From Microthrixaceae bacterium (GTDB lineage: Bacteria; Actinomycetota; Acidimicrobiia; Acidimicrobiales; Microtrichaceae): a DNA stretch of 41,021 nucleotides. Of this stretch, positions 1-41,021 are shown one piece after another. Below the pieces are notes generated by a model that was not told the origin of the DNA, ran no database searches, and was given only the letters and a program-made list of their open reading frames with translations. Made by a program: the position numbers and the translations under genes. The stretch lies in NCBI GenBank assembly GCA_019694615.1, contig JAIBBP010000189.1, positions 1 through 41,021 of the forward strand, given 5' to 3'. The first letter of the stretch is position 1. Every line of letters starts with the position of its first letter.

Positions 1-670
1 AAGCTACCACCGTGGTGCCGACCGGTGCCCACATGTAGAGGAAGATCGCGTCGGCCGGCGCCTGGCGCACACATCCGTGAGAGCGTGGTGTGCCGAGTTG
101 AGCCTCCGACTGAAGGGGCTTGCCGTTGCCGCCGTAGGGGATCGTGTGAAAGCCGATGGCGAGCTTTCGTCCGCGGGCGAAACGGACCATGAACTCCATC
201 CGCGCCGACCCTGACGATGTGTAGCGGCTCTTGCTGAAGACGCGGTAGGTGCCCAGGGCGGGCATTCCGCGTCGGCCCGACACCAGATGGGTCTTGGCGA
301 CCGTGCCGTTGGCCTCGACCAGCCACACTCGTTGCGCACTGTTCGAGTAGACGATGCGGCGACCGAAACCGGAGTTCGCCGGCACCGGCGGCCCGGTGAT
401 CCAGCGGAAGAACGCGTCGAGCTGCTCGGGGGTGATCGAGGGGTCGATCCCCGGAAAGAGATCGCTGAGCGTCGGTGCCGGCGGTTGTGCCGCTGGCGCT
501 GGAGCGGGTGCCGGTTCGGCCGGTGGCGTGGTGGTTGTTGTCTCGACGGTGGTTGCCGGAGGATCGGTCTGGGCGCCGACATGGGCGTGGCTCGCGATCA
601 GCAGGGCGCCGACGATGACGGCGACGGCCACGGAGAGTCGCTGGGGGATTCGAGAAGCGGGGGAAGCCAT
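1..670 (-). CDS. L,D-transpeptidase (YkuD domain), C-terminus cut by window edge
   Basis: Open frame from ATG at 670 running off the left edge (223 codons seen, no stop). Residues about 12-34 form one hydrophobic segment (signal peptide or anchor), followed by a Thr/Pro/Ala-rich linker and then a YkuD fold. The catalytic signature is visible: His175 in IGFHTIP and Ser197-His198-Gly-Cys200 in SHGCVRQ. These enzymes make 3-3 peptidoglycan cross-links, or attach proteins, through a Cys acyl-enzyme outside the membrane. It is transcribed divergently from the TetR gene. The start is backed by a TAnnnT box ending 6 nt upstream. Family assignment is firm; the exact role in cell-wall synthesis is inferred. 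Only the last residues are missing. Confidence 0.9.
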   Translation of the reverse strand, partial: MASPASRIPQRLSVAVAVIVGALLIASHAHVGAQTDPPATTVETTTTTPPAEPAPAPAPAAQPPAPTLSDLFPGIDPSITPEQLDAFFRWITGPPVPANSGFGRRIVYSNSAQRVWLVEANGTVAKTHLVSGRRGMPALGTYRVFSKSRYTSSGSARMEFMVRFARGRKLAIGFHTIPYGGNGKPLQSEAQLGTPRSHGCVRQAPADAIFLYMWAPVGTTVVA

Positions 671-676
671 CGGGTC

Positions 677-682
677 ACGATA
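677..682 (-). promoter_or_regulatory. Candidate leaderless -10 box of the L,D-transpeptidase gene
   Basis: On the minus strand the hexamer TATCGT is followed by 6 nt (GACCCG) and then the ATG at 670. No Shine-Dalgarno sequence is present, so transcription probably begins at or next to the start codon. Confidence 0.5.
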
Positions 683-690
683 TCGACACC

Positions 691-746
691 CCCGTCCTGT
701 CCCACGAACCTTCAGAAAATCCTCCAGCTCCGCGGGACAGAACGGG
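691..746. repeat. Palindromic intergenic repeat, copy 1 (56 bp)
   Basis: Near-perfect inverted repeat: CCCGTCCTGTCCC (691-703) pairs with GGGACAGAACGGG (734-746), 12 of 13 positions. The reverse complement of the whole 56 bp aligns without gaps to the copy at 2987-3042, with about 45 of 56 identities including the loop, so the two copies share ancestry. It sits between the divergent L,D-transpeptidase and TetR genes, directly upstream of the TetR -10 box. Confidence 0.8.
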
Positions 747-751
747 CGCCC

Positions 752-757
752 TATCCT
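752..757 (+). promoter_or_regulatory. Candidate leaderless -10 box of the TetR gene
   Basis: TATCCT followed by 6 nt and the GTG start at 764. It fits the TAnnnT plus 6-7 nt arrangement of leaderless actinobacterial genes. No Shine-Dalgarno sequence is visible. Confidence 0.5.
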
Positions 758-763
758 GATCCG

Positions 764-1318
764 GTGACAACTACTCGCCGCAGGTTGACGCCAGAAGCCC
801 GCCGCGACGAGCTGCTCGACGCTGCTGCCGACCTCGCGCTCGACGCCGACGATGCCACCGCTGCGACGCTCGAACGCGTGGCGGAGAAGGCCGGGTGCAG
901 CCGCAACCTGGCCTACAAATACTTCCCGAATCAGGCTGCACTGCTGGAGGCGCTCGCGTGGCGCGAGGGCGACGCCGTTCGCGAGCGGCTGGCCGGGGTG
1001 CCGTTGGATGCTCCTTTTACGGAATGGTTCGAAGCGGTGATCGACGCGTGCCTCGACCTGGCCGAGCAGCGGGGCCGGCTTCTGCTGATGCTCTTCGACC
1101 AGTCGATGTTTCCCGGCGGGCCGAGACGTCGCTCGATCGCGGCGGGCCTGGTCGCCGAGAAGTTGATGGCAGCGGGTTTGTCGTCCGACGTTGCGACAGC
1201 GACGGCACCAATCCTCACGTCGGCGATTCTGGGGAGTGCGGGTGCCGTCGTGGGCGGCTCCGACCGGTCGCTCGTGGCAACGCAGCTGAGGAGGGTCGCG
1301 GCGGCGATCATCGACTGA
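764..1318 (+). CDS. TetR/AcrR-family transcriptional regulator
   Basis: 184 residues from GTG 764. The N-terminus carries a TetR helix-turn-helix (about residues 12-58: RRDELLDAAADLAL, then ATLERVAEKAGCSRN-LAYKYFPNQAALLEAL). The rest is a helical ligand/dimerisation domain with no recognisable ligand signature. The open frame extends upstream to 287, but that part is antisense to the L,D-transpeptidase gene and is not protein-like. The GTG start is supported by TATCCT 6 nt upstream. The gene is followed by a 44-bp palindrome and a sulfatase gene in the same direction, so the sulfatase may be its target; this is inference. Confidence 0.88.
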   Translation: MTTTRRRLTPEARRDELLDAAADLALDADDATAATLERVAEKAGCSRNLAYKYFPNQAALLEALAWREGDAVRERLAGVPLDAPFTEWFEAVIDACLDLAEQRGRLLLMLFDQSMFPGGPRRRSIAAGLVAEKLMAAGLSSDVATATAPILTSAILGSAGAVVGGSDRSLVATQLRRVAAAIID

Positions 1319-1357
1319 CGCCCGGCCGACCAGCGCTTGCAATCTGGCGTCTCGTCG

Positions 1358-1401
1358 TTATTGTATCGATATCCACTAGATAGTGGATATCGATACAATA
1401 A
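1358..1401. promoter_or_regulatory. 44-bp perfect palindrome in the sulfatase promoter, candidate operator
   Basis: Two perfect 21-nt arms (1358-1378 and 1381-1401) flank a GA centre (1379-1380). The half-site contains TTGTATCGATATCCAC, and each arm has a nested TATCGATA palindrome. It is AT-rich in a GC-rich neighbourhood. The right arm ends with TACAAT (1394-1399), a good -10 hexamer, and overlaps the first bases of the AAGGAG ribosome-binding site (1400-1405) for the ATG at 1410. Binding here would block the promoter. In RNA the same sequence would fold into a hairpin against the ribosome site. The upstream TetR protein is the obvious candidate binder. Confidence 0.7.
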
Positions 1402-1409
1402 GGAGCGAC

Positions 1410-2969
1410 ATGGGACGACGACATCTCGCATTCGCCATCGCGGCGACTGCCCTCCTCGCTGGCTGTGTCCCACCAGGGGCCAATCCGCCCGGTCCGCCCG
1501 CCCCTCCGCCTCCTCCAGTGGGTCCTGACCTGCCAGCGGATCGACCCAACATCGTGATGGTGCTCGTCGACGACCTCGACGCGACGACCACGCCCTACTG
1601 GGATGCGATGCCCCGAACCAAGGAACTCATCGCCGACCGTGGACTGGTGTTCGACAACGCGTATTCTCCGACGCCGATTTGCTGTCCGGCCCGTGCGACC
1701 ATCCTCACCGGCCAGTACGGCCACAACACCGACGTGTTGACCAACAGCGGTGAGCACGGCGGGTGGGAGTCGTTTGTCGACGAGGGCGGCGAGGCGAAGG
1801 CCTTCCCGGTCCTGCTCGAGAACGCCGGCTACAACACGATGCTCGTCGGCAAGTACCTCAATGGGTATGAGGCGGAGCCGACCCACATCCCACCCGGATG
1901 GACGGAGTGGTACGGCGGCACTGACAACCTGCTGTACGCAGGGTACGGATACACACTCAACGAGAACGGGACGCTCGTGAAGTACGGAACCGCTCCCGAG
2001 GACTATGCCACCGACGTCATCGCGGCGAAGACGATGGACTTCGTTCACCGGGCAGAGGCGAACGACGGTCAGCCGTTCTTCACGTACGTCGCTCCAACGG
2101 CACCGCATCTTCCATTGAAGGCGCCACCCCGCTATGCGAACCACGAGTGGACCGATGACGTCGCTCCCCGCACGCCGAACTGGTACGAGAGCGACGTCAG
2201 CGACAAGAGCGCCTGGCTCGCGCAGTCGACGGTCAGCCACGACGCGACCCGCGACTTCAACGACACCGATCACCGCAACCGGATGGGCTCGCTCCTGGCC
2301 GTCGACGACCTCGTTTCGGGTCTGGTCGAGACCCTCGAATCACATGGTGAACTCGACAACACGGTCCTGATGTTCGTCTCCGACAACGGATACAACCTCG
2401 GCTCCCACAAGCTGATCCACAAGATGGCGCCGTACGAGGAGTCGGTGCGGGTTCCGCTGGTGATGGCCGGGCCGGGCGTTCGCACCGGACACGAGTCGCG
2501 CATGGTGATCCATCCCGACCTCGCGCCGACGATCCTCGATCTGGCAGGTGTCGAGTCGCCTGACTACGTCGACGGTGTCTCGCTCACGCCGTTGATGGGC
2601 GATGAACCGCCGACGACCTGGCGCTCGGAGTTCGTGGGGCAGTATCTCGGCGGCGCCGCTGGCGACAGCATCGGCGCCGAGCTTCCGCCGGGCCTCGAGT
2701 TCTGGCTTCTCGTGATGCTGTTGGGCCAGGAGATCCCGACGTACACGTCGATCCGTACCGAGCAGCATCTCTACGTCGAATGGGACCAGTCGCCGATCGG
2801 CCTCGATCCCGGTGTGGAGTTGTACGACATGGAAGCTGACCCCTATCAGCTGACGAATCTCCTCGCGACGCCAACGGGCGCCGCGGAGAACGCGGCGCTC
2901 GTCGCGGACCTCCGCGAGCGCATGAATCGGCTGGCTGCCTGCGCCGGCGTCACCTGCCGGGTGACGTGA
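1410..2969 (+). CDS. Type I sulfatase, predicted lipoprotein
   Basis: 519 residues from ATG 1410, which has AAGGAG just upstream; the earlier in-frame GTG at 1383 lies inside the palindrome and is rejected. The N-terminus is a lipoprotein signal with lipobox LAGC (Cys19), followed by a Pro-rich linker to about residue 40. The sulfatase fold then shows the metal-binding Asp54-Asp55 in VLVDDLD and the formylglycine motif C-C-P-A-R at 91-95, where Cys91 is converted to formylglycine, followed by ATILTGQ. Histidine motifs APTAPHLPLK and SDNGYNLGSHKLIHKM support alkaline-phosphatase-superfamily chemistry. The likely reaction is hydrolysis of sulfate esters from carbohydrate at the outer membrane face. 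The substrate is unknown and no formylglycine-generating enzyme is in the window. Confidence 0.92.
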   Translation: MGRRHLAFAIAATALLAGCVPPGANPPGPPAPPPPPVGPDLPADRPNIVMVLVDDLDATTTPYWDAMPRTKELIADRGLVFDNAYSPTPICCPARATILTGQYGHNTDVLTNSGEHGGWESFVDEGGEAKAFPVLLENAGYNTMLVGKYLNGYEAEPTHIPPGWTEWYGGTDNLLYAGYGYTLNENGTLVKYGTAPEDYATDVIAAKTMDFVHRAEANDGQPFFTYVAPTAPHLPLKAPPRYANHEWTDDVAPRTPNWYESDVSDKSAWLAQSTVSHDATRDFNDTDHRNRMGSLLAVDDLVSGLVETLESHGELDNTVLMFVSDNGYNLGSHKLIHKMAPYEESVRVPLVMAGPGVRTGHESRMVIHPDLAPTILDLAGVESPDYVDGVSLTPLMGDEPPTTWRSEFVGQYLGGAAGDSIGAELPPGLEFWLLVMLLGQEIPTYTSIRTEQHLYVEWDQSPIGLDPGVELYDMEADPYQLTNLLATPTGAAENAALVADLRERMNRLAACAGVTCRVT

Positions 2970-2986
2970 TCGCTCCTCGCTCCTCA

Positions 2987-3042
2987 CCCGTTCTGTCCCG
3001 CGTCTGTAGAGGAAATCCTGAAGATTCGCGGGACAGAACGGG
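2987..3042. repeat. Palindromic intergenic repeat, copy 2 (56 bp)
   Basis: Perfect 16-bp arms CCCGTTCTGTCCCGCG (2987-3002) and CGCGGGACAGAACGGG (3027-3042) flank a 24-nt loop. It lies in the convergent gap between the sulfatase and DUF445 genes, where a bidirectional terminator would be useful, but there is no U-tract. It aligns over its full length to the reverse complement of the copy at 691-746. Confidence 0.85.
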
Positions 3043-3053
3043 CGTCGGCCTGA

Positions 3054-4319
3054 TCAGCCGATCAGCTGACTCGCCGTGTAGATCACCAGACCGGCGAGTC
3101 CTCCGACCACCGATCCGTTGACTCGGATGATCTGGAGGTCTCGGCCCAACAGCAGTTCGACCCGTGTGGAGGTCTCCGTCGCGTCCCACCGTTGCACCGT
3201 GGTTTCGACGAAGTGAGCGACTTCGGTTCCGTACCGCTCAGCCATGGTCGTCACGATGTCGCTCGCCGCTCGGTCAACCCGGGCCTTCAGCCCAGCGTCG
3301 TGAGCCAGCGCGTGGGCGAGCGCTCTGGCGCCGTGGGTCAGGCGTGCACGGAGAGCGGACTCGGGGTCGTTGGCCTGCTCGACGATCGAGTCCTGAAGGT
3401 CCGCCCACACCTCGAGTGCCCACTCCCGGAGGGCCGGGTGGGTGAGCAGGTCGTCCTTGAGTTGATTGGCACGGGCCGCAAGTTCAGGCGACTCCCGAAG
3501 CCGGACCGCGAACTCTCGGACCTTTGTGTCGAAGTGGCGGCGCACCTCGTGGTGGGGATTGCGTCGGATCTCGGCGACGAAGGTGTTGATGCCGCTGTAG
3601 ATCTTGTCGAACACCTTCTCGTCGACGGTCTCGGGCACCCACCACGGCGACTCCTGTTCGAAGCGGGCCCGAAGCACTGGCCGCTGCTCGGCGAGCATGT
3701 CGGCGAGGCCTTTCAGGGTGGCGTCGAGCAGCTGATGGTGGCGTCCGTCCTCGGTGGCGAGATCGAGGATCTGCCCGGCTATCGGGGCGACGTCGACGTT
3801 GCCGAGGCGTCCCAGCAGGCCGGTGCTGATGAAGTCACCGACTTCGTCGTCGTCGAGCAGCGCCATGATCGTCGACGCCAGCGATCCGGCCTTCTCTGCG
3901 GCCAGTTCGGCGTTGCCGGGCTCGTTGAGCCACTCAGCGAGGCGTTCGCTGACGCTGAACGACGCCAGGCGATCGGCGAGTACGTCGGGCGCGAGAAAGC
4001 TCGTCTGCACGAAGCTTCCGAACGTTCGCCCGAGCTGGTCCTTGCGGTTGGGGAGGATGGCGGTGTGGGGGATCGGGATGCCGAGGGGATGGCGGAACAG
4101 CGCGGTGACGGCGAACCAGTCGGCGATACCGCCGACCATCGCCGCCTCTGCCGTTGCCCGCAGGTAACCCCACGCGTTCGACGACCTGGACTCCAACAGG
4201 TGCGCCACGACGAAGACCAGCGTTGACGCGATCAGCACGAGCGTCGCTGTGCGCTTCATCCGCCTGATGTCGTCCAGACGCCCGAGATCGTCGGGGGTGA
4301 GCTCGAACGACCGTGCCAT
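3054..4319 (-). CDS. DUF445 family membrane protein
   Basis: 421 residues. Begins with a transmembrane segment (about residues 23-43), then the conserved DUF445 stretch AEAAMVGGIADWFAVTALFRHPLGIPIPHTA and NRKDQLGRTFGSFV. A long helical region without membrane segments follows, and a second hydrophobic helix closes the protein (about 402-421, VVGGLAGLVIYTASQLIG). The function of DUF445 proteins (YjiN type) is not established. It is divergent from the ygfZ-like gene with only 30 bp between start codons, so the two promoters must overlap. Confidence 0.88.
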   Translation of the reverse strand: MARSFELTPDDLGRLDDIRRMKRTATLVLIASTLVFVVAHLLESRSSNAWGYLRATAEAAMVGGIADWFAVTALFRHPLGIPIPHTAILPNRKDQLGRTFGSFVQTSFLAPDVLADRLASFSVSERLAEWLNEPGNAELAAEKAGSLASTIMALLDDDEVGDFISTGLLGRLGNVDVAPIAGQILDLATEDGRHHQLLDATLKGLADMLAEQRPVLRARFEQESPWWVPETVDEKVFDKIYSGINTFVAEIRRNPHHEVRRHFDTKVREFAVRLRESPELAARANQLKDDLLTHPALREWALEVWADLQDSIVEQANDPESALRARLTHGARALAHALAHDAGLKARVDRAASDIVTTMAERYGTEVAHFVETTVQRWDATETSTRVELLLGRDLQIIRVNGSVVGGLAGLVIYTASQLIG

Positions 4320-4349
4320 GGCACGGCGAGCCTATGGGAGACTCGCGCG

Positions 4350-5192
4350 GTGGAAGATTCTTCTGAGGGAGATGCGGTCGGTGCTTGGTTCGATCGTGAC
4401 GTGATCCGGGCGGCCGGCCCCGATGCGGCGCGGTTCCTCCAAGGCCAGCTCAGCCAGGACGTCGAAGGGCTGCGGTCAGGGGTCGCTGCTTGGTCTCTCC
4501 TGTTGGATCCCTCGGGCAAGCTGGTCGCCTGGGTGCGGGTTCTGCGGGTCGGCGAGGAGGAGTTCCTCATCGACTGCGATGCCGGCTGGGCCGAGACCGT
4601 CCTTGCCCGCTTGGAGCGGTTCAAGATTCGGGTGAGCTGCGACTTCGAGATCCTGGCCGGCCGGCGCATGCTGTCGGTCCGTGGCGTCGACATCGCCGAT
4701 GCGAACGCCGGTCCCGACGGGTTCGTGCTGCCGGCCGTCGGGACCACGATCGGTGTCGTCGGCTACGACGTCGTCGGGACGGATCCGATCGCTCCCGACG
4801 GTCTCACGATCGACGCCGATGCCGTCGAAGCACAGCGCATCGTTCGTGGAGTGCCGGCGATGGGGGCCGAGCTGGACGACACGGTGATCCCGGCGGAGAT
4901 GGGTGCGTGGTTCGTCGAGGAGTCGGTGAGTTGGACGAAGGGCTGCTACACGGGCCAGGAGCTCGTCGCCCGCGTCGATTCGCGTGGCTCCAACACACCC
5001 CGTCGCCTTCGCTCCGTCGCGCTGACAGCCCCGGCACGGCCGGGCGATGAGTTGGTCGACGCAGGCGGCAAGGCCGTGGGCGAAGTCACCAGCGTGTTCG
5101 GCACCGACGCGTTGGCACGGGTGGCTCGCTCGGTCGTACCGCCGGAATCGGTCACCGTGGCCGGACATCCCGCCGAGGTCCGCGAAATCTGA
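4350..5192 (+). CDS. ygfZ: YgfZ/GcvT-like folate-binding protein
   Basis: 280 residues from GTG 4350. The family hallmark KGCYTGQE is present at about 197-204 (Cys199), with the N-terminal DAARFLQGQLSQDV typical of YgfZ and a C-terminal barrel-like segment from about 215. YgfZ proteins bind tetrahydrofolate and support assembly or repair of certain Fe-S enzymes; they resemble the glycine-cleavage T protein but do not catalyse that reaction. The gene is monocistronic between a divergent DUF445 gene and a convergent histidine kinase. Family call firm, precise client enzymes unknown. Confidence 0.9.
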   Translation: MEDSSEGDAVGAWFDRDVIRAAGPDAARFLQGQLSQDVEGLRSGVAAWSLLLDPSGKLVAWVRVLRVGEEEFLIDCDAGWAETVLARLERFKIRVSCDFEILAGRRMLSVRGVDIADANAGPDGFVLPAVGTTIGVVGYDVVGTDPIAPDGLTIDADAVEAQRIVRGVPAMGAELDDTVIPAEMGAWFVEESVSWTKGCYTGQELVARVDSRGSNTPRRLRSVALTAPARPGDELVDAGGKAVGEVTSVFGTDALARVARSVVPPESVTVAGHPAEVREI

Positions 5193-5207
5193 CGCCTCCG
5201 CCGAGCT

Positions 5208-6572
5208 TCATGAGGTGGCGACGGTTGGAAGCCACACGGTGAATGTCGTGCCAGTCCCCGCCACGGACGCGACGGCGACCGTTCCGCCCATTCCCTCGAC
5301 GAGTTCCTTCACGATCGCCAGCCCGAGGCCCGAACCGGACTCGCGTACGTCCACCTGGTTCTGCGCCTGATAGAGCCGTTCGAAGACGTGGGGGAGGTCG
5401 GCTGCGTCGATCCCGGGCCCGTCGTCGGCGACGTCGATCGCCACACCCGCAACGCCGTCTCGTGGCAGCGAGCGCGTGCGGATCCACACGGCGGATCGGG
5501 CGAACCTGAGCGAGTTCGACGTGAGGTTGCCGATCACCTGGGTCAGGCGGTCGCTGTCGGTGTGCAGGAGGGGATCGAACCCGGCGTCAACGCGGACTCC
5601 GAGGTCGCTGGACGAGGCCTCGGGTGCCAGACGCGCGACGGCGGCGTCGATGACAGGGCTGAGTCGTATCTCCTCGAGGCGGAACCCGAACTGGCGGGCA
5701 TCGAGTTTCGCCAGATCGAGCAGGTCGGCGACCAGTCGCTCCAGGCGCTGGGACTCCGACTCGATGACCCGTGCCGCCGCCCTCGGGTCGCCGACGCCGT
5801 CGGAGATCGCCTCGGCGTAGCCGCGGATCGATGTGAGCGGAGTGCGGAGGTCGTGTGACACGGACATGAGGAACTGATGCTCCAACGATCGCGAGCGTTC
5901 CAGCTCCGAGGCCATCGAGTTGACCGCGTCGGCGAGGTCGTAGAGGTCGTCGCCGGGCTCGCCCCGTTCGGGCACGCGGGCGGTCAGATCGCCGCCGGCG
6001 ATCCGAGCTGTCACCTCGCCCGCCTCGCGCAACGGCCTGGCCAGCCTTCGGCCTAACAGCAAGGCGACGACGATGCCGAGCAGGAGCGCGACGGCGGCAC
6101 TGAAGGTCAACCATCGGAGCGCCGGGCCGACAACCGCCTCTCGCGTGTCCGTGACGACGGCCACGGTGGTCGACCCGTTCGGATTCATCCGCGCCGCCGC
6201 GGCCCAGAGTCGATTGCCGCGGTAGCCGCTGATCGTTTCACCGCGCTGCATGGCGTCGATGTCGAGTTCCCCAGCGGGGATCCACGTCGGCGGGGTGCCG
6301 ACCATCTGGCCGGCCGGGGTGATGCGGAGCTGGGTCACCCCGCTCAGGCCCATCACCCTGATGAGCTTCTGTTGGGTCTCGGCGGCGGCCGCTCCGGCGC
6401 GGTTCGGGTTGAGGTTGGGCACGAGGTCGGCGATGGCATCGGCGCGTCGTTCGAGGTCGGCGATCTCCCTCGTTCGACCCGCAAGGCGCGAGGCGCTGAT
6501 GGTGCCGACCCCGGCGAGCAGCATCGTGCCCATGACCACGGCGACGATGGCGACGGCGATGCGCCGGCTCAT
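5208..6572 (-). CDS. Membrane sensor histidine kinase (HAMP-HisKA-HATPase)
   Basis: 454 residues. Transmembrane helices at about 5-27 and 152-174 enclose an extracytoplasmic sensor region of about 120 residues with no named domain recognised. A HAMP linker (about 174-226) is followed by the dimerisation/phosphoacceptor helix SVSHDLRTPLTSIRGY with His240. The ATPase domain has the N box (around Asn349-Asn353), DDGPGID and GSGLGLA (about 413-419). It is the second gene of a pair with the OmpR-type regulator at 6657-7352; a 50-bp palindrome separates the two. The signal sensed is unknown. Confidence 0.93.
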   Translation of the reverse strand: MSRRIAVAIVAVVMGTMLLAGVGTISASRLAGRTREIADLERRADAIADLVPNLNPNRAGAAAAETQQKLIRVMGLSGVTQLRITPAGQMVGTPPTWIPAGELDIDAMQRGETISGYRGNRLWAAAARMNPNGSTTVAVVTDTREAVVGPALRWLTFSAAVALLLGIVVALLLGRRLARPLREAGEVTARIAGGDLTARVPERGEPGDDLYDLADAVNSMASELERSRSLEHQFLMSVSHDLRTPLTSIRGYAEAISDGVGDPRAAARVIESESQRLERLVADLLDLAKLDARQFGFRLEEIRLSPVIDAAVARLAPEASSSDLGVRVDAGFDPLLHTDSDRLTQVIGNLTSNSLRFARSAVWIRTRSLPRDGVAGVAIDVADDGPGIDAADLPHVFERLYQAQNQVDVRESGSGLGLAIVKELVEGMGGTVAVASVAGTGTTFTVWLPTVATS

Positions 6573-6592
6573 GGCCCGACCCCCGCGAACCC

Positions 6593-6642
6593 GTTCTGTT
6601 GTACAAAGCGCGCGCCCAGGCGCGCGCTTTGTACAACAGAAC
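6593..6642. repeat. Palindromic intergenic repeat, copy 3 (50 bp)
   Basis: Perfect 24-bp arms (6593-6616 and 6619-6642) around a 2-nt CA loop. The outer part is GTTCTGTTGTACAAAGCG and the inner part is alternating GC. It shares the GTTCTGT/ACAGAAC ends with the other copies, but its interior is different. It lies between the response-regulator and kinase genes of one operon, so as RNA it could attenuate or stabilise and change the regulator-to-kinase ratio. Confidence 0.85.
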
Positions 6643-6656
6643 CGGTTGGGGGGCGG

Positions 6657-7352
6657 TCACCCGAGGCGGTAGCCAATGCCCCACACCGTGTCCAAGGGGA
6701 GTCCGTCGCCGAGCTTCTTGCGGAGCTGACGAACGTGGACGTCGACGGTTCGGTCGTCGCCGATCCAGCCGTCGCCCCACACCGAATCGAGGAGTTGACG
6801 GCGGGTGAGCGCGAGCCCCTGGTTGTTGGCGAGGTGCGCGAGCAGGTCGAACTCTCTCGTCGCGAGTGCGACCGGGTGCCCGTCGACGCGGGCCTCGCGG
6901 CGACCGAGGTCGACGTCGATGCCGCCGATGACGATTGTGGCCGGTCCGGCGGAGGGAGGCGGCCCGCCGGTTCGCCGAAGGATCGCCTTCACCCGGGCCA
7001 CGATCTCACGAGGCGAGAACGGCTTGGTTACATAGTCGTCGGCACCCATCTCCAACCCCAGTACCCGGTCGATCTCGGCGTCGCGGGCGGTGAGCATCAA
7101 CACGGCGACCTCGGTGTCGGCGGCCCGGAGTCGCCGGCAGACCTCGAGGCCGTCGATCGCTCCGGGTAGGCCGACGTCCAGGATGACGAGGCGGGGAGAA
7201 CGATCGCGTACCGCCGCCAGGCCGCTCTCGCCGTCGGGACACAGGTACACGCGGTACCCGGCCTCGCGAAGGTAGAGGTTGAGGAGGTCGGCGATGTTGG
7301 GGTCGTCCTCGACGACGACGATGGTCGTGGAGTCGTGCGCCGTATCGGTCAT
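6657..7352 (-). CDS. OmpR/PhoB-type response regulator
   Basis: 231 residues from ATG 7352 (MTDTAHDSTTIVVVEDD). The receiver domain spans about 10-123, with the acidic pair in VVVEDD, phosphoacceptor Asp59 in LVILDVGLPG and Lys110 in DDYVTKPF. A winged-helix DNA-binding domain follows (about 138-231), with the typical end DVHVRQLRKKLGD and TVWGIGYRLG. The open frame continues upstream to 7523, but that part overlaps the divergent J-domain gene. It is the partner of the kinase at 5208-6572. Target genes cannot be told from the sequence. Confidence 0.94.
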   Translation of the reverse strand: MTDTAHDSTTIVVVEDDPNIADLLNLYLREAGYRVYLCPDGESGLAAVRDRSPRLVILDVGLPGAIDGLEVCRRLRAADTEVAVLMLTARDAEIDRVLGLEMGADDYVTKPFSPREIVARVKAILRRTGGPPPSAGPATIVIGGIDVDLGRREARVDGHPVALATREFDLLAHLANNQGLALTRRQLLDSVWGDGWIGDDRTVDVHVRQLRKKLGDGLPLDTVWGIGYRLG

Positions 7353-7373
7353 GGACCATTGATACCCGCGTCG

Positions 7374-7379
7374 TAGCAT
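7374..7379 (+). promoter_or_regulatory. Candidate leaderless -10 box of the J-domain gene
   Basis: TAGCAT followed by 7 nt and GTG at 7387. If used, the upstream ATG at 7378 would lie inside the -10 box and could not be the start. Confidence 0.4.
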
Positions 7380-7386
7380 GACGTCG

Positions 7387-8001
7387 GTGACCCTGTACGA
7401 CGTTCTCGGTGTTCGGCCGACGGCCACGACCGCGGAGATCCGTGCCGCATACCTCGTCTCGGCGAGAAGCGCGCACCCCGATGTCGCCGGTGCCGGCGGC
7501 GAGGACCGGATGCGTGACGTCAACGCGGCCTGGTCGGTGCTGGGTGACGACGAGGCACGCCGGCTCTACGACCTCACGCTGACTGCGCCGGGACCGGGCT
7601 CGACCGCCGGCGCGGCCTCGCCGTCCAACCCGTCGCCGTCCAGACCCTCGCCGTCGACATCGAAAGTCAGCAGACCACAGGATCGTCCGTTCGTGCCGTA
7701 TCACGCGGTCGACGAGGACGACGACGACGAGTGGCGGTACGCAGACGACACGACCGATCCTGCGACGGCCCCGGGGGCGGGCCTTCAGTTCACGCCGATC
7801 CTGACGGTGCTCGGCGGTGTGCTGCTCCTCATCGCTGGCCTCGTGTTGCGAGCGGCGCCCATCGCAGCGGTTGGCGGCGTCGTGATCCTGCTGGGTCTGG
7901 TCGCGTTCCTGCTCGTCCCGCTCGCGGTGATGGCGAAGGCGAGCGCGGCAGAGCAGCGCCGCGAGCGCGAGCGCGGACCGAAATCACAATCCGGTCGCTG
8001 A
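7387..8001 (+). CDS. J-domain (DnaJ-like) membrane protein
   Basis: 204 residues from GTG 7387 (207 if ATG 7378 is used). The N-terminal J domain (about 1-62) has the canonical VTLYDVLGV start and the HPD tripeptide at 30-32, so it should stimulate an Hsp70 ATPase. A Ser/Pro-rich linker and an acidic patch (DEDDDDEW) follow. Two hydrophobic helices lie at about 138-182, then a charged Lys/Arg/Glu tail. It would present its J domain in the cytoplasm from the membrane. It is immediately upstream of trpC with a 32-bp gap, but a functional link to tryptophan synthesis is not implied. Confidence 0.85.
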   Translation: MTLYDVLGVRPTATTAEIRAAYLVSARSAHPDVAGAGGEDRMRDVNAAWSVLGDDEARRLYDLTLTAPGPGSTAGAASPSNPSPSRPSPSTSKVSRPQDRPFVPYHAVDEDDDDEWRYADDTTDPATAPGAGLQFTPILTVLGGVLLLIAGLVLRAAPIAAVGGVVILLGLVAFLLVPLAVMAKASAAEQRRERERGPKSQSGR

Positions 8002-8033
8002 TTCGACGATTGACCCGATACCGTCGCACCCCG

Positions 8034-8861
8034 ATGGCCACCTACCTCGACCGAATCCTCGACTGGCACCGTGAGCGCGTCGACGCGGATCGTCGGGACG
8101 TAGCGGCCCTGGTGGAACAGTGCGCAGCACTCCCGCCGACGAGGGGATTCGCTTCGGCGTTGCGCGGCGATTCCCGCCTCGGGGTGATCTCTGAGGTGAA
8201 GCGACGTTCGCCGTCGAAGGGCGACCTGTTCGCCGACCTCGATCCGGCAGAGTTGGCATCCACCTACGAACGCGGCGGCGCGTCGTGTCTGTCGGTGCTC
8301 ACCGACGATGCACACTTCGGCGGGTCGGCTGCGGATCTGGCGGCCGCCCGCGCGGCGGTGCCGCTTCCGGTCATTCGCAAGGACTTCACCGTCTCCGCCC
8401 TCGATGTCTGCGATGCCCGCCTGATGGGGGCGGACTGCGTGCTGCTGATCGTCGCAGCACTGTCCGACGACGAGCTGCACGAGTTCGGCGAGTTGGCAGC
8501 GGCGATCGGGCTCGACGCGTTGGTGGAGACCCACGACGAGGCCGAGGTCGAGCGCGCGTTGAACGCCGGTTCCACCGGGCTCATCGGGGTCAACCAGCGG
8601 GACCTGGTCACGTTCAAGGTCGACCAGGAGCGTGCAGTTCGCGTCGCTGCAGCGATACCCCACGATGTCGTCAAGGTCGCCGAGTCCGGGGTCCGGGGAC
8701 GGGCCGACGCCGTGGCGTTGGCGGCCGCCGGCTATGACGCCGTCCTCGTGGGCGAGCACCTCGTCACCTCGGGTGATCCGGCCGCTGCTGTCGCCGACCT
8801 CCGAGTTCCCCGGGTGGCGGTCGAGGCTCCGCGGAGCGGGAACTCGCCGCAGGTAGGTTGA
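8034..8861 (+). CDS. trpC: Indole-3-glycerol phosphate synthase
   Basis: 275 residues from ATG 8034 (MATYLDRILDWHRERVDADR). A (beta/alpha)8 barrel with the family motifs LGVISEVKRRSPSKG (catalytic Glu/Lys), LPVIRKDF, IGVNQRDL and VAESGVRGRAD is present. It converts carboxyphenylaminodeoxyribulose 5-phosphate to indole-3-glycerol phosphate, the substrate of TrpA. The open frame extends upstream to 7731 but is antisense-like and overlaps the J-domain gene. First gene of the trpC-F-B-A block; trpE, G and D are not in the window. Confidence 0.95.
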   Translation: MATYLDRILDWHRERVDADRRDVAALVEQCAALPPTRGFASALRGDSRLGVISEVKRRSPSKGDLFADLDPAELASTYERGGASCLSVLTDDAHFGGSAADLAAARAAVPLPVIRKDFTVSALDVCDARLMGADCVLLIVAALSDDELHEFGELAAAIGLDALVETHDEAEVERALNAGSTGLIGVNQRDLVTFKVDQERAVRVAAAIPHDVVKVAESGVRGRADAVALAAAGYDAVLVGEHLVTSGDPAAAVADLRVPRVAVEAPRSGNSPQVG

Positions 8862-8866
8862 GCGTC

Positions 8867-9532
8867 ATGTGGGTGAAGATCTGTGGCATCACCAACGAGG
8901 AGGACGCGCTGATGGCGGTCGCCCTCGGTGCCGACGCCGTCGGCTTCGTGTTCGCTCCGTCCACCCGCCAGGTCACCGTCGGTACGGCACGCGACATCGC
9001 CCGCCGGCTTCCACCGGAGGTCATCACGGTCGGGGTCTTCCGCGATCAGGACGCACACTTCGTCAGCTCGACCGTGCTCGAAGCCGGACTCAAAGGGGTG
9101 CAGCTGCACGGCCACGAGTCCCCGGCGTTCGCCGCCGAGCTCAAGCCCCGACCTCAGACGCTTATCGTGGCGTTTCCGGCGGGGAGCGCTGCGATCGACA
9201 ACTACGACGAGTACCACGCCGACGCGATGCTGCTCGACGGCTCGACGCCGGGCAGCGGTCAGGTGTTCGACTGGGATCTCGTGGACTCGGTTCGGGACAA
9301 TCGACGACTGATCCTGGCCGGCGGTCTCGACCCCGACAACGTGGGTGCGGCGGTCGCACGGGTGAATCCGTGGGGCGTCGACGTTTCGAGCGGCGTCGAG
9401 TCGTCGCCTGGCCAGAAGGATCCTCGCCTGGTCCAGGCGTTCATCCGCGCCGCGCTCGCGGCCGAGCCGCCGGCGTACGCCTCCGACGGTGGTCGTGAGC
9501 CGTTCGACTGGCACGAGTCGGGCGATCTCTGA
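8867..9532 (+). CDS. trpF: Phosphoribosylanthranilate isomerase
   Basis: 221 residues from ATG 8867 (MWVKICGITNEEDA); the open frame reaches a TTG at 8858 inside the trpC stop. Motifs KICGIT with catalytic Cys6, GVQLHGHE, MLLDGSTPGSGQVFDW and LAGGLDPDNV fit TrpF. It isomerises phosphoribosylanthranilate to the substrate of TrpC. The sequence TAGGTT lies 7 nt before ATG, so a second, internal leaderless start is possible. It sits 5 bp after trpC. Confidence 0.93.
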   Translation: MWVKICGITNEEDALMAVALGADAVGFVFAPSTRQVTVGTARDIARRLPPEVITVGVFRDQDAHFVSSTVLEAGLKGVQLHGHESPAFAAELKPRPQTLIVAFPAGSAAIDNYDEYHADAMLLDGSTPGSGQVFDWDLVDSVRDNRRLILAGGLDPDNVGAAVARVNPWGVDVSSGVESSPGQKDPRLVQAFIRAALAAEPPAYASDGGREPFDWHESGDL

Positions 9533-9559
9533 CGATCGCCCTATTGAGGAGAGTCCGCC

Positions 9560-10807
9560 ATGGGTGAGTTACAGAGCGCGACGGTGTCGCGCGGTACGCC
9601 GGCAGCGCCGGTGATGGGGAATCCCGTCAACGGCCGGTTCGGCGACTTCGGCGGCCAGTTCGTTCCGGAGACGCTGGTGCCGGCGTGCCAGGAGTTGGAG
9701 GTCGCGTTCACCGAGGCCTGGGCCGACCCGGCGTTCCGGGCCGAGCTCGACCACCTGCTCCGGGAGTACGCGGGCCGTCCGTCGCCGCTCACCGAGTGTG
9801 CGCGGCTTTCGGGTGAACTCGGATGCCGCGTGTGGCTGAAGCGCGAGGACCTCAACCACACGGGTTCCCACAAGATCAACAACGTGTTGGGCCAGGCGTT
9901 GCTCGCCCGGCGCATGGGCAAGACACGTCTCGTCGCCGAGACCGGCGCCGGTCAGCACGGCGTGGCGAGCGCGACGGCAGCAGCCCTTTTGGGCATGGAG
10001 TGCGTCGTCTACATGGGCGAGGTCGACATGGCCCGCCAGGAGCTCAACGTGTTCCGCATGCGCCTGCTCGGGGCCGAGGTTCGCCCGGCGAGTTCCGGTA
10101 GCCGCACCCTGAAGGACGCGGTCAACGAGGCGATGCGTGACTGGGTCGCGACCGTCGAGTCCAGCCACTACTGCCTGGGCTCGGTGATGGGGCCGCATCC
10201 CTACCCGTGGATGGTGCGAGAGTTCCACCGGGTGATCGGCGAGGAATGCGCCGAGCAGTTCCGCACGAACGTCGGCGGGTCGCCGGATTACGTGGTTGCG
10301 TGTGTCGGCGGCGGTTCCAACGCGATCGGGATCTTCAGCGGATTCGCGGAGGCATCGACTCGTCTGATCGGGGTGGAGCCGGCCGGAGGGGCGGCAGTGG
10401 GCCGCGGCGTCCCTGGCATCGTCCACGGCATGCGCTCGTATCTGATGCAGGACGAGTTCGGACAGGTGGAGGAGGCGCACTCGATCTCCGCCGGCCTCGA
10501 CTATCCAGGGGTGGGGCCGGAACACGCGCACCTCTCCGACATCGGTCGCGCCGAGTACCACCCCGTCAGCGATGCCGAGGTGATCGAGGCTTTCAAGCTG
10601 TTGAGCCGAACCGAAGGGATCATCCCGGCCCTCGAATCGGCACACGCCATCGCGTGGGTCTCCCGCGAGCGGAAGCGTCTGGCCGGGTCGACGGTCGTGG
10701 TGAACCTGTCGGGCCGTGGAGACAAGGATGTGGCTCAGATGATGGACATCCTCGGTCCGGAGCTTCAGGGCGGTACGCCCTCATCAGGACAGGGAGGTGG
10801 GTCGTGA
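9560..10807 (+). CDS. trpB: Tryptophan synthase beta chain
   Basis: 415 residues. ATG 9560 is preceded by GAGGAGAG. The PLP-binding lysine is Lys105 in [24 protein letters not shown] and the phosphate loop GGGSNAIG are intact, as is the COMM-domain region. It joins indole from TrpA with serine to give tryptophan, acting as the alpha2-beta2 complex. Length is normal for a TrpB1-type chain. It overlaps trpA by 4 nt, indicating translational coupling of the two subunits. Confidence 0.97.
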
Positions 10808-11595
10808 GCGCCGCCGTGTACGGCGTGCTTGAGACCTCCTTGCGCGAGCGGCGCGAGCTCGGGGTCAAGAGCCTGGTCGTCTACCTGACGGGTGGGCTCC
10901 CGGGTTGGATGGACATGGTGCGGGCTGCCGCGGATGCCGGGGCCGACGCCATCGAGATCGGCATCCCGTTCTCCGACCCCGTCATGGACGGGCCGGTGAT
11001 CCAGGAGGCCTCGGATCGGGCGCTAGCCGCCGGCGCGACGCCCCCGGGGATCCTGGCTGACGTCGCGACGCTCGACGCGGGGGTGCCGTTGGCGATCATG
11101 ACGTACTACAACCTCGTCTACAGGTTCGGCCTGGAGCGCTTCGCCCGTACGGCTTCTGAGGCGGGCATCAGCGGCGTGATCCTTCCCGACCTTCCGTTGG
11201 AGGAGTCGGGGGAGTGGTGTGTCGCTGCCGATGCCGCCGGCATCGAGACCGTGATGCTGGCGGCGCCGACTGCTCCAGCGGAGCGGTTGCCGCGGGTGTG
11301 CTCGCGAGCGCGGGGGTTCGTCTACGGGGTCGGCTTGCTCGGAATCACCGGCGAGCGCGACTCGCTCGCGTCTTCTGCGCTAGACATCGCCCGTCGCCTG
11401 AAGGCGGTCACCGACGTTCCGGTGCTCGTCGGTGTGGGGGTGTCCACTCCCGCTCAAGCGGTCGAGGCGTGCGCGGTTGCCGACGGTGTGATCGTCGGAT
11501 CGGCAGTCGTTCGGCGTGCGATCGAGGTCGGCACTGCTGAGAGCGTGGGGAGTCTCGTCGCCGAGTTTCGGGCCGCTCTTGACGCCAAATGCTGA
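10804..11595 (+). CDS. trpA: Tryptophan synthase alpha chain
   Basis: 263 residues from GTG 10804, overlapping the trpB stop (GTGA) with AGGGAGGTGGG directly upstream as ribosome site. Catalytic residues are Glu51 and Asp62 in [17 protein letters not shown]. The phosphate-binding [10 protein letters not shown] and IVGSAVV segments are present. It cleaves indole-3-glycerol phosphate and passes indole to TrpB. Last gene of the trp block; the HU gene follows after a promoter. Confidence 0.96.
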
Positions 11596-11620
11596 CAAAA
11601 CCCCGGAAACACGGTAGAGT
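11592..11620 (+). promoter_or_regulatory. Promoter of the HU gene (-35 CTGACA, -10 TAGAGT)
   Basis: CTGACA at 11592-11597, an ideal 17-bp spacer, then TAGAGT at 11615-11620. The -35 begins inside the last codons of trpA. Predicted transcription start is near 11627, giving a leader of about 40 nt with GGGAGGG before the HU ATG. Confidence 0.7.
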
Positions 11621-11634
11621 TACACCGTTGTAAC
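11619..11634. promoter_or_regulatory. Inverted repeat at the HU transcription start, candidate operator
   Basis: GTTACA (11619-11624), spacer CCGT, TGTAAC (11629-11634). It overlaps the end of the -10 box and the predicted transcription start, a classic repressor position. The binder is unknown. Confidence 0.45.
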
Positions 11635-11667
11635 TTCCTACACGTTGAACCCGGGAGGGTCACCACA

Positions 11668-11964
11668 ATGAACAAGACTGAACTGGTCGAGACCATCGCC
11701 GTTCGCACTGACCTGTCCAAGAAGGACGTCGACCTAGTGCTCGGCGCTTTCTGGGACATCGTCGCCCAGACGGTGGCCAAGGGCAAGGACTCGGTCACGA
11801 TCCCGGGTTGGATCAAGTTCGAGCAGGTCGAGCGTGGCGCCCGCACCGGCCGCAACCCCCAGACCGGCGAAGCGATGAAGATCGCCAAGTCCAAGGCGGT
11901 CAAGGTCACCGCCGGCGCGACGCTCAAGGCCATCGCCAAGGGCGACAAGCCTGCCCCCAAGTGA
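11668..11964 (+). CDS. hup: HU-family DNA-binding protein
   Basis: 98 residues, ATG 11668 with GGGAGGG upstream. It has the HU/IHF fold: N-terminal MNKTELVETIAVRTDLSKKD, then the beta-arm region with RTGRNPQTGEAM, whose Pro is the DNA-intercalating residue of the family, and a short Lys/Pro tail. It is an abundant nucleoid protein that bends DNA. Own promoter and strong terminator indicate a monocistronic, highly expressed unit. Confidence 0.95.
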   Translation: MNKTELVETIAVRTDLSKKDVDLVLGAFWDIVAQTVAKGKDSVTIPGWIKFEQVERGARTGRNPQTGEAMKIAKSKAVKVTAGATLKAIAKGDKPAPK

Positions 11965-12007
11965 TCCGGGCGCGGCGTGGCCGCGTAGCCGAACACTGAA
12001 CGGTCGT

Positions 12008-12049
12008 CGAGGAGGAGCGGTTCGCCCGCTCCTCCTCGGCGCGTTTTTT
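12008..12049 (+). terminator. Rho-independent terminator of the HU gene
   Basis: Perfect 13-bp stem CGAGGAGGAGCGG (12008-12020) and CCGCTCCTCCTCG (12026-12038) with loop TTCGC, followed by GGCGCG and six T (12044-12049). This is the only hairpin in the window with a proper T-tract. Confidence 0.85.
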
Positions 12050-12063
12050 CCGGACTCGTCCGG

Positions 12064-12370
12064 CTAGATGATTTGCTCCTAGTGGTCCGCCGTGTTCATG
12101 GTCCCGCTGCATCGGAACCGTGTGCATTTCGTGCCCTCCCAGGGCCGTTTCCGCACACGGTTCGCGCCGCGTTGTGCGGCCAGATGATGTCGAGCCGCTT
12201 GTGACGGTCCGTCCGTCGCCCCGACGGTGGCCACCGCCGGCCAGCGATCGACGGCAGCGATTGGTGGTGCGGGACGTAACGTCCTCTGGCACATCCAGCA
12301 CCGATTGCCCGCATAAGGGAGGACGATCGGCTGGCCCCCACAGACGCATCCCTTGGAACTAATCATCTAG
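12064..12370. mobile_element. Candidate MITE-like element, 307 bp with terminal inverted repeats
   Basis: The segment is bounded by CTAGATGATTTGCTCC (12064-12079) and GGAACTAATCATCTAG (12355-12370), inverted repeats matching at 14 of 16 positions with the outer 10 perfect. The ends carry CTAG, which could itself be a 4-bp YTAR-type target duplication as made by some IS5-group elements. Inside, GAACCGTGTGC (12115-12125) pairs with GCACACGGTTC (12153-12163), and CCGCACA (12151-12157) could pair instead with TGTGCGG (12173-12179). A 95-codon minus-strand frame (12366-12079) with three Cys pairs fills it; I do not recognise it and do not call it a gene. This element occupies most of the 415-bp gap between HU and bcp. 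Confidence 0.45.
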
Positions 12371-12373
12371 GTT
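12368..12373 (+). promoter_or_regulatory. Candidate leaderless -10 box of bcp, spanning the element end
   Basis: TAGGTT followed by 6 nt (CGGGCC) and the bcp ATG. The first three bases belong to the terminal CTAG of the inverted-repeat element, so the element boundary lies within the promoter. Confidence 0.45.
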
Positions 12374-12379
12374 CGGGCC

Positions 12380-12850
12380 ATGGCTTCAGACACGACTCCC
12401 GCCGTTGGCGATTCCGCGCCGGCGATCGACCTGCCCGACCAGCACGAAGCGCCGTTCTCGCTCGAGGCGCAGGCGGGCAAGCACGTACTCGTGTACTTCT
12501 ACCCGAAGGCTGACACGCCCGGCTGCACGACTCAGGCATGCGGGCTTCGTGACATCGCTTCCGACGTCGGCGACACCGTGATCGTCGGCATCAGCCCCGA
12601 CAAACCGGCGAGGCTCGAGAAGTTCGACACCAAGTACGAGCTGGGGTTCACGCTGCTGTCCGACGTCGATCACGCCGTGGCGGAGGCGTACGGCGTGTGG
12701 CAGCTGAAGAAGAACTACGGCAAGGAGTACATGGGGGTAGTGAGGTCGGCGTTCCTCGTCGGGCCCGACGGTACGGTCAGCCATGCGTGGCCGAAGATCA
12801 GCCCGAAGGACACTCCGACGAACCTGCTGGCGGCGCTGGCGGAGGAATAG
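12380..12850 (+). CDS. bcp: Thioredoxin-dependent peroxiredoxin, Bcp/PrxQ type
   Basis: 156 residues. The peroxidatic Cys49 lies in YPKADTPGCTTQAC, with Cys54 five residues on as the resolving cysteine typical of Bcp proteins. Thioredoxin-fold motifs VLVYFYPKA and SAFLVGPDG are intact. It reduces hydrogen peroxide and organic hydroperoxides with thioredoxin as donor, in the cytoplasm. There is no Shine-Dalgarno sequence; a TAnnnT box sits 6 nt before ATG and the upstream DNA is the candidate mobile element. Confidence 0.94.
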   Translation: MASDTTPAVGDSAPAIDLPDQHEAPFSLEAQAGKHVLVYFYPKADTPGCTTQACGLRDIASDVGDTVIVGISPDKPARLEKFDTKYELGFTLLSDVDHAVAEAYGVWQLKKNYGKEYMGVVRSAFLVGPDGTVSHAWPKISPKDTPTNLLAALAEE

Positions 12851-12873
12851 CCGGCCGTCGACACCGCTCCCGA

Positions 12874-13032
12874 TCAGGGGCGGGGGTCAGGAGGGCGGAC
12901 AGCTCCGAACTTCGCACGGTTGCGGGCGAAAGAACGCTCACGCCACGCGATGACCAGCGCAACAACGGCGACCGCGAGGAGGAGGCCCTGGCGGAGCCCG
13001 TCATGCCGATTGGGAACCTGGTTCGCGGACAT
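12874..13032 (-). CDS. Small single-pass membrane protein, hypothetical
   Basis: 52 residues from ATG 13032. A short polar start (MSANQVPNRHDGLRQ) is followed by one hydrophobic helix (LLLAVAVVALVIAW, about 17-30) and a basic, Pro-ending tail (RERSFARNRAKFGAV). The Arg-rich side after the helix suggests a cytoplasmic C-terminus. TAGCCT lies 8 nt before ATG on the minus strand. It lies convergent to bcp and in the gap before the tRNA. The frame extends further upstream through the tRNA, which cannot be coding. Not recognised; may be real or chance. Confidence 0.5.
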   Translation of the reverse strand: MSANQVPNRHDGLRQGLLLAVAVVALVIAWRERSFARNRAKFGAVRPPDPRP

Positions 13033-13059
13033 CGGCTGGAAGGCTACGCTCTCCCGGCG

Positions 13060-13142
13060 GCCCGGGTGGCGGAATGGCAGACGCGGCGGACTCAAAATCC
13101 GCTGTCCGAGAGGGCGTGTGGGTTCGAGTCCCACCCCGGGCA
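13060..13142 (+). tRNA. tRNA-Leu, anticodon CAA
   Basis: Acceptor arms GCCCGGG (13060-13066) and CCCGGGC (13135-13141) with discriminator A13142. Anticodon stem GCGGA/TCCGC encloses loop CTCAAAA, anticodon CAA. A long variable arm (TGTCCGAGAGGGCGT) marks it as class II, and the T arm is GTGGG-TTCGAGT-CCCAC. CCA is not encoded; ACCG follows. Confidence 0.96.
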
Positions 13143-13672
13143 CCGCACGAGACGAGCCAGGTCCACCCGATGGTGCGGGCCGTGCGAGGTTTCAGCGGGA
13201 CGGACAGTTCGACCGTATGAAAGACGAAGCTGGGCGTTGCCACTGATGAGTTCGACCGTGCTGAGCAATGGACTGGTGATTAACGCCTTTCCAGCTCGCC
13301 CGCGAGGATGGTGGGACAGAAGCGCGAGGGCGTGGGTAGCCCTGATCTTGCGATCGAAGGAGATCTGGGTGGATGTCGAGCAGCCCGACGTCCCGTGGAT
13401 CGTCGGCAGTTCTCGTGCGCGGACGAGGCTGGGGTGAACCAGCTTGAGCAGGCTCTGACTAGCGGTTCCCAGCCGGTGGGCACCGGGCCAGCCTTGCGCC
13501 GACGGCGGTGGTCGGTCGCCTGGCCGGCAGTGGGTTGACGAGCTCACCGACGATCCGCTGGACAGCTTCAGGTTCATGGGCACGATCGAGTGCCGCGACC
13601 GACTGGGCGACGAGCTTGAGATCGGTAGCGACGGCGACCAGCCGGGGTCGCGGGACGGATACCGTTGGCGTC
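13143..13672. other. 530 bp downstream of tRNA-Leu with no supported gene
   Basis: Only weak frames are present. One on the plus strand (13246-13437, 63 residues) and one pair of exactly complementary frames around 13540-13720 look faintly protein-like, but they lack a start, a ribosome site or a recognisable family. The stretch reads like decayed insertion DNA between the tRNA and the first toxin-antitoxin module. No repeat of the tRNA 3' end was found here or later in the island. Confidence 0.5.
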
Positions 13673-13837
13673 GTGTCCGTCGCTTCGAACTCGGACGAGC
13701 CCGTCGGTCTGACGGTGCTCCCGCCTGACGAGGCGTTGCTTCGCACACTCCCGGTCCCGACAGCCGAGGAGCTGGGGATCGAAGGCCTTACCGATGAGGA
13801 GTGGGACGCCTTCGAGCAGGCACTCGCCGCGAGGTGA
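13673..13837 (+). CDS. Small acidic protein, candidate antitoxin of the broken VapC
   Basis: 54 residues from GTG 13673, overlapping the vapC remnant by 4 nt (GTGA), the usual antitoxin-toxin arrangement. The C-terminal half is acidic and amphipathic (EELGIEGLTDEEWDAFEQAL), fitting an antitoxin tail that wraps a toxin. No DNA-binding fold can be seen in so short a sequence, so either the start lies further upstream in the same frame (open to 13508) or the N-terminus was lost. Assignment rests on position and the following PIN remnant. Confidence 0.5.
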   Translation: MSVASNSDEPVGLTVLPPDEALLRTLPVPTAEELGIEGLTDEEWDAFEQALAAR

Positions 13838-14271
13838 CCAACCTGTCGGTACCCGCGGTCGTCATCGACACGATGGCCGTCTCGGCGCTGGTGAACGCTT
13901 CCCGGCGTCCAGAGCTTGCCGCCGGGTACTAGTCGCTGATCGCCGGTCGCTCGATCAAGATCTCGTTCATTACCGTGACCGAGATGCGCTACGGCGCGCT
14001 TTGAGCCGGTTGGGGAGAGCTGCGCCGCCGAGGGCTTGAGCGAGATCTCGGGCGTTTCGTCGTGGTGCAGCCCGACGGTCCGCTAGTGGCCGTGTGTTCC
14101 GAGTTGCGGGCCTCATGTGAAGCGAAGGGCCAGGCTCTGGGACGGAAGGTTCACGAGGCCGATCGCTGGATTGCTGCAACGGCTGTCCGGCCCGGGGTCG
14201 AGCTCGTGTCCGACGATGGCGTCTTCCAGAACGTCGAGGGGCTGGTCGTTCGCTCGCGGCGCGATGGCTGA
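13834..14271 (+). pseudogene. VapC-type PIN toxin broken by two in-frame stops
   Basis: Reading from GTG 13834 gives 145 codons with VVIDTMAVSALVNAS, then TAG at 13930-13932, ISFITVTEMRYGA, TGA at 14002-14004, and VHEADRWIAATA and VSDDGVFQNV to the end. The four acidic PIN positions (Asp in VIDTM, Glu in TEMRYG, Asp in EADRW, Asp in SDD) survive in order, so the family is clear and the decay is recent: both stops are single-base changes from sense codons. The active RNase would have cleaved tRNA or mRNA. Re-initiation at GTG 14062 would give only the C-terminal part. Confidence 0.85.
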
Positions 14272-14441
14272 CTCCGGCTCGATAGCGTCGCGGCAGACCG
14301 ACTGAAGCGGCGAGGGACGCGATTCGACATCGGTCTCGGGCGGACGAACGAGCTGTGTCCCACCGACGGCCGTCACAGCGTGGTCACGCACTCCCCGGTA
14401 CTCCTCGACCGTGGTCGTCGAAGTCGGACCCGCTACTCGTC

Positions 14442-14475
14442 GAACGCCCCGGGAACGCTGACGATGCGGGCGTTC
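14442..14475. repeat. Inverted repeat just past the end of intact vapC
   Basis: GAACGCCC (14442-14449) and GGGCGTTC (14468-14475) separated by 18 nt. It sits 6 bp beyond the vapC stop in the convergent gap between two toxin genes. It could terminate transcription, but there is no T-tract. The rest of the 14272-14480 gap shows nothing recognisable. Confidence 0.3.
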
Positions 14476-14480
14476 CTTGA

Positions 14481-14858
14481 TCAGACGGAAACGACGATGG
14501 CGTTGATCTCGCGCGTCGCGAGAAGGTGCCGAAGGTCGCCGGGATCACTCGTGAGGACCTGGTCGCCTGGTAGGGCCAGCTGAGCGAGGAGGGCGTCAAC
14601 TACGTCGCTGGTCGAAGCCGAGGCGAGGAGTTCGCCCGCGGACTTGGCCTGATCGACATGGACCGGTCGAATGTCGACCATGGGAAGGTGCCGAGCAAGC
14701 TGCGCTTGCCGTGCGCCGTCGCGCCAGGCCTGACCGAGCACGGGCGCGACGGTGACAAGCTCGGCTCCGGCGCGTCGCCCGAGTTCTATGAGTGCGGCGA
14801 CGCGTCGATCGTTTCGGTCGATGCCAATGAGTGCGCCTGCGTCGAGGACGAGGTTCAC
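14481..14858 (-). CDS. vapC: VapC-type PIN domain ribonuclease toxin, intact
   Basis: 125 residues from GTG 14858, overlapping vapB by 4 nt. PIN motifs are in order: Asp in VNLVLDAGALIGID, the APVLGQAWRDGARQAQLARHL helix, Asp residues in STSDVVDALLA and LTSDPGDLRHLL. As a VapC it should cut RNA in a Mg-dependent way unless held by VapB. In the family the second acidic position is often Glu; here the helix has Gln, which I recall in related actinobacterial proteins. Only toxin of the three modules that appears functional. Confidence 0.88.
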   Translation of the reverse strand: MNLVLDAGALIGIDRNDRRVAALIELGRRAGAELVTVAPVLGQAWRDGARQAQLARHLPMVDIRPVHVDQAKSAGELLASASTSDVVDALLAQLALPGDQVLTSDPGDLRHLLATREINAIVVSV

Positions 14859-15118
14859 GCTGCGGTGCGGTCGGTCGTCGGTGGCAGGTACGGGATGCCG
14901 GATTCGGCAGCGATCGCGCGGAGCTCGTTCTCGTCGAACGCACCGTGGGTCGCCTGGTGCTCGATGAGCCAGGCGTCCACCAACCGTGACCGAAGCCAGC
15001 TCGCAAGGGCGTCGTTGACCACCGCGGAGAAGGGGACACCGGACGCTTCTGCGACTCGTTGGGCTGCACTTCGAACCTCGGCGGGGAGCGATACCGTGAC
15101 TCGTTCCGTGGTGCTCAT
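14855..15118 (-). CDS. vapB: VapB-type ribbon-helix-helix antitoxin
   Basis: 87 residues from ATG 15118 (MSTTERVTVSLPAEV); an ATG at 15130 is possible but overlaps the operator. The N-terminal strand ERVTVSLPAEV and helices to about residue 50 form a ribbon-helix-helix DNA-binding fold. The acidic C-terminal part (FDENELRAIAAESGIPYLP) would bind the toxin. It is first in the vapB-vapC operon, with a perfect inverted repeat just upstream for autorepression. Confidence 0.86.
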   Translation of the reverse strand: MSTTERVTVSLPAEVRSAAQRVAEASGVPFSAVVNDALASWLRSRLVDAWLIEHQATHGAFDENELRAIAAESGIPYLPPTTDRTAA

Positions 15119-15124
15119 ACTCTC

Positions 15125-15144
15125 GATCATAACCCCGTATGATC
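15125..15144. promoter_or_regulatory. vapBC operator candidate
   Basis: Perfect 7-bp arms GATCATA (15125-15131) and TATGATC (15138-15144) with a 6-nt spacer, 7 bp upstream of the vapB ATG. Ribbon-helix-helix antitoxins bind such repeats to repress their own operon. Confidence 0.55.
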
Positions 15145-15206
15145 ATCGTGGAGGTGACGTCGTCGGCGATCCGGCCGGGTCCGCGGGCCGGTGTTCGCCG
15201 CGTGGT

Positions 15207-15490
15207 TCAGCAGTCGGCCATGGCGCTCAAGGCTGCGCAGATCTGTTGGCGACCACCAACGCCCAGACTGCCGAGCCGCCTCGTGAGCACCGATTTCGGC
15301 ACTGTTGTGAGGTTGTCGGAGGTGGCGACGCTGTCGTGGTCGATCCCCTCGTCCGCTCCTACGGGGATGCACGTGGGGATGGAGCGGATCGAGTTGGTCC
15401 GGGAGCGACGACGACGTGGTTGAGCACGTCGATGACTTCGTCGCGCGAGACGATGAGTACAGGACGTCGCTTCCGGTTCGGGGTTTCCAT
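15207..15490 (-). pseudogene. MazF/PemK-type toxin with a frameshift
   Basis: From ATG 15490 the frame reads METPNRKRRPVLIVSRDEV and HVVVAP, all typical of MazF endoribonucleases, then goes out of frame at about 15400 and stops. The next frame resumes with IRSIPTCIPVGADEG, DHDSVATSDNLTTVPKSVL and ends RRQQICAALSAMADC. Inserting one base in GCTCCCGGACC (to give Ala-Pro-Val-Thr) restores a continuous MazF, so a one-base deletion is the simplest explanation. The usual N-terminal GRAWL-type segment lies upstream of the ATG without a good start codon, a second possible lesion. Confidence 0.82.
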
Positions 15491-15509
15491 CAGCCAAGCT
15501 CTGCCTGGG

Positions 15510-15770
15510 CTACCAAGGTTCGGCCTCGGTCAAGGCGATGGCATACGCCAGGGCGAGTTCGTCATCGTCCTGCGTTTGGGGGTGCTCGCGGTACGAGGCT
15601 GCGATTCGGGCACCGGTTCGCTCCCGGTGGACGGTGTCGGCGAGGTGGTGGATGGCTTCGCGGATGACCGCTGAGCGGTTGTCTCCGACGCCCTGTTCGA
15701 CGAGTCCATCGATCAGTGCGAGGTCGGCGTCGCTGAATCGTGTGGGTACCGGCGTTGTCGTACAGAACAC
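15510..15770 (-). CDS. Ribbon-helix-helix (CopG/MazE-like) antitoxin
   Basis: 86 residues from GTG 15770. TPVPTRFSDADLALIDGLV, NRSAVIREAIHHLAD is a CopG-like ribbon-helix-helix DNA-binding domain (about 6-48). The tail TGARIAASYREHPQTQ, DDELALAYAIALTEAEPW is the acidic toxin-binding part usual in MazE partners of actinobacterial MazF. It lies upstream of the frameshifted mazF and remains open, so it may persist as an orphan antitoxin or DNA-binding protein. CTAC/GTAG repeats just before the start may be its operator. Confidence 0.8.
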   Translation of the reverse strand: MFCTTTPVPTRFSDADLALIDGLVEQGVGDNRSAVIREAIHHLADTVHRERTGARIAASYREHPQTQDDDELALAYAIALTEAEPW

Positions 15771-15865
15771 TCTACGGAGAGTAGATAGCTCCTGGACAGG
15801 CGCTGTTTGGCGGTCCGTGCCCGACTGTCCGTTCGGCCTTGCCAGTCGGCCGGCGTTACGGCCCG

Positions 15866-15887
15866 TAGTGTCGTGACAGCACAAGGA
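15866..15887 (+). promoter_or_regulatory. -10 box TAGTGT and ribosome site AAGGAG of the YggS gene
   Basis: TAGTGT at 15866-15871 and AAGGAG at 15882-15887, 11 nt before ATG 15899. A TTGCCA is present 21 bp upstream of the -10, too far for a standard -35. Confidence 0.4.
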
Positions 15888-15898
15888 GCCGACACGAC

Positions 15899-16666
15899 AT
15901 GATGCCCTTTCCGCCCGCCGACACTGTTGCCGACATCGAGCGAAACCTTGCCGACGTGCGCGGCCGGATCAAGTCGGCGGCAATACGGGCTGGGCGCGAT
16001 CCTGCTGAGGTTCGCCTCCTGCCCGTCACCAAGACGCTTCCCGTCGAGCGACTTCGCTCGGCCGCAGCAGCGGGATGCACCGAGTTCGGCGAGAACAAGG
16101 TCCAGGAGGCGAAACGCAAGCACGCCGAGCTGGCCGACCTCGACGTCAAGTGGTCGGTGATCGGCCACCTCCAGACCAACAAGGCGAAGGACGTCGCTAC
16201 CTTCGCTGCTGAGTTCCAGGCGCTGGACAGCGTGCGGGTTGCCGAGGCGCTCGATCGACGCCTCGCTCAGACCGGGCGTACCCTCGACGTGTTCGTGCAG
16301 GTGAACACGTCGGGCGAGGAGTCCAAGTTCGGCCTGAGCCCCGAGGACGTCCCCGCGTTCCTCTCCGAGCTGCCGGCGTTCGGCTCACTCCGGGTTCAGG
16401 GGTTGATGACGCTCGCCCTCTTCTCGCCGGACACCGAGCGCGTGCGGGCGTGTTTCCGGCTGCTGCGCGAGTTACGTGACCGGGCCCGAGACGAGACGCC
16501 GGGGCTGATCGGTCCAGGAGGCCTGTCGATGGGGATGTCGGGAGACTTCGAGCTCGCCGTGGAGGAGGGCTCGACCTGTGTGCGGGTCGGCCAGGCCATC
16601 TTCGGAGCGCGGGCGACGCCCGACAGCCACTACTGGCCGCCGACGGTCTCAGATGGCCCTACGTGA
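15899..16666 (+). CDS. yggS: YggS/PLPBP family PLP-homeostasis protein
   Basis: 255 residues from ATG 15899 (or 15902). It is a single alanine-racemase-like barrel without the second domain. The PLP lysine is Lys45 in LLPVTKTLP, and the family stretches FGENKVQEAKRKH, WSVIGHLQTNKAKD, QVNTSGEESKFG and SMGMSGDFELAVEEGST-VRVGQAIFG are all present. These proteins buffer pyridoxal phosphate and have no strong enzymatic activity. In many actinobacteria the gene neighbours ftsZ/sepF; here it does not. Confidence 0.94.
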   Translation: MMPFPPADTVADIERNLADVRGRIKSAAIRAGRDPAEVRLLPVTKTLPVERLRSAAAAGCTEFGENKVQEAKRKHAELADLDVKWSVIGHLQTNKAKDVATFAAEFQALDSVRVAEALDRRLAQTGRTLDVFVQVNTSGEESKFGLSPEDVPAFLSELPAFGSLRVQGLMTLALFSPDTERVRACFRLLRELRDRARDETPGLIGPGGLSMGMSGDFELAVEEGSTCVRVGQAIFGARATPDSHYWPPTVSDGPT

Positions 16667-16743
16667 TGCGGCACCTCGGACCCGGCTGCGGCGTCGCGAG
16701 GCAGCGGGCGCTACCTTCATGGGTCCGTAACTGAGGGATCGAG

Positions 16744-17778
16744 ATGACCAAGACCAACCCAGGCAACTTCTTCGAGGACTTCCGGCTCGGCCAGACGATC
16801 GACCACGCCACTCCGCGGACGATCACCGAGGGCGACCGGGCGTTGTACGGCTCGCTGTACCCCACTCGGTTCGCGCTGCCGTCCTCCGCTGCGTTCGCTG
16901 CGTCGTGCGGCCTCACTCCCGCTCCGGTGGAGGAGTTGATCGGGTTCCACATCGCGTTCGGCAAGACCGTCCCCGACGTGTCGCTCAACGCCGTCGCGAA
17001 CCTCGGCTACGCCGAGTGCCGGTTCCATCGGCCCCTCACGCCGGGCGACACGTTGCGCACCCGCTCGGAGGTCATCGGCCTCAAGGAGAACTCCAACGGC
17101 AAGTCCGGCGTCGTGTACGTGCGCTCGACGGCGACCGACCAGCACGGCACGGTGGCCATCGACTGGGCACGTTGGGTGATGGTGCACAAGCGCGACCACT
17201 CCGCACCCGCCCCCGAGACGGTCGTCCCCGATCTTGCAAGCGTCCTCGCCGCCGACGACCTCATCGTTCCGGCCGGCCTCGACTTCACCGCTTACGACTT
17301 TGCTGCTGCCGGTGAACCGCATCGCTTCGGCGACTACGAGGTGGGGGAGCGGATCGACCACGTCGACGGTGTCACCCTCACCGATGCCGAGCACATGATG
17401 GCCACCCGACTCTGGCAGAACACGGCGAAGGTGCACTTCAACACCGAAGCCCGCCCCGACGGACAACGCCTGATCTACGGCGGCCACATCATCTCGATGG
17501 CCCGAGCCCTGTCGTTCAACGGTCTAGCCAACGCCCAGATGATCGCGGGGATCAACGCCGGAGCGCACACGTCGCCCGCCTTCGCCGGCGACACCGTCTA
17601 CGCGTGGTCCGAGGTCCTCGACAAGGCCGAGACCACGGCGCCGGGCGTCGGGGCGCTCCGACTGCGACTCGTCGCCACCAAGGGCCGCGACGAGTCGATG
17701 ACGCTTCGTGGCGAGGACGGCAAGTACGCACCGGGCGTCCTGCTGGACCTCGACCTGTGGACGTTCTGCCCCTTGTAG
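16744..17778 (+). CDS. MaoC-like double hot-dog hydratase, probably mesaconyl-CoA hydratase
   Basis: 344 residues, ATG 16744 with GAGGG upstream and a TACCTT -10-like box at 16711. Two hot-dog repeats: the first has NFFEDFRLGQTIDHATPRTI, ITEGDRALYGSLYPTRFAL; the second has GDYEVGERIDHVDGVTLTDAEHMMATRLWQNTAKVHFN and YGGHIISMARALSFNGLANA. From memory these match the 2-methylfumaryl-CoA (mesaconyl-CoA) hydratase of the ethylmalonyl-CoA pathway closely in both order and length. It would hydrate mesaconyl-CoA to beta-methylmalyl-CoA. No other pathway gene is in the window. General MaoC-family membership is certain; the specific substrate is probable. Confidence 0.8.
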   Translation: MTKTNPGNFFEDFRLGQTIDHATPRTITEGDRALYGSLYPTRFALPSSAAFAASCGLTPAPVEELIGFHIAFGKTVPDVSLNAVANLGYAECRFHRPLTPGDTLRTRSEVIGLKENSNGKSGVVYVRSTATDQHGTVAIDWARWVMVHKRDHSAPAPETVVPDLASVLAADDLIVPAGLDFTAYDFAAAGEPHRFGDYEVGERIDHVDGVTLTDAEHMMATRLWQNTAKVHFNTEARPDGQRLIYGGHIISMARALSFNGLANAQMIAGINAGAHTSPAFAGDTVYAWSEVLDKAETTAPGVGALRLRLVATKGRDESMTLRGEDGKYAPGVLLDLDLWTFCPL

Positions 17779-17876
17779 AACTCTCGTCCCAAGTGAACAG
17801 GTGAGGCACACAGGGAACAGGTCCCGCGGCGCGCCGAGGGGCGCGGCGGCCTTCGTTCTCCGTCAATACTGGTCGG

Positions 17877-19376
17877 ATGTCATCGACACCCTCGCCGACC
17901 CGCCAACTCACCGCAGGCTCAACTCGTGTCACCCTGTTCGACCCGTTCGCCGGCCCACCCCGTATCAACAGTGCACGCCGTGTCGGGGTGCGGCCGGGCA
18001 CCGAGTTGATCCATCCGCTTGCCGTTACCGGTGAGCGGCCGCTCCGCTTCGAGGTCGACGGGCTACCCGAGGGGCTGACCGCAGACGCCGACGGCATCCT
18101 TCGAGGCACCGCCCCCGGCGAGCCCGGCGATCACGAGATTCGGGTGCGTGTGTCGAACGCCGTGGGAACCAGTGAGGCGACGGTGCAGATCTGCGTCGGA
18201 TCGGTGCTCGCACTCACGCCACCCATGGGCTGGAACAGCTGGAACGTGTACGGCGAGAGGGTGACCGCCGAGGTGATAGTCAAGACAGCGGAGCAGATGG
18301 TCGCCAACGGGATGCGCGATCTCGGCTACCAGTACGTCAACATCGACGATCACTGGCATGCCGACTCCCGAGCCGACGATGGTGCGCCGCTCGCCAACCC
18401 GGACACCTTTCCCGGTGGGATCCGTCCGGTCGCCGACGCGCTCCACGCGCTCGGGCTCAAGCTCGGCATCTACTCCGACGCAGCGCATCTCACGTGCGGC
18501 AAATGCTTCGGCGGGTTCGGCTACGAGAAGATCGACGCCACGTCGTACGCCGCGTGGGGAGCCGACCTGCTCAAGTACGACTACTGCTACGCGCCCCGCG
18601 ACCGGGCGAGCGCCAAGGCCCGCTACACCGCGATGTCCCAAGCGTTGAAGGCGACCGATCGATCGATCGTGTTCAGCGTCTGCGAGTGGGGTCGACGCAA
18701 GCCGTGGCTCTGGGCGAAAGACGTCGGCGGGTCCTATTGGCGGACCACGCTTGACATCTTCGACACGTTCAGCTGGCTCTTCTTCGGTGTGCGCGGGATC
18801 GCCCACCGCAACCTGAAGCTGGCGGACTACGCCGGCCCAGGCGCTTGGAACGACCCGGACATGCTGCTGATCGGCAACCGCGGACGCGGGCACGTCACCA
18901 GCCGGTTGAAGATCGGGCCGAAAGGTCGGTCAACCATCAAGCTGCGAGGACTCGACGACGCCGAGGCGCTCTCGCACATGACCTTGTGGGCGATGATGGC
19001 CGCCCCGCTGCTCGCGTCGCACGACTTGGCGACAGGCAACGACCTCGACACCGCGCTGCTCACCAACCCGCACGTGCTGGCGGTGAACCAGGATGGGTTG
19101 GGTCAGCAGGGGCGCAAGGTCCGCTCGGCTCCGGGTGTCTGGCAGCTCGTCAAGCCGCTGGCGAACGGTGGGGTTGCGATCTCGTTCACCAACGTCACAC
19201 GCATGCCCCGTACCGTCGAGGCCGACATCTCAGGGCTGGTTCCCACCGGGGAACTGATGGTGATCGACGCGTGGAGCGGCGAGGAACTCGGAGATGTGCG
19301 TTCGCTCGCGGCGAAGCTCGGACGCCACGAGTCGGTGATGTACGTAGCTCGACCTGTCGGCGCAGCTACCGCCTGA
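17877..19376 (+). CDS. GH27 alpha-galactosidase with N-terminal Ig-like domain
   Basis: 499 residues from ATG 17877; AATACT lies 6 nt upstream, hinting at a leaderless start. The first 110 residues form a putative-Ig-type domain (LRFEVDGLPEGLTADADGIL, EIRVRVSNAVG). The catalytic barrel begins at TPPMGWNSWNVYGE. The nucleophile is Asp235 in LLKYDYCYA and the likely acid/base is Asp293 in SYWRTTLDIFD. A C-terminal beta domain follows (GVAISFTNVTRMPRTVE). It hydrolyses terminal alpha-galactosides. No signal peptide is visible, so it acts inside the cell on imported sugar. Convergent with the ABC transporter operon. Confidence 0.92.
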   Translation: MSSTPSPTRQLTAGSTRVTLFDPFAGPPRINSARRVGVRPGTELIHPLAVTGERPLRFEVDGLPEGLTADADGILRGTAPGEPGDHEIRVRVSNAVGTSEATVQICVGSVLALTPPMGWNSWNVYGERVTAEVIVKTAEQMVANGMRDLGYQYVNIDDHWHADSRADDGAPLANPDTFPGGIRPVADALHALGLKLGIYSDAAHLTCGKCFGGFGYEKIDATSYAAWGADLLKYDYCYAPRDRASAKARYTAMSQALKATDRSIVFSVCEWGRRKPWLWAKDVGGSYWRTTLDIFDTFSWLFFGVRGIAHRNLKLADYAGPGAWNDPDMLLIGNRGRGHVTSRLKIGPKGRSTIKLRGLDDAEALSHMTLWAMMAAPLLASHDLATGNDLDTALLTNPHVLAVNQDGLGQQGRKVRSAPGVWQLVKPLANGGVAISFTNVTRMPRTVEADISGLVPTGELMVIDAWSGEELGDVRSLAAKLGRHESVMYVARPVGAATA

Positions 19377-19392
19377 CCCGCGCTAAGGCTGC

Positions 19393-19413
19393 CGGCGCTC
19401 GCTCAGAGCGCCG
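19393..19413. terminator. Hairpin between GH27 and permease genes
   Basis: CGGCGCTC (19393-19400) and GAGCGCCG (19406-19413) with loop GCTCA, lying across the stop codon of the convergent permease gene. It is well placed as a bidirectional terminator but has no T-tract. Confidence 0.4.
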
Positions 19414-20347
19414 ACCCGCGCACCCCGAGGCGATCGGTCAGGTGATCGGTCAGCCGCGTCGCCGCCCAGATCGTCAGGAACATCACGACCGACGGAATGA
19501 GGCTGATGTGGGGGGCGGTCTCGAGAAGCGCCTTGCCATCTCCGATGATCGCACCCCAACTGGTCGCAGGCTGGTCGACCGACAGCCCGATCAGCGCCAG
19601 GCCGCCCTCGGCGGCAACGGCTCCGGCGAACCCGAGGCCGACGAACACGAACGCGAACGGCAAAAGGTTGGGGAGCACCTCTCTCAACAGCACCCGCGAG
19701 TGCGTTGCCCCCAGCGCCTTGGCGGCGACGACGTACTCGCGCTGGATCAACGACAGCGACTGGATGCGGCTGACGAGCGCAACCATCGGGATCGCTCCGA
19801 CGGTCAGCGCCGCCCACACTGCGAACATCGTGCGCCCGAGAGCAGCGACGAAGCTGATGGCGAGCACCAAACCCGGCAGGGCGACCATCGCGGCGCTGAA
19901 GAGTGTGACCGCCGCGTCGACCTTGCCGCCGACATAGGCCGACACCATGCCGATGCCACCGCCGATCACCAGAGCGGCGAGGACCGACCCCACCGACACG
20001 AAGATCGACGTGCGGGCTCCGGCGACCACGCGTGACAGGAGGTCGCGGCCGATCTGATCGTTGCCGAGCAAGTGAGCGGAGCTCGGCTTGGCGGCGGACC
20101 GATCGTCGGCAGCTTTCTGGAAGTCGCACCCCGGTTGGGCGATGAGCCGGTACTTCCCGTCGACCACGACCGGACTGCCGCTGGCGTCGAGCTCGCGTTT
20201 GGGCTGCTTCGTGGTGCACTCGCCTTGCGCGGTCGGGTCCTGCAGAGGGAGTAGCGGACCGAACACCGCAGCGAACCCGATGATGGCGAGCCAGATGATC
20301 GCGACCCACTCGGCGACGCGGAGACGGTGAGATCCCTTGTCAGCCAT
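19403..20347 (-). CDS. ABC transporter permease, DppC/OppC type
   Basis: 314 residues. The first helix (VAIIWLAIIGFAAVFGPLLPL) is followed by a periplasm-side insert of about 75 residues with two Cys, then HLLGNDQIGRDLLSRVVAGARTS, the family signature. Five more helices follow, with the cytoplasmic EAA loop EYVVAAKALGATHSRVLLREVLP that docks the ATPase. It is the second permease of the operon, overlapping the first by 8 nt. Substrate class is peptides or oligosaccharides; the flanking glycosidases favour sugar, by inference. Confidence 0.92.
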   Translation of the reverse strand: MADKGSHRLRVAEWVAIIWLAIIGFAAVFGPLLPLQDPTAQGECTTKQPKRELDASGSPVVVDGKYRLIAQPGCDFQKAADDRSAAKPSSAHLLGNDQIGRDLLSRVVAGARTSIFVSVGSVLAALVIGGGIGMVSAYVGGKVDAAVTLFSAAMVALPGLVLAISFVAALGRTMFAVWAALTVGAIPMVALVSRIQSLSLIQREYVVAAKALGATHSRVLLREVLPNLLPFAFVFVGLGFAGAVAAEGGLALIGLSVDQPATSWGAIIGDGKALLETAPHISLIPSVVMFLTIWAATRLTDHLTDRLGVRGSAL

Positions 20348-21314
20348 GGGCGATCCGAGGGTCGGCCAACCTCGCGACGAGATCAGCGATCAGCGTCACC
20401 ACCGCGAACCCCACGGCGATGGTCGTCGAGACGCCGAGCAGCACGGGAACGTCGGCTGTGACCGCAGCGGCGGTCAGCGACGTTCCGAGACCCGACGGGA
20501 ATGCGAAGAGCCTCTCGATCAGGATCGATCCGCCGAGCAGTGCACCGAACTGGAGACCGACCATCGGGATGAGTGAAAGGGAGGAAGGCCGGAACGCGTG
20601 GCGGGTGAGGATGGCGGCCGAACGGAGACCCTTGGAGCGTGCCGTGACGATGAAGTCCTCCCGCAGCGTCGCGGCAACGTCGGATCGAAGGACTCGGGTG
20701 TAGACGCCGATCATCGGCACAGCGAGCGACAACGCCGGAAGGAAGCACTGGCGCAGGTTGTCGAGGGGGTTGTCGAAGAACGAGACATACGCGGCGGCCG
20801 TCGCGGGAAACAGGTCGAGTTGCACCGCGAACACCATGATCAGAACGAGCGCGAGCGCGAACCCCGGATACGAGACGAACGCCGTCGCGACGAAGGTCAC
20901 CACCTTGTCGGGCCAACGACCCTCACGGGCCCCCGCCCACAGGCCGAGCGGAATGCTGGCCGCCAGGGCGATCAGTTGGGCCAGGATCACCAGTTCGAGG
21001 TTGACGGGGAGCGCCCGGCCGATGCCCTCGGCCACGTCGTCGGTCGAGTCGAGATAGCTCGTTCCCAGCTCGCCTCTGACCGCGTTTGACAACCAGTCGC
21101 CGTACTGGACGATCAACGGTCGGTCGGTGCCCAGCTCAGCGGCCAGCTCGGAGCGAACCGACGGCGATGAGACGTCGAGGCTGCGCGCCGCGCCAACCAC
21201 GTCGACCGGATCCCGGCTGACTCGGAGCAGGAAGAACGTGACGAACGAGACGAACAGGGCGACCCCGACGACTGCCGCCAGTCGCGTGAGGACGAACCGG
21301 CCCGCCGCGAGCAT
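20340..21314 (-). CDS. ABC transporter permease, DppB/OppB type
   Basis: 324 residues starting directly after the binding-protein stop codon (no gap). The N-terminus RFVLTRLAAVVGVALFVSFVTFFLLR and the conserved YGDWLSNAVRGELGTSY are typical for OppB-like permeases. The EAA loop reads EDFIVTARSKGLRSAAILTRHAFRP. Six helices are expected. Forms the heterodimeric channel with the 19403-20347 protein. Confidence 0.92.
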   Translation of the reverse strand: MLAAGRFVLTRLAAVVGVALFVSFVTFFLLRVSRDPVDVVGAARSLDVSSPSVRSELAAELGTDRPLIVQYGDWLSNAVRGELGTSYLDSTDDVAEGIGRALPVNLELVILAQLIALAASIPLGLWAGAREGRWPDKVVTFVATAFVSYPGFALALVLIMVFAVQLDLFPATAAAYVSFFDNPLDNLRQCFLPALSLAVPMIGVYTRVLRSDVAATLREDFIVTARSKGLRSAAILTRHAFRPSSLSLIPMVGLQFGALLGGSILIERLFAFPSGLGTSLTAAAVTADVPVLLGVSTTIAVGFAVVTLIADLVARLADPRIAHG

Positions 21315-22937
21315 CTAGCCCTGCTTCAACCAGATGCGGTCGACGTCGACCTCGGTCGGCCAGAACCGATCCGACGTCCGAACGCCCTGGACCTCTTTGC
21401 GGGCGACGGCAGCGACCTGGCTGAACAGCAGCGGGACGTACGGTTTGTCCTTCACGACCGCGTCGCTGACCTTCTGGAAGATCTCGGTGCGCTCGGCCAA
21501 GTCGACGGCCTTCTGCTCCTGGTCGAACAGCGCGTCGATCTCGGGGTTGGAGTACTTGGCGACGTTGGGCCCGCGGCCCGTCACCAGGTAGTTGGAGAGG
21601 TCGGCGGGGCTGGCGTCGATCGGGGGGACACGCGAGCAGGCCAGGTCCCAGCTCCCACCGCCACCGAGAACCTGAGCGGCGTACTCGCCGACGTCGAGGA
21701 AGGTCAGGGTTGCGTCGAATCCCGCTTCCTTGAGTTGGTTGACCGCCACGGGGAGGAGTGCCTCCGCCTCGGGGATCTTGGCGCACACGATCTTGATCTT
21801 GAGGGCGTCGTCGCCGAGCCGCGCCTTGATCGACTCCACCATCTCCTTGGCTTTGTCGAGGTCGCGGTCGGGGAACTCGCCGGTGATGTCGAAGGTGAAC
21901 TCGTCGGTGAAGAAGCTGAACGCCGGCACGCTCGCCGACTCGGCGTAGGACTGGGCCAGCGCCTCGCGATCGACGGAGAGGGCCAGAGCGTCGCGGACTT
22001 CCTGGTCCGATGCGGGGCCGGAGCGGGTGTTGGCGATGACGAGCGTGGTCCCACCGGCACCGGAGCGATCGACGGTGAACTCGTCGTCGGCGCTCACGAG
22101 GTTGAGCGTCGGCCCGTCGAGCACCTCCATGACCTGGATCTCGCCCTTGCGGAGTGCTGCGAGCCTCACTGAGGGGTCGGAGATGGGGGCCAGGCGGATC
22201 CCGTCGAGGTAGGGGAGCGCCTTGCCCGCTTCGTCCTTGCGCCAGTAGTTCTCGTTGCGCTCGAACTGAAGCGCGGCGCGGTCGGTCAGCTTGAACGGGC
22301 CGGTGCCGACTGGCTCCGCGTTACGGTCGTAGCCGGGCTTCAGTGTCGCCGGGGAGGCAATAGCGTCGGTCAGGCGGGTCTCGTCGAGGCGCGTCCGGGC
22401 CTCGGTGAGCGTGACCTGAACGGTCATGTCGTCGGTCGCCTCGAAGGTCATCCCCTCGTAGGAGGCGGCGCACTTGCAGTTCGCCGGATCGGCGCGGAAC
22501 CGGTAGGACTCAACGACGGCTGCGGCGTTGAGGGGGGTGCCGTCGGTGAACGTGACGCCCTCGCGGAGCTTCGCCGTCCACACCGTGTAGTCGTCGTTGT
22601 GCTCGACCGACTCCGCGAGGAGCGGAACCGAGCCGCCGTCGGCGCCGAGTGCGGTGAGCCCTTCGTACATCATCGAGAACGTGTAGTCGGTGGCGGAATC
22701 GATCGCGCCCCCGTTGTTGCCGACGAAGTCGATGGTCGCCGGGTTGGCTTCGACCCCGATGACGACCTCGCCGCCGGTCGTGACGTCGTCACCGGTCGCC
22801 GGCGCGGTGGTCGTCGTTGCCGCCGTGGCATCCACGCTGTCGGCGGCCTCGTTGCCGCCACAGCCCGACGCGATCACCAGCGCTGCCGCCGCCATCGCCG
22901 CGAACCTGGCCTGTCGCCCAAAAACGCATTCCGTCAT
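21315..22937 (-). CDS. Extracellular solute-binding protein, family 5 (lipoprotein)
   Basis: 540 residues. A lipoprotein signal with lipobox IASGC near residue 27 is followed by an Ala/Thr/Asp-rich linker and a family-5 binding domain (VIGVEANPATIDF, YEGLTALGADGGSVPLLAESVE, WTAKLREGVTFTDGTPLNAAAV, PVGTGPFKL). The C-terminal half contains NTRSGPASDQEVRDALALSV and SNYLVTGRGPNVAKYSNPEIDAL. It is tethered outside the membrane and hands ligand to the two permeases. Family 5 binds peptides, nickel or oligosaccharides; ligand unknown. First gene of the operon, divergent from GH1 across 131 bp. Confidence 0.92.
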   Translation of the reverse strand: MTECVFGRQARFAAMAAAALVIASGCGGNEAADSVDATAATTTTAPATGDDVTTGGEVVIGVEANPATIDFVGNNGGAIDSATDYTFSMMYEGLTALGADGGSVPLLAESVEHNDDYTVWTAKLREGVTFTDGTPLNAAAVVESYRFRADPANCKCAASYEGMTFEATDDMTVQVTLTEARTRLDETRLTDAIASPATLKPGYDRNAEPVGTGPFKLTDRAALQFERNENYWRKDEAGKALPYLDGIRLAPISDPSVRLAALRKGEIQVMEVLDGPTLNLVSADDEFTVDRSGAGGTTLVIANTRSGPASDQEVRDALALSVDREALAQSYAESASVPAFSFFTDEFTFDITGEFPDRDLDKAKEMVESIKARLGDDALKIKIVCAKIPEAEALLPVAVNQLKEAGFDATLTFLDVGEYAAQVLGGGGSWDLACSRVPPIDASPADLSNYLVTGRGPNVAKYSNPEIDALFDQEQKAVDLAERTEIFQKVSDAVVKDKPYVPLLFSQVAAVARKEVQGVRTSDRFWPTEVDVDRIWLKQG

Positions 22938-23068
22938 CCTTCGTCGTCAGTGCCCGATTCGGGTCGGCAGGGATGATAGCCCGCTGGCAACGGCGGTCAC
23001 CCGCCTACGATGTCGCCGCCGCGCCGACCAGACGAGTGAGGTGTGAACGGCATGGGAGAGCGAACGAT

Positions 23069-24427
23069 ATGACGACGGGGACACTGGACAAGGCGGCGTT
23101 TGGCGACGATTTCACCTGGGGCGTGGCGTCGGCAGCGTTCCAGGTCGAGGGCGCACCCGACGCCGATGGGAAGGCTCCGTCGATCTGGGACGACCTCGCC
23201 CGTCGGGGAAAGATCCCCGGTGTCGGGGCCGATCAGGGCATCCGCTACTACGACCGATACAAGGAGGACCACGAGCTCATCGCCTCTCTGGGCTTCGGTG
23301 CCAACCGGATCTCCTTGTCCTGGCCCCGCCTGATGGGCAACGGCCGCGGCCCGTGGAACCCCAAAGGGGCGGCGTTCTACGACCGCGTGATCGACAACAT
23401 GCTCGAAGTCGGCCTCGAGCCCTGGGTCACCGTCTACCACTGGGACATGCCGCTCGAGTTGTGGAAACGGGGTGGATGGTGCCGGCGCGACATCATCTCG
23501 GAGTTCGCCGATCTCGCCGAGCGGTGCGCCGAGCACTTCGGCGATCGGGTGAAACGCTGGATGGTCTTCAACGAGCCCACCAGCATCGTTGGGCACCTGC
23601 TCGTTGGTATGACGCACGGGCGTCGCGGGTTCCACTACGACGCGATGCTGCGCACCACCCACCACATCAACCTCGCCGGGGCCGAGGCCGGTCGCCGGAT
23701 GCGGGCAGTGCTGCCGAGCGATGCACAGGTTGGAACGACCCAGGTGCTCAGCGTGGTGCACCCCTATGAGCCGACCGACGAACGGACCGTCCGACGAAAG
23801 CGGGCGATCGAGGCGGTGTTGTGCGACATACACATCGATCCGGCCGGTGGTCGTGGCTACCCGTTCGACGCGGCGAAAGCCCTGCTGCCGATGCGTCGTC
23901 ACATCCGCGACGGGGACCTCGAAGCGGCGGAGTTCCGCTACGACTTCATGGGCCTGCAGTGTTACGGGCCGTTGGTGGGCCTCAAGCCGATGCCGGTCAT
24001 CGGCCCGATTCCGACGAACAACATCACGACGGCCGAGTTTCGGATGCAGTCGGCGATCGGGATTCCGCAGGACCCCGATGCCATGTTGTGGGCGCTGCGG
24101 AAGTACGCCCACCATCCGGCGGCGGATCGCCTGGTGATCACCGAAGGCGGTTTCGGTGGCAACGACCGCCTCGAAGCGGACGGATCGGGGGTAAGAGACG
24201 ACGTTCGCGTGTGGACGCACCGACGGAACCTGCAAGCGGTGCTCACCGCACGAAGCGAGGGTGTGCCCGTCGACGGCTACTTCGCATGGTCCTATGCGGA
24301 CAACGTCGAATGGTTCTTCGGTCGTGGTCCCCGGTTCGGCCTCGTGTACGTCGACTATGAGGACGACTACCGGCGGATCCCCAAGGATTCGGCGTTGTGG
24401 TTCCGGGAGATGCTCGCCGGGAGCTGA
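23069..24427 (+). CDS. GH1 beta-glucosidase-like enzyme
   Basis: 452 residues from ATG 23069, with GGGAGAG upstream; the open frame continues to 22817 but is antisense to the binding-protein gene there. GH1 barrel motifs: FTWGVASAAFQVEGAPDADG, YYDRYKEDHELIASLG, NRISLSWPRL, and the acid/base Glu169 in VFNEPTS. The nucleophile is Glu359 in VITEGGFG. The usual TENG is TEGG here, a change next to the nucleophile. It has no signal peptide, so hydrolysis of beta-glycosides would be cytoplasmic. Together with the transporter and GH27 it suggests use of imported oligosaccharides. Confidence 0.9.
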   Translation: MTTGTLDKAAFGDDFTWGVASAAFQVEGAPDADGKAPSIWDDLARRGKIPGVGADQGIRYYDRYKEDHELIASLGFGANRISLSWPRLMGNGRGPWNPKGAAFYDRVIDNMLEVGLEPWVTVYHWDMPLELWKRGGWCRRDIISEFADLAERCAEHFGDRVKRWMVFNEPTSIVGHLLVGMTHGRRGFHYDAMLRTTHHINLAGAEAGRRMRAVLPSDAQVGTTQVLSVVHPYEPTDERTVRRKRAIEAVLCDIHIDPAGGRGYPFDAAKALLPMRRHIRDGDLEAAEFRYDFMGLQCYGPLVGLKPMPVIGPIPTNNITTAEFRMQSAIGIPQDPDAMLWALRKYAHHPAADRLVITEGGFGGNDRLEADGSGVRDDVRVWTHRRNLQAVLTARSEGVPVDGYFAWSYADNVEWFFGRGPRFGLVYVDYEDDYRRIPKDSALWFREMLAGS

Positions 24428-24445
24428 ATCTGGCCGGCGGCGACC

Positions 24446-25417
24446 TCAGTGGGCGGCAGCGGGTTCGCCATCGGCGTCGTGTTTCATGAACGGCAACTTG
24501 GTCACGATGGTCGCCACCAGGAACCCGACGGCGAGGCCGACGACGGCGGACGCTGCGGTGTTCACCAGCCAACCGAGCACGCCGCCCACGCCGGCGATGT
24601 CGTGTACCGGTTCCTCGAGGGCGTGGACGAGTTCCTCCGGTCCGTGCCAACCGAGCTCGTACGCCCCGACGATCAGGATGTGACCGCCGACCCAGAGCAT
24701 CGCCGCGATGCCCACCGTGGAGAGCAGGGCGAGGACCTTGGGCATGCCCTCGACGAGCAACCGGCCGACTTTCGCAGCTCCCGCCTTACCCGTCTCGACC
24801 ATACGTAGCCCGACGTCATCCATCTTCACGATCAGCGCGACGGCGCCGTAGACGACAGCGGTGATCGCGACGGCAACGATCGCGAGAATCACGACCCGCG
24901 ACACGATCCCCTGGTCCCCTCCGTCGAGCACGTCTTTGAGCGCGATGACCATGATCTCCGCCGAGAGGATGAAGTCGGTGCGAATCGCTCCGGCGACGGT
25001 TTTCTCCTCGTGCGCCTCGGTGAGGTCGACGACCTCGGACTCGTCGTCGTGCTCCGGTCCGTGCGTCAGTCGGTGGTGGAGCTTCTCGGCACCTTCGAAG
25101 CACAGGAACGTGCCGCCGAACATGAGCACGATCTCGACGAGCATCTCCGAGATCGCGCTGAGCAGCATCGCTGCGGGGAGGATGAACACCAACTTGTTGC
25201 GGAGCGACCCCTTCGCGATCCGGCCGATGATCGGCAGCTCCCGTTCGGCCGCGAGTCCGCGCACGTAGTTCGGAGTCACCGCAGCGTCGTCCACGACGAC
25301 GCCTGCGGACTTCACGCTCGCACGGGCCGCGGCGGCACCGACATCGTCGATCGATGAGGCGGCCAGCTTGGCCAGCGCGGCGATGTCATCCAACAGGCCG
25401 ACCAGGCCACCTGCCAT
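24446..25417 (-). CDS. DUF808 family membrane protein
   Basis: 323 residues from ATG 25417, with GGAGGA upstream; the frame is open to 25900 but that part is antisense to the STAS gene. It begins MAGGLVGLLDDIAALAKLAA and continues with DDAAVTPNYVRGLAAERELPIIGRIAKGSLRNKLV, the DUF808 (YedI-like) signature, then several helices around an acidic His/Glu/Asp-rich loop (HHRLTHGPEHDDESEVVD). The C-terminus has glycine-rich helices and a short His/Asp tail. The role of this family is not known. Divergent from the STAS gene. Confidence 0.9.
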   Translation of the reverse strand: MAGGLVGLLDDIAALAKLAASSIDDVGAAAARASVKSAGVVVDDAAVTPNYVRGLAAERELPIIGRIAKGSLRNKLVFILPAAMLLSAISEMLVEIVLMFGGTFLCFEGAEKLHHRLTHGPEHDDESEVVDLTEAHEEKTVAGAIRTDFILSAEIMVIALKDVLDGGDQGIVSRVVILAIVAVAITAVVYGAVALIVKMDDVGLRMVETGKAGAAKVGRLLVEGMPKVLALLSTVGIAAMLWVGGHILIVGAYELGWHGPEELVHALEEPVHDIAGVGGVLGWLVNTAASAVVGLAVGFLVATIVTKLPFMKHDADGEPAAAH

Positions 25418-25549
25418 CTCGTCCTCCGTACAGGGGTGTGGGGAGCGAGACGCTAGCGGGCGCACCTCGGTTCGAACGAGCGCCGCAATCGAGTTGCTGG
25501 TAGCTTTCTGCTCCCGGGTTTCGGTCTGGCTGGCGGGGAGCGGGAAGGG

Positions 25550-25885
25550 ATGACCATGGCCGAGTCGAGGTTCGTCGATATTCAACGGACGATTACGTCG
25601 GCCGGCACAGTCGTGTCGGTCCGAGGCGAACTCGACGTGCACGCGTGTCCGCAGTTCCGTCGGACACTGATCGCCGGAGTGGTGACCGGCGGGGTCATCG
25701 AGGTCGATCTCTCGGAGGTGACGTTCGTCGACTCGGCGGCCCTCAGCGCGCTGGTCGACGGCCGCACGATCGCGGCGCAGTACCGGGGCGAGCTTCGCCT
25801 GTCGGCTGTCGGTCCTACGGTGGCTCGGCTGCTGTCTGCTGCCGGAGTGGACGGGCTCTTTCCCTCGCAGGCGGTCGTGGCGTAG
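25550..25885 (+). CDS. STAS-domain protein (anti-sigma factor antagonist type)
   Basis: 111 residues from ATG 25550 (ATG 25556 is also possible; GGGGAG and AAGGGA serve either). A single STAS domain: VVSVRGELDVHACPQFRRTL, IEVDLSEVTFVDSAALSAL with the phosphorylatable serine position Ser62, and LLSAAGVDGLFP. Such proteins bind anti-sigma kinases and free a sigma factor. No kinase or sigma gene is adjacent, so the partner lies elsewhere. Confidence 0.88.
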   Translation: MTMAESRFVDIQRTITSAGTVVSVRGELDVHACPQFRRTLIAGVVTGGVIEVDLSEVTFVDSAALSALVDGRTIAAQYRGELRLSAVGPTVARLLSAAGVDGLFPSQAVVA

Positions 25886-25925
25886 GTCGCCGAACGCCAA
25901 AATTGTTGAATGCCCTGGAAAATGC

Positions 25926-25961
25926 CGAGACCCTCCGGGGCTGGAGTGCCGGAGGGTCTCG
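25926..25961 (+). terminator. Hairpin terminator after the STAS gene
   Basis: Perfect 13-bp stem CGAGACCCTCCGG (25926-25938) and CCGGAGGGTCTCG (25949-25961) with a 10-nt loop, 40 bp past the stop. No T-tract. Confidence 0.55.
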
Positions 25962-26055
25962 AGGCAGGCTCACGACGTCGGAGAGGGATCCGTTGACTGT
26001 CGCAACGGCGTACTACCCGCTTTCGGTTGGGGTGATACACGAAGTCAGGTGACAG

Positions 26056-26092
26056 CCGCCGCACGTCGGGCACGACCGCGGCGGTTTCTTCT
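26056..26092 (+). terminator. Second hairpin with T-rich tail upstream of the coiled-coil gene
   Basis: CCGCCGC (26056-26062) and GCGGCGG (26078-26084) around a 15-nt loop, followed by TTTCTTCT. It ends 30 bp before the -10 box of the next gene and may insulate it from read-through. Confidence 0.5.
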
Positions 26093-26121
26093 ACTCGACT
26101 GGGCGGCTGGCGCTCGGCTCC

Positions 26122-26127
26122 TAGACT
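26122..26127 (+). promoter_or_regulatory. Candidate leaderless -10 box of the coiled-coil/ANTAR operon
   Basis: TAGACT, a 6-nt spacer, then GTG at 26134. No Shine-Dalgarno sequence. Confidence 0.5.
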
Positions 26128-26133
26128 CGGAGC

Positions 26134-26427
26134 GTGTCATGGCTCATCGAACGCCGTCTCCGCTCGGTTGGCCGCCGATTGGCCCAAGCCCGGGAGGAAC
26201 TCGCCATCGCCGAGGAGCAGCTGGTTCATTTCGCTGACGAGGCGTCCGATGCCGAGTTGCGCTCGATCGTCAGCGAGGCTCCCGGCGAAGCGCTCGACGG
26301 CCGGAGCGCTCGCCGTCACAGCGACGCTATGGCGCGGCATCGTGACGAGCTCCGTGAGCGCATCACCCGACTCGAAACGGCACAGGACCTGTTGTTGGAT
26401 CAGCTGTCCGCGAGGAGTGGATCGTGA
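26134..26427 (+). CDS. Small coiled-coil protein coupled to an ANTAR regulator
   Basis: 97 residues from GTG 26134. It is almost wholly charged helix: RRLRSVGRRLAQAREEL, IAEEQLVHFADEASDAEL, then RHSDAMARHRDELRERI and RLETAQDLLLDQL, so a long coiled coil or helical hairpin with no membrane segment. It overlaps the next gene by 4 nt (GTGA), implying coupled translation and likely a joint role. I do not know a named family; I believe similar small genes sit beside this regulator in other actinobacteria, from memory only. A regulator-binding or phosphorelay partner is possible but unproven. Confidence 0.8.
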   Translation: MSWLIERRLRSVGRRLAQAREELAIAEEQLVHFADEASDAELRSIVSEAPGEALDGRSARRHSDAMARHRDELRERITRLETAQDLLLDQLSARSGS

Positions 26428-27029
26428 CCACAGTCGCCGATGATCGCGCCGCACCTCCGCTTCGGGTCGTCGTTGCCGAGGACGACGCGATCATCCGCAT
26501 GGACCTGTGCCTGATCCTCCAGGAGGAGGGCTACGAGGTCGTCGGGGACTGCGGCCGCGGTGACGAGGTCGTAGCGCTCGTTCGTGAGCGACGTCCCGAC
26601 GTCGCGATCCTCGACGTGAAGATGCCCGGGCTCGACGGCATCACTGCCGCCGGCGAGATCGCATCGGAACGGCTGTGCGCGGTCGTGCTCCTCACCGCGT
26701 TCAGCCAGCGGAAGCTCGTGGAGTCGGCTCGCGACGCCGGCGTCATGGCCTACCTGGTCAAGCCGTTCCAGCGCGAAGAACTGGTGCCGGCCATCGAGCT
26801 GGCTGTCGGTCGCTTCAGCGAGCTGGTGGCGTTGAGCAGGCACGCCGCGTCGATGGAAGAGCAACTCGAGGTTCGCAAGCTCACCGATCGTGCCAAAGCG
26901 CGATTGATCGCGGATCACGAGATGAGCGAAGAACTGGCGTTCAAGTTCCTCCAACGTGCATCGATGGACCGTCGCATCCCGGTGCGGCAGGTCGCCGAAG
27001 CGGTGCTCGCCGGCGAGTTGACCCCCTGA
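26424..27029 (+). CDS. ANTAR-domain response regulator (RNA-binding antiterminator type)
   Basis: 201 residues. The receiver domain (about 13-125) has VVVAEDDAI, phosphoacceptor Asp64 in VAILDVKMPG, and Lys113 in AYLVKPF. A helical linker leads to a C-terminal ANTAR domain (about 140-198: EVRKLTDRAKARLIADHEM, SEELAFKFLQRASMDRRIP). ANTAR domains bind paired hexaloop hairpins in nascent mRNA and prevent termination. The output is therefore RNA, not DNA. No kinase is adjacent. It lies directly before polA. Confidence 0.93.
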   Translation: MTTVADDRAAPPLRVVVAEDDAIIRMDLCLILQEEGYEVVGDCGRGDEVVALVRERRPDVAILDVKMPGLDGITAAGEIASERLCAVVLLTAFSQRKLVESARDAGVMAYLVKPFQREELVPAIELAVGRFSELVALSRHAASMEEQLEVRKLTDRAKARLIADHEMSEELAFKFLQRASMDRRIPVRQVAEAVLAGELTP

Positions 27030-27073
27030 GTCGGCGAGGATTCGTCGTCGGATCCACCGTCAGAGGCGTCGCG

Positions 27074-27079
27074 TAGTGT
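27074..27079 (+). promoter_or_regulatory. Candidate leaderless -10 box of polA
   Basis: TAGTGT followed by 7 nt and ATG 27087. This favours ATG 27087 over the in-frame GTG at 27078, which lies within the box. Confidence 0.5.
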
Positions 27080-27086
27080 GAGCGCG

Positions 27087-29765
27087 ATGCCGACCCTGAT
27101 GCTCATCGATGGCAACTCGCTGACCTACCGGGCGTTCTTTGCCTTGCCATCGGACATGGCGACGGCGTCGGGCCAGGTCACCAACGCCGTGTTCGGATTT
27201 ACGTCGATGCTCATCAACCTGGTGCGCGATCACCAGCCCGACCTGCTCGCCGTCACGTTCGACCGCCCGGAGCCGACGTTCCGTCACGAGATGGTCAGCA
27301 CCTACAAGGCAAACCGGGAAGCCAGCCCGGACATTCTGCGACAGCAGATGGGGCTCGTCCGTCAGCTCGTCGAAACGCTGGAGATCCCGGTCCTCGAACA
27401 GGCCGGAGTCGAGGCCGACGACATCATCGCAACCCTCGCGACGAGCGCCGCGGAAGACGGGATCGACACGATCATCGTGACCGGCGACCGCGATAGCTAC
27501 CAGCTGGTCGCAGACCCCCACATCAAGGTGCTCTACAACCGTCGAGGCGTCAGCGACTACGCCTTCTACGACGAGGCCGGCATCCTCGAGCGCACCGGGG
27601 TCCGACCCGATCAGTACGTGTTCTACGCGGCGCTTCGAGGCGACCCGTCCGACAACCTGCCCGGGGTTGTCGGCGTCGGCGAGAAGACCGCCGCCAAGTT
27701 GGTGAACACCTACGGCGATCTCGACGGCATCTTCGCCAACGTCGACGCTCAGACGCCCAAGCTCAGATCCAACCTGATCGAGCACGAGGCCCAGGCCCGC
27801 TCGAACGTGTCGATGATGACGCTCAGGCGCGACGTCGAGCTTCCTGTCGGCCCGAGCGACCTCGTGCAGGGTCAGTTCGACAACGAAGCGGTCGTCGACT
27901 TCTTCAAGTTCCTGGAGTTCGGTTCGCTGCTGGGCCGGTTCGGTGAGGCGTTCGGGTCCCAGGGGGCCGTGTCGGCAGCGGCGCAGCGAGAGGTCCTGGT
28001 CGCGGAGGTCATCGAGCTGACCGAGCGGTCAGACGTTGACGACCTGTTCTCGTCGCTGACATCCGGCGCGGAGCCCTTGGCGGTCGCGGCGGGATGGGCA
28101 GGTGAGCCCGGTCGTTCGGCGCTCTCCGGACTCGCTGTTGTGGTCGACGCCTCCATGGGTGCGGTGCAATGGATCCCCGCGGGTCTGCTCGACGTCGCAG
28201 GGGACGCGTTCGACGCGCTGCTCGCCGACGGACCACCGCTGGTCTGCCATGACGCCAAGGCGCTGATGCGACACCTGCTCGGCGCCGGACGGCCCTTGCC
28301 GCGGCTCCACGGCGACGTGAAGATCGCCGCCTACCTGCTCGATCCTGCCGACACTCGGCATAGCGTTGCCGAGCTCCTCGACCGGTACACCGGGTACGAG
28401 TTGGCCGAGGGGGGGAGCGTGAGCTCAGGCCAGCTCGACTTCGACGGCACCAGCGAATCCGAGTCCGCGGCACCGGCGCGCGAGGCGCTGGGCGTGGCAT
28501 TCGTGGTGGGTCCGATCACTGATGCGCTCGAGGCGCAGGGCCTCAGCGTGCTGGCCCACGAGATCGAGTATCCGCTGATCGCAGCGCTCGCACGGATGGA
28601 GCATCTCGGCATCGGCGTCGATCGAGTCGAGCTCGAGCGCCTCAACGAACACTTGGTCGCCGAGGTGGAGCGACTGCGAGCGCTGATCATTGCCGACGCC
28701 GGCGGGGAGGAGTTCAACGTCAACTCCACACAACAGCTGAGGACCGTGCTGTTCGAGCAGCTGGGTCTCACCGCGCAGAAGAAGACCAAGACCGGCTACT
28801 CCACCGACGCGGCCTCGTTGGAGAAGTTGCGCGGTCAACACCCGATCGTGGATCACCTGCTGGAGTACCGCGAGGTCGAGAAGCTGCGCGGCACCTACGG
28901 CACGGGGCTTCTGGCCGAGATCGCCGCCGACGGCCGGATCCACGCCACGTTCAACCAGACAGTTGCCCGAACGGGACGCCTCAGTTCGGACGCGCCCAAT
29001 CTGCACAACATCCCAGTACGGTCCGAGGGCGGTAGGCAGTTCCGCAAAGCGTTCGTGCCGGCGCCGGGCATGGTGTTCCTGATCGCCGACTACAACCAGA
29101 TCGAGCTGCGGTGCATCGCCCACCTGGCCAACGATCCGGGCCTTGTCGAGGCCTTCACGAGCGGGCAGGACATCCACAACCAGACGGCCGCCCGCGTGTT
29201 CGGAGTGGAGCCCGATCAGGTCACGTTGGAGATGCGGTCGAAGGCGAAGATGGTCTCCTACGGACTGGCCTACGGCATGGAGGCGTACGGCCTCGGTCAG
29301 CGGCTGTCGATCCCGACCAAGGAGGCCCAGCAGATCCTCGACGCGTACTTCGAGGCGTTCCCCTCGGTGAAGGCGTACATGGACCGCACCGTGGAGGAGG
29401 CGCGCGAGCGGGGATACACGGAGACACTCTTCGGCCGTCGCCGCCGGATCCCCGAGTTGGCGTCGGGGCAGCGCAACGTGCGGATGGCGGGGGAGCGCCA
29501 GGCGATGAACGCCGGTATCCAGGGGCTCGCGGCCGACATCTTCAAGGTCGCGCTGGTTCGAATCGATACCGCGTTCGAGCAGGCAGATCACGGTGCCCGC
29601 CTCATCCTCCAGGTCCACGACGAGGTGATCTGCGAGGTCGCTCCCGAACACCTCGAGCCGGTGCAGGCCGAGGTCCTGGCCATTATGCGCGGAGCGTTCG
29701 AGATGAACGTCCCGCTCGAGGTCAACGTGGCGACGGGCGACAGCTGGGCCGCAGCCAAGGGCTGA
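27087..29765 (+). CDS. polA: DNA polymerase I
   Basis: 892 residues from ATG 27087. The 5' nuclease domain (about 1-290) has LMLIDGNSLTYRAFFAL, VEADDIIATLA, VTGDRDSYQLV and GDPSDNLPGVVGVGEKTAAKL. The middle 3'-5' exonuclease region (about 310-490) lacks the Asp-x-Glu metal motif, so proofreading is lost, as is common in actinobacterial Pol I. The polymerase domain shows motif A DYNQIELR, motif B RSKAKMVSYGLAYG and motif C VHDEV. It fills gaps and removes RNA primers. The methyltransferase gene begins at its stop codon. Confidence 0.97.
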   Translation: MPTLMLIDGNSLTYRAFFALPSDMATASGQVTNAVFGFTSMLINLVRDHQPDLLAVTFDRPEPTFRHEMVSTYKANREASPDILRQQMGLVRQLVETLEIPVLEQAGVEADDIIATLATSAAEDGIDTIIVTGDRDSYQLVADPHIKVLYNRRGVSDYAFYDEAGILERTGVRPDQYVFYAALRGDPSDNLPGVVGVGEKTAAKLVNTYGDLDGIFANVDAQTPKLRSNLIEHEAQARSNVSMMTLRRDVELPVGPSDLVQGQFDNEAVVDFFKFLEFGSLLGRFGEAFGSQGAVSAAAQREVLVAEVIELTERSDVDDLFSSLTSGAEPLAVAAGWAGEPGRSALSGLAVVVDASMGAVQWIPAGLLDVAGDAFDALLADGPPLVCHDAKALMRHLLGAGRPLPRLHGDVKIAAYLLDPADTRHSVAELLDRYTGYELAEGGSVSSGQLDFDGTSESESAAPAREALGVAFVVGPITDALEAQGLSVLAHEIEYPLIAALARMEHLGIGVDRVELERLNEHLVAEVERLRALIIADAGGEEFNVNSTQQLRTVLFEQLGLTAQKKTKTGYSTDAASLEKLRGQHPIVDHLLEYREVEKLRGTYGTGLLAEIAADGRIHATFNQTVARTGRLSSDAPNLHNIPVRSEGGRQFRKAFVPAPGMVFLIADYNQIELRCIAHLANDPGLVEAFTSGQDIHNQTAARVFGVEPDQVTLEMRSKAKMVSYGLAYGMEAYGLGQRLSIPTKEAQQILDAYFEAFPSVKAYMDRTVEEARERGYTETLFGRRRRIPELASGQRNVRMAGERQAMNAGIQGLAADIFKVALVRIDTAFEQADHGARLILQVHDEVICEVAPEHLEPVQAEVLAIMRGAFEMNVPLEVNVATGDSWAAAKG

Positions 29766-30526
29766 TGACCGACAACCCGCCTGAGTGCGAGTCACACGAG
29801 CACTGGTTCGAACCCCTGGCCGAGCACATGGGACCGGCCTACCTGCGGTATTCGTTCACGATGGGCACCGAGCAGGAAGTCGACTTCCTGGTGCGCGAGC
29901 TCGACCTCCGACCGGGCATGCGGGTGCTCGACGTCGGTTGTGGACCCGGCCGTCACGCGAACGCGCTGGCGCATCGTGGGATCGAGACCGTCGGAGTCGA
30001 CATCTCCCAGCGGTTCGTCGACGTCGCAACGGCCGCATCGGTTCCCGGTGCGAGTTTCGTGAGGGGCGACGCCCGCGCCCTGACGTTCGATGCCGAGTTC
30101 GATGTCGCCATCTCACTCTGCCAGGGGGCGTTCGGCCTCGGAGGAGCCCCGGTGTCGGGCGATCCCAACAACCTGGCCAACGACCAGGCGGTGCTTGAGG
30201 GCATCCGGCGGGCTTTGCGGCCGACTGGTCGCGTCGCGGTGTCGGCGTTCAGCGCCTACTTCCAGGTCAAATGGCTCGAGGACCAGGACCGGTTCGACGC
30301 GGCGACGGCGGTCAACCACGAGACGACCGAGGTTCGCGACGACGCCGGGGTCGCAGTGTCGGCCGATTTGTGGACCACCTGCTACACGCCACGGGAGCTG
30401 CGGATGCTGGCGGAACGGGCCGGTCTCGTTGTCGACGACATCAGTTCGGTGACGCCGGGGGAGTACGCCCGTCGCCCGCCCACCGTCGATCTCCACGAGT
30501 TCCTCCTCCTCGCCCACCGCCCCTGA
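29765..30526 (+). CDS. Class I SAM-dependent methyltransferase
   Basis: 253 residues from ATG 29765, sharing one base with the polA stop (TGATG). The Rossmann motif I is VLDVGCGPGRHANALAHRG, motif II VGVDISQRF; a motif near AISLCQGAFGLGG and the reported RRALRPTGRVAVSAFSAY follow the fold. The substrate cannot be told. The frame is open upstream to 29111 but overlaps polA. Its tight join to polA suggests co-transcription. Confidence 0.88.
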   Translation: MTDNPPECESHEHWFEPLAEHMGPAYLRYSFTMGTEQEVDFLVRELDLRPGMRVLDVGCGPGRHANALAHRGIETVGVDISQRFVDVATAASVPGASFVRGDARALTFDAEFDVAISLCQGAFGLGGAPVSGDPNNLANDQAVLEGIRRALRPTGRVAVSAFSAYFQVKWLEDQDRFDAATAVNHETTEVRDDAGVAVSADLWTTCYTPRELRMLAERAGLVVDDISSVTPGEYARRPPTVDLHEFLLLAHRP

Positions 30527-30537
30527 CTCGCCCGCAA

Positions 30538-30595
30538 GCTCGTTCTGTCCTGCGAGAGCACCACCCGGGTGGTGCTCTCGCAGGACAGAACGAGC
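30538..30595. repeat. 58-bp perfect palindrome, repeat family copy 4
   Basis: Arms 30538-30566 and 30567-30595 are exact reverse complements with no loop; the outer part reads GCTCGTTCTGTCCTGCGAG and the centre is ACCCGGGT. It shares CGTTCTGTCC/GGACAGAACG with copies 1 and 2. It lies 12 bp after the methyltransferase stop and 17 bp before the rpsA promoter, so it could act as terminator in both strands. There is no T-tract. Confidence 0.9.
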
Positions 30596-30611
30596 GGGGC
30601 GGAGTCGGCGC

Positions 30612-30640
30612 TTTCAAAAGTCGGTCGGGACGCCTAGCCT
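30612..30640 (+). promoter_or_regulatory. Candidate rpsA promoter (-35 TTTCAA, -10 TAGCCT)
   Basis: TTTCAA at 30612-30617, a 17-bp spacer and TAGCCT at 30635-30640. The predicted leader is about 70 nt and contains the 12-bp palindrome CCGCCCGGGCGG (30666-30677), but no Shine-Dalgarno sequence before GTG 30719, as is usual for S1 mRNAs that are autoregulated by S1. Confidence 0.45.
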
Positions 30641-30718
30641 GTTGCGTTGCTTCCGCCCTGGGCAACCGCCCGGGCGGGGGAGCGTGTCCCATCCCTCTCA
30701 TCCCTGTAGGCCTACCAA

Positions 30719-32098
30719 GTGTCAGATACCACCCCAACTGTCGACGAGTACGAAGCGAACCCCGAGGCGACCGACCCGGTCGGTCAGGAGTTCGAGTACC
30801 GCCAGATCGTCGACTACGACGTCTCCGACGACGACCTCGAAGCGCTCTACGCCGGGTCGATGAAGGGCGTCGACGACGGCCAGCTCGTCACCGGCACCGT
30901 CGTTAAAGTCGATCACGACGAGGTCCTCCTCGACATCGGCTACAAGTCCGAGGGCGTCATCCCCTCCCGCGAGCTGTCCATCCGCAACGATGTCGATCCC
31001 CACGAGCTGGTCTCGATCGGCGACGAGGTGGAGGCACTGGTCCTCACCAAGGAGGACAAGGAAGGTCGCCTGATCCTCTCCAAGAAGCGGGCTCAGTACG
31101 AGCGTGCATGGGGCCAGATCGAGAAGATCAAGGATGCCGAAGGCGTGGTGTCGGGTCCGGTCATCGAGGTCGTCAAGGGCGGTCTCATCGTCGACATCGG
31201 CCTCCGCGGCTTCCTGCCGGCGTCGCTCGTCGAGCTCCGCCGCGTGCGCGACCTCCAGCCGTACGTCGGCCAGACGCTCGAAGCGAAGATCATCGAGCTC
31301 GACAAGAACCGCAACAACGTCGTGCTCAGCCGCCGTGCGTGGCTCGAGGAGACCCAGAAGGAACAGCGCGACGAGTTCCTCACCAACCTCAAGCCGGGCG
31401 AGCGACGCCGCGGTGTCGTGTCGAGCGTCGTCAACTTCGGTGCGTTCGTCGACCTCGGCGGCATGGACGGGCTCGTCCACGTCTCGGAGCTGTCGTGGAA
31501 GCACGTCGACCACCCCGGTTCGGTCGTTCAGGTAGGTGACGAGATCGAGGTCGAGGTGCTCGAGGTCGACATGAGCCGCGAGCGCATCAGCCTCTCGCTC
31601 AAGGCCACCCAGCAGGACCCGTGGCAGGAGTTCGCCTCCAACCACCAGGTCGGCGAGCTGGTCTACGGCCGGGTCACCAAGCTGGTGCCGTTCGGCTCGT
31701 TCATCCAGGTAGGCGACGGCATCGAGGGTCTCGTGCACATCTCGGAGATGTCGGCGCATCACGTCGACCTTCCCGAGCAGGTCGTCACGCCGGGCGAGGA
31801 ACTGTGGGTCAAGATCATCGACCTCGACCTCCAGCGTCGTCGCATCAGCCTGTCGATCAAGCAGGCTGCCGAGGGCGGCATCGTGGCGGCGGAGTACCAG
31901 GAGCACTTCGGTGAGCACGCCTACGACGACGAGGGCAACTACATCGGTGGTGCCATCGATCCCGAGGCGACCTCGGAAGGTCAGGAGGCGTGGGAGCAGT
32001 ACTACGCCGAGCATGGCTTCCAGGCTGACGGCGTGACGCCGATCGACGCCCCGGCAGCGGGCGACGCCGAATCGGCTGAGGAGCCTGCCGCCGACTAG
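30719..32098 (+). CDS. rpsA: 30S ribosomal protein S1
   Basis: 459 residues from GTG 30719 (VSDTTPTVDEYEANPEA). Four S1 RNA-binding repeats: about 57-125 (DGQLVTGTVVKVDHDEVLL), 143-208 (GVVSGPVIEVVKGGLIVD), 225-295 (GERRRGVVSSVVNFGAFVDL, DGLVHVSELSWKHVDHP) and 310-380 (GRVTKLVPFGSFIQV, GLVHISEMSAHHV). The C-terminus is acidic and unstructured. It recruits mRNA to the ribosome. The four-repeat form is standard for actinobacteria, against six in enterics. Ends 23 bp before a strong hairpin. Confidence 0.96.
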   Translation: MSDTTPTVDEYEANPEATDPVGQEFEYRQIVDYDVSDDDLEALYAGSMKGVDDGQLVTGTVVKVDHDEVLLDIGYKSEGVIPSRELSIRNDVDPHELVSIGDEVEALVLTKEDKEGRLILSKKRAQYERAWGQIEKIKDAEGVVSGPVIEVVKGGLIVDIGLRGFLPASLVELRRVRDLQPYVGQTLEAKIIELDKNRNNVVLSRRAWLEETQKEQRDEFLTNLKPGERRRGVVSSVVNFGAFVDLGGMDGLVHVSELSWKHVDHPGSVVQVGDEIEVEVLEVDMSRERISLSLKATQQDPWQEFASNHQVGELVYGRVTKLVPFGSFIQVGDGIEGLVHISEMSAHHVDLPEQVVTPGEELWVKIIDLDLQRRRISLSIKQAAEGGIVAAEYQEHFGEHAYDDEGNYIGGAIDPEATSEGQEAWEQYYAEHGFQADGVTPIDAPAAGDAESAEEPAAD

Positions 32099-32121
32099 CC
32101 GTCCGAACGGCCCGGTTCGAT

Positions 32122-32153
32122 CGACGACGCCCCGCTCCGGCGGGGCGTCGTCG
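32122..32153 (+). terminator. Hairpin after rpsA
   Basis: Perfect 14-bp stem CGACGACGCCCCGC (32122-32135) and GCGGGGCGTCGTCG (32140-32153) with a TCCG tetraloop, 23 bp past the rpsA stop. No T-tract follows. Confidence 0.65.
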
Positions 32154-32253
32154 CGCGTCGGGGAGGCTCTCGGGACGATCGCCGGATCTCCGGCTCGGAA
32201 GAAAGTTGCACGAAACCCTCAGTCCGGGTGCGGTTCCTGCCGACGAACAACGT

Positions 32254-32308
32254 GGCCGACAAAAGCCGGGGTCCGCTGCATAGCGGGGGACTCCCTGTTT
32301 CGTCGGCC
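32254..32308 (+). ncRNA. Structured leader upstream of the Tad cluster, candidate cis-regulatory RNA
   Basis: Outer stem GGCCGAC (32254-32260) with GTCGGCC (32302-32308). A symmetric 7 x 7 internal loop, AAAAGCC against CTGTTTC, follows. The inner stem GGGGTCC (32268-32274) pairs with GGACTCC (32288-32294), one G-U, and continues as GCT/AGC with a GGG bulge to a GCAT tetraloop. It ends 32 nt before the cpaB GTG at 32341. No matching riboswitch class is recognised; class I cyclic-di-GMP and ydaO cores were considered and do not fit. The rest of the 32154-32340 gap shows a TTGCAC -35-like box at 32216 without a clear -10. Confidence 0.45.
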
Positions 32309-32340
32309 GATCGCTCATCATTGTCAGGATCGAGGTCGTC

Positions 32341-33219
32341 GTGAGTTCTCGGAGAACGCTCATTCTCGTCGGTGCGCTGGTTGCGGGTGCGGTTGCCGCG
32401 CTGCTGATCTTCCAGTACGTCGGAGGAATCGAAGAGAAGGCGCAAGGCAACGCTCAAGTCGTCAGCGTCGTGATCGCGAAAGCGCCGATCGAAAAGGGGG
32501 CGTCGGCCGACGACCTCATCAACACCCAGGCGGTCGACATCGGCGAGCGACGCCAGTCCGAGCTTCCGGCGAACGCCGTGATGCGTCCGGAGGAGATCAA
32601 GGGCCAGCTCGCCCAGTTGAAGATCGAGCCGGGGACGGTGATCACCTCGACGATGTTCCAGAGCGACGGCACGCTCACCAACTCGGTCAGCCCCGTCCTC
32701 AAGCCGGGCATGGTCGCGGTCACCAAGACCGCCGACCAGGTCCACGCTGTCGCCGGCCTCATCACCCAGGGTGACTACGTGAACCTCACCGTGGTCGGGA
32801 CCTGCATCGACGGCCCCGGAGGCATGACCGTCGACGGTGGCACCGTCGCCACCGCCCCCGAGGGCGACCCCGCAGCGCCCGCGCCGACTGCCTCGTTCGG
32901 GTGCGCGGCCTCCTTCTACCAGAAGGTCCGGATCCTGGCGATCGGGCGCTCGCTGGGCTCTGCTGCGGCCACGCCCGTTGCGACCCCCGGCGAGGCCGCA
33001 CCGTCGACCACTGCGGCACCCACCTCCGACCTCATCACATTCGAGGTTCCGCAGGAGGTCGCACAGAACCTCCATCTCGCGCCCGACGTGTACCTGACGC
33101 TCGTCCGGAAGGACTACGTGCCTCACCCCATCGAGCCGTCGCGGTACCTGCCCACACCCGGCGTTGCCGGTGAGACCCCCTACGGCGCCGATCCCGAGAC
33201 GCAGACGGCTGGTGAGTGA
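32341..33219 (+). CDS. cpaB: Flp pilus assembly protein CpaB/RcpC-like (SAF domain)
   Basis: 292 residues from GTG 32341 with an AGGATCGAGG-type ribosome site. One N-terminal membrane helix (LILVGALVAGAVAALLIFQYV) is followed by a SAF-like domain (VVSVVIAKAPIEKGASADD, IKGQLAQLKIEPGTVITSTMF) and the RcpC region (GMVAVTKTADQVHAVAGLITQGDYVNLTVVG). An Ala/Pro/Thr-rich insert splits the later part. CpaB is a periplasmic/exterior pilus assembly factor. First gene of the Tad cluster; its stop overlaps the cpaE start (TGATG). Confidence 0.85.
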   Translation: MSSRRTLILVGALVAGAVAALLIFQYVGGIEEKAQGNAQVVSVVIAKAPIEKGASADDLINTQAVDIGERRQSELPANAVMRPEEIKGQLAQLKIEPGTVITSTMFQSDGTLTNSVSPVLKPGMVAVTKTADQVHAVAGLITQGDYVNLTVVGTCIDGPGGMTVDGGTVATAPEGDPAAPAPTASFGCAASFYQKVRILAIGRSLGSAAATPVATPGEAAPSTTAAPTSDLITFEVPQEVAQNLHLAPDVYLTLVRKDYVPHPIEPSRYLPTPGVAGETPYGADPETQTAGE

Positions 33220-34640
33220 TGTCGAGTTACATCGACCAGCCAGCCGGTGCCGACCCGTACGGAGTGACTGACTACGGCGATCCGAGCGGTGGCGGCTACG
33301 ACTCCTACGACTCATACGCCGCCGGCTCCGCCGACCCCTACGGCGCCCCGCCTGTCGGTGACCCGTACTCGGTCGGGACGCCCGGCCAGGGCGCGGTGTA
33401 CGGATCTGATCCCTACGCTGAGTCGGTGAACCCGCAACAGACCCAGCAGCCGCAGCCAGCAGCGATTCGGGTGTCGGTCGCGGTGGTCGAGCCCCACGCC
33501 GCGACTCGCGACGGCATCCTCCGCCTGCTCGGCAACGGTGGAACGCCGTTCAACTCCATCGAGGAGTTGGCGTCGCGGCTCACCGGGTCGGTTCCCGTTG
33601 TCGTCATCCTCGGACCGTCCTGCGCGACGCCTTCCGAACTCGGGATCGCCGAACGGTTGATCCACGCCCACGCGGCGCTCGGAGCGATCCTGGTTGTGGA
33701 GGAACTGTCGACGTCGCTGCTCCAGCAGGCACTTCGTGCTGGCGTCAAGGATGTGCTGACCCTGAGCGGCGACGCCGCCCAGCTCGGTACGGCGATTCAA
33801 CGGGTGGCTGTCACGCTCGATTCCGCGCCGCGACGGCCGGCTCCGGTCGACCAGATTGCCGAGGACGCGGCCGACGCGATCATCGCCGGCGGGGAGCCCG
33901 GACAGGTGCTCACCGTGTTCTCGACGAAGGGCGGCGCCGGCAAGTCGGTCATCGCGACCAACCTCGCAGTCGCGCTGGCTCAGCGATCCAACCAACCTGT
34001 CTGCCTCGTCGATGCCGACCTGCAATTCGGTGACGTCGCCGTCATGCTCAAGCTGACGCCGCACCACACCATTGTCGACGCGGTCGCTTCGATCGACCGG
34101 ATGGATGCCGCGCTGCTGGAATCGCTGCTCGTCACGCACGAGATGTCGGGACTCCGCGTGCTTCCGGCGCCTCTCGAGCCGGCGTTCGCCGACCAGGTCG
34201 GAGCGGCTGAAATGGTGGCCATCGTCGAGCAGCTGCGGACGTTCTGCTCCTACGTGATCGTCGACACTCCGGCGTACTTCAACGACGTCGTGCTCGGCCT
34301 CGTCGAGATCTCCGACAAGGTCGTACTGGTCGCCGGCATGGACATCCCGAACATCAAGAACGTCAAGATCGGGTTGCAGACGCTCCGCCTGCTGAACACC
34401 CCGATGGAGAAGCTGATGTTGGTGCTGAACCGCTCGAACTCGAAGGTCAAGCTCGACATCGGTGAGGTCGAACGTACGCTCCAGGTGAAGGCGAGCGCGC
34501 TGATCCCCTCCGACGTGCTGATCCCGCAGTCGGTCAACAAGGGAGTCCCGGTGGTGCTGCACGCTCCCAAGTCGCCTGTTGCGAAGTCGATCCAGCAGAT
34601 GGCTGAGCTCTTTCTGCCCACCAACGTCAAACGACGCTGA
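33219..34640 (+). CDS. cpaE: CpaE-like pilus assembly ATPase (degenerate receiver plus ParA/MinD domain)
   Basis: 473 residues from ATG 33219 (GTG 33216 also possible). Residues 1-80 are low-complexity and Tyr/Gly/Asp/Pro-rich, with four DPY units (ADPYG twice, GDPYS, SDPYA). A receiver-like domain (about 83-200) follows in which the phosphoacceptor position is not a clear Asp. The MinD/ParA ATPase has deviant Walker A KGGAGKS at 237-243, then VCLVDADLQFGDVAVML and a VIVDTPAYF Walker B. CpaE/TadZ proteins place the Tad machine at the pole. A hairpin follows the gene before cpaF. Confidence 0.9.
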   Translation: MSSYIDQPAGADPYGVTDYGDPSGGGYDSYDSYAAGSADPYGAPPVGDPYSVGTPGQGAVYGSDPYAESVNPQQTQQPQPAAIRVSVAVVEPHAATRDGILRLLGNGGTPFNSIEELASRLTGSVPVVVILGPSCATPSELGIAERLIHAHAALGAILVVEELSTSLLQQALRAGVKDVLTLSGDAAQLGTAIQRVAVTLDSAPRRPAPVDQIAEDAADAIIAGGEPGQVLTVFSTKGGAGKSVIATNLAVALAQRSNQPVCLVDADLQFGDVAVMLKLTPHHTIVDAVASIDRMDAALLESLLVTHEMSGLRVLPAPLEPAFADQVGAAEMVAIVEQLRTFCSYVIVDTPAYFNDVVLGLVEISDKVVLVAGMDIPNIKNVKIGLQTLRLLNTPMEKLMLVLNRSNSKVKLDIGEVERTLQVKASALIPSDVLIPQSVNKGVPVVLHAPKSPVAKSIQQMAELFLPTNVKRR

Positions 34641-34662
34641 ACTCACGTCCTTCCCCGACAAC

Positions 34663-34693
34663 GAACGGCCCGGGCACTCCGCCCGGGCCGTTC
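34663..34693 (+). terminator. Hairpin between cpaE and cpaF
   Basis: Perfect 13-bp stem GAACGGCCCGGGC (34663-34675) and GCCCGGGCCGTTC (34681-34693) around ACTCC. It lies in the only sizeable gap of the Tad cluster (34641-34825) and may end or reduce transcription before cpaF. The rest of the gap contains a tandem GGGCGACCGA duplication near 34711 and no gene; no pilin can be found in it. Confidence 0.6.
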
Positions 34694-34825
34694 CGCGTCA
34701 CGTCGAGGGGCGACCGAGGGCGACCGAGTCCATCAAACAAGGAAACCGCTCAGTTCTGGGGCGAACCGGCCGATCACATGTCGTGAGTCCCTGTCCGTCC
34801 CTTCGAACGACCCGGAGCACCTGAC

Positions 34826-36214
34826 GTGTCTCTCTACCAACGCCTCCACGAGGTCAACCAGAACGGCACGAACCCGGCAGGCCCGGGTGCCGCCCCGACA
34901 GGAGGAACGCTGCGGCGGGACCCGATCATGGATGAGCTGCGCCAGCGCATTCACGCTCACCTGATCGACGAGCTCGGCCCGATCCTGTATGACAACCGGT
35001 TGTCAGGGGACGAGCTTCGTCGCAAGGTTCACGAGCAGCTCCTGATGATCCTCGGCCAGGAGCGGGCCCCGCTGTCGGCCGCTGACAAGGCGCAGCTGAT
35101 TCAGGAGGTGTCCGACGACATCTTGGGCTACGGCCCGATCGACAAGCTGCTGAGTGACGACAACGTTTCGGAGGTCATGGTCAACGGGCCCGACATGGTG
35201 TTCGTCGAGCGTGGCGGCAAGGTCGAGCGCGACCCGACGAGCTTCGTGGACGCCGACCACCTTCGACGGGTGATCGACAAGATCGTCTCGGCGATCGGCC
35301 GTCGAGTCGACGAGTCGACACCGATGGTGGATGCCCGCCTTCCTGACGGCTCCCGTGTGAACGCCGTGATTCCGCCGCTCGCGATCGGTGGGCCGTTCCT
35401 CACCATCCGCAAGTTCTCCAAGGACCCGCTGCAGGTCGACGACCTGATCCGGTTCGGTTCGCTCAACGCCCACGCTGCCCGGTTCCTCCAGGCGTGCGTC
35501 GTCGGCAAGCTCAACGTGATCGTGTCCGGTGGCACCGGCTCCGGTAAGACGACGTTGCTGAACGTGCTCAGCTCCTTCATCCCCGCTGACGAGCGCATCG
35601 TTACGATCGAGGATGCCAAGGAGCTCCAGCTGATGCAGGAGCACGTCCTGTCGCTCGAATCGCGACCCCCGAACGTCGAGGGGCGTGGCGAGGTCTCGAT
35701 CCGCGATCTGGTCAAGAACAGCCTGCGTATGCGCCCCGACCGCATCGTCATCGGTGAGTGTCGTTCCGGTGAGGCGTTGGACATGCTCCAGGCCATGAAC
35801 ACCGGTCACGATGGCTCGCTCACGACACTGCACGCCAACACGCCCCGTGACGCCCTCGCCCGTCTCGAAACCCTCGTTCTCATGTCGGGATTCGACCTGC
35901 CGGTGCGGGCGATCCGTGAGCAGACCTCGGGCGCGGTCGACATGATCGTGCAGCTCTCCCGCCTTCGTGACGGTTCCCGTCGCGTCACCCACATCACGGA
36001 GGTGCAGGGCATGGAAGGCGACGTGATCACGCTCCAGGACGTGTTCCTGTTCGACTTCAGCATGGGTGTCGATGAGCACGGCAAGTTCCGTGGTCACCTC
36101 AAGGCCACCGGCGTTCGACCCAAGTTCACCGAGAAGCTGGCCGACCAGGGCATCCGGCTCGGCCCGGAGGTGTTCGCGTCTGGCGACATGGGCCGACGGG
36201 CGGTCGGCCGATGA
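34826..36214 (+). CDS. cpaF: CpaF/TadA secretion ATPase
   Basis: 462 residues from GTG 34826, with GGAG upstream. The N-terminal helical domain (about 33-110) has the CpaF-type ILGYGPIDKLLSDDNVSEVMVNGP. The RecA-like motor follows: Walker A GGTGSGKT at 235-242, an Asp box with VTIEDAKELQL, Walker B MRPDRIVIGECRSGEALDML, and the His box THLHANTPRDAL-like TTLHANTPRDALARLE. It powers pilin assembly and, in some Tad systems, retraction. Stop codon overlaps the next start (ATGA). Confidence 0.95.
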   Translation: MSLYQRLHEVNQNGTNPAGPGAAPTGGTLRRDPIMDELRQRIHAHLIDELGPILYDNRLSGDELRRKVHEQLLMILGQERAPLSAADKAQLIQEVSDDILGYGPIDKLLSDDNVSEVMVNGPDMVFVERGGKVERDPTSFVDADHLRRVIDKIVSAIGRRVDESTPMVDARLPDGSRVNAVIPPLAIGGPFLTIRKFSKDPLQVDDLIRFGSLNAHAARFLQACVVGKLNVIVSGGTGSGKTTLLNVLSSFIPADERIVTIEDAKELQLMQEHVLSLESRPPNVEGRGEVSIRDLVKNSLRMRPDRIVIGECRSGEALDMLQAMNTGHDGSLTTLHANTPRDALARLETLVLMSGFDLPVRAIREQTSGAVDMIVQLSRLRDGSRRVTHITEVQGMEGDVITLQDVFLFDFSMGVDEHGKFRGHLKATGVRPKFTEKLADQGIRLGPEVFASGDMGRRAVGR

Positions 36215-38154
36215 CCGGAAACCGGGCTGCTGCACAGCGGCGCTGGGGGCGAGCACTCGCGATCGGCGGGGCGCTGCTGCTCTCGGTGCTCACGATCGAC
36301 GTCGGTGTCAGCGGCGCCGAGATCGAGGACTCGACGCCCGAGTTGCAGGTGCGTGCGATCGACAATCGCGGCGGTCGACTGGTCGTCGACTACGTCTACA
36401 CCGGCGATGGTGACGCTGCTGCGACCAAAGCGGTTGCAAACGGCAAGGCGATGTCGGCGACGGCGATCCCACTCGGCGATGCCGGTCTCGACTCCAGCAT
36501 CGCTGTCGTGCTCGACAACAGCGTCAACATGAGCAACGCGACGGTGCAGCTCGCCAAGGAGGACCTGGAGACACTCAGTCCGGGCAAGGGGCCGATCGCC
36601 GAACTCGGGCTCGTGTCGGTCGGAGATGGAGCACGAATCGCCGCTCAACCCGGGACACAGTGGTCGGAGGTCGCCAGCACGTTCGACCCGGTCGCTCCGA
36701 AGGGCAAGACGGCGCTGTGGGACGGAGTCGTGATGGCCGCCGACATGTTGTCGGGGTCGGACACGCAACGGAACATCGTGATCGTCGTCGGCTCCGCCGA
36801 CGCTGCGAGCGCCACGTCTTTCTCCAAGGCCGTGTCGACGCTGCGCGACGCCAACGTGATGGTGCACGTCATCGCCATGCACGGCTCGACTGCCGATGGT
36901 GCCGCCCTTCGCGAGCTGGTCGGCCACACCGGCGGTTCGTTCCAGGTCGGAACCGATACCGAGTTCACCAAGTTGTACGGCAACGTCGACTCGGTGATCC
37001 GAGGCCAGTACCGCGCCACCATCGAGGACGTTCCGGCCTACAAGGGGGAGCTGGCCAACCTGTCGCTCACCGTCGGGTCGGAGACGGTGCAGGCGGGGTA
37101 CCGCCCGAACATCTTGTCGATCGGAGCGGACGCCGTGCGCGCTGCCCCGTCGGTCGGTGACTCGAGTGCGGGCTTCTTTTCCAGCGACATCGTGAAGTTC
37201 GCCATCGTCGGCTTGGTTGCGCTCGGTGCCGCCGGTGCGTTCTTCGCCGTTGCGAACCTGGTGACGAAGCGGCGTGACGGCCTGAACTACGCGCTTCGGC
37301 ACTACAACGAGGGCTACGGCGGCGGCGTCGACACCCAGGAGCAGGGCCCGGCGAAGTCGGCGATCCTGCAACGTGCCGTCGAAGTCACGGGCAGCATCGC
37401 CGAGGACCGGGGATTCCTGGTCCGCGTCGAAAGCCTGCTCGAGCGGGCCGACCTGCCACTCCGCGCCGCTGAGGCGCTCACCTTCTACCTCGGCGGTGCT
37501 GCGGCGTCGGTCATCCTCGCGTTCGTCGTCACCGGGAACGCGATGGCGGCGCTCGGGGTGGTGCTGCTGGCGCTGATCGCGCCCGGTTTCGTGGTCGACT
37601 TCCTCGCCAAGCGTCGGAAGAAGAAGTTCAACCGCATGCTGCCCGACATGCTCCAGCTGCTCGCCGGCACGCTCCGCGCCGGCTACTCGATCGGACAGGG
37701 CTTCGAAGCGGTGTCAGGCGAGGTGGACGAGCCAATGGGCAAGGAGCTGCGTCGTGCGGTGACCGAAGCTCGACTCGGACGGCCGCTGGACGAGGCCCTC
37801 GACGCGGTCGCGGTGCGAATGGACAGCGACGACTTCGGCTGGGCGGTCATGGCGATCCGCATCCAGAAGGAAGTCGGCGGCAACCTCGCCGAGCTGCTGA
37901 TGACGGTCTCCGAGACGATGATCCAACGCGAGCGGCTGCGGCGAGACGTCGCATCGCTGACGGCGGAGGGTCGGATGTCGGCGATCATCCTCGGCCTCCT
38001 CCCGCCGGGCCTCGGGGTCGTCATGTACTTCATGAACCCCGAGTACATCTCCAAGCTCTTCTCCGGAACGGGCCTGTTCCTGCTCGTGGCGTCCCTCGTC
38101 ATGATGCTGATCGGGTTCCTGTGGATGAAGAAGACGATCACCATCGAGGTCTGA
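36211..38154 (+). CDS. tadB: VWA domain fused to TadB-type pilus platform protein
   Basis: 647 residues, twice the usual TadB length. A signal-like helix (about 14-35) leads to a VWA domain (about 95-270) whose metal site is degenerate: Asp102-x-Ser104-x-Asn106 in VVLDNSVNMSNA and Thr167 in GKTALWDGVVM, but no clear third-loop Asp motif (VVGSADAASATS instead). An Ig-like stretch follows (about 270-300), a membrane helix (328-350), and the T2SSF/TadB region with helices at about 424-465 and 575-645 and cytoplasmic LPDMLQLLAGTLRAGYSIGQGFEAV. The VWA part would sit outside, the TadB part in the membrane. The C-terminal half is standard TadB. Confidence 0.9.
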   Translation: MTGNRAAAQRRWGRALAIGGALLLSVLTIDVGVSGAEIEDSTPELQVRAIDNRGGRLVVDYVYTGDGDAAATKAVANGKAMSATAIPLGDAGLDSSIAVVLDNSVNMSNATVQLAKEDLETLSPGKGPIAELGLVSVGDGARIAAQPGTQWSEVASTFDPVAPKGKTALWDGVVMAADMLSGSDTQRNIVIVVGSADAASATSFSKAVSTLRDANVMVHVIAMHGSTADGAALRELVGHTGGSFQVGTDTEFTKLYGNVDSVIRGQYRATIEDVPAYKGELANLSLTVGSETVQAGYRPNILSIGADAVRAAPSVGDSSAGFFSSDIVKFAIVGLVALGAAGAFFAVANLVTKRRDGLNYALRHYNEGYGGGVDTQEQGPAKSAILQRAVEVTGSIAEDRGFLVRVESLLERADLPLRAAEALTFYLGGAAASVILAFVVTGNAMAALGVVLLALIAPGFVVDFLAKRRKKKFNRMLPDMLQLLAGTLRAGYSIGQGFEAVSGEVDEPMGKELRRAVTEARLGRPLDEALDAVAVRMDSDDFGWAVMAIRIQKEVGGNLAELLMTVSETMIQRERLRRDVASLTAEGRMSAIILGLLPPGLGVVMYFMNPEYISKLFSGTGLFLLVASLVMMLIGFLWMKKTITIEV

Positions 38155-38155
38155 C

Positions 38156-39097
38156 ATGTCTGCCGGTCTGTTGATTCCCCTCCTGTTGGTTGTCGTGGCG
38201 ATCGGTGGCGCGGTGTTTGCCATCGCGTCAGGCATCCACGAGAAGCAGGTCGTTCGCGACTCGCTGCGCTCGCTCGACGGATATGACATGGACACGGGTG
38301 GCATCGCCAACGCCCGAAAAGAACACCTGTCGGAGTCGATCGGCAAGCGCGCGCTCGTGCCGGCCTTCGAGAAACTGGTCGAGGTCGGACGGAGGCTCAC
38401 GCCATTGGGCTACGTCGACAAGGTCCGTCAGAAGTTCGTTGTCGCCGGCATCCAGACCCCCGACTCCGTCGATCGGTTCCTGGCGATCAAGTCCGTCGTG
38501 TTCCCGCTCGGCGTTCTGCTCGGCATCCTCAACCTGCTCTTCCAGTTCGTCCTCGACGGGATGATGGGGCTGGTCGCGTCACTGGTGATCGGTGGAGGCA
38601 TCGCGTGGGGTCCGGACCTGTGGCTCAACCGAAAGGTCGAGGAGCGACAGAAGGGGATCCTCCGGTCGCTTCCCGACGTGCTCGACCTCCTGACGATCTC
38701 GGTGGAGGCAGGCCTCGGCTTCGAGCAGGCGCTCGATCGTGTCGTCAACTCCGTGCCGGGACCGTTGTCCGACGAGTTTGCCCGCATGCTCGGTGAGTCC
38801 CGATCGGGGGCGTCGCGGGCCGACGCGATGCGAGCACTGGACGAGCGTTGCCAGATCCCCGAGCTCCGGTCGTTCGTCCTGGCGATCGTGCAGGCCGATC
38901 AGTTCGGTGTGTCGATCGGTCGTGTGCTGCGTGCCCAGTCAGAGGAGATGCGCATCAAGCGTCGTCAGCTCGCGCAGGAGAAGGCACAGAAGGCACCGGT
39001 GAAGATGCTGATCCCGATGGTTTTCTGCATCTTCCCGGCGCTGTTCTGCGTGGTGCTCGGCCCGGCCGCACTGAACATCCAGGAGTCCTTCAAGTGA
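38156..39097 (+). CDS. tadC: TadC-type pilus platform protein
   Basis: 313 residues starting 1 bp after tadB. Helix at about 3-26, two helices around 105-150, T2SSF domain with LRSLPDVLDLLTISVEAGLGFEQALDRVV and FVLAIVQADQFGVSIGRVLRAQSEEMRIKRR, last helix about 285-305. It pairs with TadB to form the inner-membrane platform. The C-terminal MLIPMVFCIFPALFCVVLGPAAL is typical of TadC. The next gene overlaps it by 4 nt. Confidence 0.93.
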   Translation: MSAGLLIPLLLVVVAIGGAVFAIASGIHEKQVVRDSLRSLDGYDMDTGGIANARKEHLSESIGKRALVPAFEKLVEVGRRLTPLGYVDKVRQKFVVAGIQTPDSVDRFLAIKSVVFPLGVLLGILNLLFQFVLDGMMGLVASLVIGGGIAWGPDLWLNRKVEERQKGILRSLPDVLDLLTISVEAGLGFEQALDRVVNSVPGPLSDEFARMLGESRSGASRADAMRALDERCQIPELRSFVLAIVQADQFGVSIGRVLRAQSEEMRIKRRQLAQEKAQKAPVKMLIPMVFCIFPALFCVVLGPAALNIQESFK

Positions 39098-40635
39098 GCC
39101 CTGCCGGCGCGCCCGGCAGGACGGAGGATCTCACCTCAACCATTCACCAGTGGGAGTCGCCGATTCCCGACGATCTGCTCGACGGTGCCGCCGGTCCCTC
39201 AGGGACGGCGGTGCCGACGCGCTCCGTGTTGGAGCACGGGTGGTGGTCGGTCGTCGCGTGGGCGTGCGGCCTGCTGTTGGGCGCCGGTGCGCTGTCCGAC
39301 AACAGCTTCCTCACACACCTCGCCACCGGACGCCTCATCCAAAGCAGCGGTGCACCCCACGCCGACGTGTTCACGTTCTCGTCCGGTGGGCGACACATCG
39401 TCGTCCAGTCCTGGCTCGCGTCGTGGTGGTACGCGACGCTCGATTCGATCGGCGGGCCGAACCTCATCCGGCTGTTCGTCGCCTTCACATGTGGCGCGAT
39501 CCTGCTGACGCTGTGGCGTCTGTCGGCTCCTGCCGGTTCGCTGCTCGGACGGCTCGCTCTGGTGACCATGGCAGGAATGGTCGGGTTGTTGTGGTGGAAC
39601 GAACGCCCGCAGGTCGTCGCGTTCCTGTGCCTGGCGTTGGCTGCCCTCGTTCTCCAGGAACGTCGATCGCCGTGGTGGATGATTCCGCTGTTCGGTCTCT
39701 GGGTGAACGTGCACGGGTCATTTCCACTCGGGGTGGCGTTTGTCGGAGTGAGTCTCGCGGTTCGCGCTCTCGAGGCGCGGCGTATCGCTCCGTCCGACGT
39801 TGCCGCCGCCGCTGCGATGGTCGCCGGCGTGGTTGCGGGCGCGTTCGTGAGCCCGTACGGGATGGAACTCATCACGTTCCCGATCGAGCTGTTGGGCCGG
39901 TCGTCGTCGTTGATCCTGATCGCCGAATGGCGACCACTCGACCTCGTCGACGACGGGCAGCTGCAGATCAACAACGCCGTGTTCGTCGCTCAGGCGGCTG
40001 GCATCCTTGCGCTCCTTGCGTGGCGTCGTAGCTGGTTGCGCCTCGTGGCCTCGGCCGTGTTCGTGGCGATGGCGTTGATGGCGGTCCGCAACGTCGCGGT
40101 AGCCGCGCTGGTCCTCGTCCCGCTCGCCGCTCCCGCGTTGGCGGGGTTGGGTTCGCCCGACGTCACCGTCGTTCCACCTCGCCGTCGCCGTGTTGCGGTG
40201 GGCGGCGTCGTTGCGGCGCTCGTCGTCGCGTTCGTCCTCTCGACTCCCGGTTACGACCTCGGCGCGTATCCGGTAGCTGCGGCCGACTGGATGGAGCGGC
40301 AGGGCTACGTGGGTGGGGGAGATGGCGAGGACGTCGCCGTGCTCGCTCACGACTACGACGGAAACTATCTCGAGTGGCGTTACGGCGCCGCGGCGAACGT
40401 GTGGATCGACGACCGTGCAGAACTCCACCGGTTCGAGACGATTCGGGACTACGTGCTCCTGTTGTCCGGCCTCGGCGACCGCAGCGAGATCCTCGAGCGG
40501 AACCCTCACGACCTGATCGTTTGGTCGGCGCAAACCCGGTTCGCCCGGTGGTTGGGGACTTCCGACGAGTATGAGGTCGTGTACCGCGACGACAGCCGCA
40601 TCGTGGCCTGCCGTCTCGCCAGCGAGCGTTGCTGA
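39094..40635 (+). CDS. Multipass membrane protein, GT-C-like fold suspected
   Basis: 513 residues from GTG 39094, overlapping tadC (GTGA); the open frame upstream overlaps tadC and is rejected. The N-terminus is cytoplasmic and acidic. A first helix at about 50-65 is followed by SFLTHLATGRLIQSSGAPHADVF and VVQSWLASWWYA, a pattern like the first outer loop of polytopic glycosyltransferases. About ten helices follow (to about 388), then a soluble C-terminal domain (about 400-513, VAVLAHDYDGNYLEWRYG). No catalytic DD or DE pair is evident. Coupling to tadC hints at a link with the pilus, perhaps glycosylation; unproven. Confidence 0.75.
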   Translation: MSPAGAPGRTEDLTSTIHQWESPIPDDLLDGAAGPSGTAVPTRSVLEHGWWSVVAWACGLLLGAGALSDNSFLTHLATGRLIQSSGAPHADVFTFSSGGRHIVVQSWLASWWYATLDSIGGPNLIRLFVAFTCGAILLTLWRLSAPAGSLLGRLALVTMAGMVGLLWWNERPQVVAFLCLALAALVLQERRSPWWMIPLFGLWVNVHGSFPLGVAFVGVSLAVRALEARRIAPSDVAAAAAMVAGVVAGAFVSPYGMELITFPIELLGRSSSLILIAEWRPLDLVDDGQLQINNAVFVAQAAGILALLAWRRSWLRLVASAVFVAMALMAVRNVAVAALVLVPLAAPALAGLGSPDVTVVPPRRRRVAVGGVVAALVVAFVLSTPGYDLGAYPVAAADWMERQGYVGGGDGEDVAVLAHDYDGNYLEWRYGAAANVWIDDRAELHRFETIRDYVLLLSGLGDRSEILERNPHDLIVWSAQTRFARWLGTSDEYEVVYRDDSRIVACRLASERC

Positions 40636-40646
40636 GACGGTTCGAC

Positions 40647-41021
40647 TCAGCGGCGGCGTCGCGCGTGACGTTCGAGGGCGAGGCGGATCATCTCGTCGAG
40701 GAGGTCGGGGTACGACAGTCCGCTCGCCGCCCACATCATCGGGAACATCGAGATCGACGTGAACCCGGGAAAGGTGTTGATCTCGTTGACCAGGAAGCCA
40801 CGCCCACCTTCCTCGTAGAACATGTCGACACGGGCGAGCCCTTCGGCACGCAGCGCGCGGTAGCTGCGCTGCGCCAACTCGGCCATCTCCTCGGCGGCAC
40901 CCGGAGGGAGGTCCGCCGGCACGATTGTCTTGGCGGCGCCGTCGACGTACTTGTCCTCGAAGTCGTAGAAGTCGGCGGCGGGGATGATCTCGCCCGCTAC
41001 CGACACCCGAGGTTCCTCGTT
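40647..41021 (-). CDS. ddl: D-alanine--D-alanine ligase, N-terminal part outside the window
   Basis: 124 residues up to the right edge, no start seen. The C-terminal ATP-grasp portion of Ddl is clear: PRVSVAGEIIPAADFYDFEDKY, VPADLPPGAAEEMAELA, LARVDMFYEEGGRGFLVNEINTFPGFTSISMFPMM, with Glu and Asn of NEINTFPG as metal ligands. It joins two D-alanines for peptidoglycan precursors. Convergent with the membrane protein gene, 11 bp apart. Confidence 0.93.
   Translation of the reverse strand, partial: NEEPRVSVAGEIIPAADFYDFEDKYVDGAAKTIVPADLPPGAAEEMAELAQRSYRALRAEGLARVDMFYEEGGRGFLVNEINTFPGFTSISMFPMMWAASGLSYPDLLDEMIRLALERHARRRR

Follow-up and report, generated by a model that had tools for sequence, protein, structure and literature searches.

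A perfect 44-bp palindrome before a Microthrixaceae sulfatase gene is probably a twin operator of the adjacent TetR-family regulator

We analysed a stretch of 41,021 nucleotides of Microthrixaceae DNA (hereafter the window) and found that a perfect 44-bp palindrome at positions 1358..1401, between a TetR-family regulator gene and a sulfatase gene, reads as two 22-bp operator sites placed end to end. Judging from sequence comparison, we consider it likely that this twin operator belongs to the upstream TetR protein and would switch the sulfatase, as a local switch of a familiar kind that stands out chiefly by the exact mirror identity its two sites have acquired. Computation established the palindrome, its division into two sites that recurs in relatives, its placement in the gap between the TetR gene and its target, and its association with the regulator. 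The result is a concrete candidate operator sequence together with a regulator-target pair, in a lineage whose closest kin are metagenome-assembled Microthrixaceae genomes.

The two genes are codirectional and separated by a gap of 91 nt, about half of which is filled by the palindrome. The upstream gene (764..1318, forward strand, GTG start) encodes a putative repressor of 184 aa, assigned by Pfam, AlphaFold and Foldseek. Its TetR_N domain (Pfam PF00440; 29 bits, cut-off 24) supplies an N-terminal helix-turn-helix, its AlphaFold model has nine helices arranged in the all-helical TetR-family fold (mean pLDDT 86), and its top Foldseek matches are TetR-family regulators. By its modelled fold and its helix-turn-helix, the regulator is an ordinary TetR. 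The recognition-helix segment reads GCSRNLAYKYF, and the pattern GCSRNL(A/V)Y(K/R/T)YF is common to the four operon-linked regulators of the window and of the relatives G022, G016 and G024.

The downstream gene (1410..2969, forward strand) encodes a sulfatase of 519 aa, assigned by Pfam and from its translation, with an LAGC lipobox and a Pfam Sulfatase domain (PF00884, 168 bits). Together with the domain, the CxPxR core of a formylglycine-type sulfatase was found, as CCPAR is visible in the translation; the full motif, which we take to be CxPxR-x4-TG, was matched by eye to CCPARATILTG. The FGE-sulfatase family (PF03781), which includes the maturation enzyme and also holds other enzymes, has a match in one open frame of the genome, at C17. 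A ribosome-binding site, AAGGAG (1400..1405, forward strand), was recognised in the sequence 4 nt before the ATG at 1410 and overlaps the edge of the palindrome.

The palindrome was confirmed as originally predicted. Its arms, TTATTGTATCGATATCCACTA at 1358-1378 and TAGTGGATATCGATACAATAA at 1381-1401, are exact reverse complements around a central GA, and it ends at 1358/1401, where the next pair outward (G/G) is mismatched. It is AT-rich in GC-rich DNA, with 30% G+C against 67% for the window, and about 8e-7 perfect palindromes with arms of at least 21 and a centre of at most 8 are expected per window by base composition. The description of the layout also holds to the letter, with TACAAT at 1394-1399, AAGGAG at 1400-1405 and ATG at 1410.

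Next, we examined the relatives that carry the same gene pair. We compared 33 genomes of this family, counting that of the window; 5 of them have a sulfatase match at E 1e-60 and likewise 5 a TetR match at E 1e-8. As in the window, the two genes are codirectional neighbours in G022, G016 and G024. The sulfatase match of G024 (L007, L015, L034) is split across frames, one piece having an internal TGA, a possible frameshift or assembly error. The 44-bp palindrome is absent from all three TetR-sulfatase gaps, an outcome that the original prediction had itself named as refuting a single 44-bp site. All three gaps hold 22-bp pseudo-palindromes that align with one arm of the palindrome and follow roughly YTRTTGKAY-N4-RTMCAAYAR: TTGCTGTACTGGTATACAACAG and TTATTAGATCCCAGTACAACAG in G022, CTACTGGATTGTTGTCCAATAG and TTGTTGGATCTGAGTACAACAA in G016, and CTATTAGACTTACATCCAATAG in G024. 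In G016, the second site is followed (L026 after 2372) by a tandem of about three more imperfect units of 17 bp, of the form TTCTGAGTACAACAAGG, which repeat the right half of that site.

To score these sites, we mirrored the outer nine bases of the window arm, TTATTGTAT, and tried gaps of 0-14 between the half-sites; the test was devised after the relatives' gaps had been viewed, with its letters taken from the window only and those of the relatives unused. With a 4-nt gap, the half-site matches 13/18 positions in G022, 14/18 in G016 and 12/18 in G024. In two runs of 1000 shuffles, the single-gap P values were 0.000 and 0.001 for G022, 0.000 in both for G016, and 0.008 and 0.007 for G024. Summed over the three relatives, gap 4 scores 39/54, a value reached by no set among 1000 shuffles, and the other fourteen gaps score 28-33. 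Furthermore, the true nine-letter word ranks first among all 252 permutations of its letters (51; next 49); this full enumeration replaced a sampled control in which 5 of 2000 draws from the 252 distinct words reached the observed score. When the 22-bp arm is compared with the relatives by simple identity, the outcome is only suggestive (P 0.074 for G022, 0.006 for G016 and 0.083 for G024), and a pure symmetry scan of the relatives' gaps was not significant, with a lowest P of 0.087 (G024, 22 bp). These two tests are weaker; it is the symmetrised half-site test that carries the case for conserved sites.

We then allowed two sites to lie 20-26 bp apart and compared the pair scores with dinucleotide shuffles. 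The window scores 15+15 at a spacing of 22 (30/36), G022 13+13 at 23 and G016 12+14 at 24, each reached by none of 1000 shuffles; G024 has a single convincing site (12+8, P 0.005). As the half-site was derived from the window arm, only the relatives give an independent test of the window's pair score. Collectively, these scores and spacings indicate that the palindrome reads as two predicted operator sites end to end, site 1 (TTATTGTATCGATATCCACTAG) at 1358..1379 and site 2 (ATAGTGGATATCGATACAATAA) at 1380..1401, each aligned with the relatives, matching 15/18 scored positions of the symmetrised half-site and in itself only partly symmetric. The single 44-bp site of the original prediction is thereby corrected to two sites of 22 bp. 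A striking perfect palindrome can conceal two ordinary operator sites.

We asked whether the motif accompanies the regulator or the sulfatase. Among 23 sulfatase loci, 3 have the TetR gene, 10 were scanned for the motif and the other 10 are distant; a locus was counted as lacking this TetR when the stretch around the sulfatase gave no tblastn match at E 1e-3. A site scoring at least 12 is absent from 9 of the 10 scanned loci without this TetR, and the tenth, which is AT-rich, has six scattered matches, none at the twin spacing. In a profile search with the four regulators against 397 genomes of the order, 47 had TetR matches at E 1e-14. Apart from G000 and G016 these number 45, and for 28 of them we surveyed the best locus (96,403 bases). 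These 28 loci hold three sites of at least 12 and one twin arrangement, in G341 at a spacing of 23, and none of 100 shuffled sets had such a pair; G341 was selected from the 28 loci, and the shuffle control over all 28 accounts for this selection, which its single-gap P does not. The G341 twin site consists of TTGTTGTACCGTCCGTCAACAA, one base and CTATTGAACACGGGTTCAATAG, and lies between a TetR gene and a gene that we named from its translation as an ABC sugar-binding lipoprotein. In G110, one half-site match of 11/18, CTACTAGAAGAGCATCCAGTAA, lies just before another TetR gene (L091 2131-2152).

The motif thus goes with the regulator and not with the sulfatase, given its presence in the three pair relatives and the G341 twin against the lack of a site at nine of ten scanned sulfatase loci without this TetR. 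A palindromic site in the adjoining gap, conserved with the regulator, is what characterises a TetR-family operator, and it was found here. The proposal that the codirectional upstream TetR is the natural regulator gains support from the motif in the TetR-sulfatase gap of 3/3 relatives and from the twin motif beside one distant TetR. The helix pattern was found in 20 of the 28 other TetR loci, where it begins GVS, and the G341 regulator has this other type of helix (GVSRGLLYAYF). The closest relative found for the G341 regulator, in G038 (51% identical), shows no twin motif in the DNA that follows its TetR gene, where the best score is 9/18, and no twin site was present at the five loci of G341 regulator relatives examined, G038 and four others. 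With a GVS-type helix and a G038 locus devoid of the twin motif, the motif is not general, and the G341 case may be a separate one.

Searching for the half-site, as had been suggested, succeeded at the orthologous pairs, where the 22-bp motif is present in 3/3 relatives, and gave no regulon across the genome. With up to 3 mismatches, the consensus pattern occurs in the window's own assembly here, as two adjacent sites, and at one further place, which equals the single match of a reversed-pattern control. In the 397 genomes, of which G022 and G024 are not part, the pattern with 1 mismatch is found in 8 genomes, compared with 6 when the control pattern is used, and alone it is therefore at background level; of the eight, the G016 match is the one known to lie in a TetR-sulfatase gap. 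No site of at least 11 precedes tetR in the window. The 15-mer core of the palindrome occurs once per arm here and has no copy elsewhere in the 3.76-Mb, 89%-complete assembly.

The genome also holds an interspersed family of palindromic repeats, GTTCTGTCC(C/T)GCG...CGC(A/G)GGACAGAAC, located in the window at 735-743, 2987-3042 and 30538-30595, the last copy being a perfect 58-bp palindrome. Copies or arms of this family flank the tetR-sulfatase pair on both sides. Its exact 13-mer has 89 forward and 92 reverse matches in the genome and none for the reversed control, mostly as paired arms 37 bp apart among the matches listed; of the 32 other genomes of the family, 5 have matches, only 1-5 apiece. 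It has the appearance of a REP-like element that expanded in this lineage specifically. Another repeat of the window, at 6582-6653, is a 35-nt inverted repeat that is 91% complementary with a 2-nt centre and contains TTGTACAA.

From these comparisons we infer how the twin operator might act, including binding, repression, the position of the promoter and the ligand. Two TetR-family dimers made from the upstream gene would bind the two adjoining 22-bp pseudo-palindromes, with a centre-to-centre distance of 22 bp or about two helical turns, and would probably sit on one face of the helix. Site 1 would cover a probable -10, and site 2 the start region with the leader as far as the ribosome site; a repressor on both sites would thus keep the sulfatase gene from being transcribed. 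Release of the repressor would come from a small ligand, which may be a substrate of the enzyme or its product. A response to sulfate esters, as first proposed, would be one candidate; the ligand is not readable from the target, since the gene that follows the distant G341 regulator with its twin motif encodes an ABC sugar-binding lipoprotein.

The promoter would consist of a possible -35 hexamer TTGCAA (1337..1342, forward strand) and, after a 16-nt spacer, a weak possible -10 hexamer TATTGT inside site 1 (1359..1364, forward strand), in a TTGNNN-16..18-TANNNT arrangement. The same arrangement with its -10 inside site 1 is present in G024 and G341 and not in G022 and G016, and a promoter scan called neither TTGCAA/TATTGT nor any other consensus promoter in the region. 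Transcription starts are placed from the distance between -10 and +1, and TTGCAA-16-TATTGT, as a weak candidate, would set the start near 1371. The original prediction had instead taken TACAAT as the -10 next to the ribosome site. Ending at 1399, it would place the start at about 1404-1408 and leave AAGGAG wholly or nearly wholly outside the message, so that the two roles exclude each other in one transcript and this pairing is not supported.

We also considered that the palindrome may act in RNA, as a hairpin of about 19 bp that precedes the ribosome site and serves as a terminator of tetR or as a translation switch. The window strand does fold at -28 kcal/mol (z -9.0), with a stem that extends to the ribosome site and stops there. 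Folding of this strength is exceptional in the window only, as the gaps of the relatives fold little better than shuffles though their DNA half-sites are kept: z was -0.85 in G022, -0.89 in G016, -1.48 in G024 and -0.91 in G341, and 40, 37, 17 and 36 of 200 shuffles, respectively, fold as well. A message starting near 1371 would furthermore hold one arm only. An intrinsic terminator was rejected, as the arm has 29% G+C and is followed by GGAGCG in place of the G+C-rich stem and T-run of such a terminator, no T-run follows the stem, and a terminator scan lists only another stem, of 5 pairs, at 1345-1357. We regard an RNA device as quite improbable, and joint control of transcription and translation by one site, as first proposed, is not supported, for the hairpin lacks conservation and could not be formed by a transcript beginning within the palindrome.

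It is somewhat less improbable, though still unlikely, that the sites are operators of another, unlinked regulator with the neighbouring TetR as a bystander. Binding of the TetR here is a prediction, and TetR-family regulators are less commonly codirectional with their neighbour; against a bystander stand the motif with this TetR in 3/3 relatives, its lack at 9 of 10 scanned sulfatase loci without this TetR, and the twin motif next to a distant TetR, whose target is another gene. Least probable is a remnant of a repeat or mobile element akin to the other palindromic repeats of the genome, of which the GTTCTGTCC family provides many: the core of the palindrome is found only here, its composition and sequence are unlike those of the family, and orthologous positions hold its half-sites again.

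Under the twin-operator reading, the perfect symmetry is a local feature. Compared as mirror images, the two 22-bp sites as divided here agree at 21/22 positions in the window, where the odd pair is the central GA, and at 15 in G022, 11 in G016 and 12 in G341. In PMC7202029, imperfect inverted repeats of E. coli are described to become perfect by template switching during replication. Correction of an imperfect inverted repeat by a template switch is plausibly the simplest explanation here, and the locus would then be a natural example of inverted operators becoming identical. An assembly fault is a possible source of the symmetry, although the palindrome sits 1.4 kb inside a 41-kb contig. More speculatively, an acidimicrobial group of TetR regulators, for which we found no description, could use end-to-end twin 22-bp operators set 22-24 bp apart before different targets (a sulfatase, a sugar importer), with template switching producing the perfect 44-bp palindrome here as natural operator homogenisation; we hold this somewhat less likely than its opposite. 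Among the literature matches listed for TetR-sulfatase pairs or two-site TetR operators, drawn from sources that cover few subscription journals, none describes this pair.

Known TetR systems offer several comparisons. The Rhodococcus TetR-like protein 3f1b, Rv0078, EthR2 and FasR have the same fold as the window regulator (Foldseek E 8.9e-6 to about 1e-4), a likeness of fold at about 20% identity. According to PMC3511530, TetR, the textbook example of a two-operator regulator, has two 15-bp palindromic operators between tetR and tetA, and most studied TetR-family regulators of Streptomyces are divergent to a neighbour, whereas the window regulator is codirectional. The locus resembles tetR/tetA in having a putative TetR-family repressor and two predicted palindromic operators in the gap before the target. 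It differs in that tetR/tetA is divergent with both genes repressed through 15-bp sites, while here the genes are codirectional, the sites are of 22 bp, the target is a sulfatase and no site precedes tetR. In the account of QacR, CprB, CgmR and MS6564 in PMC4150764, two dimers share one DNA stretch of 22-32 bp in all, cooperatively for QacR and CprB. Two dimers on one stretch of DNA are also what we propose here; unlike the QacR-type pair of dimers on 22-32 bp in total, however, the window has two complete sites of 22 bp that adjoin and together occupy 44 bp.
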